Assembly: GCF_019740355.2 (NCBI RefSeq)
Contig: NZ_CP091819.1
Location: 3,038,001-3,102,000 of the forward strand
Source: Paracrocinitomix mangrovi
GTDB lineage: Bacteria > Bacteroidota > Bacteroidia > Flavobacteriales_D > Crocinitomicaceae
Length of the DNA stretch: 64,000 bases
Direction of reading: 5' to 3'
Below the pieces are notes generated by a model. The model was given only the letters and a program-made list of their open reading frames with translations. It ran no database searches and was not told the origin of the DNA. Positions within the stretch are counted from its first letter, which is position 1; each line of letters starts with the position of its first letter. Below, piece after piece: positions 1-64,000 of this stretch. Both the position numbers and the translations under genes were made by a program.

Positions 1-363
1 TTTTTTCTCAATCGCTTTTTGAACTGCTATTTTAAGCTCATCCTTGTCTACAGGTTTTATTAAATAATCTAATGCACTTACTTTAATAGCTTTTACTGCA
101 AATTGATCATGGGCCGTAGTAAAAATAACTTCAAATGATCTGTCAGAAAGTTTTCCAAGTAAATCAAAACCTGTCATTCCGGGCATATCAATGTCTAAAA
201 ACAATAGATCCGGAGCGTATTTTTGAATGGCCTCAATTCCCTTTTCAGGTGAGTCACAGCTTTCAATTATCTCCACTTCGGGGCAGGCTTTTTCAAGATG
301 CCAGCTCAAGGTTTCAATACAATGAAGTTCATCATCTACTATGATAGCACGTAATTTATTCAT
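1..363 (-). CDS. LytTR-type response regulator, receiver domain (partial, C-terminus outside window)
   Basis: The minus-strand frame starts at ATG 361-363 and runs off the left edge, so only about 121 residues are visible. They form a CheY-like receiver domain: acidic pair Asp10-Asp11, phospho-acceptor Asp57 in the segment LLFLDIDMPGMTGFDLL, the Thr82/Thr83 switch position and Lys103 in YLIKPV. The start overlaps the stop of the upstream histidine kinase by 8 bases, so the pair is translationally coupled and almost certainly a cognate two-component system. Kinases of the LytS/His_kinase type normally pair with regulators carrying a LytTR DNA-binding domain; that domain would lie outside the window, so its presence is inferred. 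Confidence 0.9.
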   Translation of the reverse strand, partial: MNKLRAIIVDDELHCIETLSWHLEKACPEVEIIESCDSPEKGIEAIQKYAPDLLFLDIDMPGMTGFDLLGKLSDRSFEVIFTTAHDQFAVKAIKVSALDYLIKPVDKDELKIAVQKAIEKK

Positions 364-2257
364 CAACTGGAAAAATTAGTTTAACTCTTGTACCTGCAAC
401 GGTATTTTGGTTTGTTATAACGTCTTCAATAATAACATCTATTTTAAAACCGGTGGCTTGTTGTAATGCTTTCAATCTGTTCTCGGTGATGTTCAATCCC
501 ATTGATTGTTTTTTGTTTGGATCAACGGTTCTTAGTTCACTAGCTTTTTTTCTTCCTACTCCATTATCTTCTATCACTATGTGTGCATACTCATCAATTT
601 CTGAAACAGTAATTGTAATAACACCATTCCCGTCTTTTTTATGTAGTAATCCATGCCATATAGCGTTCTCAACAAATGGCTGAAGGATTAATGGAGGAAC
701 TCTAATAAAATCAGTGTCCATTTTAATATTTAATTCATATTCAAAATTGCCATTAAACCTCAATTGTTCCAAGTCCAGATAATACTTCAAACTCTCCAGT
801 TCATTTTCTAAAGTGATCAAGTTTTTCTCGGAGTTCTCTAAAACCAATCGCATTAATTTGGCGAACTTGGTAAGATAATCAGCCGCAATTTCTGCTTTGT
901 TTTTAATAATGTAACTATTAATTGAATTGAGACTATTGAAGATAAAATGAGGATTCATCTGCGCCCTCAGCGCCTTCATTTCAATTTCAATATTCTGTTT
1001 TTCTATTATTTCTTTTTGAGATTTTGTGAGTTTTAATTGGCGATAAATAAAGAATAGTAAGATAAATACCACTATCAATCCAATACCTACAATAATGGCA
1101 CTAATCATCAATCTTGATGATCTTTCATCTGCTATTGCCAATTCATTTTCATGTTTGAGTTCTTCTAGTTCTCTTTCTTTTTCTCTATTCAGCTCATTGA
1201 TTTTTTCTTTCTGTTCAAATTCATAGTTCAATTCTTGATTGATCAAAGCTTTATAATGTTTTTCACTATCAATGGTGTCTCTTAAACTGATGTATTCTTC
1301 ATAATACTTGAGCGCAGGTCCCGGATTGTTTTGTTGCTTATTTATTTTGTATAGGATCTCAGCCAAATGAATTAATTCAGAGTCTTTTTTCTTTTCACTT
1401 GCAATTTTATATCCTTGAGTTGCAAAGTTTTTTGCCTTGATAAAATTCCCTAATTCAAAGTAGCAGTTGGCCAAATTATTCAATACCGTCAATAAGCCGA
1501 TTTGGTCATCATATTTTTCATAAATAAGCCTGGCTTTTTCATATTCTTTTATCGCCTGATTAAATTCTTCTCTTTGTCTGTGGATGAATGCAATGTTGTT
1601 GTAGCAGGCCGCTACTCCGAGTTCATTACCTATTTGACTTCTAATTTCAAGCGCCTTTGAATAATAATCCAATGCTAAAGAATCGTCTCCTTTTACCCTG
1701 TGGATATAGCCAATACTATTATAAGTTCTGCCTATTCCGTTGCTGTCCCCAATTTCAATTTGTATTTGTAAGATATCTTGAAAATTAGATTTTGCTCTGT
1801 CAAGTTCATTCAAATCAATTTCAACATTGGCTATGTTATTAAGTACATTGGCCATTCCCTTTTTGTCGTTCAACTTATCTTTAAGGTCAAGGGCCATGTA
1901 CCAAACTTCTACGGCTTTGTCCAGTTTATTGAGATGATAATATGAAACGCCTCCATTTATCAATAAGGTAGATTCAGATTTTAATAGTGATCTAAAAGAG
2001 GCAGTATCAGCCTTAGGTTGCGCATTTCGTACAAAAGCAATTCCTTCAGAGCAAACATATTCAACCGAATCAATGTTGTGATTAAAGAATAGCGCAGTTA
2101 AAGATAAATAGGCATTAGCACGAGCAGTGTCTTGCAAAGATTTGTCTCTGGCAATTGCAAAAACCGAATCTATTTTTTGAATTACGGTGGACTGTCCGAG
2201 AGAAGCATTCGCACAAATAAAAACTATACAAAATAAAACTCCAAGATTCTTGAACAT
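356..2257 (-). CDS. TPR-containing sensor histidine kinase (LytS/His_kinase family)
   Basis: This 633-residue membrane kinase has a signal peptide (residues 1-21), a TPR array over about 50-330, a charged coiled coil, one transmembrane helix at about 383-408 and a cytoplasmic kinase core. The core has the His_kinase (PF06580) motif MNPHFIFNSLNS with phospho-acceptor His437, and an N-box VENAIWHG near 527-534 followed by a GHKL ATPase with DNGVG. The TPRs sit outside the inner membrane and probably sense protein partners in the envelope. The stop overlaps the start of the LytTR-type regulator, so both are one operon. The family and fold are clear; the signal sensed cannot be read from sequence. 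Confidence 0.93.
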   Translation of the reverse strand: MFKNLGVLFCIVFICANASLGQSTVIQKIDSVFAIARDKSLQDTARANAYLSLTALFFNHNIDSVEYVCSEGIAFVRNAQPKADTASFRSLLKSESTLLINGGVSYYHLNKLDKAVEVWYMALDLKDKLNDKKGMANVLNNIANVEIDLNELDRAKSNFQDILQIQIEIGDSNGIGRTYNSIGYIHRVKGDDSLALDYYSKALEIRSQIGNELGVAACYNNIAFIHRQREEFNQAIKEYEKARLIYEKYDDQIGLLTVLNNLANCYFELGNFIKAKNFATQGYKIASEKKKDSELIHLAEILYKINKQQNNPGPALKYYEEYISLRDTIDSEKHYKALINQELNYEFEQKEKINELNREKERELEELKHENELAIADERSSRLMISAIIVGIGLIVVFILLFFIYRQLKLTKSQKEIIEKQNIEIEMKALRAQMNPHFIFNSLNSINSYIIKNKAEIAADYLTKFAKLMRLVLENSEKNLITLENELESLKYYLDLEQLRFNGNFEYELNIKMDTDFIRVPPLILQPFVENAIWHGLLHKKDGNGVITITVSEIDEYAHIVIEDNGVGRKKASELRTVDPNKKQSMGLNITENRLKALQQATGFKIDVIIEDVITNQNTVAGTRVKLIFPVDE

Positions 2258-2314
2258 GAAGTAAATATAGTCTAATCAAAATAATACGTCCTTAGACGGA
2301 ATAAGAATACCTAT

Positions 2315-2743
2315 TTATTCCAGCTTTTTACAATCATCAATCCACCCTGTTCTTCTGTCTTTCCAGTTTGGACTAACAACATCCCAAAGGACATAAGATT
2401 CAAATTTCATCAAGCATGATCCTAATTGTTTTTCGTTTTCGGCATTTTCTGTAGCGCTTAACCACTGTGACCTTTCTTCGGCCCAAGTTGGGTTTACAGC
2501 AGACCATAACACCATATTTTCAAATTCCATCATCAATTTGGCCTTGTCTTTTGAAGTAGATGCACTGTTTACATCTTTAATCCAACCATCTCTTCTGTCA
2601 CGCCATGCTTGATTAACACTATTCCATCCCATGTTGGTTTCCAATTCAATTAATAGGTCTCCAAATGTCTTTTTTGAGGAGCAGCTGCTTAATGACCCTC
2701 CCATCATTATACCAACAGCTAAAATCAGCATTAATCTTTTCAT
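2315..2743 (-). CDS. Lipoprotein with three exact 40-residue Trp-rich repeats
   Basis: A 142-residue predicted lipoprotein with lipobox LSSC (Cys21). The mature part consists of three tandem repeats in exact 40-residue register: Trp40/80/120, Trp47/87/127 and Trp54/94/134 are all aligned. Each unit follows the pattern E(L/F)E...W..V...W...R..W(I/L), with the first W preceded by L or G. I do not recognise a named domain. Internal repeats with nine phased tryptophans suggest an alpha-helical repeat that may bind a ligand or peptidoglycan-side partner, but that is inference. It is a single gene, 57 bp upstream of the kinase gene in the same direction, and might be co-transcribed with it. Confidence 0.8.
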   Translation of the reverse strand: MKRLMLILAVGIMMGGSLSSCSSKKTFGDLLIELETNMGWNSVNQAWRDRRDGWIKDVNSASTSKDKAKLMMEFENMVLWSAVNPTWAEERSQWLSATENAENEKQLGSCLMKFESYVLWDVVSPNWKDRRTGWIDDCKKLE

Positions 2744-2934
2744 ATTTTGTTTTTTAGGTTTCTTCTAAACTACAAAATTTATTGACATTCAATAACATAA
2801 ACAATTAAAAATAAAGCATTTAATAGTTGAAATCAGGCTCACAAAAAACTGTTTATAATTCCCTTCATTCTCTCATTGACTGTGTGATATCAATGTTTAA
2901 CTTTATCCGTTTATAGATATTACAACTCATTATC

Positions 2935-3708
2935 ATGAATAACTTAATTATAGAACAAGATGGACACATAGCCATCATCACAATTAACAGACCTTCACAG
3001 TTAAACGCTCTTAACAAAGAAACAATTGACGAATTAAATCAGGCATTGACTACTGCTGATAATGATCCAAATACCGGGGTGATTATTTTAACCGGTTCAG
3101 GAGAAAAAGCATTTGTAGCCGGAGCAGATATTAAAGAATTTGCCAATTTCTCAGTTGAAAAAGGTAAAGCGCTAAGTGCTGAAGGACATGATAAATTATT
3201 TAATTACGTTGAAAACTTATCTACTCCTGTAATTGCTGCCGTAAACGGATTTGCTTTAGGAGGAGGATTGGAATTGGCCATGTCGGCGCATTTTAGAATT
3301 GCATCTGACAATGCTAGAGTTGGTTTACCTGAAGTGTCTTTAGGTGTGATCCCGGGTTATGGAGGAACACAAAGGTTGGCCCAATTAATAGGAAGAGGTA
3401 AAGCATTTGAGTTGATTATGACGGCAGGTATGATTTCAGCTGAAGAAGCTATGTCTTGGGGATTGGTAAATCACGTAGTGCCGCAAGCTGAATTGATGGA
3501 TTTGGCAAAGAAAATCGCTTCCAAAATATTGAATAATTCACCTAACGCAATTGCTGCTGCTATTAGAGCGGTTAATGCAGGTTATCAAGAAGGTGTGGAC
3601 GGAATGAAAGCCGAAATTGAAGAGTTTGGAAAATGCTTTGGAACTCCTGAATTTATTGAAGGAACTACAGCATTTGTAGAAAAGAGAAAAGCAGAGTTTA
3701 GAAAATAA
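2935..3708 (+). CDS. Enoyl-CoA hydratase/crotonase family protein
   Basis: A 257-residue cytoplasmic crotonase, the usual length for the family. It shows the oxyanion-hole segments AFVAGADIKEF (about 59-69) and NGFALGGGLELAMSA (104-118), and the two catalytic glutamates, Glu113 and Glu133, exactly 20 residues apart as in enoyl-CoA hydratase. The segment GLPEVSLGVIPGYGGTQRL is typical of short-chain 3-hydroxybutyryl-CoA dehydratase (Crt) and FadB-type hydratases. It hydrates trans-2-enoyl-CoA in beta-oxidation or butanoate metabolism. No fadA/fadB neighbours are present, so the exact chain length is uncertain. The flippase gene follows after 29 bp. Confidence 0.93.
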   Translation: MNNLIIEQDGHIAIITINRPSQLNALNKETIDELNQALTTADNDPNTGVIILTGSGEKAFVAGADIKEFANFSVEKGKALSAEGHDKLFNYVENLSTPVIAAVNGFALGGGLELAMSAHFRIASDNARVGLPEVSLGVIPGYGGTQRLAQLIGRGKAFELIMTAGMISAEEAMSWGLVNHVVPQAELMDLAKKIASKILNNSPNAIAAAIRAVNAGYQEGVDGMKAEIEEFGKCFGTPEFIEGTTAFVEKRKAEFRK

Positions 3709-3737
3709 ACTTTGCGGTCCTATTGGACTGAATAATA

Positions 3738-5207
3738 ATGAGCACGATTAAGAAATTAGCCGGTCAAACCGCCATTTATGGTGTGTCGTCTATCCTTGGT
3801 AGATTGCTCAATTATTTGCTGGTGCCGCTTCACACTTATGATGGAATTGGGTTTGATAAATCTCAATATGGAATCATCAGTGAGTTTTATGCTTTTGTAG
3901 CTTTTTTTATAGTTCTGCTCACTTTTGGAATGGAGACCACTTTTTTCAGATTTGTCAATAAGTCTGAAGACAAAGAAGGTACCTTTAATAAGGCCGCCTC
4001 TATAGTAGTGGCTTTAAGCTCTATTTTCCTGATTTCGGTTATTGTTTTTTCTCAAAGTATTGCCAATTGGATGGGCTACCCGGACATGTCCAACTTTGTG
4101 ATTTGGTTCGGAGCGATTTTAGCTGTAGATGCCACTTCTTCTATGTTTTTAGCCAAGTTAAGACAAGAAGATAAAGCTGTAAAGTTCGCCATTGTGCAGT
4201 TGAGTTCAATAGGTGTGAATATTTTGCTGAACGTTATCTTTATTCTTGGATTTTATGATGCAGCAAACCCTGAAGCTTCAATGGGAATTGGTTTCGTATT
4301 CCTGGCAAATTTGATAGCCAGTTTTGTGAAACCGCTCATCTTGTACAAAGAGGTATCTACTTTCAGATTTATTTGGGATAAAACAGTGTCAAAAGCAATG
4401 GTTGTTTTCGCTTTACCATTGGCTGTTGCTGGTTTTGCCGGGATAATCAATGAAACCTTAGATCGTATATTGATCAAGCGATTGTTAATGGGTGACGGTT
4501 CTCCTGAAGCTTTAAAATATGCTCAAGAGCAGGTTGGAATTTATTCGGCCAACTATAAATTATCTATTCTAATTACCCTTTTCATTCAGGCTTTTAGATA
4601 TGCGGCAGAGCCATTCTTTTTTGCGCAAGAGAAAAATGAAAACAAGGACAAAGTGTATTCTAAAGTAATGACCTATTTTATCATTGTAGTGTCTCTAATG
4701 TTTTTGGTGATTGCATTGAATCTGCACATTTTCAAATGGTTTATTCCTAATGAAGGTTTCCATGAAGGATTAAAGGTGGTGCCTATTTTATTATTGGCAA
4801 ATATCTGTTTGGGAATTTATTACAATCAATCAATCTGGTATAAGTTGGCAGATAAAACCATTTATGGTGCTTACATAGCAATAGGTGGAGCAGTTATAAC
4901 TATAGTATTGAATTTATTGTTGATTCCGGTTTTAGGATATGAAGGTTCTGCCTGGACAACTTTAGCCACATATTTCTCAATGATGGTGGCCTCGCATTAT
5001 TTTGGACAAAAAATATATCCGATAAAGTACAATTTGAGAAAAGCAGCTTTGTTTACTTTTTCCGCTTTGGTTTTGTACTTTATCGGATCATTGATTCCAA
5101 CAGACAATTTTTGGGTAGGCACCATTTTAAGAGGCCTGGTTGTACTTGTCTATGTCGGAATAATTTTCTTTTTTGAGCGCCCTTTAAAGGAGCTTAGAAG
5201 AAAATAA
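3738..5207 (+). CDS. Polysaccharide/lipid-linked oligosaccharide flippase (MOP superfamily, Wzx-like)
   Basis: A 489-residue integral membrane protein with about 12-14 hydrophobic helices. The N-terminal segment (GQTAIYGVSSILGRLLNYLL) matches the start of polysaccharide biosynthesis/O-antigen translocases in the MOP superfamily, and length and topology fit. It would move undecaprenyl-linked glycans across the inner membrane. It starts 29 bp after the crotonase gene. In related Bacteroidota a flippase gene of this type often precedes dut and the nucleotidyltransferase; here two minus-strand genes separate it from dut. Its stop (5205-5207) abuts the convergent neighbour's stop (5208-5210) with no spacer, so there is no room for a terminator between them. 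Glycan specificity cannot be told. Confidence 0.85.
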   Translation: MSTIKKLAGQTAIYGVSSILGRLLNYLLVPLHTYDGIGFDKSQYGIISEFYAFVAFFIVLLTFGMETTFFRFVNKSEDKEGTFNKAASIVVALSSIFLISVIVFSQSIANWMGYPDMSNFVIWFGAILAVDATSSMFLAKLRQEDKAVKFAIVQLSSIGVNILLNVIFILGFYDAANPEASMGIGFVFLANLIASFVKPLILYKEVSTFRFIWDKTVSKAMVVFALPLAVAGFAGIINETLDRILIKRLLMGDGSPEALKYAQEQVGIYSANYKLSILITLFIQAFRYAAEPFFFAQEKNENKDKVYSKVMTYFIIVVSLMFLVIALNLHIFKWFIPNEGFHEGLKVVPILLLANICLGIYYNQSIWYKLADKTIYGAYIAIGGAVITIVLNLLLIPVLGYEGSAWTTLATYFSMMVASHYFGQKIYPIKYNLRKAALFTFSALVLYFIGSLIPTDNFWVGTILRGLVVLVYVGIIFFFERPLKELRRK

Positions 5208-6767
5208 CTATTCAATTATTAGTTTTTTAATACAATTACCCTTTTCTGTTTTCACATGTAAAAGGTAAATCCCATATTCCAAATCTAATTGAATGAAGTT
5301 GGATGAAGCGGTTGAATTACCTAATTGTACAAGACTACCTTTTGTATCGTAAATCAAATAGTCAAAAGGTGCTCCGGCATCAATAAAAACATTTTCTGTT
5401 GCAGGATTTGGATAAACAATCACTTTTATTTCCTCTGTAATTTCAGGAGTTGATGCAAACAATTGGCTACAAGGTGTAATGTTGTTGTCATAATAATCTT
5501 GTACAAAATCAGTAGTAGTGTATAAGTTGTTTACGTTGGCTAAATTATCTGTGCTGTCATTATTGACTACAAAAGCCAAATCAACACATGTATTAGAAAA
5601 TGGCTGTAAAACGCCAATGTCGGTTGACATTAAAAATCTTCTATCTCCGGGAGGATTGGCTTCACTAACTTCAGACCATCCTGTTCCTGTGTAAGGATCT
5701 CCACTAAACAAATATGTAGTTTCTACAGTTCCACTTGTGCCGTTTCCGCCATAAGTAAAAGGAGCTCCATTTAACCAAAGGCCATCCATGTAATTGTAGA
5801 AATTGGAAACGTTGTTTGGATCGCCTGTAATTCCGCCACCATTGTTATAATAGACAAAAGCGTCCATTGGTGTACTTAAAAACACTGCGCCTGCGGCAGG
5901 TACTTGTGCGCCATATGCGTCTTGTCCACTTCCTCCATTATCTACACTTTCACCATTGTAAGCAAAACCTAGATTTCTGGTAGAATCACAACCTACATAA
6001 TCATTAGAATAATTACCAATATCCGGATCCACCCAAATTCCGTATTTAAAATCTGAATAAGTAGCACTTGACCTATTGAATATTTTCAGATGCAAAAAGG
6101 TGGTATTGTTTAAATCATCTGTGGTAGCGTATTGGTAAAACATGCTGTGTACTTCAACTCCAATGATATCTCCTCCTGATTCAGTATGTAAATCAGCTTT
6201 GTCGTTCATAATAGTATAAACTGCGTAGTCACCCAAAATGGCAGGATAATCACCATTTAATGGATCATATACTTGATTTTGATTGACATCTACATAGGGA
6301 GCTAATTGTGCGGCCACACCTTCTGCAGTATTACCATTTCCTGGCCAGTTTAATAATGTCTGATCTGCAGTATAGCCAACATCTTGAAAATGGCTAATAT
6401 GATAATCAACAGTTGATTTGCTTATCTCCCAAATTGAAGATGAAAAGTTGTTTTGATAATAAGTTGAATTATAATCATCTGCAACTGGGCCAGGGAAAAA
6501 ATCTTGTCCTTGTCCATACATATGTGCAGCTAAATGCAATTGTCCGTTTGGATCTTTTCCGCCCATCCAGTAAGACATAGCATAAAAGACATATTTGTTG
6601 CTTCCTTTTGGAAATTCATAAGCGGCAAAGTTTGATCCTTGATTCTGAAAATTGAATCCGTCATCTTGAATCAATGCACTAACATTGTTAAATTCCAGAT
6701 TAACCGCAGTTTGAGAAAAACATTGACTTGCTGTAAGTAATGAAGTAATAAGTAAAGTTCGTGTCAT
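5208..6767 (-). CDS. Secreted protein with T9SS type A sorting domain
   Basis: A 519-residue exported protein: N-terminal signal peptide ending near FSQ (about residue 19) and a C-terminal type A sorting domain over the last 75 residues (YPNPATENVFIDAG..., ending in GIYLLHVKTEKGNCIKKLI and a short tail). The middle is rich in Asn, Asp, Gly, Tyr and Thr, with no recognised catalytic motif; the segment around DPLNGDYPAILGDYAVYTIMND is typical of large uncharacterised Bacteroidota surface proteins. It should be secreted through the T9SS and attached to the cell surface or released. A -7-like box TACATTTG lies at 6796-6803, 29 bp upstream of the start, but its -33 spacing is poor. Confidence 0.85.
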   Translation of the reverse strand: MTRTLLITSLLTASQCFSQTAVNLEFNNVSALIQDDGFNFQNQGSNFAAYEFPKGSNKYVFYAMSYWMGGKDPNGQLHLAAHMYGQGQDFFPGPVADDYNSTYYQNNFSSSIWEISKSTVDYHISHFQDVGYTADQTLLNWPGNGNTAEGVAAQLAPYVDVNQNQVYDPLNGDYPAILGDYAVYTIMNDKADLHTESGGDIIGVEVHSMFYQYATTDDLNNTTFLHLKIFNRSSATYSDFKYGIWVDPDIGNYSNDYVGCDSTRNLGFAYNGESVDNGGSGQDAYGAQVPAAGAVFLSTPMDAFVYYNNGGGITGDPNNVSNFYNYMDGLWLNGAPFTYGGNGTSGTVETTYLFSGDPYTGTGWSEVSEANPPGDRRFLMSTDIGVLQPFSNTCVDLAFVVNNDSTDNLANVNNLYTTTDFVQDYYDNNITPCSQLFASTPEITEEIKVIVYPNPATENVFIDAGAPFDYLIYDTKGSLVQLGNSTASSNFIQLDLEYGIYLLHVKTEKGNCIKKLIIE

Positions 6768-6883
6768 AATTGCATTTATTGGGTTTGTACAATATCAAAT
6801 GTATGGAAAGCGAATTCCAAATAGCATGTGGTTTCCCTCAATAAAGCAATTAATTATACATATCTAAATGGTTTAGATTTTGA

Positions 6884-8179
6884 TTAAAATCTAACAATTG
6901 TTGATTCTCCCCAACATGACAATGTCACTGAATTTCCTTCTTTTATATTATTCATGTGACAATCTTGCAGATTTGGTGCATTGCTCATATATTGATCACT
7001 GCGCACCTCTTCACCATTGGCTTTGGACTGTTTGTAATAATCATTGGCCAACCAGTAATTGGCGTTTCTATCAAAGGTGGAGTCACCACAACTTTGAGCA
7101 GTTGCTGCAATACAATCACCGCAAAGTTTAAGGGCCTTTCCTTTTAATTCACCATCCACTTTTTTTGCGGCATAAAAAGCTGCTTTGTATTGACCATTTT
7201 TATAATAGGAAACGGCTAGTTTAAAATTGTACAAACCGGCATTTTCTTGATCAGAGTCTAATTCAATTGCTCTTTGATACGCCTCAATTGCCCCTTTGTA
7301 ATTACCTAGAGCATATTCAACTTCTCCTAGTCCATAAAAACCTTCTTTGGAAGGAGCATCTTCCAGGACTTTTGTCAGGTACATTTGATATGCTTTGCTT
7401 TTAATGGCTCCTTTTTGTTGCAAGACATCAATGGCATTTTTGATCTGTAAAAGCTTGATGTTTTCGTCTGAACTGAGTTGTTCAAATTTGCTTTCAAACA
7501 ATGCTGATATTTCCTTTTCATCTGAGTACAGCAGAGGAAAATACTTGTTTAAATAGTCTATTCCCTTTTGATAATTTGATTCTTCAGCAGAATCATTAAC
7601 TTGATTCATCAGCATGTATTCAATAAAGTCAAAATATTTATCTGTAATTTTCTGTTTAGCAGCTCCTTTGTCCTCTGATTTGTTGTATTCATTTTTTATC
7701 AGATGTTTGAAGTAAGATGTGAGGTGAAAAACACTTGTTTTCTCTTTTAAAATGGAGATGTTTTTCTCATATAACTGACTTATTTTTTCATCTTGATCGC
7801 TTTCAATTGAAAGCAAGAAAGTGGCGTATGACAGCTCCCATTCAGGGTCAACTTCTAATTGCATTTTTTGCTCATATACCCAAATCAAAGTATCCTGAAT
7901 ATTTTTAGTTTGACTGATATCATTTCCTTCAATATCCTTCAACAGATTAGAATACAATACTTTTCCGTTGATAAAAAAGCCGGGCTCAATATTTTTAGTT
8001 GGCCCGCAATGAACATAAGCTCGGGGGTAATAGTAACGCGCAAGCTCATAGTTTTTATCCCTTAAAGCCAAAAAATAATAACTGTTAAATTCTGCGCAAC
8101 GACTGGTGTCTTGTTTTATTTCTTGGGCAAAAGTTTGGGGAATGCACAAAAATGCGATCATAATAGCAATGGTTCTCAT
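6884..8179 (-). CDS. Exported tetratricopeptide repeat protein
   Basis: A 431-residue protein with a signal peptide (MRTIAIMIAFLCIPQTFAQ) and TPR units, clearest at about 265-345 (GLGEVEYALGNYKGAIEAYQ, then LAVSYYKNGQYKAAFYAA). It has two cysteines near 353-364 (LCGDCIAATAQSCGDS). The C-terminus ends in NSVTLSCWGESTIVRF; this hydrophobic closing strand with a Cys-Trp and TxVR pattern is common at the end of Bacteroidota periplasmic TPR proteins. Function is unknown; a scaffold role in the envelope is inferred. With the T9SS gene it forms a minus-strand block between the flippase and dut. Confidence 0.75.
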   Translation of the reverse strand: MRTIAIMIAFLCIPQTFAQEIKQDTSRCAEFNSYYFLALRDKNYELARYYYPRAYVHCGPTKNIEPGFFINGKVLYSNLLKDIEGNDISQTKNIQDTLIWVYEQKMQLEVDPEWELSYATFLLSIESDQDEKISQLYEKNISILKEKTSVFHLTSYFKHLIKNEYNKSEDKGAAKQKITDKYFDFIEYMLMNQVNDSAEESNYQKGIDYLNKYFPLLYSDEKEISALFESKFEQLSSDENIKLLQIKNAIDVLQQKGAIKSKAYQMYLTKVLEDAPSKEGFYGLGEVEYALGNYKGAIEAYQRAIELDSDQENAGLYNFKLAVSYYKNGQYKAAFYAAKKVDGELKGKALKLCGDCIAATAQSCGDSTFDRNANYWLANDYYKQSKANGEEVRSDQYMSNAPNLQDCHMNNIKEGNSVTLSCWGESTIVRF

Positions 8180-8338
8180 AATATCAATTTTTAAAACAAT
8201 TAATTAGCCACAAATCCACTGCCAATACCCTTTTGACTTGTATATAAATGTGAAATTTATACAGTCGCCTTTTATCCAATTAATAGGCATTTGACAACTG
8301 CTAATAATCCGTTGTTAAAATCTAGGATTAAACCACCC

Positions 8339-8367
8339 TTTGGAACGTTATATTTTAAGTATTTTTG
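8339..8367 (+). promoter_or_regulatory. Bacteroidota-type promoter for dut
   Basis: TTTG at 8339-8342 (-33) and TATTTTTG at 8360-8367 (-7), separated by 17 bp, match the TTTG/TAnnTTTG consensus of the primary sigma factor in Bacteroidota. Transcription would begin near 8373, about 18 nt before ATG 8391. This rules out the in-frame TTG at 8340, which would lie inside the -33 box. Confidence 0.65.
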
Positions 8368-8390
8368 ATTTGTCTTCTATAATTAAATAC

Positions 8391-8825
8391 ATGAAAATAG
8401 AGATCATCAACAAATCAAAACACGACTTACCTAAGTACGAAACCCCTTTGTCAGCAGGTGTTGACTTAAGAGCAAACATAGACGAATCAATTACTTTGAA
8501 GCCTCTTGAAAGAGCACTTGTAAAAACAGGTCTTTTTATGGCTATCCCTGAAGGATATGAAGCTCAAGTTAGACCAAGAAGTGGTTTGGCCTTTAAAAAA
8601 GGAATCACTGTTTTGAATTCACCCGGTACAATAGATGCGGATTACAGAGGAGAAGTGGGAGTGATTTTGGTAAACCTTTCAAATGAAGATTTTGTTGTGG
8701 AAGATGGTGAACGCATTGCGCAATTGGTTGTAGCAAAATGTGAACAGGCTGAATTTGTAGAGACAAATGAACTTTCAGAAACAGAAAGAGGTGCTGGTGG
8801 ATTTGGAAGTACCGGAGTTAAATAG
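8391..8825 (+). CDS. dut: dUTP diphosphatase
   Basis: A 144-residue trimeric-type dUTPase that hydrolyses dUTP to dUMP and pyrophosphate, limiting uracil incorporation into DNA and supplying dTMP synthesis. All five family motifs are in order: AGVDLRA (22-28), PRSGLAFK (62-69), [12 protein letters not shown] (79-90), GERIAQLVV (107-115) and [10 protein letters not shown] (133-142). I chose ATG 8391 because a promoter -7 box ends at 8367 and because 144 residues is the normal size; a longer frame from TTG 8340 would add a segment without homology. It heads a plus-strand row of envelope-biogenesis genes. Confidence 0.97.
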
Positions 8826-8840
8826 GGATAGGGGATCAGA

Positions 8841-8876
8841 GTGAGAATGAGAGTGAGGATGAGAATGAGAATGAGA
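8841..8876 (+). repeat. Hexanucleotide tandem repeat (RTGAGR)6
   Basis: Six contiguous 6-bp units with consensus RTGAGR (GTGAGA ATGAGA GTGAGG, then ATGAGA three times) fill the gap between the dut stop and the next start at 8920. Multiples of six in a leader could change by slippage and alter spacing of the nucleotidyltransferase gene's ribosome binding region. No homologous protein frame is present. Confidence 0.85.
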
Positions 8877-8919
8877 AGCAGGAAAGTGGAATAAACTTAA
8901 AATTAAAGAAAATAGATAA

Positions 8920-9921
8920 ATGAAGATTGTAGTACCAATGGCGGGTAGAGGAAGTAGGTTAAGACCTCATACGTTAACAGTTCCAAAACCATTGATTCCG
9001 GTGGGTGGTAAGCCAATTGTTCACAGATTAGTGGAAGACATTGCCAAAACGTCTGCAGACAAGGTTACTGAAATTGGGTTTATTATCGGTGATTTTGGAA
9101 AAGAAGTAGAGCAAGAACTTTTAGCAGTTGCTGAAACCTTAGGCGCTAAGGGAAAAATCTTTTATCAAGAAGAGGCTTTGGGCACTGCTCATGCAGTTTT
9201 ATGTGCTGAGGAAATGTTGGATGGTCCTGTTGTGGTGGCTTTTGCAGATACGCTTTTCCGTGCAGATTTTACTATGAGTCCGGATGTGGATGGTGTTTTG
9301 TGGGTGAAACAAATAGATGATCCTTCTGCTTTTGGTGTGGTAAAATTAGATGCAGAGGGTACGATTACGGATTTTGTTGAGAAACCAAAAGAGTTTGTTT
9401 CTGATTTGGCCATGATTGGTATTTACTATTTCAAAGAAGCCGAAAAATTGAGAACAGAATTAAAATACCTAATCGACAATAATATAATTAAAGGTGGAGA
9501 GTACCAATTGCCGGATGCCTTGAGACGATTGACTGAAAAAGGTACTAAGTTTAAACCGGGAGAGGTTAATGAATGGTTGGATTGCGGTAATAAAGCTGTT
9601 ACAGTATTCACCAATCAAAGAGTATTGGAATTTGACAAAGACAAACAACTGGTTTCAGATAAAGCAACAATAAACAACTCAGTTATTATTCCTCCATGCT
9701 ATATTGGAGATGGTGCTGTTATTAAAAATTCGGTTATTGGTCCTCATGTTTCAGTAGGTGCTGCAACTAAAATAAGCGGTTCCGTTATTGTCAACAGTAT
9801 TATCCAAAAAGAAGCTGAAATCACTAATGCCAACATCAAAGATTCAATGATCGGTAACAAGGCTGCAGTATTGAAACAAGCTTCAGATATTAGTATTGGA
9901 GATTTTACAACAATAGATTGA
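8920..9921 (+). CDS. Sugar-phosphate nucleotidyltransferase with C-terminal hexapeptide repeats
   Basis: A 333-residue cytoplasmic enzyme. The N-terminal domain (1-235) is an NTP-transferase fold with signature GRGSRLRPHT (9-18) and KPLIPVGGKPI, then FADTLF with the metal-binding Asp. Residues 255-333 form a left-handed beta-helix of hexapeptide type (VIGPHVSVGAATKISGSVIV). It transfers NMP from an NTP to a sugar 1-phosphate, as in RfbA, GlmU or ManC enzymes; the sugar cannot be told. The stop and the TTG start of the following TPR gene overlap by four bases (TTGA), so translation is coupled. The neighbouring TPR/DUF4292/EnvC-like genes suggest an envelope polysaccharide or murein role. Confidence 0.88.
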   Translation: MKIVVPMAGRGSRLRPHTLTVPKPLIPVGGKPIVHRLVEDIAKTSADKVTEIGFIIGDFGKEVEQELLAVAETLGAKGKIFYQEEALGTAHAVLCAEEMLDGPVVVAFADTLFRADFTMSPDVDGVLWVKQIDDPSAFGVVKLDAEGTITDFVEKPKEFVSDLAMIGIYYFKEAEKLRTELKYLIDNNIIKGGEYQLPDALRRLTEKGTKFKPGEVNEWLDCGNKAVTVFTNQRVLEFDKDKQLVSDKATINNSVIIPPCYIGDGAVIKNSVIGPHVSVGAATKISGSVIVNSIIQKEAEITNANIKDSMIGNKAAVLKQASDISIGDFTTID

Positions 9922-11639
9922 AAATAATTAGAAACATATTATTCTTTTTTGTTTTGACTTTCACTGCATTGTCTTGCAAAAATACTGAAGAAACTGCAGG
10001 TCCAAAACGTCCTGTTGCAGATCCTTTTAAAACTACTTTTCATGAAGCCATACAGGAAAAGATGAGAGGTAATTTTGACGTGGCTGCCCAATTATTTGAA
10101 AAGTGTTTGACATACAACAATGAAAGTGATGCTGTGCATTTTGCCTTGTCAGATGTTTATGAGCAATTGAAAGATGAGGAAAAAGCTATTTCTCATGCTA
10201 AACAGGCTTTTGAAATTGACAAAAACAACAAATGGTATTCTATCAAATTAGCTAATATTTACTATGATAAAGGAGATTACCACAAAGCAGCAACTTATTT
10301 TGAATATGCTATTCAAGAAGAGAAAAACGTTGATGTAAAGTCAAGGTATGCCGAGTGTTTAATTTATTCAAAACAGTACAAAAAAGGTATTGCTGTTTTA
10401 GATGAAATAGAGGTTGAAATGGGTGTTTCTCCTCAACTAAGCTTAACAAAACACGATATGTATCTTGAATTAGGGGATACAGAGAGTGCAGAATTGGAGC
10501 TGAAAAAGTTAATTGAAGATAATCCATACGACATGGAGAATCGCTTAATTATTGCCGATTATTTTTTGAGAACGAATCAATCTGACAAAGCAGAAAAAGT
10601 GGCTAACGAAGCTTTAAAAGTTAGCCCAAATAATGGAGAAATAAGATTGATTTTGGCTGATATAGCAATTAGAAAAGGGGATTTAGAAACTTGTTTTAAT
10701 CACCTTGAAATAGGCTTTAAAGAAGATGATGTTTCTTTGAGCAGAAAAGTAGCACTAATAGGAAATCTTCAGCAGTATGCATTTGAAGATTCAGATGAAG
10801 GAAGGCAAATTAAATCAGGTTTAGACAGATTGTACAATGTGATTTATGATGAGAATGCGGAGAATGACACTTTGTTTCTGCAATATGGTTATTATCTACA
10901 ATTTCAAAACAAACCTTTAGATGCCATCAAACAATTTGAAAAGGCAGTTATAGTTAATCCAAATAGCTATGATACATGGATGCAATTGATTTACACCTAT
11001 TATCATATTGAGGATTATAAAGGCATGTTAAAAAGTGCTGGAGAGGCTGTTGCTTTGTTTCCGTCGCAACCTGAGCTGTTTTTGTTAGGCGGTATAGCAG
11101 CTACAGAAGTGGATGATTATAACAAGGCCGAAGAATGGCTTTATTATGGAAAAGAGTTGGTGATAAATGATCCGTCTTTGAGTTCAGAATTTCAGCATCA
11201 TTTAGGAAATTTAAGCAAGAAGCAAAAAGATTACGAACAGGCCAATATTTATTATGCCAAGGCCAAAAAGTTAGACGAGTTTAATGGCAACGTTTACTTT
11301 TCTCAAGCCATGTGCTATGTTGAGGAAGGAAAGGATGATTTGGCAATTAAGGAAGCTGAAACAGCTATTCAGTTAGCACCGACAAATCCATTTTTTTATG
11401 ATCTAAAAGGACTTGTTTACTTCAAGTTAGAGAAATATGATCAAGCCAGAAAATCATTTGAAAACGCATTGGTGTATGATGCTATTAATGCAAAAATTTT
11501 AGAGCACTTAGGAGATACTTATTATATGCTAGGTGAACAAGAAAAAGCAGTTGAATATTGGCAAAAATCAATGGATAATGGAGGTTATAATGCTTTACTT
11601 ATCAAAAAACTGAATGACAAAGAATATTATGAGCAATAA
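9918..11639 (+). CDS. TPR-repeat lipoprotein
   Basis: A 573-residue lipoprotein starting at TTG 9918, which overlaps the previous stop. The signal peptide has lipobox ALSC (Cys20). Almost the whole mature part is TPR: at least nine helical pairs, e.g. EAIQEKMRGNFDVAAQLFEK near the start and FENALVYDAINAKILEHLGD near the end. It should be anchored to the outer or inner membrane, acting as a periplasmic scaffold. Its place between a nucleotidyltransferase and DUF4292/EnvC-like genes repeats a Bacteroidota gene order that I recognise from memory. The downstream gene starts inside its last codons. Confidence 0.85.
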   Translation: MKIIRNILFFFVLTFTALSCKNTEETAGPKRPVADPFKTTFHEAIQEKMRGNFDVAAQLFEKCLTYNNESDAVHFALSDVYEQLKDEEKAISHAKQAFEIDKNNKWYSIKLANIYYDKGDYHKAATYFEYAIQEEKNVDVKSRYAECLIYSKQYKKGIAVLDEIEVEMGVSPQLSLTKHDMYLELGDTESAELELKKLIEDNPYDMENRLIIADYFLRTNQSDKAEKVANEALKVSPNNGEIRLILADIAIRKGDLETCFNHLEIGFKEDDVSLSRKVALIGNLQQYAFEDSDEGRQIKSGLDRLYNVIYDENAENDTLFLQYGYYLQFQNKPLDAIKQFEKAVIVNPNSYDTWMQLIYTYYHIEDYKGMLKSAGEAVALFPSQPELFLLGGIAATEVDDYNKAEEWLYYGKELVINDPSLSSEFQHHLGNLSKKQKDYEQANIYYAKAKKLDEFNGNVYFSQAMCYVEEGKDDLAIKEAETAIQLAPTNPFFYDLKGLVYFKLEKYDQARKSFENALVYDAINAKILEHLGDTYYMLGEQEKAVEYWQKSMDNGGYNALLIKKLNDKEYYEQ

Positions 11640-12456
11640 ATGGAAGACATACCTTGTGATTTTTATAGGAATTACTTGCATCAAAGCATCCTGTAAAAAC
11701 AATACAGTAGGAGGAACTCCTGATTGCCCTAAAACAGACTTTGAAACACTTGAAACTGCCTTGAGGAAAACAGTGCACGATAAGTTTAAATTTTTTTACT
11801 CAAAGGTTGATGTTGAGGTAAAAGACAGCAAAGGTTCAAATTCATTTGGCGCAACTTTAAAGATGAGAGCAGATTCGGCTTTTTCAGGTACTGTAAAAGT
11901 AGCCGGAATAATTGGAGCGGGATATTTGGTAGATCAGGATACTTTCGCCTTTAAAAATCGCCCTAAAAAATGCTACAAAAAAGAGAGCTATACAATGCTA
12001 TCAGAGATGTTTGGAACAGAAGTGAATTACACTTTTATGCAGCAATTAGTTTTGGGTGAAGCGCTAGGTCTGGAAAAAGTACAACAACTATATCCCTTGA
12101 AGTCTGATACTCATTTTATGCTTGGTTCGCATGACAAAAAGACTTTTGACAGATTGGCTAATTACAATCTGAAAGATGAGGAAATGAATGACATTTTTAT
12201 TCGATATTCTTTGAGATGTGATAACCATCAATTAGCCAAAATTGAGATTGATGTACCAAAAGATTCAGTGTATATTTTGGTAGATTTTAAAGAAAGACAA
12301 GAAGTAGAACAACTAATATTTCCAAAAGAAACATTTGTAAAAATTGTATCTCCTCAAGATTCGGTATTCATCAATTTAGAGTACGATAAATGTGAGTTGA
12401 ATGAGGAAATGAAAATCAATTTAAGTATTCCGGATAGCTATAGTGAATGTGAGTAA
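11629..12456 (+). CDS. DUF4292 family lipoprotein
   Basis: A predicted lipoprotein with signal sequence and lipobox-like KASC (Cys22). The body resembles the Bacteroidota DUF4292 family: a beta-rich protein of about 250 residues after the lipobox that looks like a LolA/LolB-like lipid-binding fold (SGTVKVAGIIGAGYLV near 85-100). I chose ATG 11629, which overlaps the TPR gene by 11 bases; ATG 11614 would add five residues (overlap of 26). It lies in the cluster with EnvC-like and TPR genes, so a role in outer-membrane or peptidoglycan assembly is inferred. Family assignment is from memory and moderately sure. Confidence 0.7.
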   Translation: MSNKWKTYLVIFIGITCIKASCKNNTVGGTPDCPKTDFETLETALRKTVHDKFKFFYSKVDVEVKDSKGSNSFGATLKMRADSAFSGTVKVAGIIGAGYLVDQDTFAFKNRPKKCYKKESYTMLSEMFGTEVNYTFMQQLVLGEALGLEKVQQLYPLKSDTHFMLGSHDKKTFDRLANYNLKDEEMNDIFIRYSLRCDNHQLAKIEIDVPKDSVYILVDFKERQEVEQLIFPKETFVKIVSPQDSVFINLEYDKCELNEEMKINLSIPDSYSECE

Positions 12457-13663
12457 AAACATATTGATTTTTGTTTGTTTGTTGATGGTCAACTTTGGCT
12501 GGTCTCAGCAAAAAGAGAGTGACCGTCTTAAAAAAGATCAGCAAGAGTTATTGAAGAAAATTGACTTCACAGAGAAGTTATTGCAGGACACCAAGCAAAG
12601 TCAAACTAACATTTCAGAAAGCTTAAATTTATTGGATAGAAAAATTCAGTATCGTCAGGATTTATTGAACAATTTGGATATTCAGTTGAGTCAAATTGAT
12701 GCTGAAATTGCTAATCTGCAAATTGAAATAATTCAGCTTGAACAGCAAATCATCAAACACAAAGAGCAGTATAAAAAGATGATAGTACAAGCTTACAACA
12801 TGAGAAATGATCAAGCTGCTTTAATCTTTATTTTAAGTTCTGAATCATTTAATCAAGCTAACAAGAGAATGGAGTATTTGGATCAGTTGCAAAAGTACAG
12901 AAAGGACCAAATCCGTAAAATCACAAGTGCAAAGGAAGAATTAGAAGCAAAGTTGGCCTTATTGGAGACTAAAAGAAATGAAAAAAAGAATCTGGCATCA
13001 TCTAAAGTAAATGAGCAAAGTAAATACATCAAGGACAGGGAGAAACAAAAAGTCACCATTGAAGAATTAAAAGGGAAGGAGCAGCAACTACAAGATGAAT
13101 TAGCTGAGCAAAAAAGAAAAAACAAAGAATTACAGAATGCGATTAATGCAGCTATCAACAAAGAAATTTTAGCCGAGAAAAAGAAAAATAACAACAAGCC
13201 TCCAAGTATGGAGGATACTAAGGAAATTGAACTGAGTAACAAAGGTTTTGAAGCCAACAAAGGGCGATTGCCTTGGCCTGTTAAAAAAGGAGAAGTTTCC
13301 AGAGGTTTTGGGCGTCAGCCTCATCCGGTATATTCAACTGTGTTTACCAATAATGACGGGATAGATATTTCAACAGTAAAGGGATCAACAGTAAGATCTG
13401 TTTACGAAGGTGAAGTCTCTTCAATTGTTGTAATTGGTGGTGCCGGGAAAGCTGTAATTATAAAGCATGGAAATTACCGAACCATTTACTCTAATTTACA
13501 GGAAACCTATGTTTCTTCAGGGGATAAAGTGACAGCCAAGCAAGAAATAGGAGCATTACTTGTAAATCCTAATGGTACTTCTGTTGTACATTTTGAAATT
13601 CGACTGGTAAGTGCTGAAGGAAACATCAGCATCATTAATCCAACTTATTGGCTTTATCGTTAA
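12443..13663 (+). CDS. EnvC-like murein hydrolase activator (coiled coil plus degenerate M23 domain)
   Basis: A 406-residue exported protein: signal peptide to about 22 (NFGWSQ), a long coiled coil (about 25-240) and a C-terminal LytM/M23 domain (274-406). The zinc site is degenerate: the HxGxD His is Asn304 (NDGID), the His of the Y.HL motif is Asn351 (YSNL), and the first His of HxHFE is Val381 (VVHFE). This is the pattern of EnvC and NlpD, which do not cut peptidoglycan but activate amidases during cell division. The start is GTG 12443 (or GTG 12449), overlapping the DUF4292 stop by 14 (or 8) bases. The loss of ligands is directly visible; the activator role is by analogy. Confidence 0.85.
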   Translation: MNVSKNILIFVCLLMVNFGWSQQKESDRLKKDQQELLKKIDFTEKLLQDTKQSQTNISESLNLLDRKIQYRQDLLNNLDIQLSQIDAEIANLQIEIIQLEQQIIKHKEQYKKMIVQAYNMRNDQAALIFILSSESFNQANKRMEYLDQLQKYRKDQIRKITSAKEELEAKLALLETKRNEKKNLASSKVNEQSKYIKDREKQKVTIEELKGKEQQLQDELAEQKRKNKELQNAINAAINKEILAEKKKNNNKPPSMEDTKEIELSNKGFEANKGRLPWPVKKGEVSRGFGRQPHPVYSTVFTNNDGIDISTVKGSTVRSVYEGEVSSIVVIGGAGKAVIIKHGNYRTIYSNLQETYVSSGDKVTAKQEIGALLVNPNGTSVVHFEIRLVSAEGNISIINPTYWLYR

Positions 13664-13665
13664 AA

Positions 13666-14790
13666 CTATTTTTTACTAAAAACTAACTGTCTGTTAGGTT
13701 GACTCTCTGCATCTTCAAAATGATCAAATTCATTTAAGTAACCAGATTCATCACCCAGTTGATATACGCTTGATTGACCATTCAATACAAAGTTGACGTA
13801 CCATACTTGCTCAGACATTTGAGGAGTTCCGTTTGTATTAGTTGCCGGCAACCATTTAGGAGATTTTCTGAAAGTCATAACAGCTCTATTTTCTAAAGCT
13901 TTAATGGCTTTTCTATATCTCCATTGTCTCTCCACTAATTTTCCTTTTTCATCTTTGATGGCAATACAATCTGCACCAGTTATGGTTAATTCTCCGGTTG
14001 TTTCTACAAGAAAAGTGATACGTACAGTTCCCTGTATTCCTTCATCATAAGCAGTTCTTGGATACACCAAATTTTCAGCAAACCACTTTTGTCTGTCTAT
14101 TGCAGTTCCTGGAAACGAAGCTTTTCTGCTTTGTGTAGTAAAGATGTCTTTGGATAATCCACTTTCGTTTTCTCTGTCTCCAATTTCTTTATCCGAAACG
14201 TCTTGCATGTTCACGTCAGGGTTTTGATCAGTTGTTTTAATGTCTTTTTTAAATGAGAAATTATTCAATGGATCGTTAACCGGAATTTCATTTGGATCTG
14301 TTTTAGGAAGTTTTTTGACATGGTTTAAATCATTGTCTTCATCTTCTAAATTACGTTCTTCTTCAGTTTCTAGATTTAAATTAAAAGCCATAAACTCAGC
14401 CGTATCGTGGTTTTCATTTTCAGTTTCGTCATAGGCTATTTCACTAGTTTCAATTGTATTTTCAACCTCATCTTCAGTAAAATAGTTGTAAGTAAAAATG
14501 CCAACAGTACCTACTGCCAACACTGATAAAGAAGTTATAATCCATTGTGTTAATCCCCAGCTTGCACTTCCTGCGGCACTAGCTGCACCTGATAAGCCGG
14601 CTACAGCATTAATTTCGGCCATCATGGCTTTTCTGCTTACTGTTTGAATCAACAATTGTTGATCATGAACCATTGACTTTAATGCCGGATCTGCATTCAT
14701 TTGCGCTTCAAATGATGCTGCTTGATCTGCACTCATTTCACCCGATAAATACTGGTCAATTTGTTCAAATTTTTCTAGTTCTGGTCTCAT
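13666..14790 (-). CDS. Anti-sigma factor fused to TonB C-terminal-like domain
   Basis: A 374-residue bitopic protein. Residues 1-60 look like an anti-sigma N-terminus (EQIDQYLSGEMSADQAASFE), followed by a transmembrane helix at about 79-101. An acidic, low-complexity periplasmic linker (105-210) leads to a TonB_C-type domain at about 228-340 (FAENLVYPRTAYDEGIQGTV, then FRKSPKWLP and WYVNFVL). The gene lies 23 bp behind an ECF sigma factor and is surely its regulator. The TonB_C-like domain may sense a TonB-dependent receptor state or envelope ligand rather than transduce energy; this is inference. No ExbB/ExbD genes are present. Confidence 0.82.
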   Translation of the reverse strand: MRPELEKFEQIDQYLSGEMSADQAASFEAQMNADPALKSMVHDQQLLIQTVSRKAMMAEINAVAGLSGAASAAGSASWGLTQWIITSLSVLAVGTVGIFTYNYFTEDEVENTIETSEIAYDETENENHDTAEFMAFNLNLETEEERNLEDEDNDLNHVKKLPKTDPNEIPVNDPLNNFSFKKDIKTTDQNPDVNMQDVSDKEIGDRENESGLSKDIFTTQSRKASFPGTAIDRQKWFAENLVYPRTAYDEGIQGTVRITFLVETTGELTITGADCIAIKDEKGKLVERQWRYRKAIKALENRAVMTFRKSPKWLPATNTNGTPQMSEQVWYVNFVLNGQSSVYQLGDESGYLNEFDHFEDAESQPNRQLVFSKK

Positions 14791-14813
14791 TTAACTTTGT
14801 TGGCTTCTGTAGT

Positions 14814-15365
14814 TTATGCGTTTTGGGTTTGAGTTTCTTTGGCAAGTTTTATGGCTTTTTCCATGCATTTATACTTCTGGGTTTTAGCTGAGTTTACACT
14901 TGTAAAACCAAGTTTTTCTGCAATGGTGTTCATGTTTTCTTTTTTGAAATAAAATAGTTCAAATATCTGCTTACACTTTTCTGTCACTTGATTTAATATG
15001 TGATTCAGTGCCTTAATTTTTTCTTCTTTCTCTTCATTATAACCAACATCATCAGCAGTAAGAATTAAAGTGTCTTTCCATTCCAGTTCAGGAGATCTTT
15101 GTCTTTTTCTGAGTTCATTTTTCCATAGGAATCTATTAATTCCATACAGGAAAGTGCTCAGTTTTGACGTTAATTCAAAATCTTTCTTGCTCACCTTTTC
15201 CATTAGTAGGATCAGACTGTCGTGAAAAATTTCTCTTGCAATTTCTTCATCACCTCCGCTAGACAGTATGTTGACGCGAACCTTAGGGTACTCTTTATAG
15301 AGTTCCTTTATAGCCGCTTCTCGCTTACCATTTCTAATAGCTGCTATTATTTTTTCATCTGTCAT
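14814..15365 (-). CDS. ECF-type RNA polymerase sigma-70 factor
   Basis: A 183-residue sigma factor with region 2 over about 20-90 (EEIAREIFHDSLILLMEKV, with a WKNELRKRQR stretch) and region 4 helix-turn-helix at about 130-175 (LNQVTEKCKQIFELFYFKKE, NTIAEKLG). The spacing and lack of region 1 and 3 mark it as an extracytoplasmic-function type. It is followed 23 bp later by an anti-sigma/TonB-like gene, the usual pair arrangement. Its targets cannot be deduced. No obvious TAnnTTTG promoter sits in the 92 bp shared with the divergent gene 15458-15799, so autoregulation from a sigma-specific promoter is possible. Confidence 0.9.
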   Translation of the reverse strand: MTDEKIIAAIRNGKREAAIKELYKEYPKVRVNILSSGGDEEIAREIFHDSLILLMEKVSKKDFELTSKLSTFLYGINRFLWKNELRKRQRSPELEWKDTLILTADDVGYNEEKEEKIKALNHILNQVTEKCKQIFELFYFKKENMNTIAEKLGFTSVNSAKTQKYKCMEKAIKLAKETQTQNA

Positions 15366-15457
15366 AGGTAGGTTTGTACATCTTATATGTCCGCCTTTTA
15401 AAAAAGTAACCTCTTTACTGAAAAAAAATTCCTATTTTCCCTTAAAATATTGAAAAC

Positions 15458-15799
15458 ATGAAGTTTAACATAAAGCCTAACACCTTAAATTACGAAGAAA
15501 TTAAACAAAAATTATCTGCCAAATTCCCCGATTATGAATTTAACATGAGAGGGAAACAGTATTTAGTATGTAAAAAAACAAGTACTGCCGGATGTAATAT
15601 TGTCATTAGAAAGAATAGAATGTTTGTGGTAGGTAATTTCCCTAGCATGGGTGGACAAATGTTGTTTATGTTACTGGTAGTGTTGCTAGGAGTGTTGATT
15701 CCTTTGATTGTTTACTTTGCAGCTTTTCATTCTAAATTGAAAAATTTGGAGAATGAACTTGGCGCTTACCTGAAGGAAGAATACGAAGATAAAGTCTAA
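15458..15799 (+). CDS. Small membrane protein of unknown function
   Basis: A 113-residue protein with a soluble N-terminal half (about 1-60, alpha/beta, including two Cys at 37 and 46) and one transmembrane helix around 66-92 (MLFMLLVVLLGVLIPLIVYF), then a short charged tail. I do not recognise a family. It is transcribed divergently from the ECF sigma gene, with 92 bp between starts, and its stop overlaps the stop of the convergent phosphatase gene by four bases. The proximity to sigma/anti-sigma genes suggests it may be a target or partner, but this is unsupported by sequence. Confidence 0.6.
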   Translation: MKFNIKPNTLNYEEIKQKLSAKFPDYEFNMRGKQYLVCKKTSTAGCNIVIRKNRMFVVGNFPSMGGQMLFMLLVVLLGVLIPLIVYFAAFHSKLKNLENELGAYLKEEYEDKV

Positions 15800-17904
15800 A
15801 TCTTAATACCGATAATACAAATATCATCTAGTTGTTCAATACTTCCTCTCCAGTTTTCAATGGTGTCATCTAATTGTTGTTTTTGAACATCCAATGACTC
15901 CTTATGAAGATTGATTAGTAATTGCTTGAAGTTAGAGTATTTGAACTTTTTGCCTTTGTCACCACCAAATTGATCCGCATAACCATCAGAGAAAAGATAA
16001 ACCATATCACCTTCTTGAAATTGAATGTTGTGGTCATCAAAAGCAGTTACCTGATCTGAGTAGCCAATAGGTTGTTTGTTGGCTTTAATCTCTTCAATTG
16101 ATTCAGATTTTATGTAGTACAAAGGATTATTGGCGCCTGCCCATATTGCCTTTTTGGTATTTAGGTCAATTCGTATCAGTGAGATATCCATTCCGTCTTT
16201 GGATTCACCTTGAAGTCCTTTTTGACTGAGTTCCGTTGTTATTTTTGCTTTGAGTTGATCTAATATAAAACCTGGAGATGCATCTTCTTCTTTTGCACAT
16301 ATTTCATTGAGATATGCAGTACCTAACATAGTTAGCATAGCTCCCGGAACACCATGCCCGGTACAATCTGCTACCGCTATGTACCAGTGATTATGATTTA
16401 CATAACTCCAAAAAAAGTCTCCTGAAACTATGTCTTTTGGTTTAAATAAAATAAAATGTTGTGGTAAGTGAGCGTGTTGATCATCATCTCGTAAAAGCGC
16501 TTCTTGTATGCGTTGAGCATATTTGATTGAATCTAGTAGCTCGGTATTTTTTTGTTCAATTTCAATTTTAGCCTCTTGTACCAGTTCCTTTTGTTTTTTG
16601 GTTTGATTTAAGGATTTGATAAGCATGTACACAAAAAAGGAAATCACAGCTAGTATCCCGAATGAAAAATATAAGATCACACTTTGTCTCTTTCTTTTTT
16701 CCTCTTCAGTTTTTAATCGTTGTGTGTTTTCTGCTTTTTCAATAGCTAATTGCTTATTGAATTCATGTTCAGCTTCAACTTTGCCTATTTCTTTGTTGTT
16801 GTTTTCTTTTTGTAAGGAATCGTGATAGACCAAATATTCTTCGTGATACTTTAGTGCCTGTTCAAACTTTCTATCTTGCTTTTCAATTTCTGTTAGCCTT
16901 ACTAAAGCTGAGATAATATCAACTTTTCTGTTTATCTCTTTTGCGATTTCTAGTCCTTCAAGAGAATAATATCTAGCTGAATCGTATTGACCCATTTCAG
17001 AGTATATTTTACCTCTCATTCGGTAGTCTGTACCTAATCCCTCTTTATCATTCAATTCGATATCAACTTGCACACCTTGTGCTGAATACGCCAGTGCTGA
17101 ATCATATTCTCCAATAATTGCATATGTTTCTCCGATATTGGTTATACAATGTCCTGCACTTCGTAAATTTCCAATTCTTCGCATCACCTCAAGAGACTCT
17201 TTGTACATCTGAATGGCTTTCTCATAATCTTGTTTGTAGTAAGCAACAATTCCCAGATTCATTCGAGCCTGATAGGCAGTTGTTGTATCCTGCATGGTTA
17301 AATACAAGTCATATGAGTTTTTAAAACATTCTTCGCTATCCTCAAAATTGGAGGTGTACAGATAGGTTATTCCCAAATTGTTATAGGTCACACCCAATCC
17401 ATCTAAATCTTCAATGTATTTAAATATTTCCTGGGCTTTTAAATAGTATTTGATGGCTTTTGGAAATTCACTGTTAAAATCATGAACCATTCCGTGTTGG
17501 TTGTATATTTTCCCAAGTTGTTTGTTGGTTTTCTTATTGTTGTTTTCCAGTTTCACAGTGTCTGCTTGTAACACATCCAAAGCCCTTTCAGTATACTCCA
17601 TTGCTTCTGCATATTGACCCTGATAGGTTAGAATGTTGGAATGGGTATTCAAGGCCATTGATATGTAAAATCTATCTGTTATGCTTTGAGCTATCATTAA
17701 TGCTTTTTCGGTAGCATTCTGAGCTTTTTCTATATCAAACGATTTTCCGTGATTACCAATTTGGGTTAATAGGCGGATTTTTGTGGTATCGGAATTTGTG
17801 TTTTCTAATTGCTGCTCAAACTCTTTTACCTGATCTTGTTTGTTGTTTTGTGCAAACAAGAAATTAAAGCTTACTAAGCAAATTATGGACAATAACACCT
17901 TCAT
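15796..17904 (-). CDS. TPR sensor protein with C-terminal SpoIIE/PP2C-type phosphatase
   Basis: A 702-residue membrane protein: signal peptide (1-18), TPR array (about 25-380), transmembrane helix near 412-434 (QSVILYFSFGILAVISFFVY), coiled coil, then a SpoIIE-type Ser/Thr phosphatase over about 470-702. Metal-site landmarks are present: DIVSGDFFW, VADCTGHGVPGAM and FSDGYADQFGG. Such proteins dephosphorylate anti-anti-sigma factors in partner-switch systems, but no STAS-domain or anti-sigma kinase gene is in the window. Its catalytic domain is similar to that of the propeller protein at 31356-34730. The start lies 20 bp from a copy of the dinB 3' end. Confidence 0.88.
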   Translation of the reverse strand: MKVLLSIICLVSFNFLFAQNNKQDQVKEFEQQLENTNSDTTKIRLLTQIGNHGKSFDIEKAQNATEKALMIAQSITDRFYISMALNTHSNILTYQGQYAEAMEYTERALDVLQADTVKLENNNKKTNKQLGKIYNQHGMVHDFNSEFPKAIKYYLKAQEIFKYIEDLDGLGVTYNNLGITYLYTSNFEDSEECFKNSYDLYLTMQDTTTAYQARMNLGIVAYYKQDYEKAIQMYKESLEVMRRIGNLRSAGHCITNIGETYAIIGEYDSALAYSAQGVQVDIELNDKEGLGTDYRMRGKIYSEMGQYDSARYYSLEGLEIAKEINRKVDIISALVRLTEIEKQDRKFEQALKYHEEYLVYHDSLQKENNNKEIGKVEAEHEFNKQLAIEKAENTQRLKTEEEKRKRQSVILYFSFGILAVISFFVYMLIKSLNQTKKQKELVQEAKIEIEQKNTELLDSIKYAQRIQEALLRDDDQHAHLPQHFILFKPKDIVSGDFFWSYVNHNHWYIAVADCTGHGVPGAMLTMLGTAYLNEICAKEEDASPGFILDQLKAKITTELSQKGLQGESKDGMDISLIRIDLNTKKAIWAGANNPLYYIKSESIEEIKANKQPIGYSDQVTAFDDHNIQFQEGDMVYLFSDGYADQFGGDKGKKFKYSNFKQLLINLHKESLDVQKQQLDDTIENWRGSIEQLDDICIIGIKI

Positions 17905-17924
17905 ACCATTGTGAATATAGTAAA

Positions 17925-17966
17925 TTATTGTCTCCTATTTGCTAACAATGGAGGTGGTTCACCGTT
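17925..17966 (-). repeat. 42-bp direct repeat, copy of the dinB 3' end (copy 1)
   Basis: Exactly 42 bases identical to 18937-18978, containing the last 13 codons plus stop of dinB. The match ends abruptly on both sides. This copy sits next to the phosphatase start and is separated from dinB by a 1 kb gene-containing segment. Confidence 0.95.
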
Positions 17967-17989
17967 TAAGGATTAATGTTTACGCTTAT

Positions 17990-18904
17990 TTAGAATTGTC
18001 CGAATTCTCTGCTAAGTAATTTTGAGTAGGTGTAGTTTGGACCTCTTGTAGGTAAATGGACTTTTACGGTATCATTCTGCTTGTATAGGTAGATATATTT
18101 GGAGTTTTCTTTGTAGAGTGGGCGTACATTTTTTTTATCCCAATTGCAGTAGCAGTTGTATCCAAATTTGGCTTCTCTGCAATAAAACGTGTATTCGGAA
18201 CCCTTATAATAGAAAATTTGTTCACCTTCTGGCCAAAACTGGTTAGTTCTAATTTTATAAATCAATTTTCCTTTGTCGAACACATAAAACACTTTAGACT
18301 TTTCGTTATTTCGAATACTTTTAAACCCTATATGAAGTATTTGCCCATTTAAAAAGTTGACAAAGCACTTGGTTGAATCTGTTGTAGATGTGATTTCAAA
18401 CATATATCCCGGATTTACGCCGTAGCTACTTATGGACCAGTCTGTGCCCCATGAGTTAATAGAGTCGTTTAGTTCGTATGTAGTTTTTGGTTGAATTGGG
18501 CGACGTTCAAATTCTATTGAGTCGATATCCTGTTCTATCAATATTGTGGGGTAGCTTTCAATAAATGTGTCGTTGATGTATAAACTGTTTTCATAATCGG
18601 GCCAATTGTATTTTTTGGTGGGTTTAAATACTTGTCTATAACCATTTATATGACCGTTTGTGTCAATAGGAGTGATAGCATATAGTTTTTGATTGACTAT
18701 TTCGATTCTTGATCCAAATGTTCCAAGTGTTAGGTATAAAGTATTGTTGGTTTTTGAAAATTGAAAGGCGGTATCTTTTTTTGCTATTTCACTAAAGTAT
18801 GGAGTGAAATCCTTGATTTTAAGTTGTGCGTTTAATGTTTGGGAAACAAATAATATGAAGGTACTAAAGAGGATGATTTTTTTATTTCTTATGTGCTGAA
18901 TCAT
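17990..18904 (-). CDS. Exported protein of unknown function flanked by dinB-end repeats
   Basis: A 304-residue protein with an N-terminal signal peptide (FILFVSQTLNAQ, cleavage near 26). No known domain was recognised; the mature part has many Tyr, Asn and Lys residues and three Cys near 235-250 (YCREAKFGYNCYCNW). It sits in a 1,012-bp unit (17967-18978) bounded by a 42-bp repeat of the dinB 3' end, between genes of a DNA repair operon and a signalling phosphatase, and its function fits neither. This looks like an inserted cargo gene. Origin is inferred; a search of homologues could decide. Confidence 0.65.
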   Translation of the reverse strand: MIQHIRNKKIILFSTFILFVSQTLNAQLKIKDFTPYFSEIAKKDTAFQFSKTNNTLYLTLGTFGSRIEIVNQKLYAITPIDTNGHINGYRQVFKPTKKYNWPDYENSLYINDTFIESYPTILIEQDIDSIEFERRPIQPKTTYELNDSINSWGTDWSISSYGVNPGYMFEITSTTDSTKCFVNFLNGQILHIGFKSIRNNEKSKVFYVFDKGKLIYKIRTNQFWPEGEQIFYYKGSEYTFYCREAKFGYNCYCNWDKKNVRPLYKENSKYIYLYKQNDTVKVHLPTRGPNYTYSKLLSREFGQF

Positions 18905-18936
18905 AATTAAGTTTTGGAGTTTTTAAATGTAGTTAT

Positions 18937-18978
18937 TTATTGTCTCCTATTTGCTAACAATGGAGGTGGTTCACCGTT
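18937..18978 (-). repeat. 42-bp direct repeat, 3' end of dinB (copy 2)
   Basis: The end of the intact dinB reading frame, identical over 42 bases to 17925-17966. The identity starts exactly at the stop codon and breaks at the upstream base. See copy 1. Confidence 0.95.
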
Positions 18979-20142
18979 AAATGGATTCCATCTGCTAATG
19001 CTTTTTGCCCCCATTCCTGATGCACGCATAATAGCTCTGTCACCGTATCTTTCTCTGATGTGATCCATGGCTTGATAGAGATTAATGACTTCAGTATCAT
19101 CAAATAAATTGATTTGGTGCCCACCTTCAACCAGATGACTGAAACGAACACCTATCAATCGAACCAACATTCTTCGGTTATACAGTTGTTTAAATAAATC
19201 CAACACAATTGGAATAATGGTATGGTCAGATGCATTATAAGGAATGCGTTTTTGAAGGGTGTAAGTTTGAAAGTCTGAATACCTAATTTTTACCGTAATA
19301 CAAGCGGTTAATTTATTGCCTCTTCTCAATTGGTAAACCAAATTTTCTGCAATGGCGGTAATAATTCCCTTTAGTTTAATAACGTCAATGGTATCCTTGT
19401 CAAAGGTGCGTTCAGTTGAAATGGATTTGCGTTCCTGATATTGTACAACAGGTGAATTGTCAATTCCGTTTGCTTTTTTCCACATTACCACTCCATTTTT
19501 GCCAAAAACCCTTTCCATAACTTCCATTGGCATTTCTTGAAGTGTATAAATTTTTTTGACCCCCAGATTACAAAGTGTACGGTAAGTTTTATCCCCAATC
19601 ATGGGGATTTTTTTTACTGATAAAGGAGCTAAGAATGGTTTTTCGGTTCCAATAGCAACATTAATTTCATTGTTGGGTTTTGCTTCTCCGGTGGCAATTT
19701 TGGATACCGTTTTATTGGCGGATAAACCAAAGGATATGGGTAATCCGGTTTCTTTGATAATCTTTTGACGCAATTCAGAAGAGAACTTATAACATCCATA
19801 AAAACGATCCATACCTGTGAGGTCAGCATAGAATTCATCTACCGAAGTTTTTTCGTAAATCGGAACAGATTCTTTGATGATTTCAGTTACGGTATCCGAA
19901 AATTTGCTGTATACACCTGAATTTCCTCTTAAAATAATCGCTTCAGGACACAGTTGTTTGGCCATTCGCATAGGCATGGCAGAATGTATTCCAAATCTTC
20001 TTGCTTCATATGAACAGGAGGCAACTACTCCACGGTCTGATGTCCCTCCAATAATGACAGGTTTGCCAATAAGTTTGCTGTCAATCAGCCGCTCGCAAGA
20101 CACAAAAAAAGTGTCCAAATCCATATGAACTATTGTCTTCAT
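18937..20142 (-). CDS. dinB: DNA polymerase IV (Y family, DinB)
   Basis: A 401-residue Y-family translesion polymerase. The palm motif MDLDTFFVSCERL carries catalytic Asp8 and steric-gate Phe13; the second motif SVDEFYADLTG carries Asp102 and Glu103. SYEARRFGIHSAMPMRMA is the fingers motif, followed by a little-finger domain to about 380. It bypasses damaged bases and lacks proofreading. The start overlaps the dnaE stop by one base (TAATG), so both are translated as a unit. The last 13 codons and stop are duplicated at 17925-17966, outside the gene. The enzyme itself is complete. Confidence 0.96.
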   Translation of the reverse strand: MKTIVHMDLDTFFVSCERLIDSKLIGKPVIIGGTSDRGVVASCSYEARRFGIHSAMPMRMAKQLCPEAIILRGNSGVYSKFSDTVTEIIKESVPIYEKTSVDEFYADLTGMDRFYGCYKFSSELRQKIIKETGLPISFGLSANKTVSKIATGEAKPNNEINVAIGTEKPFLAPLSVKKIPMIGDKTYRTLCNLGVKKIYTLQEMPMEVMERVFGKNGVVMWKKANGIDNSPVVQYQERKSISTERTFDKDTIDVIKLKGIITAIAENLVYQLRRGNKLTACITVKIRYSDFQTYTLQKRIPYNASDHTIIPIVLDLFKQLYNRRMLVRLIGVRFSHLVEGGHQINLFDDTEVINLYQAMDHIRERYGDRAIMRASGMGAKSISRWNPFNGEPPPLLANRRQ

Positions 20143-23100
20143 TAGTGTTTACTTTTTTTGCTTAAAGCGGTAAAGCCCATTCTTTCGTCAGAGTATCTAG
20201 GATCTTCTATGATCTCCATTTTTTCCATATACTCAGCTTCAATGGAGATGCAATCATAATCTTCAATTACTTTGCCTTTTACTTTGTAAACTCCACTTCC
20301 TCTAAAGTGATATTTAGCGGCTATTTGTGGAAAATGAACTGAATCTAACCATTGCCCTTTTTCATCTAAAAAAGTTCCGAAATACATGGTGTCCCCATTT
20401 TTGGTTGAGGTGCGTTTACGGTGAATCAGGTATCCTTTTATCCAAACAGTTTCACCTACATGATTGGGCAACTCTTCGGCCAGATAGTAAACAGTATCAT
20501 CCTGACGTAGAATCTCAAAAACGTTGTGTAAAGGAAAACCCAGTAACTCAATTTGATCAAAAGTGTCTTCCTGCCATGAGTTTTCTAATTGGGGTATTTC
20601 ATACTCCGGTCGTTGAATTCTAAAAAGATCTTTGACCAAAAAGTTGGCCAAATCATCTGTTCTTTTTTTGCTGACATTGCCTAATTTAAAGTGAGCTTCC
20701 CAAAGCAATGATCGTTTATTTTTTTTGGTAAATCTAAAAGCATCAATGCGGATTAATATGCTGATTTGTTCCAGTGATATTGGCACCCTATCTATAAAAT
20801 CATTAAAGCTTTTGAAGTAGCCTTCCTTGTCTCTTGCTAATAAAATTAAAGCAGCTGTTTTTTGCTCAAATCCGTGTAAAAGGTGAAAGCCAACAAAGAT
20901 GTCTTTGCCATATAAAGTAGTTTTGTATTCGCTTCTGTTGACACAAGGAGGATGAATAACTCCGCCATGTAATCGCGCTTCATGAACGTAGAGTTCTGTG
21001 CTATAAAAACCACCATAATTATTGATGGTTGCTACCATATATTCCAAAGGATAATAGGCTTTTAAAAACAAACTTTGATAACTTTCTACTGCATAAGATG
21101 CGGAGTGTCCTTTGGCAAAAGCATAACCGGCAAAACTGGCTGTTTGTCTCCATACTTCGGCTGTCAATTCTTTTGAATGTCCTCTGACATTAATACAGTT
21201 GTTAAAAAACTTGTCTCGTACCTGATCAAATTCTTCTCTAGATCTGTATTTACCGGACATTCCTCTTCGCATTTTATCCGCTTCTCCTAAACTTAATCCG
21301 GCAAAAAAGTGAGCTACTTTAATTACATCTTCCTGGTATACCATTACACCATAAGTTTCAGGCATGAGTTGTAGCATTACAGGATGGGCATCTTTTCTTC
21401 TTTCAGGATTGCGGTAGCGCAAAATATACTCCTGCATCATTCCAGATTGAGCTACTCCAGGACGAATGACAGAGCTTGCTGCTACCAACCCCAAATAATT
21501 ATCTACCCTCAATTTTCGTAGCAACATCCGCATGGCAGGAGATTCAACATAAAAACATCCAATGGCCTGTGCATTTTTTAGCATTGTTTTAATGCGTTCA
21601 TCCGTTTTGAATCGCTTCATGTCATGGATGTCTATAAAAGGTTCTTTTGGTCTTTTTTCCTTAATGATTTCTATGGCATCTTTGATTTTTCCAAGTCCTC
21701 TTTGGCTGAGAATATCAAACTTGTAGAGTCCTATATCCTCTGCAATGTGCATGTCAAATTGTATGGTTGGATATCCTTTAGGAGGTAAAAAGGTTGGTGT
21801 AAACCATGAAATGGGCTTCTCTGAAATTACAATTCCACTTGCGTGAATGCTGAGGTGACTGGGAAAACCATGAATGTATTCACTGTATTTAACGACTAAA
21901 TGAGTGAGGTGATTCATCTCCCATTTTTGGATATAGTCTTTGCTTAGTTTGTCAATTTCCTCTTTGGGTAATCCAAAAACTTTACCTAATTCTCTCCTAA
22001 CTGCTCTGGCTTGGAAAGTATTGTAAGTGGCTACTAAGGCAACATGCTTAAAACGATCAAATATATATGCGGTAACGTCATCTCGGTCTGTCCATGAAAA
22101 GTCAATGTCAAAATCAGGAGGGTTAATGCGATAAAGATTAATGAAGCGCTCAAAGTACAAGTCCAACTCAATAGGATCTACATCTGTAATGCGCAAAATA
22201 TAAGCGACAACTGAGTTGGCACCACTTCCCCTACCGACATAAAAGTAGCCCTTTGATCTGGCGTATTTAACAATATCCCAATTGATGAGGAAATAAGAAA
22301 CAAAGCCCATTTTTTTTATCGTGTCCAATTCCTTTTTAACTCTGGCTTTTACTTCATCAGTTGCCTCCGGATATCGATATTGCATTCCCTCTTTGCATAG
22401 TTTCATCAATAAAGCTTCATCCGCTTCTTCGCTTTCAGTATAGTGTTTTTGATTTTGAGGTGGAGCGGTATCGCTTAAATCAAAATGAATGGATGATTGA
22501 TTGAGTATTTCATGGGTGTTAGTAATGATGTTGGGAAATGCTTCATAGAGATTTATCAACTCATCAATAGGAATCATTTGGTGAGATTCTAAGGCTTGCT
22601 CGTTTAAGGATAACTTACTTAATAAGGTGTTTTTATCAATGGCACGTAAGAGTCGGTGAGCATTAAAATCTCTTTTGTTGCGAAAAGTGACAGTTTGTAA
22701 AACCACCATTTTTGAAGTGTCTAGTTTTTTGATGCGGATATAATCCAAATCTTTAGGAGAAACACCTATGTATTCATGGGGTAGTAAATCTGCTAAACTG
22801 TTACCAGAGCTATCCCTTTTTAAGGGATAAACAACAAATACATTTTCAAAATCAGGAGCACGTTCAGGTATTTCTTTGATTCCATTTTCAACTATGGTTT
22901 TATTGAGTAGAAAAGGAGTGAGGTATTCATTAATTTCTTGAAAGCCTTTATTGTTTTTAGCTATGGCAATATATAGTTGTTCTACACCATTTCTAAAATC
23001 AATTCCAAAGATGGGCTTGATGTCATATTTTGGTGCCAAGCGAGCAAATTCAAGACAGGCAGAAGTATTGTTGATATCTGATATCACCATGGATTGGATA

Positions 23101-23186
23101 CCGTTTACTTTGCCCAATTCTAATAATTGTTTGGGGCTGATGGTTCCATAGCGCAAGCTGTAGTATGAATGCGTGTTTAAGTACAT
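20142..23186 (-). CDS. DNA polymerase III alpha-like, error-prone DnaE2-type
   Basis: A 1014-residue C-family polymerase, shorter than replicative DnaE (about 1,160). It has an N-terminal PHP domain (1-100), YVGRGSGANSVVAYIL (316-331), the palm motif PPDFDIDF with Asp358/Asp360/Asp362, a helix-hairpin-helix region and a C-terminal OB-fold (VGETVWIKGYLIHRK near 925). The PHP metal ligands look lost (NTHSYYSLRYG: His4 to Asn, Asp13 to Tyr; SDINN: His38 to Ile), so the domain is likely not nucleolytic. The one-base overlap with dinB marks a translesion-synthesis operon, comparable to the dnaE2-imuB module but with dinB. No imuA/lexA gene is adjacent. Confidence 0.9.
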   Translation of the reverse strand: MYLNTHSYYSLRYGTISPKQLLELGKVNGIQSMVISDINNTSACLEFARLAPKYDIKPIFGIDFRNGVEQLYIAIAKNNKGFQEINEYLTPFLLNKTIVENGIKEIPERAPDFENVFVVYPLKRDSSGNSLADLLPHEYIGVSPKDLDYIRIKKLDTSKMVVLQTVTFRNKRDFNAHRLLRAIDKNTLLSKLSLNEQALESHQMIPIDELINLYEAFPNIITNTHEILNQSSIHFDLSDTAPPQNQKHYTESEEADEALLMKLCKEGMQYRYPEATDEVKARVKKELDTIKKMGFVSYFLINWDIVKYARSKGYFYVGRGSGANSVVAYILRITDVDPIELDLYFERFINLYRINPPDFDIDFSWTDRDDVTAYIFDRFKHVALVATYNTFQARAVRRELGKVFGLPKEEIDKLSKDYIQKWEMNHLTHLVVKYSEYIHGFPSHLSIHASGIVISEKPISWFTPTFLPPKGYPTIQFDMHIAEDIGLYKFDILSQRGLGKIKDAIEIIKEKRPKEPFIDIHDMKRFKTDERIKTMLKNAQAIGCFYVESPAMRMLLRKLRVDNYLGLVAASSVIRPGVAQSGMMQEYILRYRNPERRKDAHPVMLQLMPETYGVMVYQEDVIKVAHFFAGLSLGEADKMRRGMSGKYRSREEFDQVRDKFFNNCINVRGHSKELTAEVWRQTASFAGYAFAKGHSASYAVESYQSLFLKAYYPLEYMVATINNYGGFYSTELYVHEARLHGGVIHPPCVNRSEYKTTLYGKDIFVGFHLLHGFEQKTAALILLARDKEGYFKSFNDFIDRVPISLEQISILIRIDAFRFTKKNKRSLLWEAHFKLGNVSKKRTDDLANFLVKDLFRIQRPEYEIPQLENSWQEDTFDQIELLGFPLHNVFEILRQDDTVYYLAEELPNHVGETVWIKGYLIHRKRTSTKNGDTMYFGTFLDEKGQWLDSVHFPQIAAKYHFRGSGVYKVKGKVIEDYDCISIEAEYMEKMEIIEDPRYSDERMGFTALSKKSKH

Positions 23187-23239
23187 TTGTCTCTCTTCTC
23201 TTCATACTTCTACCAAAAAGCTTGTTGTGAAAATTATTT

Positions 23240-23261
23240 ACCTCCCCCTTAATCCCCCTCC
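23240..23261 (+). repeat. 22-bp GC-rich repeat, arm A of an inverted pair
   Basis: A perfect reverse complement of 23369-23390, 107 nt away. It lies in the untranslated region about 54 bp upstream of the dnaE start and is strikingly C-rich (seven C-runs) in an AT-rich genome. A small hairpin ccctc/gaggg (23278-23293) follows it. Confidence 0.9.
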
Positions 23262-23355
23262 TTTCCATCTCACATATCCCTCGCACAAGAGGGAATAGTA
23301 TATTCCATTACTTGTGTATTTCCAAAATTTTCCAATAATCCAAAAGGATTATTAA

Positions 23356-23760
23356 TTATTCCCCCTTTGGAGGGGGATTAAGGGGGAGGTCTGTAGACCT
23401 TAAAACATGTATAGCATGTTCTATCTTAATACTTATATCATCTATGCAATTAAGAACCTCTCCTTCTGTAAATCTTAAAAAATGATAACCTAGGTTTTCT
23501 AACCTTTCTTGACGATACCTATCATATGATGGGTTTGAAAAATGCGAACTACCGTCTATCTCTACGATCAACTTAACCTCCTGACAAAAAAAGTCTACAA
23601 TAAACCTATCAATAGGTCTTTGTCTTTTAAATTGAGCGCCAATTCTACCTCTGCTAAGTAATGATTTCCAGATGTATTTTTCTGCCTTTGAAATTGACTC
23701 ATTTCTCAGCTCCCAAGCCCTATCTTTTAGTTTTATATTGTAGTGGTTATATTTTTTCAT
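23356..23760 (-). CDS. DUF559 endonuclease-domain protein (Vsr-like)
   Basis: A 134-residue protein of the DUF559 type, part of the PD-(D/E)XK/Vsr-like nuclease group. The core reads KAEKYIWKSL, FKRQRPIDRFIVDFFCQ and LIVEIDGSSHF, with Asp56, Glu67 and Asp69 as likely metal ligands. The C-terminal tail (DLPLNPPPKGE) is encoded by a palindromic GC-rich repeat (23361-23390), so the repeat has been absorbed into the reading frame. A second copy of that repeat lies inverted 107 nt downstream. Tails with this PLNPPPKG pattern are familiar to me from other DUF559 proteins, which suggests an evolutionary link between nuclease and repeat. Enzymatic activity is inferred. Confidence 0.85.
   Translation of the reverse strand: MKKYNHYNIKLKDRAWELRNESISKAEKYIWKSLLSRGRIGAQFKRQRPIDRFIVDFFCQEVKLIVEIDGSSHFSNPSYDRYRQERLENLGYHFLRFTEGEVLNCIDDISIKIEHAIHVLRSTDLPLNPPPKGE
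23361..23400 (-). repeat. GC-rich palindromic repeat (arm B) with two hairpins
   Basis: Contains 23369-23390, the perfect 22-bp complement of arm A. Next to it are a hairpin with stem ccccct/aggggg and loop ttgg (23361-23376) and a second one with stem aggtct/agacct and loop gt (23387-23400). It codes for the tail of the DUF559 protein. The paired hairpin structure recalls repetitive extragenic palindromes. Confidence 0.8.
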
Positions 23761-23825
23761 TTGATTATCTCAATACAAAAATATTAAAAAACCGTCAATA
23801 ATATGATTAAAAAATAATCAAAAAA

Positions 23826-23854
23826 TTGTTGTTCAAAAAGGATTTGTACATTTA
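23826..23854 (+). promoter_or_regulatory. Possible promoter for 23873-24475
   Basis: TTG at 23826-23828 and TACATTTA at 23847-23854 (seven of eight bases of TAnnTTTG) are 18 bp apart. Start codon is 18 nt downstream. Confidence 0.35.
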
Positions 23855-23872
23855 GGTCAATATCAGGTAATT

Positions 23873-24475
23873 ATGAAAAAGTTGATAATCATTGCAGTAT
23901 CCCTTTTTACAATTAATGTATTTGCACAAACAGATGCAATAGACGAACAGTGCACATCATATGATAAGATGCTAATACAAGCCGAAGAGGAAGCAGTTCC
24001 CATAGGAAAAATGAAAGTCAGTTGCCAATTGGTTAAAAGGGCAATAGGCCCTGTAGATCATGAGATTACCATTTATTTTGATGAGCATGAAACAATAATC
24101 ACGCAGGATGATTCGGAACAAGAAGAGTTTTTGAAAGAGGCAGTGATAAGAAAAGTTGAATTTGAAATCAGTTCGGTATCCTACAAAATGAAATACGCAT
24201 ACTATTTTGATGAAGGAGGATTACTCGTAAAAGTAGATTATGTTGAAACAGGGTATGAGTGCTACCACAAAGAATCATATTTTAAGAGCAAAACTCTTAT
24301 TAGAGTAAAACAAACTGCAACAGAAGGAGAAGATTGCCAAACTGAAGAAAAAGCAGAAACATATGATCACACTTCTCCAACAAAAGAGGAAAAAGCAGCT
24401 GCATCATGGCATTTAGCAGATGCAGATAAATTCAGACTAATTCTGTTCAACAACTACGAGTTGATGAAGAATTAA
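23873..24475 (+). CDS. Exported protein of unknown function
   Basis: A 200-residue protein with signal peptide (MKKLIIIAVSLFTINVFAQ). The mature part is acidic with conserved-looking strands such as HEITIYFDEHETIITQDDSEQ and YAYYFDEGGLLVKVDYVETG, and a few Cys. No catalytic motif or named family was recognised. It is preceded by a plausible TTG-18-TACATTTA promoter and its stop overlaps the convergent PorP/SprF gene by four bases. Confidence 0.65.
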   Translation: MKKLIIIAVSLFTINVFAQTDAIDEQCTSYDKMLIQAEEEAVPIGKMKVSCQLVKRAIGPVDHEITIYFDEHETIITQDDSEQEEFLKEAVIRKVEFEISSVSYKMKYAYYFDEGGLLVKVDYVETGYECYHKESYFKSKTLIRVKQTATEGEDCQTEEKAETYDHTSPTKEEKAAASWHLADADKFRLILFNNYELMKN

Positions 24476-25401
24476 TAAATTCTTGGGAAAGCAATAGCTC
24501 CAGAAGTAGCTCCTAAACGGTAAACCATCATCACTTCATGAGTTCCGCTATAGAAATCATTAAGTGCAGAAAAACCATATTCATATCCATAAGAAAGCAT
24601 CAGCTGAGGAACAATATAAATCTGCATGTTCGCCATTACTTCATTACTAGAACGATAAGATACTCCAATTCCAAATCTGTCTTTGAACATGGTGTTGATG
24701 TTAAAGTCAATTTGAAGTGGAGAACCGGATACTTCTTTTACCAAAGTAGAAAATACCAAATCATGCTTGTCTTTGATTCTCCATTTGTAACCGGCATGTA
24801 AATAGTAATGCATATTTGCCGCATTGAATTTCACTTCTCCTTTCGGTCCGCCATTGTATTCAACAACTCTATTTTGAAGGATGTTAGGAATTACAAATCC
24901 AACATAAAAATTGTTGCGGTAAAAATAGGAACCAAACTTAAAGTTGGGTAAGGCAAAAGTTGGAGTATTATTCGTGTATAAAGGATCGTTTGGATCAATT
25001 GTATTGATGTCTTCCAAATCTGCTTTTACCAGGTTTAAAGAACTTGAAACACCAAAAATTAAACGACTGTTTTGTCCGGTTTTAATTTTATAGGCATATG
25101 AAGCAGAAATATCAGTTGAAGTATTAATTCCAACTCTATCCATGATGGCATTTACACCAATAAAGTGTTTTTGCTTTTTACCTAATGGCATGTTGTAGTT
25201 AACTCCTCCTAAGTGAGGTGCACCATCAAATCCTACCCACTGATTCTTATAGATAAGTGCCATATTGATGTTCTCAAATGTCCCAATTGAAGCTGGGTTA
25301 ATGAACGGTTGATGGATGGCATACTGCCCAATGTGAAATTGATTTTGCCCTTGAACTCCAACGGCTATCAATACTGTTAAAAGTGCTAAAATTCTTTTCA
25401 T
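24472..25401 (-). CDS. PorP/SprF family type IX secretion membrane protein
   Basis: A 309-residue outer-membrane beta-barrel protein. It has a signal peptide (GVQGQ) and the family opening FHIGQYAIHQPFINPASIGT, with alternating beta-strands and GVSYRSSNEVMANMQIYIVP near the end. PorP/SprF proteins help attach or secrete partner T9SS type B adhesins. It is the last gene of a minus-strand operon, 21 bp after the 1237-residue adhesin, which is its likely partner, like SprF with SprB. A second, similar protein lies at 60435-61493. Confidence 0.92.
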   Translation of the reverse strand: MKRILALLTVLIAVGVQGQNQFHIGQYAIHQPFINPASIGTFENINMALIYKNQWVGFDGAPHLGGVNYNMPLGKKQKHFIGVNAIMDRVGINTSTDISASYAYKIKTGQNSRLIFGVSSSLNLVKADLEDINTIDPNDPLYTNNTPTFALPNFKFGSYFYRNNFYVGFVIPNILQNRVVEYNGGPKGEVKFNAANMHYYLHAGYKWRIKDKHDLVFSTLVKEVSGSPLQIDFNINTMFKDRFGIGVSYRSSNEVMANMQIYIVPQLMLSYGYEYGFSALNDFYSGTHEVMMVYRLGATSGAIAFPRIY

Positions 25402-25422
25402 CTCAATGCAATTTTTTGCTTC

Positions 25423-28400
25423 CTACTTTCTTCTTAAATCAATATATCCGTTGATAGGTTCTTCACCATTTCCAAGGTCCAAAACAAAAAAGTAAGTTCC
25501 GTCTACCACACTATCTCCCATTACTTTCATTTTTGCTCCATCTGAACTTCCATCCCAATCATTTAAATAAGGAGCAGCCTCAAATACTTTATCTCCCCAT
25601 CTATTAAAAATCACAATGTTATTGTCTGGATATTGTTCCAAATGTAAAATCACAAAAGTGTCATTGAATCCATCATTATTTGGCGTAAAACCATTTGGAA
25701 TCACAACATCTTGTTCTCCATTTACTTCAATGTAAATAGTAGCTCTTTCACATTCACTTACACAAACCGGGTCACAGATTTCGTAAACAATACTATCCAA
25801 TCCTATAAATCCAGCATTTGGCGTGTATTCAAACTCTCCGTTTCCTAAATAACTTGCAGATCCTCCAATTGGTTGATCAATAATTGTAATAGTATTTACA
25901 TCACCAGTATCATTGGTGTAAGCATTCACTGTTACTATTGTATTCGGGAATGTACTTGCATAATCATCATTAGCTGCAACCAAAGAAAGATCAGAGAAAT
26001 TAACTGTAACTAGGATGGTGTTTTCACATCCGTTACCATCTGTAACAAGTAAACTATAAGTACCAGGAAGCAAGTTTCCTACAGATAAAGTATTCCCAAC
26101 ATTGTTTAATCCATCATTCCATAAATAAGTGTAATCAGGTGTACCGATTATTGTGATTCCTGATATTGTTCCTCCACCATTTACGCAGTTTCCATTATTT
26201 ACCTGAATACTTGATGTGTCTATTTGAGGTAGATCATTAACTGTAATTACCAATGAATCTGCTGCCGTACATCCGTTAGCATCAGTACCTGTTACAGTAA
26301 AAGTTGAAGTCATAGCAGGAGTCACGGTTACATTTTGTCCTGGGAAGTTACTTCCACTTGAATTGGCCCAGTTATAGGTACTTATTCCGGTTCCATTAGC
26401 TGTAATATCTGCAGATTCACCTAAACAAATTGTTTGATCTGCACTTGCCAGGATGCTAGGTAGAGCATTTACAATTACAACAATATCATCTGTATCTGTA
26501 CATCCGTCTGCATTAGAAACAGTTACTATATAAGTAGTTGTGGTAGAAGGTGAAACTGATTGGTTTTGTCCACTACCTAATCCATTGTCCCAGGTATAAG
26601 ATGTTCCGCCATTGGCACTTAAATTAGCAACATCTCCTGCACAAATTGTTTGATCAACTCCTGCATCTGCAGTAGGATTTGCATTTACTGTGATTGTAAC
26701 TGTTGCAGATCCTGAACAACCTCCTCCATCATCTACGTTTACAGTATAAGTAGTAGTTGAAGTTGGTGTAACAACATGAGTAGATCCTGTTCCTAAACCA
26801 TTATCCCAAGAATAATTAATACCTCCAGATGCGCTCAAAGTATGAGATTCACCTTCACAGATATCAGTATCTGCACCGGCATCCGGTGTCAAGGCGGCTC
26901 CTACATCAATAAAAATATCATCAGTGTCAACGCATCCATTAGCATCAGTTACGGTTACTGTATAAGTAACAGGGCTGGTAATGTTGGTAAGATTTTGAGT
27001 AGCTCCTGCTCCTAAGCCTCCATCCCACATGTATGAAACACCTCCTGTTGCAGTAATTGAAGCACTACCTCCATTACAAACAGTAATATCGTTTCCAGCA
27101 AATGCATTTGGCAAAGGATTTACAGTAACCAACACATCATCAGTATCCTGACATCCTGCAGCATTTCCGACTGTAACAGTGTAAATAGTGTTAGAAGTAG
27201 GAGAAACCATTTCAGTTGCTGAACCGCCGCCAGAACTCCATGAATAAGTTGTCCCTCCAGAAGCTGTTAATGTAGCTGTTTGCCCATTACATATTGCCTG
27301 ATCAGTTCCGGCATTTGCAGTTGGTGCAGCATTTACATTGACAGTAATTGCATCTGTATCTGTACAACCATTGCCGTCTGTTACAGTGACATTATATGTA
27401 GTTGTGGAATTAGGTGATACAGTTTGAGAAGCTCCGGTTGCAGGGATATCCCAGTTGTAGGTATAAGTTCCGTTTCCACCATTGGCAGTAGCAGTAATGT
27501 TGGCAGATTCATTATCACAAATTGTTTGATTTGAACCAGCATTTGCTACCGGGTTATCATTTACAGTTACGTATACAGATGCTGTAGTTGTGGTTCCGCA
27601 AAACCCTTGTACTTCAACTATATATTCAGTATTTTGAGCTGGAGTTACAGTTTCCGTTGCGTTTGCAGATGAAAATCCAACTGGTACAGATGACCAACTA
27701 TAAGTGTATGGTCCTGTTCCTGTAATAATTGCAGAAATGTCTGTTGATTGTCCGTCACAAATGAATTCATCTATAGCTACGGCTTCAACTACTTGAACTC
27801 CAGATGTTGCAGAAATAGTATAAGAACAAATGTCTCCGGCAAACCCATCAACAACAATGTAATAAGTATTACCAATGGTTAATCCTGTTGCTAAAACAGT
27901 TTGTGAAGTTGTAGTTTCAAGGAAATTGGAAACCGGAACAAAGTTGGTACAGTTTGTACCTTCAAATATCTGCATTTGCATTCCATTACCATTTTGGCAA
28001 GATGAAATCTCAACGAAAAGTTCAGCAGTTGTTGCACTTGCTGTAAACTGTAGCCAGCTATTGTTGTCAATTTGTACCGGTGAAACTCCTGTGTAACCTG
28101 TACCAAAAACACAACCCGGAATTGGACTTCCAGGGTCACCAATTCCGCACATATTATCAGGTGTATCAATTGTATAAGCTGAAGAGGTAACACCACCATA
28201 TCCATTTAAATCACAGATTTGTTGCGCATTAACACAGTCATCATTATCTGGAGATGTTACACAAATTTCAAATTCACCATTGTTGTTATTACCATATTCC
28301 CATACTCTAATAAACATTGTTGCACCTGGAGTCAAACCTGTTTGATAGATATGAGGCATTAATATTCCATCACCTGGCTCGCCATCATCATCACAAGCAA

Positions 28401-29136
28401 CTAAAGAAGGTGATCCGCAAGGACCTGAATAAAGCGCCATTGCACCATCAGAAAAATCAACTCCGGCTGTATGAATATCTAATTGACCACTTGCCGGTAC
28501 AACTACTGAGAACCACACATCTCCACCTGCATAACCTCCCTGGTAAGGAGAAGATCCTCCACAGCCAGAAGGTGTAGCAACAGCTGATCCTAGTGAACCT
28601 GCATTTGTAAATGTCAAATAATTACATGAAGGAGTAACTTCCGGCAAAGCATAAGCAGAGCACGGTTCGTTATTGTCAGGTGGTGCCAATCCAGTTACAC
28701 AAACTTGAAAAGTAGATGTACCTGAACCTACTCCGTAATGATAAACTCTAAAGTAATATGTGTTTCCCGGGGTTAAACCAGAAGCTTGTAAAACCTCTAA
28801 ACCATTTAAACCATTTACATCTTGACAATGAATTGAAGTCAATGATCCACATGTGCCACTGAATAATTGAATTACTGCGTCATATCCAACAGTAGGACTA
28901 ACAGTGATATCCATTTCAGAACTGTTGGCAACAAATGAATACCAAACGTCATCATCTGCATTACCACCACCAGAACAAGTAGGCATTGATTGTGTTCCGT
29001 TACCAGAAGAACCGGCCTGGAATGTACATTGAGTAAAAGTTGGGGTGATCGTTTCAGCATTTGCACATTCATCACCTTGAGAAAATCCTAATCCTGCAAA
29101 AAGAGAAAAGGATACTAATGTCAATATCTTTTTCAT
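25423..29136 (-). CDS. Large surface adhesin with Ig-like repeats and T9SS type B C-terminal domain
   Basis: A 1237-residue exported protein. After the signal peptide (to about 19) come three pre-peptidase/PPC-like domains (e.g. [20 protein letters not shown]), then seven or so similar Ig/PKD-like units of about 75 residues (pattern A.AG.D..IC.G....A.GG..Y.W and ...V.V.DANGCTDTD). A region with VAANDDYAS and [20 protein letters not shown] resembles a cadherin-like/Ig domain. The last 90 residues are a T9SS type B (CHU_C) signal: [18 protein letters not shown], then [10 protein letters not shown] and DWDG. It starts at 29136, overlapping the preceding small gene by ATGA. Role: cell-surface adhesion or gliding-related matrix. 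Confidence 0.93.
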
Positions 29137-29456
29137 CTTTCTTTACGATTTATTTTAACTATTTCAGCACCATTTTCTACTACGATAACTTTGACTCTGT
29201 CAAGAATCATGTAATCATTCATATCATGATTAGTGCAGCTAAAAGTCAAATTATATTCAACTAATACCAAACCACAGTCTTTAACACCTTTTAAAGTGCT
29301 AACCTCTTGTTGAATGGATTGTGCTTGTTCTTGTGTCTTAAGCTTGTTAAGAGAAATTGAAAATTCGAAGGTTTTTAATGGTGCTTTTTCTTGGGCAGAA
29401 CCATTAATTGCAAGCATTAAGAATAACACTAGCAATAGTGAATTTTTTCTTTTCAT
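29133..29456 (-). CDS. Small exported protein co-translated with the adhesin
   Basis: A 107-residue protein with a signal peptide ([16 protein letters not shown]). The mature 85 residues have a beta-alpha-beta-beta-alpha-beta layout reminiscent of ferredoxin-like/HMA domains ([37 protein letters not shown]), but without the CxxC metal site. It overlaps the adhesin start by four bases and follows a strong promoter, so it is the first gene of the operon. It may be an accessory for adhesin export; that is inferred only from position. Confidence 0.65.
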
Positions 29457-29497
29457 AAGTAGTGAATTAGTAGGTGCGCATTAAACAAATGCGGACG

Positions 29498-29529
29498 CAA
29501 ATGTATGGCTTCGTTTTTATAGAAGCAAA
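29498..29529 (-). promoter_or_regulatory. Bacteroidota-type promoter for the adhesin operon
   Basis: On the minus strand TTTG (29526-29529) and TACATTTG (29498-29505) are 20 bp apart, matching both boxes of the consensus. Transcription would start near 29491, about 35 nt before the ATG. Confidence 0.7.
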
Positions 29530-29580
29530 TAAATTTAACTACTTACAATGTAATGATTTTCTTTAAATCGATTGAGGTGG

Positions 29581-30855
29581 CTAAATATTCAGCATAACAA
29601 TTCTTGCTGTTTCTCTTGTTTTTTGCTGAAGGATTACTTTTTTGTCAGTAGTTACCCTTTTAATCGTAGCATCATCATAGTGTCTGATAGTCACCAACTC
29701 CAATGGTTCATTGTATTTTACAATGTAGGTGTCTTTGAAATGCTCAATTAATTTATCAATATCAATACGTGATTTATCACAACAAAAAGAAAAGCTTACT
29801 GCTGAGTTTTGCATGATATTCATTCGGATGCTTTCTTTGTTGAGATAAGCAAAAATCTCTTCTAAATTTTCCTCAATTACAAAAGAGAAATCCTTTGGTG
29901 AAATTGAAACCAAAACCTGATCCATTTTGAAAATGAATGAAGGAATATTGTTGTCGTTTTCCTCTGAACTTTGAATCACTGAACCTTTTGCCTCTGGGTT
30001 CACAAAAGACTTAATATAAAGTGGTATATTTTTTCTTTTTAGCGGTTGAATAGTTCTTGGGTGGATTACTGAAGCACCAAAATAGGCAAGCTCAATAGCC
30101 TCTCTAAAAGAAATTTTCTCTAAAAGAATGGTATTGTCAAACCATTTTGGATCCGCATTCAACATTCCGGGAACATCTTTCCAAATGGTCACATTATCTG
30201 CCTCCATTACATAGGCAAAAATAGCAGCAGAAAAATCTGAACCTTCTCTTCCTAATGTAGTGGTTAAGCCTTCAGGAGTATGACCAATAAATCCTTGAGA
30301 AATTAAAATTCGTTGACCTGAAATAAACTCATCCTTCACTACCGATTGAATTTGCTTTTCAGTTTGCTCCCAGTTAATACGAGCTTCTCTCCATTTATTG
30401 TCAGTTGCCACAACTTTGCGGGCATCTAACCAGGAAGAGTCTAATTCAAGATTGTTTAAATAGGCGTGTACAATTTTAGTTGAGATGACTTCTCCCAGAG
30501 ATACAATTTGATCATATTCAAAATTGTAGTTTTCTGAATGTTGTGTTTTACACTTTTTACTAAGTTCTTGGAAGATGATCTCCAATTCAGTTGAAACATA
30601 TTCTGATCCACTTGTAAATAGATCCTTTACAATTTCACGGTGAAATTTATTTAGATCATCAATTTTGGCTTGACAACTATTATCTCCGTTCCAATATGCA
30701 TTTAGAATATCTTCTAGGGCATTGGTGGTTTTTCCCATGGCAGAAATAACTACAATTAGTTGATCTTCAGGATATCTTTTTATGATATCAGCAACATTCC
30801 TTACTGCATCTGCATTTTTTACTGAGGCACCACCAAATTTGAATACTCTTAGCAT
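29581..30855 (-). CDS. Aspartate kinase
   Basis: A 424-residue monofunctional aspartokinase catalysing the first step of lysine, threonine and methionine synthesis. Opening MLRVFKFGGASVKNADAVRN carries the ATP/Asp signature KFGGASV, later TTTLGREGSDFSAA is the substrate loop. The C-terminus is ACT-like (ACT motifs look divergent). I chose ATG 30853-30855: the frame could extend to TTG 30898, but a -7 promoter box TATTTTTG sits at 30898-30905. It stands alone, not fused to homoserine dehydrogenase. The aspartate-semialdehyde dehydrogenase gene at the right edge is unlinked. Confidence 0.95.
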   Translation of the reverse strand: MLRVFKFGGASVKNADAVRNVADIIKRYPEDQLIVVISAMGKTTNALEDILNAYWNGDNSCQAKIDDLNKFHREIVKDLFTSGSEYVSTELEIIFQELSKKCKTQHSENYNFEYDQIVSLGEVISTKIVHAYLNNLELDSSWLDARKVVATDNKWREARINWEQTEKQIQSVVKDEFISGQRILISQGFIGHTPEGLTTTLGREGSDFSAAIFAYVMEADNVTIWKDVPGMLNADPKWFDNTILLEKISFREAIELAYFGASVIHPRTIQPLKRKNIPLYIKSFVNPEAKGSVIQSSEENDNNIPSFIFKMDQVLVSISPKDFSFVIEENLEEIFAYLNKESIRMNIMQNSAVSFSFCCDKSRIDIDKLIEHFKDTYIVKYNEPLELVTIRHYDDATIKRVTTDKKVILQQKTRETARIVMLNI

Positions 30856-30897
30856 ATTTTGTAAATTGTAATTGGTTTCTTTTTGTAAAACAGGCTG

Positions 30898-30928
30898 CAA
30901 AAATAGTGGTAATCTGTTGAAAGGGAAA
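30898..30928 (-). promoter_or_regulatory. Promoter of aspartate kinase gene
   Basis: Minus strand TTTC (30925-30928, one change from TTTG), 19 bp and TATTTTTG (30898-30905). Transcription is expected near 30891, 36 nt before ATG 30855. Confidence 0.55.
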
Positions 30929-31014
30929 TGTAAAAATGGTGTATTTTATTTTTTATCACAGCTATTTTATTATCTGTGAAATTATAAAATGATTGTGTAC
31001 CTCAAACTGAAAAA

Positions 31015-31359
31015 GTGGATTTAACAATTGATAAAACCGGTCTATCAAAATACTTTGATAAAGCAGAATTTGTTCAAAAGACAATAGCTCAAATTGAAAA
31101 AGACCTGGATGGACTATGTAAGTTACAAGTTGAATTTACTTCAACAAAAGAAGATGATGTATTAGATCATATTATGGTACAGCTATCTGAGGTGCTCAAG
31201 CAAATGTCTTCTAGAAATTTGCAACAATTCATTTACAGGGTGGATCTTCAAGAAGGACAATATTTAGAAGCGCTTAGAAAGGAAGATGAGTTGGTAGAGT
31301 TATCATATATGGTGATAAGAAGAGAAGCGCTTAAAGTTTATTTAAGGACACAGTTCTAA
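31015..31359 (+). CDS. Small protein of unknown function
   Basis: A 114-residue soluble, acidic protein without signal peptide, starting at GTG 31015 (no ATG is in frame upstream). Predicted largely helical (QFIYRVDLQEGQYLEALRKE). I do not recognise a family. It lies divergently from aspartate kinase and its stop overlaps that of the sensor phosphatase by four bases (31356-31359). Its unusual start makes the boundary tentative, but the frame is uninterrupted and has protein-like composition. Confidence 0.55.
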   Translation: MDLTIDKTGLSKYFDKAEFVQKTIAQIEKDLDGLCKLQVEFTSTKEDDVLDHIMVQLSEVLKQMSSRNLQQFIYRVDLQEGQYLEALRKEDELVELSYMVIRREALKVYLRTQF

Positions 31360-34300
31360 ATTCGTACTCCAATCATACAAACATCATCAATTTGTTCCAT
31401 GGTGCCTCTCCATTTCTCAAATGCATTATTTAAGAGTGCTTTTTGTTCAATCACATCTAAATTGTGAATCTCAGATACCAATGCTTTTAAATTTTGGATT
31501 TTGAATTTTCTACCTGTCTCTTCTCCAAACTGATCTGCAAATCCATCAGTAAATAGATACAATACATCTCCTTTTTCCAATTTCACGGTATGGCAAGTGA
31601 AAGGTAATTTCTTAGGATGCAGTCCAATTGGTTGTTTGTCTGGTTTTAATTCAATTAAATCCTCGCCTCTAAAAATCCAAAGTGGATTATTTGCACCAGA
31701 CCACATCAACTCATTTGTTTTACGATTCCACATACACAATGTGATATCCATTCCGTCTCTGATAACATTTAGTGATGTGAAGTAATCGGCAGGTGGGTTT
31801 TTGTCTTTGGTAAGCTGTTCAATCACAACTTCTCTGGTAAAGTCAAGGAATTTACCGGTGTCTTCTAAGCCTTGTTCTTTAACTGCACGATTCAATGCAT
31901 TTGAACACACTACACTTACCATTGCTCCAGGTACTCCATGACCAGTACAGTCTGCTACAGCAAAACACAAAATGTCTTCCTGTTCATTCATCCAGTAAAA
32001 ATCACCAGCTACAATATCTTTAGGCTTATAAAGAATAAATGAATCCGGTAGATTATCAAAGAAGTAATCATCATCAGGTAAAATGGCTTGTTGAATTCGT
32101 TTAGCATATGAAATACTATCAGTGATTTCTTTTTGCTTTTTCTCTACCATTTCTCTTTGATAATCTGCTTCTTTCTTTTGCTCTACAACTTCTAAAGTTC
32201 TTTCTTTCACTGCGGTTTCTAACCACTGACTTCTTCTCTTAAGTTGTCTTTCTCTGTTTTTAATATAAGTGAACAATCCGGCACCCAAAATCAGTATGAT
32301 GATTAGGTAAAACCAATATGCTTTGTAAAAAGGTGTTGCAATGCTAAAGGGAATGGAGATCACATTACTTTCACTTCCCATAGTACTTATAGCTTTTACT
32401 TGGATAGCATAATCACCATCTTTGAGATCAGTCAATCGAATGATATTTGAATTTCCATTGTTGATCCAGCCATCTTTTTGCCCAACTAATCTGTATTGAA
32501 ATTGATGAGGTGTTACAGACATTAATTGGTTGCTGGCAAATTCAAAAGTGAGAAAGTTCTCATCCCAATCAAATTCATATTTGCCATCAGCTATAGCATT
32601 TCTTTTATTGAAATCGCATAATTCATCATTGATAGAAACATCAGATAAATATATTTCTAATGTTCTATCGGTATTTATCAATTTATCTGGATCAAAAGTT
32701 AGTACACCGTTAATTGTTGTGAAGTACATTTTGCCTTGATGATCTACCATGGTTGGATGTGGATAAAATTCTCCAACATTTAATCCATAATTAGAGCCAT
32801 AACGCATTTTTAATCCTGTAGAATCATTAAAACAGTACAAATCGTTCTTTAATCCTAACCAAAAGGTTCCTTTTTCATCAAGGTATATTGAATTGACACT
32901 TTCATTGTCATATAAACCAAATTTTTCATTCAGTTTTTCATACTCATATGTAATGGGGTTAAAACTGTAAATTCCATTGTTTGTACCCAACCAAACATTT
33001 TCATCCTTTTTTAGACAACTTAATACCTGTCTGTCTGGGAAATAGTGTTCCTTGCTTTTAGGGCCAAAAAGTATGTAGTCTTTTTTCTTTACATCAGCAA
33101 TAATAAAGTTCCCATTGTACTCAGAAAGCAACCATTTGTTTGGGGCAATTATTTCACCAAAATCAGTTGTTATTCCAACGGGAAAACTAAAAAGGACCTC
33201 TAATTCTTTTGAGGTAGAATCGTACATATGAACAGTTGAATAATAAGGGATTGATTCCAAAAATGCCAATGGTTCATTTCCTTTATTATGCTTAAATAAG
33301 ACTTTATAAGCTAAAAATCTGTTTGGATAATCTGTACCACTTTTATCGTTTAGATGGAAAACGTAAGGAGATTCATGTACCACCATTGCCAGGTTCCCAT
33401 CTTTAAATCTAAAATCCTTAGAATAAACATCAGTTCGGGTTTTATATATATATGTTTTAGGAAAGTAATGCTCAGACAATTCAAAATTGTTCAAATTAAC
33501 AGTTCTCATTCCATCATCATGAGTGATGTACATTATGCTGTCTCTTATCATTAACTGACTTGCAGGTATTGACTGCAATGATCGATTAACGTATGTCAGG
33601 TTAAAATAATCCCAGGGAATTAAATGAAACTGCTGTAATTCTTCTTGATAGACATTTACACCACCAGATTTAGTCATTATCCAGATTTCACCACCTGCAT
33701 TTACACTTAAGCTGCTAATCCTATTGTCATCTAAGCTTTTGTCTTTGTAAATGTTATTTTTTAAATAATTAACCTCGTCTGTTTGTACATCTACCACCAT
33801 TATACCTTCATTAGGTGTGCTTATCCATAAATTATTGCCATGCTTGATATATCCTAAGGTATTAACTACATTGGGTCTGCCATATTCTTTTTCATTCATT
33901 ACAACCCTGTCCATTGTACTATCGCTAGCGTCTAGTTTAATTAGCCCACTGTAGGTTCCAAACCAAATGTTGCCATTATCATCCTGGTGAACGAAATTGA
34001 CAATTCTACTTGCTAGCTCTACTCTTGAAGCTACGTACTTATTGTTGTTTGAAGCGCAGTATTTGTCGATAGGAAGCTTTTGAAATGTTTTATCCTCAGG
34101 ATTGTAAATAGTTGGCCATGAATGATGAAGACCATTTTCATAAAAGAAGGTGAACAACATTTTACCATCATGCAATTCAATTAGATCAAGCGAACAAATT
34201 GGAAAGTCAACTCCAGCCTCTTCAGCAGGAAGTAAAAGTTTGGAGCAATTACCGTTTTCTTCATTAAATAAATGAATTCCTTCTCCCCAGGTCGTTAGCC

Positions 34301-34730
34301 AAATATTATCTCTACTATCCTTATAAACATTGGTGATAAAAGCATACGGAATTGTGTTTTCTTTTAAGGTGTCTGCATAATAATGCTCAAAACTAAAATC
34401 GATAGGATTGAATTTGCTGAGTATTTTATCATTGACATAAGTGATCCAAAATTCATCTTCTCCTGTTTTAAAAATCCCAAGAATATTATTGGATTTAAAC
34501 AGTTCAGGATACTCCGGAGTTCCTTTGTAAGAGTGAGAAGTGTATCCGTTAAAATGGGTTAAACCCTGATCACTTGCAGCCCACAAACTCCCTCTTGAAT
34601 CCCATTGATGAGAATACAGAGAATTTGATTTTAGCTGACTCCCACTCAAATGCATGAATACAGCATCTTTTGAAAACTGTGCAAAAATGAGTGATGGAAA
34701 GCAGATGAATAAGTAAATTATCCACTTCAT
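31356..34730 (-). CDS. Two-component-propeller sensor with SpoIIE/PP2C-type phosphatase
   Basis: A 1124-residue membrane protein. It has a signal peptide (1-17), two Reg_prop beta-propellers (about 30-720) with repeats such as GNIWFGTYSGLIKLD and KDSRDNIWLTTWGEGIHLF, a Y_Y_Y domain (about 725-805, FQYRLVGQKDGWIN), one transmembrane helix near 812-830 (FYLIIILILGAGLFTYI), a coiled coil and a SpoIIE phosphatase (about 895-1124) with FAVADCTGHGVPGAM and LFTDGFADQFGE. Reg_prop proteins usually carry a histidine kinase as output; here the output is a phosphatase, so it likely senses an extracytoplasmic ligand and acts on a phosphorylated protein. Its phosphatase is similar to the TPR protein at 15796-17904. 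Confidence 0.92.
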   Translation of the reverse strand: MKWIIYLFICFPSLIFAQFSKDAVFMHLSGSQLKSNSLYSHQWDSRGSLWAASDQGLTHFNGYTSHSYKGTPEYPELFKSNNILGIFKTGEDEFWITYVNDKILSKFNPIDFSFEHYYADTLKENTIPYAFITNVYKDSRDNIWLTTWGEGIHLFNEENGNCSKLLLPAEEAGVDFPICSLDLIELHDGKMLFTFFYENGLHHSWPTIYNPEDKTFQKLPIDKYCASNNNKYVASRVELASRIVNFVHQDDNGNIWFGTYSGLIKLDASDSTMDRVVMNEKEYGRPNVVNTLGYIKHGNNLWISTPNEGIMVVDVQTDEVNYLKNNIYKDKSLDDNRISSLSVNAGGEIWIMTKSGGVNVYQEELQQFHLIPWDYFNLTYVNRSLQSIPASQLMIRDSIMYITHDDGMRTVNLNNFELSEHYFPKTYIYKTRTDVYSKDFRFKDGNLAMVVHESPYVFHLNDKSGTDYPNRFLAYKVLFKHNKGNEPLAFLESIPYYSTVHMYDSTSKELEVLFSFPVGITTDFGEIIAPNKWLLSEYNGNFIIADVKKKDYILFGPKSKEHYFPDRQVLSCLKKDENVWLGTNNGIYSFNPITYEYEKLNEKFGLYDNESVNSIYLDEKGTFWLGLKNDLYCFNDSTGLKMRYGSNYGLNVGEFYPHPTMVDHQGKMYFTTINGVLTFDPDKLINTDRTLEIYLSDVSINDELCDFNKRNAIADGKYEFDWDENFLTFEFASNQLMSVTPHQFQYRLVGQKDGWINNGNSNIIRLTDLKDGDYAIQVKAISTMGSESNVISIPFSIATPFYKAYWFYLIIILILGAGLFTYIKNRERQLKRRSQWLETAVKERTLEVVEQKKEADYQREMVEKKQKEITDSISYAKRIQQAILPDDDYFFDNLPDSFILYKPKDIVAGDFYWMNEQEDILCFAVADCTGHGVPGAMVSVVCSNALNRAVKEQGLEDTGKFLDFTREVVIEQLTKDKNPPADYFTSLNVIRDGMDITLCMWNRKTNELMWSGANNPLWIFRGEDLIELKPDKQPIGLHPKKLPFTCHTVKLEKGDVLYLFTDGFADQFGEETGRKFKIQNLKALVSEIHNLDVIEQKALLNNAFEKWRGTMEQIDDVCMIGVRI

Positions 34731-34908
34731 TATTTATGGGTTAACCTTTATTAAACGCACCAATTTAAATGTTTTAATATAGAAATTAGCCGGCATAACA
34801 TGCTTTTTGCCTGATTTATTTCGACCAACACCTATTTTAACTCTCTGTAACTCATTTCAACTAAGATTAAAATAATGATAGGATAAGTATGTATTATATT
34901 CAGTATTG

Positions 34909-34943
34909 TTTGGTATTTAATCTCTATTAAATTTATAGTTTTG
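34909..34943 (+). promoter_or_regulatory. Promoter for sucA-sucB
   Basis: TTTG (34909-34912), a 23-bp spacer and TAGTTTTG (34936-34943), a full match to TAnnTTTG. Start would be near 34950, 22 nt before ATG 34972. Confidence 0.55.
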
Positions 34944-34971
34944 TAACTAGCTGTAAGAAACGCTTTATTCC

Positions 34972-37686
34972 ATGGATAAATTCACATATATCGGTAATAG
35001 CGACGTAAATGCTATTGATGATTTGTATCAGAGATACGTAGAGAACCCAGAATCAGTTGATATTCAATGGGCTAGATTTTTTGAAGGTGTAGATTTTGCA
35101 AAGACAGATTTCGAGTCAGGAGGAATTCCTGAGAACTTTCAAAAAGAGTTTAAAGTAATTAATCTAATTAACGGTTATCGTTCAAGAGGTCACTTGTTTA
35201 CAAAAACAAATCCGGTAAGAGAAAGAAGAAAGTATTCTCCAACTTTAGATATAGAAAATTTTGGTTTGGAACAGTCAGATATGCAAACTGTTTTTCAGGC
35301 TGGAACAGAAGTAGGAATTGGACCTGCTACTCTAAAAGAAATTATTGACCATTTGGAATTGACCTATTGTCAATCAATAGGAATTGAGTTTGCTTACATG
35401 CGAGAGCCAGAAAGATATAACTGGTTCAAAGAGCATATTGAATTAAAGAACAGACCCAAATTTACAGCAGAAGAGAAAAAACATATTTTCAAGAAAATTA
35501 GCTCTGCAACTCTTTTTGAGCATTTCTTAGCAAAGAAATATGTGGGTCAAAAAAGATTCTCAATTGAAGGTGGAGAGGCATTGATTCCGGCATTGGATGT
35601 AGTAATTCAAAAGGCTGCAGAGTTAGGTGTAAAGGAAGTTGTAATGGGAATGGCTCACCGTGGTCGTTTAAGTACTTTGGTGAACATCTTTGGAAAAGAT
35701 CATGCCTCAATTTTTAATGAGTTTGATGGTAAACAATTTGATACTGATGATTCATTTGATGGTGATGTTAAGTACCATTTAGGATATTCAACTGATGTTC
35801 AGACGTTGAGCGGAAATGAAGTTCATTTAACATTGGCACCAAACCCTTCTCACTTAGAAGCGGTTGATCCTGTAGTTCAGGGTATTGCTCGTGCTAAAAT
35901 TGATGAATATTTAAAAGATGAAACTAAAATCATTCCTGTTGCTGTTCATGGTGATGCTGCAGTTGCGGGTCAGGGAATAGTTTATGAAGTTGTGCAAATG
36001 GCACAATTGGACGGATATAGAACAGGTGGAACTATTCATATTGTTGTAAATAATCAGGTAGGGTTTACTACCAATTATTTGGATGCAAGATCTTCAACTT
36101 ATTGTACAGATGTAGGTAAAACTACTTTGTGTCCTGTGTTTCACGTAAATGCGGATGATGTAGAAGCGGTGGTTCAAACCTTGAGTATTGCAGTTTCATA
36201 CAGACAAAAATTTGGAAGAGATGTATTCATTGATTTATTAGGATATAGAAAATATGGACATAACGAAGGTGATGAACCTAAGTTTACTCAACCAAAATTG
36301 TATAAGGCAATCGCCAAACACGCTAATCCAAGAGAAATTTATTTAAAGCAATTGATTGAAGAAGGTGTGATGTCACCAGCTGAAGGTCAAAAAGATGAAG
36401 ATGAGCAAATGTCTTTGCTTGATAAATCTTACGAAGCTTCTAAAAAGCAGGATAAAGCAACTGTTTTGAATTTCCTTGAAGTTACCTGGAAAGGATACAG
36501 ACATGGTAAATTAGAAGATTTTGAGAAATCTCCTTCTACTTCGGTGTCAAAAGCTAAGATTTTAGATTTAGGAAAAAAATTAGCCACACTTCCTTCAGAT
36601 TTAAAGTATTTCAGAAAAATCACCAAATTATTGAATGATCGTTTGGAAATGCTTGAGTCTAACAAATTAGATTGGGGAATGGCTGAAATGTTGGCGTATG
36701 CAACATTGTTGGATGAAGGTCACCCTGTAAGGGTTTCTGGACAAGATGTTGAAAGAGGTACATTCTCACACAGACATGCTGTTGTTAAAACGGAGGATGA
36801 TGAACAAGAAATAATCACCCTTAACTTGTTGAATGATAAACAAGCCAAATTCAGTATCTATAACTCTTTGCTTTCTGAGTATGGTGTTTTAGGATTTGAA
36901 TATGGATATTCATTAGCAACTCCTACCGGCTTAACTATTTGGGAGGCTCAGTTTGGAGATTTCTATAATGGAGCTCAAATTATGGTTGACCAATTCATTT
37001 CTTCAGGTGAAGATAAATGGTTTGTTCAATCAGGATTGGTAATGTTGCTACCTCACGGATATGAGGGAATGGGAGGAGAGCACTCTTCAGCTAGAATTGA
37101 AAGATTTTTACAACAATGCGCCGACTTAAACTGGCAAATATGTAATCCAACAACTCCGGCTAACCACTTCCATTTATTGAGAAGACAGCTTCATAGAGAA
37201 TTTAGAAAACCATTGGTTGTTTTCTCACCAAAGATGTTGTTGAGATATCCAAAAGCTGTATCTACAGTTGAAGATTTGGCTACTGGAAGTTTCCAAGAAA
37301 TTTTAGATGATGATGTAACAAAATCTAAAGTGGATACTGTTGTGTTGGTTTCAGGTAAGTTTTACTATGAAGCTAAAGAAGAGGCAGAGAATAGAGGAGT
37401 TACAAATGCTGCATTCATTAGAATTGAGCAAATGTATCCTTTCCCACACCAACAGTTAAATGAATTGTTGAAAAAATACAAAAACGCTAAAAACATTTTC
37501 TGGGCACAAGAAGAACCTGAAAATATGGGACCATGGAGATACATGGCAATGGAGTTGAGACATCTTAATTTAGATGTTGTTTCAAGACCTTCATCTGCTG
37601 CTCCTGCTGCTGGTTCTAGCGATTTACATAAAAAGAGATTAGGTGACTTGTTTAACAAATTGTTTAACAAAATCGCCGGTAAATAA
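34972..37686 (+). CDS. sucA: 2-oxoglutarate dehydrogenase E1 component
   Basis: A 904-residue thiamine-diphosphate enzyme (E. coli SucA is 933). Landmarks include SRGHLFTKTNPV at the N-terminus, GMAHRGRLSTLVNIFGKDH, LAPNPSHLEAVDPVVQGIAR, VAVHGDAAVAGQGIVYE and the transketolase-like TPTGLTIWEAQFGDFYNGAQ. It decarboxylates 2-oxoglutarate in the TCA cycle. The E2 gene follows after 27 bp, a normal operon; the E3 (lipoamide dehydrogenase) is not in the window. Confidence 0.98.
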   Translation: MDKFTYIGNSDVNAIDDLYQRYVENPESVDIQWARFFEGVDFAKTDFESGGIPENFQKEFKVINLINGYRSRGHLFTKTNPVRERRKYSPTLDIENFGLEQSDMQTVFQAGTEVGIGPATLKEIIDHLELTYCQSIGIEFAYMREPERYNWFKEHIELKNRPKFTAEEKKHIFKKISSATLFEHFLAKKYVGQKRFSIEGGEALIPALDVVIQKAAELGVKEVVMGMAHRGRLSTLVNIFGKDHASIFNEFDGKQFDTDDSFDGDVKYHLGYSTDVQTLSGNEVHLTLAPNPSHLEAVDPVVQGIARAKIDEYLKDETKIIPVAVHGDAAVAGQGIVYEVVQMAQLDGYRTGGTIHIVVNNQVGFTTNYLDARSSTYCTDVGKTTLCPVFHVNADDVEAVVQTLSIAVSYRQKFGRDVFIDLLGYRKYGHNEGDEPKFTQPKLYKAIAKHANPREIYLKQLIEEGVMSPAEGQKDEDEQMSLLDKSYEASKKQDKATVLNFLEVTWKGYRHGKLEDFEKSPSTSVSKAKILDLGKKLATLPSDLKYFRKITKLLNDRLEMLESNKLDWGMAEMLAYATLLDEGHPVRVSGQDVERGTFSHRHAVVKTEDDEQEIITLNLLNDKQAKFSIYNSLLSEYGVLGFEYGYSLATPTGLTIWEAQFGDFYNGAQIMVDQFISSGEDKWFVQSGLVMLLPHGYEGMGGEHSSARIERFLQQCADLNWQICNPTTPANHFHLLRRQLHREFRKPLVVFSPKMLLRYPKAVSTVEDLATGSFQEILDDDVTKSKVDTVVLVSGKFYYEAKEEAENRGVTNAAFIRIEQMYPFPHQQLNELLKKYKNAKNIFWAQEEPENMGPWRYMAMELRHLNLDVVSRPSSAAPAAGSSDLHKKRLGDLFNKLFNKIAGK

Positions 37687-37713
37687 TATTTTAAACCTAA
37701 TAACAGAAAAGAA

Positions 37714-38988
37714 ATGTCTGTACTTGAAATGAAAGTCCCTTCACCGGGAGAATCAATATCTGAAGTAGAAATTGCAACATGGTTAGTTGCAGATGGAGAC
37801 TACGTTGAAAAAGATCAGGCGATTGCTGAAGTTGACTCTGATAAAGCTACACTTGAGTTACCTGCAGAAGCGTCAGGAACAATTACCTTAAAAGCTGAAG
37901 AGGGAGATGCTGTTGCTGTTGGAGCTGTAGTATGTTTAATTGATACTTCGGCTGAGAAGCCTGCTGGTTTTGAATCAAAAGCTGCTGAAGCAGCTCCGGT
38001 TGAGGTAGAGGCAGCTCCTGCAAAAGAGGAAAAAGCTGCACCTAAAGAAACTGCTAAACCAGATCCAACTCCGGCAAAAGCGGATAGCCATGCAACGGGA
38101 CATGCTTCTCCTGCTGCTGCTAAAATCATGAGTGAGAATGGGGTAAAAGCTAATCAGATTAGTGGTACAGGAAAAGATGGTAGAATTACCAAACAAGATG
38201 TTTTGGCATTATTAGCAGGAGGTTTCTCCGGAGCTGATGCTGTTGGTTGGGGAGGAACAAGAGATAAATCTCTTCAAAAAATGTCTATGCTACGTAGAAA
38301 AGTGGCAGAGAGATTGGTTGCTGTTAAGAATGAAACTGCAATGCTTACAACCTTTAATGAGGTTGATATGAAGCCAATCATGGATATCAGAAACAAATAC
38401 AAAAAGATTTTTGGTGAAACACATGATGTTGGTCTAGGATTTATGTCATTCTTTACAAAAGCGGTAACAGAAGCTTTGAATAAATTTCCTGCAGTTAACG
38501 CAATGATTGATGGTAAAGAAATGATTATGCATAACTATGCGGATATAGGAATTGCTGTTTCTTCACCTAAAGGTTTAATGGTGCCAATAGTTAGAAATGC
38601 TGAGCAAATGAGTTTAGCAGAAATCGAAAGAGAAATCAAAAGATTGGCGATCAGAGCTAGAGATGGTGAAATTACTCCTGATGAAATGACAGGTGGAACC
38701 TTTACAATTACCAATGGTGGTGTGTTTGGATCTATGATGTCTACACCAATAATTAATCCTCCGCAATCTGCAATTTTAGGGATGCACAACATTGTAGAAA
38801 GACCTGTTGTTGTGGATGGACAAATTGTTGTTAGACCAATAATGTACCTTGCACTTTCTTATGATCACAGAATTATTGATGGTAAAGAATCAGTAAGTTT
38901 CTTAGTTGCAGTGAAAGAAATGTTAGAGAATCCTGAGACAATGTTGTTCGGAGGTAAAGATCCTGTTGAAGTATTGCTCGGACTTTAG
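37714..38988 (+). CDS. sucB: Dihydrolipoyl succinyltransferase (2-oxoglutarate dehydrogenase E2)
   Basis: A 424-residue E2 enzyme. Lipoyl domain (1-80) with attachment Lys44 ([11 protein letters not shown]), an Ala/Pro/Glu/Lys linker, an E3-binding domain (about 130-168, [20 protein letters not shown]) and a catalytic domain ending in [15 protein letters not shown], with the HxxxDG His. It transfers the succinyl group from E1 to CoA. It follows sucA in the same operon. Confidence 0.98.
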
Positions 38989-39025
38989 TATATTTAGAAA
39001 ACTAACCCCTTAAAAACAAAATCCT

Positions 39026-39640
39026 ATGAAACAAAAGTTAAAACTACTAGCTACAGCATTTTTCACATCTACTTTGCTGTTATCATGCGGAACAGGACGT
39101 TTTGCAAACATGAACGGAGATGGAAATAATTGCGAAGAAAGATGTGGTTTCGGTGATGAATCGAGCGCAGCAGAAGGTAATGATGGATACGACGCATCAC
39201 TTGAAAATTTACCTCCGGCAGCTGAAAGAAGATTCAGAACTAATGCTGAGAATGTTTCAAAAGGGGAAGAAGTTGTTGAAGTAGCAGATAGCAAGTCAAC
39301 TGATGAAGTTGTTGTTAAAAGTGAATCTCCAAAAAGAACTGAAAGCAACTTAAAAAGAAGCAAAAAAGCTAATAAGTATAAGTCAATCATTGAAAAATTG
39401 GCACAAAAGAAAAGAGGTGGCGGAAGCACAAATGTGATATTGTTAGTGATCCTTGCCATTTTAATTCCGCCTTTAGCAGTGGGAATTTATGAAGGAATTA
39501 CCGGTAGATTTTGGTTGGTATTAATTCTTTCTTTGATTGCTTGGTTAGGAATTGGTTTTTGGCTTGGATGGCACATTGCTGGATTATGTTCACTAGCTGC
39601 AGTAATACTAGCCCTTCTGATAGTATTAGGGGTCTGGTAA
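39026..39640 (+). CDS. Lipoprotein with C-terminal YqaE/Pmp3-like membrane domain
   Basis: A 204-residue protein with lipobox LLSC (Cys21), a hydrophilic charged linker (30-135; Lys/Arg-rich at 105-135) and a C-terminal membrane segment from about 137 onward. That segment contains LLVILAILIPPLAVGIYEGI, then GRFWLVLILSLI and IGFWLGWHIAGL. The PPLAVxxxxG and LGWHIAGL layout resembles YqaE/Pmp3 proteins, small stress-related membrane proteins. A Bacteroidota form with an N-terminal lipid anchor would have an unusual orientation. It follows sucB by 37 bp and is followed by a strong terminator. Confidence 0.7.
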   Translation: MKQKLKLLATAFFTSTLLLSCGTGRFANMNGDGNNCEERCGFGDESSAAEGNDGYDASLENLPPAAERRFRTNAENVSKGEEVVEVADSKSTDEVVVKSESPKRTESNLKRSKKANKYKSIIEKLAQKKRGGGSTNVILLVILAILIPPLAVGIYEGITGRFWLVLILSLIAWLGIGFWLGWHIAGLCSLAAVILALLIVLGVW

Positions 39641-39658
39641 CAAGACAATAAAAAAATT

Positions 39659-39689
39659 AAAAAGGGGATGTTTATCATCCCCTTTTTTT
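39659..39689. terminator. Bidirectional rho-independent terminator
   Basis: Perfect stem aaaaaggggatg/catccccttttt with loop tttat and A/T-runs on both sides. It ends the YqaE-like gene and also serves dprA, whose stop is at 39688-39690. Confidence 0.9.
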
Positions 39690-40782
39690 ATTGTGCTAAC
39701 TTATATCTTTTACCGGGTAAAGAGGTTACTAATCCTTTTAATTCAAGATTAAAAAGGAGTACAGAAATGTTAGAAGAATCCAATTTTGTCTCAAATGCAA
39801 GTGCATCAACATTAAGTTCTCCTTTTGATTTAAATACATTAACCAACTTGCTTTCTTCAGGATCTAAATCCTCTAAAATGTTGATGTCTATCACTTCACT
39901 TTTTTCCTTTTCTTCCCAGTTCATTACTTGAATTACGTCATCTACATCTGTAATAAGATGTGCCTTATCTCTTTTGATGAGGTTATTGCATCCAGATGAA
40001 AATTCTTTATCTGCATTTCCCGGAAAAGCAAAAACTTCTCTATTGTAGTCATTAGCAAGATTAGCTGTAATCATTGATCCTCCTGATTCTGAACTTTCCA
40101 CTACAATAGTTGCTTCACTGAGTCCTGCTACAATTCTGTTTCTTTTTGGAAAGTTGGTAGGTTCACCTATTGTACCCGAAATGAACTCGGTAACAATTCC
40201 TCCATTTTCCATCATTTGTTTAGCCAGTGCTCTATGTGCTGCGGGATACATGGTGTCTAATCCATGACCTAAAACGCCAATTGTGGGGAGATTATTTCTG
40301 ATAGCAGCTTCATGTGCTGCTTTGTCAATTCCGTGAGCCAAGCCACTTATCACTTGAACTTCATAAGGAACAAAATCTTTTACCAGTTGATCCACCATTT
40401 TTTTACCATACGAACTGGATTTTCTGGTGCCTACAATTGAAATGTTTCTTTGATTAAAGTAAACATGACCCATTGTAAACAATACAATTGGTGCATCTGT
40501 GCATTGTTTTAAGTTCTTAGGGTAATTAGGGTCTTTATAAAAGTAAAGTTGGATGTTGTGCTTTTCAATGAATTCAAGTTCTTGTTCAGCTCTAATTAAA
40601 CATTCTTCACGTCTTAAATCCTGTACTAAATCACTTCTCAAACCATGAATATGTCTAAAGTTTGATTCTTTTTCTTTAAAGATACCTTCAAGACTTCCAA
40701 TTGCTTCTAACAGTGTCTTTGCAGTTGTCGGTCCAAGGCCATTTAAAATACTCAGTGCAATTTGGTAGATCCTTTCGTCCAT
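39688..40782 (-). CDS. dprA: DNA-processing protein DprA
   Basis: A 364-residue protein that binds single-stranded DNA and loads RecA during transformation. It has an N-terminal helix-hairpin-helix/SAM-like part (1-75), the Rossmann-like DprA/Smf core with SIVGTRKSSSYGKKMVDQLV, GLAHGIDKAAHEAAIRN, VLGHGLDTMYP and ESGGSMITANLAND, and a C-terminal winged helix (about 300-364). Its presence implies the lineage has natural competence genes. The stop is inside the terminator shared with the convergent gene. Confidence 0.96.
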   Translation of the reverse strand: MDERIYQIALSILNGLGPTTAKTLLEAIGSLEGIFKEKESNFRHIHGLRSDLVQDLRREECLIRAEQELEFIEKHNIQLYFYKDPNYPKNLKQCTDAPIVLFTMGHVYFNQRNISIVGTRKSSSYGKKMVDQLVKDFVPYEVQVISGLAHGIDKAAHEAAIRNNLPTIGVLGHGLDTMYPAAHRALAKQMMENGGIVTEFISGTIGEPTNFPKRNRIVAGLSEATIVVESSESGGSMITANLANDYNREVFAFPGNADKEFSSGCNNLIKRDKAHLITDVDDVIQVMNWEEKEKSEVIDINILEDLDPEESKLVNVFKSKGELNVDALAFETKLDSSNISVLLFNLELKGLVTSLPGKRYKLAQ

Positions 40783-40840
40783 AAAACAAATCTACAAAAT
40801 GACGATATAATAATCAACAATATGATTAAAAAATAAGAAA

Positions 40841-41758
40841 TTAATTATAATCGTATACCTCAAATTTTTCTTCACTCATTAACTGAATCTCAGCAATCCA
40901 GGCATTAATTTTCTCAGTGAATTCGTAATCAAAATAGTTCAAAGCTACAATATCTTCAAGCTCTTTAATTACTTCTTCTTTCTTTCTATTAAAGTCCATG
41001 TGTTTACTAAAAAACTCATCTTTCAACAGTTTTTTATGTTCATTTATATGACTCATGTACGCCTCATTATCTCCATATTGTGATTCAAAAATTTGGAACT
41101 TTGAAACCATTTCCTTGAGCTTTCCATTTCCTATATCATATGCGGCTTCTTCCATGTCATATTGATAAATCCAATCTGCATTTGGAATGTAATTTCCCTC
41201 TCCATATCCGCCAAATAATGATACCACAATGTCCATATAATCATCATCAATTTTTTCAGATGTTGTTTTGGCTTTCTTTTGGTAAGGTTCATTTTGAATA
41301 AAAAATTCAAATCCTGCACACTCTGCTGCACAATCAACTATCAATGGTTCAAACGTTCCATCCGGAAATTCATACATCCTTTCTTCAAGCCACATGTAAT
41401 CAATATAATCACCTTGTTTATGCTCATTTTTCAATGGTGTTTCCGTTTCACTTAGATCATCTGATATTTCAAATACCATTTTTCTTCCTTGTTCAAGATT
41501 TTTAAGTAATTCGTCTGGTGAACTTATTTGATTGAATTCAGATTGAAATTGATGCAATTTGTCAATCATTCTGGTACTGAAAAAATCTTGTAATTCAGGA
41601 ATTTCTTCCTCCTCTTCAAGTATATTATTATCCATATCCTCAGTTGTGGTGTCAACTTCTTCAGTTGTTGAGTCAGATCCGGTATCAGCTGCTGTATCAT
41701 TGTTGCACGATATGAAAAATATTACAGAAAGAATGGCTAACAGATTGATTTGCTTCAT
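40841..41758 (-). CDS. Acidic lipoprotein of unknown function
   Basis: A 305-residue protein with lipobox ISC (Cys18) followed by a low-complexity Thr/Glu/Asp stretch (about 22-55), then a mainly alpha-helical domain with one Cys pair (VDCAAECAGFEF). No named family was recognised. It lies 58 bp upstream of dprA in the same direction; functional connection to dprA is unsupported. Its upstream gap is the longest gene-free stretch of the window. Confidence 0.7.
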   Translation of the reverse strand: MKQINLLAILSVIFFISCNNDTAADTGSDSTTEEVDTTTEDMDNNILEEEEEIPELQDFFSTRMIDKLHQFQSEFNQISSPDELLKNLEQGRKMVFEISDDLSETETPLKNEHKQGDYIDYMWLEERMYEFPDGTFEPLIVDCAAECAGFEFFIQNEPYQKKAKTTSEKIDDDYMDIVVSLFGGYGEGNYIPNADWIYQYDMEEAAYDIGNGKLKEMVSKFQIFESQYGDNEAYMSHINEHKKLLKDEFFSKHMDFNRKKEEVIKELEDIVALNYFDYEFTEKINAWIAEIQLMSEEKFEVYDYN

Positions 41759-41951
41759 TGTGATTTCACTTTTTCAGTTCAGTCATTGAATATAACCCTT
41801 TAATCAATAGGGGAGGAAAAATCAAAGTATCAATGTAACTTATATTTCCCCAGAAAAAGTAGAACGCTATTATTAACTATTCACCTAAATGGTGATTTGA
41901 GTGCCACACAAAAAGTTTAAGCCGCCGATTAACTGAATACTTGCTTAAATT

Positions 41952-41985
41952 GAAAAGGGAGATACTGTAAAGCACCTCCCTTTTC
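41952..41985 (-). terminator. Hairpin, possible terminator of a lost gene
   Basis: Stem gaaaagggag/ctcccttttc (10 bp, perfect) with a 14-nt loop. It lies just after the stop of the minus-strand remnant. Its T-run is short, so termination strength is uncertain. Confidence 0.45.
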
Positions 41986-41990
41986 TCAGT

Positions 41991-42074
41991 TTATTTTATA
42001 ATCAGTTTTTTCTCTGTTGCAAAAGATATGCCATTATTTGGTTTATCTAATATTTCAACTAGTTGATCAGTGAA
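41991..42074 (-). pseudogene. Remnant of a T9SS type A sorting domain (C-terminal end)
   Basis: Reading the minus strand from 42074 to the stop at 41991-41993 gives 27 residues ending in PNNGISFATEKKLIIK, similar to the end of T9SS type A proteins (for example GIYLLHVKTEKG...KKLI in 5208-6767). An in-frame stop (42075-42077) precedes it and no start codon or rest of gene is nearby. A hairpin follows, as after a real gene. The short length makes chance possible. Confidence 0.35.
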
Positions 42075-42142
42075 TTATACAGTTTAATCATTCTATTTTA
42101 GAAGTAATTGCATTTAATTTATCTTCACTTAAAACCCAGCTT

Positions 42143-43357
42143 ATGAGAAAATATTTACTGTTTTTTATCCTGTTTCCTTTTGAATTGTTTGCTCAGGTGG
42201 ATTTGAGTGTAGAATCTGTTCATCATAGAATGGGTGTTAGTGGAAATTACCAAAAAGGCATGGAATATTTTTATGTCCCAGATTTTTATGCCGGAGATGT
42301 GGAATTAAGTGCAATAGTTACTAATCAAGGGATAGATACAGCTCATAACGCGTACATAAGCGTTGATGTATTTCATAATGGTTCATTCGCAAATACTCAT
42401 GAAAGTTCGCCAATTGACTTATGTGGAGGTTGTACTGATACATTTTACGTTCAGAATAACTATATAATTACTTCTTACATCCAAAATAGGGATTTTGAAT
42501 TTGAAGTATTTTCAGATGAATCGGATGTCAATTTGAACAACAATTTAGACTCTGCATTTATTAAGTATGAGTCATCAGGAAATGGGTATCAATTGAGAAG
42601 AGATAATGACTCAGTTTATGGGTATTTAGATTCTATTCCTGGTGTGAGTTTTGACCCACAATGTTTTGGAAATGAATATGACGTATTACATGATCTGAAA
42701 ATTCCGCGTGTTCAAGTATACATTTCAGATGATCAAAATAACCTAAATGAATTGATTTTTTTGTCGATTTTCTTTAAAGATATTTCAGATTCAACTTGGA
42801 CTTGGGGTACCCAAACCTATGATTATACAATTAACCAAAGTGATTTGGGTAACTGGGTTATAATTGATTTGTTTGATGATTTTTATATGTGTGAGGGGCA
42901 AAAAATGCTTGTTAATGCGTGTGATTATGTAGGACAGGTGAAATTTGGACTAGGACAACCAACAGATGATTCTACAAGTTGGGGTTGGGCTTGGTCTTCT
43001 CAATATGAACCAGAATTTTCTTTAAATCAAGTTGTTTTATGTCATCCAATAGTAGTTGAAGCCGATTGTGATGCGGGTATAAATGGTGTGGAAATTAATG
43101 ATTTTAAAATTAAAGTATTGCCTAATCCGATTAAGGATATAGCACAAGTTGAGTTTAATTTGAGCCAAGCTACTAATGTACAATTAACGGTTTCCGATAT
43201 TTCAGGAAGAATTTATGAAAATTTGGAATTTGGGCATCTGAAACAAGGTGAGCAAATCCTTTCTTTGAATTTTAAGGATTATTTAACAGGAGTGTATATC
43301 CTAACCTTAACTACTGAAAATCAATCAGAAAATAAAAGAATTATTGTCTCAAGATAA
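42143..43357 (+). CDS. Secreted protein with CARDB-like region and T9SS type A sorting domain
   Basis: A 404-residue exported protein: signal peptide (LFPFELFAQ), a CARDB-like beta-sandwich at about 45-135 (LSAIVTNQGIDTAHNAYISV), a middle segment with aromatic and acidic residues, and a type A sorting domain over the last 80 residues (VLPNPIKDIAQVEFNLSQAT, LTVSDISGRIYENL, LTGVYILTLTTENQ). It should be exported through the T9SS and displayed on the surface. Substrate or partner is unknown. Confidence 0.85.
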   Translation: MRKYLLFFILFPFELFAQVDLSVESVHHRMGVSGNYQKGMEYFYVPDFYAGDVELSAIVTNQGIDTAHNAYISVDVFHNGSFANTHESSPIDLCGGCTDTFYVQNNYIITSYIQNRDFEFEVFSDESDVNLNNNLDSAFIKYESSGNGYQLRRDNDSVYGYLDSIPGVSFDPQCFGNEYDVLHDLKIPRVQVYISDDQNNLNELIFLSIFFKDISDSTWTWGTQTYDYTINQSDLGNWVIIDLFDDFYMCEGQKMLVNACDYVGQVKFGLGQPTDDSTSWGWAWSSQYEPEFSLNQVVLCHPIVVEADCDAGINGVEINDFKIKVLPNPIKDIAQVEFNLSQATNVQLTVSDISGRIYENLEFGHLKQGEQILSLNFKDYLTGVYILTLTTENQSENKRIIVSR

Positions 43358-43401
43358 AGAAATATCTTATTCTAAAGATTTTCTATCAAATTTTGTACCA
43401 T

Positions 43402-43437
43402 TTTGGTTTTTTCACTCATATGTTTTAGTTATATTTG
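43402..43437 (+). promoter_or_regulatory. Promoter for rpoN
   Basis: TTTG (43402-43405), 24 bp and TATATTTG (43430-43437, full TAnnTTTG match). The spacer is one base longer than usual. The start would be near 43444, 15 nt before ATG 43459, and it shows that TTG 43435 is not a start. Confidence 0.5.
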
Positions 43438-43458
43438 AGTGAATACAGAATTGTACAG

Positions 43459-44919
43459 ATGTTAAGACAGCAGCTAAGTCAAAAATTACTTCAAAAACTT
43501 TCTCCTCAACAAATTCAGTTGATGAAGTTGTTACAGGTGCCTACTATGGAACTTGAGCAACGCATCAAAGAAGAAATTGAGGAAAATCCTGCTTTGGAAG
43601 AAGGCAAAGAAGACCATGATGATGACTATGGCTCTGAGGATGATTATAATGACGATTTAGGAGAAGTTTCTGAATCACAAGAAGATTTTGACATCAACGA
43701 TTATCTGGATGATGATCTTCCCCAATACAAAACATCTGTTTCAAATCAAGGTAGAGATGATGACGATAAGGCAGTTCCAATTTCTGGAGGTGTTTCTTTT
43801 CATGAGATCTTAAAAGATCAATTGATGTTGCGTAAAATGACGGATAAGGAAAGAGTCATTGCTGAAAACATTATTGGAAACATTGATGATGACGGTTACT
43901 TGCGAAGAGAGATTGAAGCAATTGTTGATGATCTAGCCTTTACACAAAACGTGATGTGTACTGAAGAGGAGGTAGAAGATGTTTTATTCCTTGTTCAGGA
44001 TTTAGAACCGGCAGGTGTAGGAGCAAGAGATTTAAGAGAATGTCTTTTATTGCAATTGGAAAGACGTCACCATGGAAATATTGCAGTTTATACGGCAAAA
44101 AAGATATTGGAGAAGTGTTTTGAAGAGTTTACCAAAAAACACTACGATAAAATAAAGGCCAAATTTGAAATTAGTGATGAAGATTTGAAAGATGCAGTTG
44201 ATGAAATCACCAAATTGAATCCTAAGCCTGGTAATTCACTGAAAGAATCTACCAACTCTAAAAATATTCAACAAATCATTCCTGATTTTATTCTTACTGA
44301 AGAAGAAGGGGAGTTGAGTTTGTCATTAAATAGCCGAAATGCACCTCAATTAAAAGTGAGCAAGTCATACGAGACAATGCTTAGAAATTATGCTGAAGGT
44401 GCCAAAAGCTCGAAAGCGGATAAAGAAGCACTCACTTTTGTGAAGCAAAAATTGGATGCTGCAAAATGGTTCATTGATGCCATTTATCAAAGACAGCAAA
44501 CTTTGATGTTTACCATGAAAGCCATTTTAGAGTACCAAAAAGAGTACTTTTTAACGGGTGATGAAACAAATCTTAAACCAATGATCCTAAAAGATATTGC
44601 AGATATCGTTGGTATGGATATTTCAACTATTTCTCGTGTGGCTAACAGTAAATTCATTCAAACACCATACGGTATCATGTCCTTGAAATACTTTTTCTCT
44701 GAATCGCTATCTACAACTGATGGAGAAGAGGTGTCAACCAGAGAGGTGAAAAAGATACTTGAAGATGCTATTGAAGGTGAAGACAAGAAAAAGCCTTTAA
44801 CAGATCAAAAGTTAACAGATCTTTTAAAAGAAAAAGGATACAACATTGCCAGAAGAACCGTGGCAAAATATCGCGAACAATTAAATATACCTGTAGCAAG
44901 ATTGCGTAAGGAATTGTAA
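43459..44919 (+). CDS. rpoN: RNA polymerase sigma-54 factor
   Basis: A 486-residue alternative sigma factor. Region I is glutamine-rich at residues 1-40 (MLRQQLSQKLLQKLSPQQIQ), region II is acidic (about 60-100), the core-binding part follows, then a helix-turn-helix and the RpoN box ARRTVAKYREQLNIP near the C-terminus. It recognises -24/-12 promoters and needs AAA+ activators; none is in the window. I chose ATG 43459 because a promoter -7 box covers the upstream TTG 43435. Its stop overlaps the next start by one base (TAATG). Confidence 0.95.
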   Translation: MLRQQLSQKLLQKLSPQQIQLMKLLQVPTMELEQRIKEEIEENPALEEGKEDHDDDYGSEDDYNDDLGEVSESQEDFDINDYLDDDLPQYKTSVSNQGRDDDDKAVPISGGVSFHEILKDQLMLRKMTDKERVIAENIIGNIDDDGYLRREIEAIVDDLAFTQNVMCTEEEVEDVLFLVQDLEPAGVGARDLRECLLLQLERRHHGNIAVYTAKKILEKCFEEFTKKHYDKIKAKFEISDEDLKDAVDEITKLNPKPGNSLKESTNSKNIQQIIPDFILTEEEGELSLSLNSRNAPQLKVSKSYETMLRNYAEGAKSSKADKEALTFVKQKLDAAKWFIDAIYQRQQTLMFTMKAILEYQKEYFLTGDETNLKPMILKDIADIVGMDISTISRVANSKFIQTPYGIMSLKYFFSESLSTTDGEEVSTREVKKILEDAIEGEDKKKPLTDQKLTDLLKEKGYNIARRTVAKYREQLNIPVARLRKEL

Positions 44920-45572
44920 TGAGGCAGATATTTTCGATTATTTCATATTTGTTTCATCCATTTTTAATGCCTTTGTTGGGCTTATTCTTGCTTTTTGAAA
45001 CGTATACTTTACCATTTAGTATTTACAAGTTAGATGCGCTCTATTATTTTCCGGGGCAGGCTAAACAAGTACTTTATGTTGTTTTAGGAATCCTAACTTG
45101 TATTGCTCCAGGCTTGAGTTTGCTTATCATGTACTGGAATAAGTTGATCAGTAGCCTGGAAATGGAGGATAGAAAGGAAAGAACTTATCCATTTATTTTA
45201 GTCACATTCTATTTTATCCTGGCTTATATTTATTTGAAATTATCTATTCCAGAAGCCTATCAGCATCCGGCATTGATGAGTTACTTTTTTGGAATCATCT
45301 TAACTTTTGCTGTTTCCTTTGTCATTAATTTTTATGTTAAGTTAAGCTTGCATGCTGCAGCAGCTTTTGGAGTGTGTGGTATGTTGTTGGCATATTATCA
45401 AACTCAACTGGACAGTAATCTTAATGTGATCCTCATAGCTATACCCCTTGCAGGATTAGTTGCTGGCTCAAGAGTGTATTTAAAAGCACATACTTTTGCA
45501 GAAACAGTGCTAGGAATGATTGTTGGATTTGGCGTACTTTATTCAGTTGTTAAGTTGCAGCTTTACATCTAA
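44919..45572 (+). CDS. PAP2-like integral membrane protein
   Basis: A 217-residue membrane protein with about six hydrophobic helices. Two C-terminal segments resemble PAP2 phosphatase motifs in order: KLSLHAAAAFG (about 141-151) and GSRVYLKAHTFAETVLG (about 183-199), the latter like SR....H....D...G with Glu in place of Asp. The motif residues are only partly conserved, so lipid-phosphatase activity is uncertain. It is translationally coupled to rpoN (TAATG), which is a recurring order in Bacteroidota as I recall. Confidence 0.65.
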   Translation: MRQIFSIISYLFHPFLMPLLGLFLLFETYTLPFSIYKLDALYYFPGQAKQVLYVVLGILTCIAPGLSLLIMYWNKLISSLEMEDRKERTYPFILVTFYFILAYIYLKLSIPEAYQHPALMSYFFGIILTFAVSFVINFYVKLSLHAAAAFGVCGMLLAYYQTQLDSNLNVILIAIPLAGLVAGSRVYLKAHTFAETVLGMIVGFGVLYSVVKLQLYI

Positions 45573-45676
45573 TGGCACACTGCTTGTTATTTAATCTTTA
45601 TGGAGATTAATCAGATTAAAAAAAGCTTTAATTTTGTTCTCTCAATAATTATAGATTTTTCATCAAAGAAGGTATT

Positions 45677-46483
45677 ATGAGCAGATTATTAATGTCAATT
45701 TTAGCGGTAGGATTACTTGTTTCATGTGGTACAGGTAAAGATGGTAAATCAGATGTTCCAGACGGAGGATTCAATTTATTTCCGGTAGAGAAAGATAGAG
45801 AACTAGGAGCACAAGTTGCTAAAGAGATTGCCAGTAAACCTGCTGAATTTCCTATTTTGGATTCTGCTTCAAATGTGGCTGCTTACAAATACATTTATGG
45901 TGTTAGAGACAAAATTTTGGCAACTGGACAAGTAAAGCATAAAGATGATTTTTTATGGAAGATTCATATCATTAAAAACGATACAACACTTAATGCGTTT
46001 TGTACTCCTGGTGGATACATTTATTTTTATACCGGAATAATCAAATATCTTGAAAATGAAGCTCAATTGGCTGGTGTAATGGGTCATGAAATGGCTCATG
46101 CAGATTTAAGACATTCAACCCGTCAAATGACTAAGGTGTTCGGAGTTCAAATTCTTTTAGCTGCAGCTTTAGGTGACCAATCTGTATTGGGACAAATTAC
46201 TACTGGATTACTTTCATTGAAATTTTCGCGTAATCATGAAACTGAAGCTGATCATTTAGGAGTACACTATTTATGTCCAACTGAATGGCAATCTGATGGT
46301 GGAGCTGGTTTCTTTGAAAAGATTATGGCTGAAGGTGGACAAACTCCTCCTGAGTTTTTAAGTACACATCCAAGTCCGGATAATAGAGTTGAAAATTATC
46401 ACACTTGGGCGCAAGAAGAAGGATGTTCAGGAAATGCTACCAATGAAGCAGCTTTCAGAAACTTTCAGGCATTATTTGATTAA
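45677..46483 (+). CDS. M48 family metalloprotease lipoprotein
   Basis: A 268-residue lipoprotein (lipobox VSC, Cys17) of the M48 family. It has the zinc site HEMAH (137-141) with a third ligand in NHETEADHLG (near 190), and a GYIYFYTGII strand before it. It resembles BepA/LoiP-type periplasmic proteases involved in outer-membrane protein quality control. The C-terminal PEFLSTHPSPDNRVEN motif is typical for the family. No gene partner is obvious. Confidence 0.93.
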   Translation: MSRLLMSILAVGLLVSCGTGKDGKSDVPDGGFNLFPVEKDRELGAQVAKEIASKPAEFPILDSASNVAAYKYIYGVRDKILATGQVKHKDDFLWKIHIIKNDTTLNAFCTPGGYIYFYTGIIKYLENEAQLAGVMGHEMAHADLRHSTRQMTKVFGVQILLAAALGDQSVLGQITTGLLSLKFSRNHETEADHLGVHYLCPTEWQSDGGAGFFEKIMAEGGQTPPEFLSTHPSPDNRVENYHTWAQEEGCSGNATNEAAFRNFQALFD

Positions 46484-46488
46484 AAAAA

Positions 46489-46513
46489 AGTAGCGCTCAA
46501 TTGAGCACTACCT
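46489..46513. terminator. Hairpin between convergent genes
   Basis: Stem gtag.gctcaa/ttgagc.ctac with one mismatch, preceded by an A-run. It overlaps the stop of the minus-strand neighbour (46497-46499). Confidence 0.6.
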
Positions 46514-47327
46514 TTCTTGTTGTCATTTTCTTGTCTCCCTGCATGATGGTGACAAAGTAAATGCCGTCAGGTACATTTGTGTCAAATCGCCTGCTACCTT
46601 CCGATTTCTCTCTCATGATAACCTGACCAAGTGTATTAACCAGTACAAATTCGTATTGATTTTCATTTTGTGTTTCTATGTTGATTTTTTTCTCAAATGA
46701 AAACACTAAAAATTCTTCTTTTTTCTGATTGCAATAAGTACCATTGGCAATGTCAGTTAGTTGACTGGTTGCTATGTCCACTTTTTCTTTTTCAGGGGCA
46801 TAATCACCATAAACTGCAATGCGATTAAGTCTGAATCTTCCTTCTTGATAAAATGTCATGTTCAATACGAATTTAACGTATAAAAACTCCATTTTATCGG
46901 TGTGTATATCTGCGCCTAATCGTGCATCCTTATTGATTGTTTTCCAACGTTTCCCATCTGTAGAAACATAGGGAGTAACACAATGAATTGCACAATTTTC
47001 AATGATGTCTGTTTGAGCTGATAAACGCAAGTCTGTAAAACCTATCATTTCATCAATCTTTTTACTGATGCTGATATTATAATTGCCAGATTGATGCTGA
47101 AAAAATTCTAAATGATCTCTTTCAAAATAAGTTCTAGTTGCTGATGAGGTTCCAAGTACCTTCCATCCTTCAAATCCTTTTTCGGTACCAATTCCACATT
47201 GGTACAGGGTTTTCATTTTTGATGATTGCCCATTGTCTGAGCTGTTGACGGGGCTGTGTGTAATGGCTGTAGCTTTAGCTGTAAAGCATGTTATACTGAG
47301 CAGCCCAATTAGTGTTAAAGTTTTCAT
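46497..47327 (-). CDS. Secreted protein with T9SS type A sorting domain
   Basis: A 276-residue protein with signal peptide (LIGLLSITCFTAKATA). The middle (about 40-190) looks like a beta-sandwich lectin-type domain (ISKKIDEMIGFTDLRLSAQT, PYVSTDGKRWKTINKD), but no specific family was recognised. The last 65 residues form a type A sorting domain (FVLVNTLGQVIMREKS, PDGIYFVTIMQG...RKVVLN). It is transcribed toward the M48 gene, whose terminator it shares. Confidence 0.8.
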   Translation of the reverse strand: MKTLTLIGLLSITCFTAKATAITHSPVNSSDNGQSSKMKTLYQCGIGTEKGFEGWKVLGTSSATRTYFERDHLEFFQHQSGNYNISISKKIDEMIGFTDLRLSAQTDIIENCAIHCVTPYVSTDGKRWKTINKDARLGADIHTDKMEFLYVKFVLNMTFYQEGRFRLNRIAVYGDYAPEKEKVDIATSQLTDIANGTYCNQKKEEFLVFSFEKKINIETQNENQYEFVLVNTLGQVIMREKSEGSRRFDTNVPDGIYFVTIMQGDKKMTTRKVVLN

Positions 47328-47498
47328 ATCGAGGTTCGTTAAGGTTGTCTGCTAATAACATAACACCACCACCTCAATTTGGTTACTGATTAATCCTATA
47401 ATTACATCAATAAAATAATCAAATCGCTTTTGCAATTATATGACTAACCTAAAATCGTTATTTATTGTACCTTTAAAGCATACCATATAATAAACCCA

Positions 47499-48086
47499 AT
47501 GTTGAAATTCATGAAATATTTGATTTTGTTTTTATTCTCAGTGTCATTGGTAGCATGCTCTTCTGCAGATGATGAGTACTACCAAAATCAAGAAAATGAT
47601 AATGATGATGACGAAGAATTGTCAGAGTTTGACCAGGTTTTAGAGGATTTTGAAACCGCAGAACTTCCTTATGAATCGGCTACGACATACGATAGCTACA
47701 ATCCGTCTGAATATTTGAGTTCTGAAGATTATCAGCTATTGCAGTTGTACATGGTTTTTTCTGATGGATATTTTGAGGATATGTATTCTGCAACTAACAA
47801 GATTACAACAGATTCAGGTATTCAAATGATAACAGTAAGTGCTATCAATTTTGATGAAGAGTTATCAACGTATTTAATTACGTATGATGAAAGAGGTTGG
47901 TACCTCAGTAATTTGAGATTGTCCTTTGATCAGGATGTTGATGATCCTATTCAAATGGAATCTAAAGTGACGAAAGATGAAGTGGTGATTAAAACAATTG
48001 TGAATTTTGCCGGAGAGCAAATAATTTCTGAGGAAGTTTACAAAGTTAATGAAGATGGAACTTTTACTTCTGAACAAGAAGTTTAG
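47499..48086 (+). CDS. Acidic lipoprotein of unknown function
   Basis: A 195-residue lipoprotein with lipobox VAC (Cys20 if started at ATG 47499; ATG 47511 is an equally good start). Mature part begins with an Asp/Glu-rich low-complexity stretch (about 24-50), followed by a beta-rich domain (YSATNKITTDSGIQMITVSA). No family was recognised. The stop overlaps that of the convergent OmpA gene by four bases. Confidence 0.65.
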   Translation: MLKFMKYLILFLFSVSLVACSSADDEYYQNQENDNDDDEELSEFDQVLEDFETAELPYESATTYDSYNPSEYLSSEDYQLLQLYMVFSDGYFEDMYSATNKITTDSGIQMITVSAINFDEELSTYLITYDERGWYLSNLRLSFDQDVDDPIQMESKVTKDEVVIKTIVNFAGEQIISEEVYKVNEDGTFTSEQEV

Positions 48087-49786
48087 TCAGAAACAAATTC
48101 AATCTCAATTCGACGGTTGATATCTCGTCCCCATTTGTAGCGGTTTGGAGCAATTGGATTTTCAGATCCCCAACCTTTGTGATACAATCTATTTTCGGCA
48201 ATCCCATTGGTAACTAAAAAGTTGTAAACGGCTTTGGCTCTTTCTTCTGAAAGTACCTGGTTGTTTTCCTCAATTCCTGAAGCATCAGTATATCCGTTGA
48301 TGTTAATGCGCACATTTTTGTGCTCTTTCATGTAAGACACCAATCCATTTAACATCTCAACTCCAAATCCATCTACTGGTAATTCAGCACTGCTTGATTT
48401 AAATATTAATGAATCAATAATGAAGGTGCTTCCTAAATCATTTGAACCTTGATTGTTTAAGAAGTAAGAAAAATAGCTGTGCTCAAGTGCGGCTTCATCA
48501 AACACGTTTGGATCATTGTACAATTCCTCATTTACTAGTTGGTCTCCACCATGAACAGTTTTAGCCAAAACCTTGATTTCAATTCTTCTATTACCTTCTC
48601 TAGTACTTTTATATCTATTACTATAAATAGGTTTTTTTGGACCATAACCGGCATATGTAATTCTATCTTCAGGATATCCAGAACTGATTAAATGATCATA
48701 AACAAACTTTGCTCTGCTTCTAGATAAAGAAACATTCTTTTCATAAGATCCCGAATTGTCTGTATATCCACCTACTTCAATTTTCAAATTCGGATCTCCA
48801 TCTAAGGCCTTTTTTAAGTTGATGATATCAGCGTTTGAACTAATTCCCGGAAAAGTAGTTTTACCCGGCCCGAATTTTACGTTATATAGTACAATATCAA
48901 ACCCTACAGGAATAGCTTCAGGAACTACAACTAAGTGTTCAATTTCAATGTGTAACTGAGTACTATCAATATGCTCTGGCATTGGAGGACATAGACACTT
49001 TTGAAGAGAGTCAGAAATCATGAATTCAGGATAAGGTTGAAATTCTTTGATTCTTTCTCTTTGCGTTTGATATCTTGGACTTGTATTGGCACCATCTGTT
49101 CCTAAATCCCAATAGTTTACTGCGTCCCAATCAGAAAATCCACAAAACTGCTTTAAAATAACCGCCGAAATATAACCTGAAGCATGCCATCCATTCCAAC
49201 AATGTAAATATACAGGTCCTGTCTCTTCTTGAGTAGCCGCATTGTAGGTCATCTTTATCATTTCATACACATGAGACGAATCGTAATAATCATATTGATA
49301 ATACTTAAAATTATTCCAGCTGTTATCTACACAATTACAAGTGTCTCCAATAGGAGATTCTTCAAAGTTTTGACGGTATAAATAAACACCTGCAGAAAAT
49401 CCTTCTTTACACAAGCCGCTCATTCCATCTAAAGGAAGAGGATTTTGATTTTTTCTTTTATCTGTTTTATGAAAATAGTTGTTGGCACCTCCTCTATAAG
49501 CAACACCATGTAAAATTGGTCGCATATTTCTGGTACCATACAAGCTATCAAATCCATCACCTTTATTGTTGGTGATTTTGTACATCAAATCAGTTTCAAC
49601 ATACCGATTTTTGTAGAATTCATGATTCATTCTAAAATTGCCTTCTACCGCAAAGAGTGAGTCATAATTAACTGGTTTTGTAGTATCCGCGATAATAAAA
49701 GAGTTTAACCCAACTTTTATGGTGTCATCTTGACCCCACGAAAATTGCGCTAAAAACATTGCCGTTATTCCCAAAACCCATTTCAT
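48083..49786 (-). CDS. Secreted protein: tyrosine-phosphatase-like domain (Arg lost) plus two OmpA domains
   Basis: A 567-residue exported protein (signal peptide ends near FSWGQ). Residues about 85-235 look like a cysteine-based protein tyrosine/dual-specificity phosphatase: VAYRGGANNYF and YLHCWNGWHASG. The HCX5R loop is present as His195-Cys196-WNGWH-Ala202, so the catalytic Arg is replaced by Ala. Two OmpA peptidoglycan-binding domains follow at 295-405 (VGGYTDNSGSYEKN, YGPKKPIYSNR) and 455-567 (INGYTDASGIEENN, WGSENPIAPNRY). The start ATG 49784-49786 lies directly after a promoter -7 box. The protein is probably periplasmic and bound to peptidoglycan; the phosphatase-like part may be a binding rather than catalytic domain. 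The upstream GTG 49787 is less likely. Confidence 0.8.
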   Translation of the reverse strand: MKWVLGITAMFLAQFSWGQDDTIKVGLNSFIIADTTKPVNYDSLFAVEGNFRMNHEFYKNRYVETDLMYKITNNKGDGFDSLYGTRNMRPILHGVAYRGGANNYFHKTDKRKNQNPLPLDGMSGLCKEGFSAGVYLYRQNFEESPIGDTCNCVDNSWNNFKYYQYDYYDSSHVYEMIKMTYNAATQEETGPVYLHCWNGWHASGYISAVILKQFCGFSDWDAVNYWDLGTDGANTSPRYQTQRERIKEFQPYPEFMISDSLQKCLCPPMPEHIDSTQLHIEIEHLVVVPEAIPVGFDIVLYNVKFGPGKTTFPGISSNADIINLKKALDGDPNLKIEVGGYTDNSGSYEKNVSLSRSRAKFVYDHLISSGYPEDRITYAGYGPKKPIYSNRYKSTREGNRRIEIKVLAKTVHGGDQLVNEELYNDPNVFDEAALEHSYFSYFLNNQGSNDLGSTFIIDSLIFKSSSAELPVDGFGVEMLNGLVSYMKEHKNVRININGYTDASGIEENNQVLSEERAKAVYNFLVTNGIAENRLYHKGWGSENPIAPNRYKWGRDINRRIEIEFVSD

Positions 49787-49791
49787 CACTA

Positions 49792-49825
49792 CAAAATTAC
49801 GGTCATTCTATTGCATCATTGCAAA
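49792..49825 (-). promoter_or_regulatory. Promoter for the phosphatase-like/OmpA gene, near-leaderless
   Basis: Minus strand TTTG (49822-49825), 22 bp and TAATTTTG (49792-49799). The ATG begins only five bases after the -7 box, so transcript and coding start would nearly coincide. Confidence 0.6.
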
Positions 49826-49893
49826 GGTCATGCTAAAGTTTTACACAGCTTTTTATTCGTAAAGCATAAATGATTAATCGCAAGGCGGCTGAG

Positions 49894-50487
49894 TTAAGAT
49901 ATAACTCCTTGTTGGCTGAGCATGCGTTTTACATATTTTCCAATAATATCAAACTCTAGATTTACCTTATCTCCAACTTTTAGTTTTCCAAAATTGGTGT
50001 GTTCCAAAGTAAATGGAATAATATGAACAGAAAAACGGTTTTTTTCTGATTGTACTACGGTTAAACTAACACCATTAACGGTAATAGATCCTTTAGGTAC
50101 TGTTACATCATCAAAATTGTATTCAAATACAAACTCGGTACTACCTTCATGATTAATGATTTCAATACAACTGGCAGTTGTGTCTACATGTCCCTGAACA
50201 ATATGACCATCTAATCGACCACCCATTTGCATACAACGTTCTACATTAACCACATCTCCAATTGATAAATCACCCAAATTGGTGCGTTTTAGTGTTTCGT
50301 CAATAGCGGTTAAAGTATAGTTGCTTCCTTCTATTGAAACCACGGTAAGACAACAACCATTATGAGCTACACTTTGGTCTATTTTTAATTCATTCGTAAA
50401 AGGACAACTAAATGTGAAGTGAACGTTGGTGTCCTCTTTTATTATGTTTTCTACTTTGGCCAATGCCTCAATTATGCCTGTAAACAT
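49894..50487 (-). CDS. ribE: Riboflavin synthase, alpha subunit
   Basis: A 197-residue riboflavin synthase with the expected start MFTGIIEALAKVENI and two tandem lumazine-binding domains (about 1-88 and 97-190). Motifs: HNGCCLTVV and VNGVSLTVV in the two halves, GRLDGHIVQGHVDTTA between. It makes riboflavin from two 6,7-dimethyl-8-ribityllumazine molecules. The gene follows the stop of a T9SS type B protein with no gap (TAAATG), an odd pairing. Both rib-gene names ribC and ribE are in use. Confidence 0.97.
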   Translation of the reverse strand: MFTGIIEALAKVENIIKEDTNVHFTFSCPFTNELKIDQSVAHNGCCLTVVSIEGSNYTLTAIDETLKRTNLGDLSIGDVVNVERCMQMGGRLDGHIVQGHVDTTASCIEIINHEGSTEFVFEYNFDDVTVPKGSITVNGVSLTVVQSEKNRFSVHIIPFTLEHTNFGKLKVGDKVNLEFDIIGKYVKRMLSQQGVIS

Positions 50488-53094
50488 TTAATGTTGTGAA
50501 TTAATTATGGTGATATTTCCTTGGAATTCTCTACTTACCAATCCTGATAATTTGATTTCATATACCGTAATAGTGTAGAAATAAACACCATCATTGCATA
50601 CTTTACCTTCAAGATTTACTCCGTCCCAGTCAATCTGAGGGTCTGTTGTTTCGTAAACCAGGTCTCCCCAACGACTAAATATTTGAAGTTCTATGTGATC
50701 TACAAATTTATAAGGAAGCAATGGATGATATAAATCATTTGCTCCCGAGTTATCAGGTGTAAATACGTTTGGTAAATCATAAACTCCATCACAGTTGTCT
50801 ATACACGCAATATTGGATGGTTCCGACTCATTTCCATATTGTGCAGAATCTATAGCAGTAATGTAATAACAACCGGCAATACTACCGCGATCGGCATGGG
50901 TAAATGAAGTATCAAATTGAGAATTAAAAGAAGTCAAAAATTCCAAACTATCGCCTTCAAAAGCAGCAAAATATAAGTTGTAACTCATTACATCATCAGC
51001 ACATGAATTGTTTGGATTGGTCCAGGTTAAATAAGTTTCTTCTACATCACAATCACCGTCAATAAATAGTTCCGGTGGACATGGAGCTGTTAAATCAATA
51101 GGTGATCCGCAAACTTCTTGCGACCAGTTTTCAATAGGGTTTACTATTCCACCAGAAGAATAACTTCCAATGGTTTTAATTTTATAACAGTAATCTGCAC
51201 CATTTACTAAACCTGTGTCTACATACCCAATTGAATTTGTTGTGCCGATTAAATTAAATATTCCACTGCCGGCAAATGTTTCTCTATATATTTCATATGA
51301 AGTATTGTTCCATGGAATAGATTCTGTCCAGTTCAATTCTAATTGATTGTCATTTGGAGTTAAGGATAGATAAATGGAAGAAGCGGTAACAGAAGAACCG
51401 ACTAAAATCCCATCATTATACAATTCTACTCGATAGGTGTAAGGGTTGTTTTCTGTATCCAAATTACTGTCTTCAAAAGTTGTATCCGGATTAATAATTG
51501 ATGTTTGAGGTGATGTTGTTAGCACAAGTGATTCGGTACCAGAGTAACCTTGAATACGGTAGAGTTGATAGTGATAGGGACCTGTGAATGATAATGTGTC
51601 AAGTTCTTTAGGATATGCCCATTTTACAGTATCTGTTCCTGTAGAAGGATTAGTAGTGTTTATGGAAACGTGCGTCAAAACAGGGATTTCAAAATTCAAG
51701 TGCTCACAGTCTATATTAGATAAACAACTTTCAACACCATTTGAATTGACAGCAGTCACTAAATAACAATAATCATTACCTACTACAATTGGACTATTGT
51801 CAATGTAAAATGTATCTGTCGTTGTTCCTACCAGTTCGTAACCTAATCCCTCTGCTGCTCCATTTGAACAACAATTTTCAGCTTCTGTAAGTGAGTCTGT
51901 ATTTCGATAAATATTATAATGATCAATGTTTCCACAAACTGAAGGGTTCCAATTTATTACCATGGTACTTCCTGAGGGGGTAACATTCACATTTTGCACT
52001 GGTGGGATGTTTACTTTAATTCTGAAAGTTGACAAATCTTCCAATGGTACATTAGGGTCATTGTCCACTGCATGAACTATAATGTTGTAGTAATTGTTAG
52101 TGGCATCTTCACAATTGGGCAACCACATAAAGGTCCCTACTGCCGTATCAGCAGCTGTTGAATCCACAAATAATGCAGGATTGTTACCCACGTTGAAAAT
52201 AGCGCCTGTTGCACTAACAGTCACAACATCTCCAGCATTTGGATCTGCTGCAACAAAGTCAATTTCAACTTGGTTTCCTGCAAAAACACAGGTGTCTGAA
52301 ACGTCTTTAATTACAGGAGGATCATTGTTGCATGCCTTTACTGTCAATTGCATATCCTGAATGACTGATCCTACATAAAATCCATTTCTCCATTCAGTAA
52401 TTTTAATGGCCAAATTGTATTCTCCTTGAAATTGTGGTGAATCCCAGCAAAGCGTTCCAGTAATTGGGTCTATTGTCATAGTTCCACCACCAACTGCATC
52501 AGGGTATTCATAAATTTCAGGCATGATCATTTCCAAACAATCTTCTCCTCTACAAGGCACCAAAGAGTAACTTAAACTGTCTCCATCAGGATCATAGGCT
52601 GATAAATTGTAACAGTATAGTTTATTCAGACAAGCAAATTCAGGACAAGGACAATCTTCAATAACCAATGAATTATTAGGTGTTCCAATAAATGGTGAAA
52701 TAACCAACTCTGTTTGGATACAAAATACTTTGTCAACCGAATTTGTAATATTTAAAATATTTGAATTCCTGTTTGGATCTTCAACACTTATAATATAGGA
52801 TGAAGGACCTGTAAATGTATGCGAGCCAATGTATGTGTTTATTTGAACGTCGTATGCTTGAATAAAATCAATTGGCGTTTGTCTGGGAATAGTGTCCATT
52901 GAACCATCACCCCAACTGACTTGTAGTTCAGGTCTATCAGCATCACTTGATGTTTTTGTACAAGTGGTAATAGTAAATTCATAAGTGTATCCACTAATGT
53001 GTCTGTAGGTAATAGATCCTGAACGATTGTGCGTTGCTCCGGCTCCAAAAGCCGTGAACAAAAATATGATCAGATATGTGATTTTTAACCTCAA
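50488..53094 (-). CDS. Large secreted protein with FN3-like repeats and T9SS type B domain
   Basis: An 868-residue exported protein starting at TTG 53092-53094. After a signal peptide (LIIFLFTAFGAGA) come beta-rich modules. A cadherin-like segment (near 170-310: PDGDSLSYSLVPC, DPNAGDVVTVSATG) is followed by several fibronectin-III-like units (about 320-770) with patterns such as YNIYRNTDSLTEAE and GADYCYKIKTIGSY. The last 90 residues form a type B/CHU_C domain (LPNVFTPDNSGANDLY, FSRWGDLVYET, DWDG). Two TAATTTTG boxes at 53146-53161 are possible -7 elements without good -33 box. It precedes riboflavin synthase with no gap. Confidence 0.9.
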   Translation of the reverse strand: MRLKITYLIIFLFTAFGAGATHNRSGSITYRHISGYTYEFTITTCTKTSSDADRPELQVSWGDGSMDTIPRQTPIDFIQAYDVQINTYIGSHTFTGPSSYIISVEDPNRNSNILNITNSVDKVFCIQTELVISPFIGTPNNSLVIEDCPCPEFACLNKLYCYNLSAYDPDGDSLSYSLVPCRGEDCLEMIMPEIYEYPDAVGGGTMTIDPITGTLCWDSPQFQGEYNLAIKITEWRNGFYVGSVIQDMQLTVKACNNDPPVIKDVSDTCVFAGNQVEIDFVAADPNAGDVVTVSATGAIFNVGNNPALFVDSTAADTAVGTFMWLPNCEDATNNYYNIIVHAVDNDPNVPLEDLSTFRIKVNIPPVQNVNVTPSGSTMVINWNPSVCGNIDHYNIYRNTDSLTEAENCCSNGAAEGLGYELVGTTTDTFYIDNSPIVVGNDYCYLVTAVNSNGVESCLSNIDCEHLNFEIPVLTHVSINTTNPSTGTDTVKWAYPKELDTLSFTGPYHYQLYRIQGYSGTESLVLTTSPQTSIINPDTTFEDSNLDTENNPYTYRVELYNDGILVGSSVTASSIYLSLTPNDNQLELNWTESIPWNNTSYEIYRETFAGSGIFNLIGTTNSIGYVDTGLVNGADYCYKIKTIGSYSSGGIVNPIENWSQEVCGSPIDLTAPCPPELFIDGDCDVEETYLTWTNPNNSCADDVMSYNLYFAAFEGDSLEFLTSFNSQFDTSFTHADRGSIAGCYYITAIDSAQYGNESEPSNIACIDNCDGVYDLPNVFTPDNSGANDLYHPLLPYKFVDHIELQIFSRWGDLVYETTDPQIDWDGVNLEGKVCNDGVYFYTITVYEIKLSGLVSREFQGNITIINSQH

Positions 53095-53304
53095 CTTCAG
53101 TGCTGATAAATTGACCTACGCAATTTTTTGAAATTCGCAGGCTTACAAAATTACAAAATTACTAAGGTGTATGCTAATAATATAACGCATTTTACTGTGC
53201 TTTAGTTGATATCGGTTCAATTAATTTAATGCATCTACTTTATGAATCTTCCAAAGGTGATACAACCACAAAAAAAAGACTAACTTTATGCAAATTTTGA
53301 ATAC

Positions 53305-54708
53305 ATGCACATACAAGCTGAAATACAACAAAAATCTAAGAGTAATAACACTATTTATCTACTGAAAAAAGCCAAAGAGATTGAGTCATATAATCTTACT
53401 AAAAAGGCTTCTTCATACGTTGAAGATCAATTGAAAGATGGCAAGTTCGTGGAACAATCTATGGGTAGTGGAATAGGCGCTATGAAAATTGGTAAACTAG
53501 CAGATGCTTATGATAGAGATGAAATTAGAAAATTTGGTGCTCAGGTTTACAAAAGTTTAGCAAATCATTGTGACGATATCCAAGTAGAAAGCCCTTCAAA
53601 AGAAGCTATTGAATTGTTTGTTGAGGGGTTTGCTTTGAGTGCTTATAAGTTTGATAAATACCTTTCAAAAAAGAAAGAGAACAAGCTTAAAGCGGTGTAT
53701 ACTACAAATCAAAAAGCAGATTTGAACACAGTAATGCACATTGTTGAAGCCACTAATTGGGCCAGAACCTTAGTTAATGAGCCGGTTTCATACTTGACAG
53801 CTTCACAATTCAGTGCAGATATTGTAGAAAAATGTAAAGATTCAGGTGTAAAAGTTGAGGTACTTGAAAAAGCTAAAATTGAAAGCCTAAAAATGGGTGG
53901 ATTGTTGGCTGTAAATAAAGGTTCAATAGACCCTCCTACTTTTACAATTATGGAATGGAAGCCTAAAAAGGTGACCAATAAAAAACCAATTGTTTTGGTT
54001 GGTAAAGGTATCGTTTATGATACCGGAGGTTTGAGTTTAAAACCTACTGCTAATTCAATGGATATGATGAAGTGTGATATGGCAGGTGGAGCAGCAATGG
54101 CGGCGACAATTTATGCTGTTGCTAAATTGAATCTTCCAATACATGTGATCACCTTAATTCCGGCTACGGATAATAGACCCGGAGGTAATGCATACGCTCC
54201 CGGAGATATCATCACCATGTTTAACGGAATGACAGTTGAGGTTTTAAATACGGATGCTGAAGGTAGAATGGCATTAGCAGATGCTTTGGCTTATTCAGAT
54301 AAATTTAAACCTGAATTAGTAATTGATGCTGCTACTTTGACCGGTGCTGCTGCTCGCGCAATTGGAGTTCATGCTTCAGTTGTGATGGGAAATGCAGATA
54401 AAGCTGAATTGGATTTATTAGAAGAAGCAGGAAACCACACTTTTGATAGAATAGCCAGCTTTCCATTTTGGAGAGAATATGGTGATGAAATGAAATCCAA
54501 AATAGCAGATTTAAAAAACTTGGGAGGTGCTGAAGCCGGTATGATTACGGCAGGTAAATTTTTAGAAAACTTTACCTCATCTCCTTATATACACTTGGAT
54601 ATTGCAGGACCATCTTTTATTTTATCTGAAAAAGGTTATAATCCGGCTGGCGGAACAGGAACCGCAGTTAGGTTGTTGGTTGAATTCCTTAAAAGAAAGG
54701 CCAAATAA
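53305..54708 (+). CDS. Leucyl aminopeptidase (M17 family)
   Basis: A 467-residue M17 cytosolic aminopeptidase. The C-terminal catalytic half has the metal/active site motifs VGKGIVYDTGGLSLKPT, MKCDMAGGAAM and NTDAEGRMALADAL; the N-terminal half (1-150) is the more variable regulatory domain. It removes N-terminal amino acids during peptide turnover and needs two divalent metal ions. Its stop is directly followed by the pdxA start (TAAATG), so the pair is likely an operon. Confidence 0.95.
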   Translation: MHIQAEIQQKSKSNNTIYLLKKAKEIESYNLTKKASSYVEDQLKDGKFVEQSMGSGIGAMKIGKLADAYDRDEIRKFGAQVYKSLANHCDDIQVESPSKEAIELFVEGFALSAYKFDKYLSKKKENKLKAVYTTNQKADLNTVMHIVEATNWARTLVNEPVSYLTASQFSADIVEKCKDSGVKVEVLEKAKIESLKMGGLLAVNKGSIDPPTFTIMEWKPKKVTNKKPIVLVGKGIVYDTGGLSLKPTANSMDMMKCDMAGGAAMAATIYAVAKLNLPIHVITLIPATDNRPGGNAYAPGDIITMFNGMTVEVLNTDAEGRMALADALAYSDKFKPELVIDAATLTGAAARAIGVHASVVMGNADKAELDLLEEAGNHTFDRIASFPFWREYGDEMKSKIADLKNLGGAEAGMITAGKFLENFTSSPYIHLDIAGPSFILSEKGYNPAGGTGTAVRLLVEFLKRKAK

Positions 54709-55761
54709 ATGAGTAACGATTTAATAAGGGTAGGAATTACCGTTGGAGATATCAATGGAGTTGGATTAGAAGTAATCATTAAAACTTTACAAGACACTAA
54801 AGTTTATGAAAATTCAATTCCTATAATTTATGGTTCATCAAAGGCTGTTAGTTTCCATAAAAAAGAAGCTGTTCAGATAGAGGAGTTTAACTTTTTAGCA
54901 GTTAAAAATGCTGAAGAAGCAAAGCCTAAGAAAATCAACGTGATCAATTGTTGGAAAGAAGAAGTTAAGATTATTTTGGGCGAGAAAAATGCCAACGGAG
55001 GAAAATATGCTTTGTTGTCGTTAGAAGCAGCCACAAAAGATCTTAAAGAAGGAAAAATTGACGTTTTGGTTACTGCCCCAATTAATAAAGATTGTGTTAG
55101 AGAGGCAGGTTTTGAATTTGCAGGTCACACTGAATATTTGGCGCACATGAATAATCAAGAGGATGTTTTGATGTTTATGATCGCTGGAGATTTGAGAGTA
55201 GGTGTGGTAACAGGACATGTTCCCCTTAAAGATGTTCCTTCATTAATTACTGAAGAGGCTGTTGAAAAGAAGCTGAGAATGATGTTGGATTCATTGAGGA
55301 AAGACTTTCTTATTCCTAAGCCAAGAATTGCGGTTTTAGGACTTAACCCTCATGCTGGAGACAGAGGAACAATTGGCCAGGAAGAGTTAGAGATTATTAA
55401 TCCTGTAATCTCAAAATTAAGAGATGAAGGGGAGTTAATTTACGGTTCTTATTCTGCAGATGGATTTTTTGGCTCATCAAATGTTAAGATTTTTGATGCA
55501 ATTTTATCAATGTATCACGATCAGGGATTGACTGGTTTTAAATCAATTTCATTTGATGAAGGAGTGAATTATACAGCTGGTTTACCAATTGTAAGAACAT
55601 CTCCTGATCACGGTACAGCCTATGATATTGCTGGGAAAAATAGGGCTTCTGAAAGGTCATTTAGAAATGCTTATTTTTTAGCTTGTGATGTCCATAGAAG
55701 AAGAATGCGATATGATGAATTGCATAAAAATCCGCTAGAAAAACAAACTACTAAGAAATAA
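54709..55761 (+). CDS. pdxA: 4-hydroxythreonine-4-phosphate dehydrogenase
   Basis: A 350-residue enzyme of the DXP-dependent pyridoxal phosphate pathway. It has the expected motifs: VGITVGDINGVGLEVI at the N-terminus, TAPINKD, FAGHTEYLA with a metal His, VTGHVPLKDVP, LNPHAGDRG and MYHDQGLTGFK. The enzyme oxidises 4-phosphohydroxy-L-threonine with NAD+. Last gene before the rpmF/fabH cluster; the cluster's own promoter lies three bases after its stop. Confidence 0.97.
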   Translation: MSNDLIRVGITVGDINGVGLEVIIKTLQDTKVYENSIPIIYGSSKAVSFHKKEAVQIEEFNFLAVKNAEEAKPKKINVINCWKEEVKIILGEKNANGGKYALLSLEAATKDLKEGKIDVLVTAPINKDCVREAGFEFAGHTEYLAHMNNQEDVLMFMIAGDLRVGVVTGHVPLKDVPSLITEEAVEKKLRMMLDSLRKDFLIPKPRIAVLGLNPHAGDRGTIGQEELEIINPVISKLRDEGELIYGSYSADGFFGSSNVKIFDAILSMYHDQGLTGFKSISFDEGVNYTAGLPIVRTSPDHGTAYDIAGKNRASERSFRNAYFLACDVHRRRMRYDELHKNPLEKQTTKK

Positions 55762-55763
55762 CG

Positions 55764-55794
55764 TTTGTTGATTTAATTTTTATAGTTATCTTTG
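55764..55794 (+). promoter_or_regulatory. Textbook Bacteroidota promoter for the DUF177-rpmF cluster
   Basis: TTTG (55764-55767), exactly 19 bp and TATCTTTG (55787-55794): both boxes and spacer match the consensus. The transcript would start near 55800 with a leader of about 76 nt. Confidence 0.85.
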
Positions 55795-55813
55795 CGCCCC
55801 CTATCTGCCAAAA

Positions 55814-55852
55814 ATGAAGAGGCTGGTGATTCAGATCTCAGATTTTATGTAA
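55814..55852 (+). other. Short leader ORF, 12 codons, in the rpmF-cluster 5' region
   Basis: ATG 55814 opens MKRLVIQISDFM and a stop (55850-55852) ahead of the DUF177 start at 55877. It lies entirely within the predicted untranslated leader. Whether it is translated is unknown. Confidence 0.3.
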
Positions 55853-55876
55853 GGTAGGACTTAATTTGAAAAGGAT

Positions 55877-56413
55877 ATGAAGAAGGACCTTTTGATACAA
55901 TTCTCTGGATTGAGCGACGGTCTTCATCATTACGACTTTCAAATTGGGGATGCGTTCTTTGAGCAACTTGATTATACTGAAATCTCTAGGGCAGATTTAG
56001 AAGTTAAGCTGGCATTGGAAAAGAAACCCAATATGCTTATACTAAACTTTCAAATCTCCGGTAAAGTAGAAATCATGTGTGATAAATGCACAGATAACTA
56101 CTGGCAAGAGGTGAACACGTCTGACGAACTCATTTATAAGTTTGGAGATGGAGATTCTGATGATGAAAAGATTATTTTAATTCCGTTTGGAGAGGTTGAA
56201 ATAGATATTACGCAACCGATTTACGAATTAACCGTATTGAGTTTACCAAACAGAAGAGTTCATCCAGAAGGACAGTGTGATCCGGAAATGCTTGAAAAAA
56301 TGGACGAGTACCTGCTTGAGGAGATGGATGAAGAAGTTGCTGAAGAAGAAGATACATCCGGTGAAGATGAAACAGATCCGAGATGGGAAGCGTTAAAAAA
56401 ATTGAAAAAGTAA
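55877..56413 (+). CDS. DUF177 (YceD) family protein
   Basis: A 178-residue protein of the DUF177/YceD family, with a core EIMCDKCTDNYWQEV (Cys pair) and later HPEGQCDPEML, which suggests a zinc site. An acidic C-terminal tail follows. The family is regularly found in front of rpmF and is linked to 23S rRNA/ribosome biogenesis in other bacteria. The gene is first in the operon with rpmF, 53 bp downstream. Confidence 0.9.
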   Translation: MKKDLLIQFSGLSDGLHHYDFQIGDAFFEQLDYTEISRADLEVKLALEKKPNMLILNFQISGKVEIMCDKCTDNYWQEVNTSDELIYKFGDGDSDDEKIILIPFGEVEIDITQPIYELTVLSLPNRRVHPEGQCDPEMLEKMDEYLLEEMDEEVAEEEDTSGEDETDPRWEALKKLKK

Positions 56414-56466
56414 AATAGATAATAAATTAGACAAAGGAATTTTCCGGCGTCTTAAAGCTGAATAAA

Positions 56467-56658
56467 ATGGCACATCCTAAGAGAAAGATCTCGAAAACGA
56501 GAAGAGACAAAAGAAGAACACATGTAAAAGCAGTTGCAGACAATATCTCAACTTGCCCAACTACAGGACAGCCTCACCTTTATCACAGAGCTTTTTGGCA
56601 TGAGGGTAAACTTTACTATAAAGGTAAAGTAGTGATGGAAAAAGAACTTGCTGTATAA
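56467..56658 (+). CDS. rpmF: Ribosomal protein bL32
   Basis: A 63-residue ribosomal protein with basic start [19 protein letters not shown]. Only one Cys is present (TCPTTG), so the zinc ribbon of other L32 proteins is not intact; this C-minus type is normal in the group. Located downstream of DUF177 and followed by a terminator, with fabH next. Confidence 0.97.
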
Positions 56659-56683
56659 TAATATAACAGCACAATTGTATTTT

Positions 56684-56722
56684 AAAGGATGATTCCGTTT
56701 ATGCGGAATTGTCCTTTTTTTA
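56684..56722 (+). terminator. Terminator after rpmF
   Basis: Stem aaaggatgattccg/cggaattgtccttt with a two-base mismatch and loop tttatg, followed by a T-run. It would separate the rpmF transcript from fabH; read-through is possible. Confidence 0.8.
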
Positions 56723-56903
56723 TACATAGGCGAGATTTTTTTTAAATCACTGAAATAGGCAAAATCGGACGATTTTTATTCATTTTTGACACAGATTTGA
56801 CTTTTTCTATCATTTTGTGCTCATTTTTTTGATAAATTTAGCCCCTATTTTAATTGTTGACTAAACCCAAAAATAGTCTACAGCAAAAAGATTAAACTAA
56901 AAG

Positions 56904-57890
56904 ATGACAAAAACTACCGCGGCTATTACTGCTGTTCACGGATATGTGCCAGATAGGGTTTTATCAAACCAGGATTTGGAAAAAATGGTTGACACCAACG
57001 ACGAGTGGATTACAACCAGAACAGGAATAAAAGAAAGAAGAATCGCCGAAAAAGGGCAAGCATTGTCAGATTTCGGAGTTGAAATTTGCAAAGGTATTCT
57101 TAAAAAGCGCGGAATTACTCCGGAAGATATCGATATGGTTATTGTCGGATCTATTACCGGAGATTACAGATTTCCAAGTACAGCCAATGTAATTACTGAT
57201 AAAATGGGAATGACTAATGCATGGGGATTTGATCTTTCAGCTGCATGTTCAGGTTTTCTTTATGCTTTGGATATTGGTAAAAACTACATTGAGAATGGAA
57301 CGCATAAAAAGATCATAGTAATTGGTGCAGACGTTATGTCTAGTATTATCAATTATAAAGACCGTGCAACTTGTATCATTTTCGGAGATGGTGGAGGAGG
57401 AGTACTTCTTGAGCCTTCAGAAGATGGTTTAGGAATTCAGGATTCAATTATGAGATCTGATGGAGCCGGAAGAGAATTTTTATTGCAACAAATTGGAGGT
57501 TCTCTTGAGCCAATCACTAAAGAAAATGCTGAATCTGATGGACAATATGTTTATCAAGAAGGAAAAACAGTTTTTAAACATGCTGTAAAAAACATGGCTC
57601 AGGTAGCTGTGGATATCATGGATAGAAACAATCTTACAGCAGATGATATTGCATGGTTAGCTCCTCATCAAGCTAACTTGAGAATTATCGACGCCACTGC
57701 GAACAGAATGGGCTTAGATCATAGCAAAATCATGATTAATATTGAAAAATTTGGAAACACTACCGCTGGAACAATTCCATTGTTGTTGTGGGAGTGGGAA
57801 GATAAATTGAAAAAAGGAGATAACATAATTTTAGCTGCTTTCGGAGGTGGATTCACATGGGGATCTGTTTATCTGAAATGGGCTTACTAA
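56904..57890 (+). CDS. fabH: 3-oxoacyl-ACP synthase III (KAS III)
   Basis: A 328-residue condensing enzyme for the first step of fatty-acid synthesis. The Cys-His-Asn triad is visible: Cys115 (SAACSGFLYAL), His255 (WLAPHQANLRII) and Asn285 (EKFGNTTAGT). It condenses acetyl- or branched acyl-CoA with malonyl-ACP. A 245-bp gap precedes it, holding the rpmF terminator and a weak TAAATTTA box at 56833-56840. The plsX gene often placed here is absent from this cluster. Confidence 0.97.
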   Translation: MTKTTAAITAVHGYVPDRVLSNQDLEKMVDTNDEWITTRTGIKERRIAEKGQALSDFGVEICKGILKKRGITPEDIDMVIVGSITGDYRFPSTANVITDKMGMTNAWGFDLSAACSGFLYALDIGKNYIENGTHKKIIVIGADVMSSIINYKDRATCIIFGDGGGGVLLEPSEDGLGIQDSIMRSDGAGREFLLQQIGGSLEPITKENAESDGQYVYQEGKTVFKHAVKNMAQVAVDIMDRNNLTADDIAWLAPHQANLRIIDATANRMGLDHSKIMINIEKFGNTTAGTIPLLLWEWEDKLKKGDNIILAAFGGGFTWGSVYLKWAY

Positions 57891-57913
57891 ATACACGAAC
57901 CTAATAATAGATT

Positions 57914-58405
57914 ATGGACATTAAGGAAATTCAAAATCTGATCAAATTCGTATCAAAATCTGGAGTTACTGAAGTTGCAATTGAGCAAGGTGATTTTAAG
58001 ATTACAATTAAAACTGATCAAATAGGAGAGCACGTAGTTGTTCAACAACCTGTTATGGCTGCGCCTCAACAAGTTGCTGCTCCTCAAGTAACAACACAAG
58101 CAGCACCGGTTGCAGCAGAAACTCCTGCCGCAACTGAAGCAGCAGAAACTCCTGCATCTAGCAACTTGATCGAAATCAAGTCGCCAATGATTGGAACTTT
58201 CTATAGAAAAAGTGCTCCAGAAAAACCTGCATTTGTTAATGTTGGAGATACAATCAAACCTGGAGACGTTCTTTGTATTGTTGAAGCAATGAAATTGTTC
58301 AATGAGATCGAATCTGAGGTTGCTGGTAAAATCGTTAAAGTTTTAGTTGACGATACCACTCCAATTGAGTACGATCAACCATTGTTCTTGGTAGAACCTG
58401 CTTAA
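57914..58405 (+). CDS. accB: Acetyl-CoA carboxylase biotin carboxyl carrier protein
   Basis: A 163-residue BCCP. The C-terminal biotinyl domain has the biotinylated Lys127 (VEAMKLFNEIE), preceded by a long Ala/Pro/Gln linker and an N-terminal dimer part. It carries biotin and thus CO2 between biotin carboxylase and the carboxyltransferase. It lies 23 bp behind fabH. The carboxylase gene follows after a small lipoprotein gene, so accB and accC are not adjacent. Confidence 0.97.
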   Translation: MDIKEIQNLIKFVSKSGVTEVAIEQGDFKITIKTDQIGEHVVVQQPVMAAPQQVAAPQVTTQAAPVAAETPAATEAAETPASSNLIEIKSPMIGTFYRKSAPEKPAFVNVGDTIKPGDVLCIVEAMKLFNEIESEVAGKIVKVLVDDTTPIEYDQPLFLVEPA

Positions 58406-58442
58406 TAGAGCAAGGATTTTTTATCATTCACCTTAAGTTAAG

Positions 58443-58949
58443 ATGAGCAGGAAAAATCTACTGAGATTAGGAAGCATGGCATCTTTGATGTTTGTGCTCA
58501 CTGCTTGCCCTTACAAATCAACCGTTCCTATTTCTCCTGCAGAAGAGAAAGTGAATAAAAAGTTGATTGGTGAATGGATTGCTACTTCGCAATTAGAATT
58601 CAAAAATCCTACTTATGTGAAAGTTGACAAAAAAGACAAGGTTTACTATAACATTGTTGAATACAATTACAGCTCTCACGATAGCTCATATAAGGAAAAA
58701 TTTTACCAAATGCACACTTCAACAGTAGGAGAAAACACCTTTCTAAATGTGCAAAGTATTAAGGAAACCAATTCGTTTTACTTGTACAAAATAGAAATGG
58801 AAAATGATGATCTTACTTTGTATGAAGTGACAGAAAACATTGATGAAAAATTTAACTCATCAGCTGAATTGAAATCGTTTGTAGAAGCTAATATGCAACA
58901 CAGCTTTTTTTATTCAACAGGTGAGGTGAAATACATCAGAAAAAAATAA
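58443..58949 (+). CDS. Small lipoprotein-like gene between accB and accC
   Basis: A 168-residue protein with a signal sequence (residues 1-21) and a lipobox-like LTAC (Cys22), then a beta-rich domain (YVKVDKKDKVYYNIVEYNY) like a lipocalin/DUF-type sheet. I do not recognise a family. It is embedded in the fatty-acid synthesis operon with 37 bp before and 26 bp after, so probably co-transcribed. Nothing suggests a role in acetyl-CoA carboxylase itself. Confidence 0.7.
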   Translation: MSRKNLLRLGSMASLMFVLTACPYKSTVPISPAEEKVNKKLIGEWIATSQLEFKNPTYVKVDKKDKVYYNIVEYNYSSHDSSYKEKFYQMHTSTVGENTFLNVQSIKETNSFYLYKIEMENDDLTLYEVTENIDEKFNSSAELKSFVEANMQHSFFYSTGEVKYIRKK

Positions 58950-58975
58950 ACTAGTAATAAACAAAACATAATTTT

Positions 58976-60316
58976 ATGTTTGATAAAATACTAATAGCCA
59001 ATAGAGGTGAGATTGCCCTGAGAGTTCTTAGAACTTGTAAAGAAATGGGTATTAAAACTGTTGCTGTTTACTCTACAGCTGACAGAGATAGTTTGCATGT
59101 TAGATTTGCAGACGAAGCAGTTTGTATCGGACCTCCTCAAAGTTCGGATTCTTATTTGGACATTCCGAAAATTATCGCAGCTTGCGAAATTACTAACGCA
59201 GATGCAGTGCATCCTGGATATGGTTTCTTGTCTGAAAATGCCAATTTCTCTAGAATTTGTGCTGAAAACGGAATCAAATTTATCGGAGCTTCACCAGAGA
59301 TGATTGAATCTATGGGAGACAAAGCAACTGCTAAAGCAACAATGGAAAAAGCGGGTGTACCTTGTATACCTGGTTCAAAAGGTTTGTTAAAAGACCTTCC
59401 GGACGCTAAGAAAACTGCTAAAGAAGTTGGATATCCTATTATGCTTAAAGCTACCGCCGGTGGTGGTGGTAAAGGAATGAGAGTAGTTTGGAAAGAAGAG
59501 GAATTAGAAGATGCATGGGAATCTGCTAGAAAAGAAGCGAAGACGTCTTTTGCAAATGACGGAATGTACATGGAGAAATTCATTGAAGAACCTCGTCATA
59601 TTGAAATTCAAGTAGCAGGAGATAAATTTGGAAATGCATGTCACTTGTCAGAAAGAGATTGTTCAATCCAAAGAAGACATCAAAAATTAGTTGAAGAAGT
59701 GCCTTCTCCATTTATGACTCAGAAACTGAGAAAAGCAATGGGAAGAGCAGCAATTAAGGCTGTAAAGGCGATCAAATATGAAGGGGTTGGTACTGTTGAG
59801 TTCTTGGTGGACAAACACAGAAACTTCTACTTCATGGAGATGAATACCAGAATTCAGGTTGAGCACACAATTACAGAAGAAGTAATTAACTATGACTTGA
59901 TTAAGGAGCAAATTAAATTAGCTGCTGGTGAAAAAATTGAAGGAAAAGAATACTTCCCACAATTACACGCTATTCAATGTCGTATCAATGCTGAAGATCC
60001 ATTTAATGATTTTAGACCTTGTCCAGGAAAAATTACGGATTATCACGAGCCGGGTGGACATGGAATTAGAATTGATACTCATGTTTACGCAGGATATGTA
60101 ATTCCTCCTTACTATGATTCAATGATTTCAAAATTGATCACAGTTGCACAAACAAGAGAAGAAGCAATTACTAAAATGGAACGTGCACTTGATGAGTACT
60201 TCATTGAAGGAATTAAAACTACAATTCCTTTCCATCAAAAATTAATGAAAGACGAAAGTTTTAGAAAGGGTAATTTTACTACCAAATTCATGGAAACTTT
60301 CGATATCAATAAATAA
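58976..60316 (+). CDS. accC: Acetyl-CoA carboxylase biotin carboxylase subunit
   Basis: A 446-residue biotin carboxylase of normal size. Landmarks: the N-terminal [23 protein letters not shown]-grasp loop [39 protein letters not shown] and [14 protein letters not shown]. It carboxylates biotin on BCCP with ATP and bicarbonate. Last gene of the cluster; a terminator follows. Confidence 0.98.
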
Positions 60317-60333
60317 TTTGATTAATCAATATT

Positions 60334-60371
60334 AAAAAGGCCGTATAACTTAACTGTTGTGCGGCTTTTTT
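60334..60371 (+). terminator. Terminator after accC
   Basis: Stem of about 16 bp (aaaaaggccgtataac with gttgtgcggctttttt, some G-U pairs), six-base loop and T-run. Confidence 0.8.
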
Positions 60372-60434
60372 CGTTATGCTTACAAGTAACTTATTAGTAA
60401 CTTTATTTGTTATATGTAGTATACAGTACAAGAA

Positions 60435-61493
60435 TTGAAGCGTAAAATATTATATATAGTTCTATTGTGTTTGCCGTTATACAGTAACGGACAGGATATT
60501 CATTTTTCTCAAACTACCAGATCTTTTTATCAAATAAACCCCGGATTTTTAGGTGCTTTCAATGGTAATTTACGTGCCGAATTGAATTGGAAAGATCAAT
60601 GGCAATCAATCAACAATACCTTCAGAACTTACGGCGCTTCTTTACAATTTTCATTTGGAAAAGGAGATCCAAGATTTCCGGTATTTTTTGCTTTGGGTGC
60701 CCAAGCTTTTAAAGATGTTGCCGGGGATGTAGAAATTGGGAATACTACCGGAGGACTTTCTTTTGCTTCTTTCTTAAAATTGAACAGAAATTCAAGACTT
60801 TCTCTCGGAATTCAAGGAAACTATGGTGTAACCGGATTGGATCCTTCCAAAATGCAATGGGGAAGTCAGTACAATGGTCTTAATTTTGATCCAACTTTGA
60901 CAAATGGTTCAGGAATTGAGTTTCAAGGATTTTCATATGCAGATTTCAGTGCCGGAGTAGGTTATTGGTACACTAAAAATGATAGAAATGTAATAGCTAA
61001 AGCCCCGCAAGATGCTAAAGTTGGTTTGGCAGTGTTTCATATAAATAAGCCAAGATATAGTTATGAAATGAGCGATACAACAAGGCTTAGAATGAGATTT
61101 GTTTTGCATGGATCAGCCATATTTGCAACAGGTAATGAAGATTTATACTGGTATCCAAATGCCAATATTATGATTCAAGGAAGACAACATGAAGTGCTTC
61201 TAGGATCATTGTGGAAGTACAGATTTAGATCTGGCTCTAAGGTTACGGGATTTAATAATGAACTTTCTATTACTGGTGGAGTTGATATTAGAGTTACGAA
61301 TGTTTTAGATGCTGTTGTGCCACAAGTTTATATTGGAATACATCATTTTTCAGTAGGAATGTCTTATGATGTAAATGTGTCGCGTTTGAACCAGGCATCC
61401 AAGTTTAGAGGTGGTTTTGAATTGTCTTTGAGATTTACCAATCCTGATGCATATATTCATAGAAATCCGTGGAGAAGAGGAATATCTATCTAA
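60435..61493 (+). CDS. PorP/SprF family type IX secretion membrane protein
   Basis: A 352-residue outer-membrane protein with signal peptide (IVLLCLPLYSNGQ) starting at TTG 60435. The opening DIHFSQTTRSFYQINPGFLG is the PorP/SprF hallmark, and the beta-barrel pattern continues to a C-terminal DAYIHRNPWRRGISI tail. Unlike the copy at 24472, there is no adhesin gene adjacent. It may be an orphan SprF-like partner. Its own promoter is uncertain; TAACTTTA at 60398-60405 resembles a -7 box. Confidence 0.88.
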   Translation: MKRKILYIVLLCLPLYSNGQDIHFSQTTRSFYQINPGFLGAFNGNLRAELNWKDQWQSINNTFRTYGASLQFSFGKGDPRFPVFFALGAQAFKDVAGDVEIGNTTGGLSFASFLKLNRNSRLSLGIQGNYGVTGLDPSKMQWGSQYNGLNFDPTLTNGSGIEFQGFSYADFSAGVGYWYTKNDRNVIAKAPQDAKVGLAVFHINKPRYSYEMSDTTRLRMRFVLHGSAIFATGNEDLYWYPNANIMIQGRQHEVLLGSLWKYRFRSGSKVTGFNNELSITGGVDIRVTNVLDAVVPQVYIGIHHFSVGMSYDVNVSRLNQASKFRGGFELSLRFTNPDAYIHRNPWRRGISI

Positions 61494-61553
61494 GCCAATA
61501 AATACGTGTAGGTTTATAAAATTTGTATATTAGCTATCTCGAAATTTAGCCAG

Positions 61554-63350
61554 ATGAAACCAGTCAAATTAGTCTTATTAAATGCAGTTTTTGCGGGATT
61601 ATTGTTTTCTTGCTCAGGATCAGGTGATTCTGACGGTGAAGGTACAGGTGATCCTAATGAATTAGTAAAAGTTGAAGGAGGAAAATTTAAAGGAGGTGTA
61701 CTAAGAGTAAACTCCATTGAAGATTATACTTCACTTTTCCCTGTTGGGATAAATGATGTTTATTCTACCCACATTGCAGGTAATGTATACGAAGGTTTAT
61801 TCAGATTTGACCAAAAAACGCTAGAAACACTTCCGGCTTTGGCTGAAAGTTTTGATATCGATAATTCTAAAACGAAATACACTTTTAACATTAGAAAAGG
61901 AATTAAATTCCATGATGATGAGTGCTTTGAAGGTGGAAAAGGAAGAGAAGTTACTGCAGATGATTTTAAGTATTGTTTAGAATATGTTTGCTCTAATCAC
62001 GAAGCTAATAAATGGAATAGCTTTTTCAGAGGTGTAATTGTAGGTGTAGAGGATTATCAAAGTGGTAAAGCTAAGTCTGTTGAAGGAATTAAAGTTGTAA
62101 ATGATCATACCTTAGAAGTTAAATTGGAAGATCCATTGGCTTCTTTTCCTGACATGTTAGCACTTTTAGCAACGGCTGTTTATCCTCATGAGGCTATTGA
62201 AAAATACGGATATGAAGGAATGGATGAACACATGGTAGGTACGGGTCCTTTTATTCCAACTGAAATTTCTAATGGAAAAATTGTAAAGTTTAAACGCAAC
62301 GAAAACTACTGGAGAGTTGATGAGTTTGGAAATAAATTGCCTTTCCTTGCTCAAATTGAGGTTTCTTTTATCAAGGATAAAAAAGAAGAACTTGAGGCTT
62401 TTAAAAATGATGAGCTTGACATGGTTTGGGGATTGCCGGTAGAAGAAATTCCTAACATTATGGGAAGCTTGGAAGAAGCCAAAGAAGGAAAAAACAAAGA
62501 GTTCAAAATACAATCAGTTAACTCTTTGAATATTCAGTATTACGGATTCAGATTTACCAGTGAAACATTCAAGGATATTAACGTACGTAAAGCATTCAAT
62601 TATGCAGTTGACAGAGATTCATTAGTTGAGTTTGTATTGGATGGAGAAGGTGTTGCTGCACACAACGGATTTGTTCCTCCAATGAAAAGCTATCCATATG
62701 AATCAGTAAAAGGATTTAACTATGATCCAAAATTGGCAAAGCAATTCATGGCTAAAGCAGGATATCCAAATGGTAAAGGTTTTCCTGAACTGACACTTTA
62801 TTTAAATAAAAGTGGAGGTGTGAACGTTAAGATTGCTGAGTTTATTACTGCTATGTTAAAAGATAACTTGGGTGTTAAAATTAAGTTGGAAACAATGCCA
62901 ATGTCAGATTTGTATCCTAAAGTAGAGGCAGGTGAGTTAGATTTCTGGAGATTTGGTTGGATAGCGGATTATCCAGACCCTGCAACTTTCTTGCACTTGT
63001 TCCATAGCTCAACCAATGCAGAAAGTGGAGATAAAGCCAATAATTACTTTGGGTATTCAAGTGAAAAATTTGATGCAACTTTTGAAGAAGCATTAAAAGA
63101 AATTGATCCTGAAAAGAGAAATAAATTGTATGCTGCGGCTGATCAAATTATTATTGATGATGCGGTAATTATGCCATTGATGTTTACAGTTGGAATTAGG
63201 TTGATTAATCCTGAATTGAATGACTTTGATATCAATGAAATGGAGTATAGAGATATGTCTGTCGTATACCTTAAGGAAAGAGAAAAGTCAAATGTAAGAG
63301 TGTATGACAATATCGGAGGAGAAGAAGACGAAGAATACAGTGAAGAATAA
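61554..63350 (+). CDS. ABC transporter substrate-binding lipoprotein (peptide-binding, SBP_bac_5)
   Basis: A 598-residue extracytoplasmic binding protein of the oligopeptide/dipeptide family. Lipobox FSC (Cys20), a Gly/Asp/Ser-rich linker, then GGVLRVNSIEDYTSLFPVG, YEGLFRFDQKTLETLPALAE, VTADDFKYCLEYV and RKAFNYAVDRDSLVEFVLDG are family landmarks. It delivers peptides to permease components, none of which are in the window. It ends in an acidic tail (EDEEYSEE). A terminator follows. Confidence 0.93.
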   Translation: MKPVKLVLLNAVFAGLLFSCSGSGDSDGEGTGDPNELVKVEGGKFKGGVLRVNSIEDYTSLFPVGINDVYSTHIAGNVYEGLFRFDQKTLETLPALAESFDIDNSKTKYTFNIRKGIKFHDDECFEGGKGREVTADDFKYCLEYVCSNHEANKWNSFFRGVIVGVEDYQSGKAKSVEGIKVVNDHTLEVKLEDPLASFPDMLALLATAVYPHEAIEKYGYEGMDEHMVGTGPFIPTEISNGKIVKFKRNENYWRVDEFGNKLPFLAQIEVSFIKDKKEELEAFKNDELDMVWGLPVEEIPNIMGSLEEAKEGKNKEFKIQSVNSLNIQYYGFRFTSETFKDINVRKAFNYAVDRDSLVEFVLDGEGVAAHNGFVPPMKSYPYESVKGFNYDPKLAKQFMAKAGYPNGKGFPELTLYLNKSGGVNVKIAEFITAMLKDNLGVKIKLETMPMSDLYPKVEAGELDFWRFGWIADYPDPATFLHLFHSSTNAESGDKANNYFGYSSEKFDATFEEALKEIDPEKRNKLYAAADQIIIDDAVIMPLMFTVGIRLINPELNDFDINEMEYRDMSVVYLKEREKSNVRVYDNIGGEEDEEYSEE

Positions 63351-63367
63351 AATCTAGATCTTATATA

Positions 63368-63398
63368 AAAAAAGGCCTCATTAAATGAGGCCTTTTTT
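63368..63398. terminator. Bidirectional terminator between SBP and asd genes
   Basis: Stem aaaaaaggcctca/tgaggcctttttt with loop ttaaa; A-run on one side and T-run on the other. It serves both convergent genes. Confidence 0.9.
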
Positions 63399-63418
63399 AT
63401 TGATATATTCTTCTGTAA

Positions 63419-64000
63419 TTAAGCCGAAATCAAATGCTTTTCAATAATGTATTTTGCAATTTGCACCGCATTTGTTGCTGCTCCTTTTCGTAAATTGTCT
63501 GCTACAATCCAAAGGTTAAGTGTGTTTGCTTGAGTTTCATCTCGTCTAATTCTTCCTACAAATACATCATTTTTACCCTTAGCATACAATGGCATTGGAT
63601 AAGTATTTGTATCTGGATTATCTTGTACTACGACTCCATCCATTTCATGTAATAATCGTCTAACTTCAGATAAATCAAAATCATTTTCAAATTCAATGTT
63701 TACTGACTCAGAATGACCTCCTGAAACAGGAACTCTTACAGCTGTAGCTGTAACTTGAATTGAAGGGTCAAGAATCTTTTTAGTTTCATTCGTTAACTTC
63801 ATCTCTTCTTTGGTGTATCCGTTATCTTCAAATACATCACAATGAGGTAAACAGTTACCTACAATTGGATACGGATAAGCCATTTCCCCTTCTCTTTCAT
63901 TCATCTCATTTTCCATTTGAGTGATGGCTTTCATTCCTGTACCTGAAATAGACTGATAGGTAGATACCACAACTCTTTTAATCTTATACTTTTTGTGTAA
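63419..64000 (-). CDS. asd: Aspartate-semialdehyde dehydrogenase (partial, N-terminus outside window)
   Basis: The minus-strand frame is open at the right edge; about 193 C-terminal residues are seen, to the stop at 63419-63421. They include VVSTYQSISGTGMKAITQME near the visible start, IVGNCLPHCDVFEDNGYTKEE, VPVSGGHSESVNIEF and RKGAATNAVQIAKYII, all typical. The catalytic Cys lies outside the window. The enzyme makes aspartate semialdehyde from aspartyl phosphate, following aspartate kinase in lysine/threonine synthesis. Confidence 0.95.
   Translation of the reverse strand, partial: LHKKYKIKRVVVSTYQSISGTGMKAITQMENEMNEREGEMAYPYPIVGNCLPHCDVFEDNGYTKEEMKLTNETKKILDPSIQVTATAVRVPVSGGHSESVNIEFENDFDLSEVRRLLHEMDGVVVQDNPDTNTYPMPLYAKGKNDVFVGRIRRDETQANTLNLWIVADNLRKGAATNAVQIAKYIIEKHLISA

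Follow-up and report, generated by a model that had tools for sequence, protein, structure and literature searches.

A DUF559 nuclease linked to BoxC/triplex-type repeats: a candidate REPIN-like element family with in-frame insertions in bacterial proteins

The DUF559 gene and the repeat pair of the window

The window, a 64-kb stretch of the single-contig, 4.37 Mb genome of Paracrocinitomix mangrovi, carries a DUF559 gene whose 3′ end is fused to a pair of inverted repeats (Table 1). The open reading frame matched PF04480 with 95 bits (E 3e-27; Pfam cut-off 20.6), and all eight predicted active-site residues are kept (E27, Q47, D56, E67, D69, H73, D80 and R96). It is the only DUF559 gene of the genome. 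In the PDB, the family profile matches 3hrl, which is a DUF559-like N. gonorrhoeae protein, as well as 3r3p (E 2e-6), the structure of the homing endonuclease I-Bth0305I. When the window protein was modelled with AlphaFold (AF2; pLDDT 86), the same two structures were the closest folds, with Vsr further off. PADLOC gave only weak matches, to restriction enzymes; an addiction role, which the initial annotation had offered next to a mobile system, finds no support. An Rfam search of the window gave no match. The insertion occupies the 5′ leader of a DnaE-type gene, which together with the Y-family polymerase gene directly next to it makes up a mutasome-like pair (18937-23186). Elsewhere in the window, positions 24472-29136 encode a PorP/SprF protein as well as one of 1237 aa, in which Ig/PKD repeats accompany a CHU_C type IX secretion signal.

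Table 1. Features at the window locus (positions in the window)
Feature	Position	Strand	Basis
REPIN-like pair, 151 bp, start-to-start spacing 129	23240..23390	.	arm match and folding
Repeat unit, short form: TTCCCCCTTT-GGAGGGGGA-TTA-AGGGGGAGGT, predicted hairpin and mirror third strand	23359..23390	+	
Inverted repeat unit, long form: core 23240-23261 and predicted hairpin TCCCTCTTGTGCGAGGGA	23240..23295	-	
DUF559 (PF04480) nuclease ORF, 134 aa	23356..23760	-	Pfam and residue check
Repeat-coded C-terminal tail DLPLNPPPKGE, residues 124-134	23359..23391	-	
DnaE-type polymerase gene, downstream of DUF559	20142..23186	-	
Insertion (DUF559 and repeat pair), approximate extent, absent from G296 (L135)	23221..23767	.	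congener comparison

The initial annotation had described a Pro-rich protein tail encoded by a repeat, with a perfect inverted copy nearby, and both points were borne out. The two arms, each of 22 nt (23240-23261 and 23369-23390), show 100% complementarity across a distance of 107 nt. The repeat encodes the last 11 residues of the protein, past the domain end, and the stop codon (23356-23358) also lies inside the repeat pair; apart from this tail, the window copy is intergenic. The description of the tail-coding sequence as a GC-rich palindrome needs correction. Together with the C-rich partner arm TTCCCCCTTT (23359-23368), the 22-mer GGAGGGGGATTAAGGGGGAGGT gives a hairpin and a third, mirror-image G-rich strand, whereas the 22-mer itself is a mirror repeat and no palindrome. 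Judged by its sequence, the window repeat is a motif of the intrastrand-triplex type. Allowing up to three mismatches, the core has two matches in the window compared to 0.02 expected, and none of 100 shuffles reached two. The 155-nt stretch with the repeat pair folds as DNA with -35.1 kcal/mol (z = -7.2; none of 200 shuffles folded as well). A control in which the pattern was read in reverse is uninformative for a mirror repeat such as this.

The repeat is not unique to the window, as it also occurs in relatives and the genome holds nine core copies at up to three mismatches, several of them as inverted pairs. Copies beyond the window pair are located at 3.52-3.61 Mb, away from DUF559. Window-type repeats thus occur as inverted REPs with fixed spacing and in dispersed copies, as is characteristic of REPINs, and pairs with a spacing of 126-132 recur among other family members. 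With a general repeat model built without the window sequences, the short-form unit scored 16.9 bits (E 0.016) and the long-form unit 12.4 bits (E 0.22). These weak scores count against the interpretation that we propose below.

A further check put forward there was whether repeat positions differ between strains. In a congener (G296), the same neighbours flank the site and both the DUF559 gene and the repeat pair are absent. About 545 bp of the window are without counterpart in G296; this stretch is bordered by an AT-rich leader block, which is conserved, and by the beginning of the dnaE-type gene. This AT-rich block is palindromic (TGATTATTTTTTAATCATATTATTGACGGTTTTTTAATATTTTTGT, window 23777-23825), lies upstream of the dnaE-type gene and is conserved in the congener; similar blocks were seen at L139 and L140. 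It is likely a promoter or operator that is now split from dnaE by DUF559.

Linkage of BoxC/triplex-type repeats to DUF559 genes

Knowledge of BoxC/triplex repeats dates back to the 1990s. In the units found beside DUF559 genes, a short loop separates a C/T-rich arm from its G/A-rich complement, and a linker leads on to a third block, which is G-rich and mirrors the G/A-rich arm. Mirror identity was 0.85 for 127 DUF559-adjacent units compared to 0.61 for shuffled sequences, and 1.0 for the window unit. In this predicted layout the DUF559-linked repeats correspond to the BoxC/PIT/intrastrand-triplex motif. When up to four substitutions are allowed, the triplex consensus published for E. coli, CCCTCNCCC-N3-6-GGGNGAGGG-N3-GGGNGAGGG (Holder et al. 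2015, PMC4666352), finds units beside DUF559 genes of many other species. The window copies are unmatched by it even at six substitutions and appear to be a divergent C5/G5 lineage variant that the E. coli consensus misses. A selective design of the repeats to be free of stop codons was considered and rejected, since their openness is a composition effect only (4.65 of 6 frames open, compared to 4.55 in shuffled and 3.9 in genomic sequence).

DUF559 genes and these repeats are linked. At 93 DUF559 loci of the class, repeat density was 3.21/kb within 200 bp compared to 0.02/kb at 1.5-2.6 kb, a local enrichment of about 160-fold. A repeat lies within 350 bp of 66 of these 93 genes; the 27 genes that lack a detectable repeat count against our interpretation. 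The published consensus with four substitutions allowed gave 1.56 near and 0.008/kb far at the class loci, and 2.64 near and 0.022/kb far in an independent named set. In the family of the window, window-type repeats lie within 350 bp of 19 of 30 DUF559 loci, at a density of 2.45/kb within 250 bp compared to 0-0.04/kb beyond 500 bp. Among 150 genomes of this family, 75 carry the window-type repeat and 66 carry DUF559 (OR 9.9, p 5e-10). Among 247 class genomes, the presence of at least five repeat copies was likewise associated with DUF559 (OR 13.5, p 3e-14), where per-genome counts near 28 are to be read as at least that many. Repeat-rich genomes that lack DUF559 (G396, G355 and G317 with 22, 13 and 11 copies) count against our interpretation; in the family, 12 of the 46 genomes with three or more copies have no DUF559. 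The named set, which spans phyla and was collected with a single consensus protein, comprised 80 loci, and 24 of its 41 loci outside Bacteroidota carry the repeat. These carriers belong to Chloroflexi, Cyanobacteria, Gallionella relatives, Verrucomicrobia, Spirochaetes, WOR-3, Armatimonadota and Peribacteria, and DUF559 and repeats are found together in at least eight phyla. Clustering of copies near DUF559 genes, which the initial annotation had put forward as a check, is thus far above background in the family, in the class and in other phyla. Similar Pro-rich tails, mentioned there for other DUF559 proteins, do recur and are repeat-coded, with SNPPPSPLQRGKK, KSPPKEGD and RRSPSP of E. coli YcjD as examples. 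In the open-access literature on DUF559, no title or abstract concerns a linkage to repeats.

REP elements are moved by RAYT (Y1) transposases, and the repeats might be ordinary REPs of this kind with DUF559 as a passenger. This is very improbable. The REPIN-like architecture is in line with it, and Y1_Tnp occurs in most repeat-rich genomes; the genome of the window has three Y1_Tnp genes. An independent, smaller genome-level association of repeats with Y1_Tnp among the 247 class genomes likewise counts against our interpretation. However, in the repeat-bearing genomes of the same survey in which most DUF559 genes had a repeat within 350 bp, this was the case for 0 of 39 Y1_Tnp genes. Among the matches listed, Y1_Tnp was moreover located in short open frames of 132-255 aa and never in long host frames. 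Mobilisation by RAYT is therefore rejected locally, although the co-occurrence at genome level persists. A stretch considered as a RAYT remnant (L011 485-763) had no Pfam match.

The E. coli member of the family is ycjD, located between sapF and fabI. YcjD is a predicted PD-(D/E)XK nuclease (PMC1189080). Like the window protein, it belongs to the DUF559 family and has a repeat-coded tail (RRSPSP or NRLSPSPQPSP) with repeats 3′ of the gene. The chromosome of strain KE47 has 16 dispersed repeat copies (reverse control 0), two of them within ~250 bp downstream of ycjD. In E. coli, ycjD is fixed: it is present in 3366 of 5426 genomes at essentially one site, and this stability counts against our interpretation. 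No clean empty junction was found in E. coli because strains without ycjD carry the eef operon there. A perfect 16-bp inverted repeat, CACCTCATTCTGACAA...TTGTCAGAATGAGGTG, is located at the start of ycjD (L337 637-680), and in one E. coli strain IS1 interrupts the gene (L341 1594-2724). The stable site would suit a structure-specific repair or processing nuclease that stands beside hairpin or triplex repeats and resolves or restrains them, with neither now moving the other. The Caulobacter DUF559 protein VsrA behaves like a repair nuclease (PMC12907096), and triplex motifs mark unstable loci (PMC4666352). We nevertheless regard this explanation as improbable, since it leaves unexplained the in-frame inserts of nuclease plus repeat in many unrelated enzymes and the switching between hosts described in the following section.

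In-frame insertions in host proteins

Unexpectedly, 45 of 94 DUF559 domains were located in frame inside host proteins, in one open frame with at least 100 aa of host sequence on both sides; the DUF559 sets represent the top of a score list, which favours intact copies. Hosts are LeuS, MetH and RecG, each at two sites, as well as RecJ, Acs and IleS. Pfam matches add methylmalonyl-CoA mutase, a UvrD-type helicase, a SpoIIE-type phosphatase and HsdR, and hosts in other phyla are MetH, MetG, ValS and Eco57I-type enzymes. The survey included MAG assemblies, and the embedded pattern was also seen in genomes of one to few contigs (G134, G231, G188 and G110). In all of the 20 genomes concerned, the interrupted LeuS is the sole LeuS. 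Repeats at embedded inserts point outward in 58 of 63 cases, with 23 L and 4 R upstream and 35 R and 1 L downstream. All eight predicted active-site residues are kept in 48 of 48 embedded sequences of the alignment. In a tree, the embedded copies fall within one supported clade, inside which host gene and site switched repeatedly; the window protein is placed outside this clade, among divergent standalone genes.

MetH of one genus provides an allelic series of empty sites, full inserts, an insert with an in-frame internal deletion (L132) and repeat-only remnants. In-frame repeat inserts that lack the nuclease were also found elsewhere (LeuS of L014). No target-site duplication was detected in the flanks of G126 or of the MetH genus; presence and absence alleles were seen in the MetH genus and at the window site, but no junction was close enough to define such a duplication. 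A scan of ten host proteins revealed no intein splicing domain, and nine loci contained no Rfam group I or II intron. The host protein seems to retain the DUF559 insert.

Several further arrangements were noted. LeuS of L030 contains tandem in-frame repeat-coded peptides (SPQERGEG...) ahead of the DUF559 insert, which suggests local amplification of the repeat within the coding sequence. Seven Pedobacter loci (L245, L246, L248, L251, L253, L258 and L276) carry an open frame of 400-430 aa in which DUF559 is fused to HisF. In a Chloroflexi MAG, a SAM riboswitch (L242 87-203) is located upstream of a DUF559-bearing metH.

As the main alternative, the repeats might be a homing target instead of cargo, so that a homing-type DUF559 gene enters pre-existing pairs that spread by other means. 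The relation of DUF559 to I-Bth0305I, the repeat-only remnants at the MetH site and the frequent location of standalone genes between complete pairs of repeats (L021, L042) fit this explanation. However, congeneric empty MetH sites are mostly devoid of any repeat, as is the empty site in the window's congener, and embedded copies have one outward-facing repeat on each side. We consider a homing target unlikely, if still a serious contender. That nuclease and repeats merely accumulate in variable regions deserves hardly any credence: both do occur in variable loci, but the sharp decay with distance, the fixed orientation, the bounded inserts within genes and the negative control with Y1_Tnp all oppose such hitchhiking.

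A candidate element family and its relation to known systems

We favour, with modest confidence, the reading that DUF559 and BoxC/intrastrand-triplex repeats belong to one widespread REPIN-like element family with DUF559 as its enzyme. Several lines of evidence argue for it: the local enrichment, which is absent at Y1_Tnp genes and was reproduced with the published consensus and with named loci; the co-occurrence at genome level in class and family; the embedded in-frame copies with outward-facing repeats and the MetH allelic series; and the sole LeuS genes and repeated host switching within one clade. One genome contains dispersed, nearly identical repeat pairs whose ends covary; these pairs and the conserved active site point in the same direction, as do the homology to a homing endonuclease, the ycjD-adjacent copies and the empty site in the congener. 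On the other hand, neither excision nor an intermediate of transposition nor a target-site duplication was seen, which counts against this reading.

The data show the linkage and its geometry, the entry into genes in frame, empty and partial alleles and the conserved active site; we infer that recognition, nicking and movement are driven by DUF559. Inverted repeat pairs would be the non-autonomous units, and a DUF559 gene that has these repeats at its borders the enzyme-bearing unit. The nuclease, which has a Vsr/I-Bth0305I fold, may recognise repeats that are extruded as hairpin or triplex structures where replication or transcription exposes single-stranded DNA, and might nick at the outer repeat borders. 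Host repair would then install the freed or copied unit at a new place. Insertions into genes would persist only if they are in frame; their repeats would become Pro/Gly/Ser-rich linkers, and the nuclease would ride along in an essential enzyme as an additional domain. The DUF559 gene of the window is a standalone one, carries a repeat pair at its 3′ end and has inserted into a dnaE-type leader.

More tentatively, and with a likelihood that we place somewhat short of even, these elements could form a mobile class that spans phyla. In it, a Vsr-fold nuclease would mobilise triplex repeats, supply the missing mobiliser of BoxC/triplex elements and lodge in essential enzymes in frame without splicing, so that the host protein tolerates and expresses the parasite. 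DUF559, a domain of unknown function in many bacteria, is the first candidate mobility enzyme for these orphan repeats, which were previously without a known enzyme, and the link makes both testable in E. coli K-12 via ycjD. If true, inserts in the sole LeuS and in MetH, RecJ, RecG and other enzymes would show how selfish DNA can hide in coding sequence with neither introns nor inteins, and many odd Pro-rich inserts of bacterial enzymes would be explained.

In common with BoxC/PIT/TM, the repeats have a C-rich arm, a loop, a G-rich arm, a 3-nt linker and a mirror G-rich block, and the pairs of type A and type B of BoxC/TM resemble the inverted pairs at DUF559 loci. BoxC/TM is described as always intergenic in K-12, and no mobility genes were reported near the triplex motif in E. 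coli (PMC4666352), whereas the repeats described here are tied to DUF559 and also occur inside coding sequences. Inteins and the EDxHD homing endonuclease I-Bth0305I (PDB 3r3p; PMC3943268) offer a related fold and a nuclease embedded in host genes; in contrast to these, the scanned DUF559 loci have neither intein domain nor intron. Rickettsia palindromic elements (PMC10969869) are also short palindromic elements in frame within protein-coding genes. They carry a short conserved peptide frame, and a nuclease-bearing version is unmentioned in PMC10969869; DUF559 repeats differ from them in sequence and have a far wider host range. With the REPIN/RAYT system (Bertels and Rainey 2011, PMC3116915), the elements share dispersed inverted REP pairs and usually few enzyme genes with flanking repeats. 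Their repeats are found beside DUF559 instead of Y1_Tnp genes, the candidate enzyme is a Vsr-fold nuclease instead of a Y1 transposase, and enzyme-bearing copies enter genes in frame.
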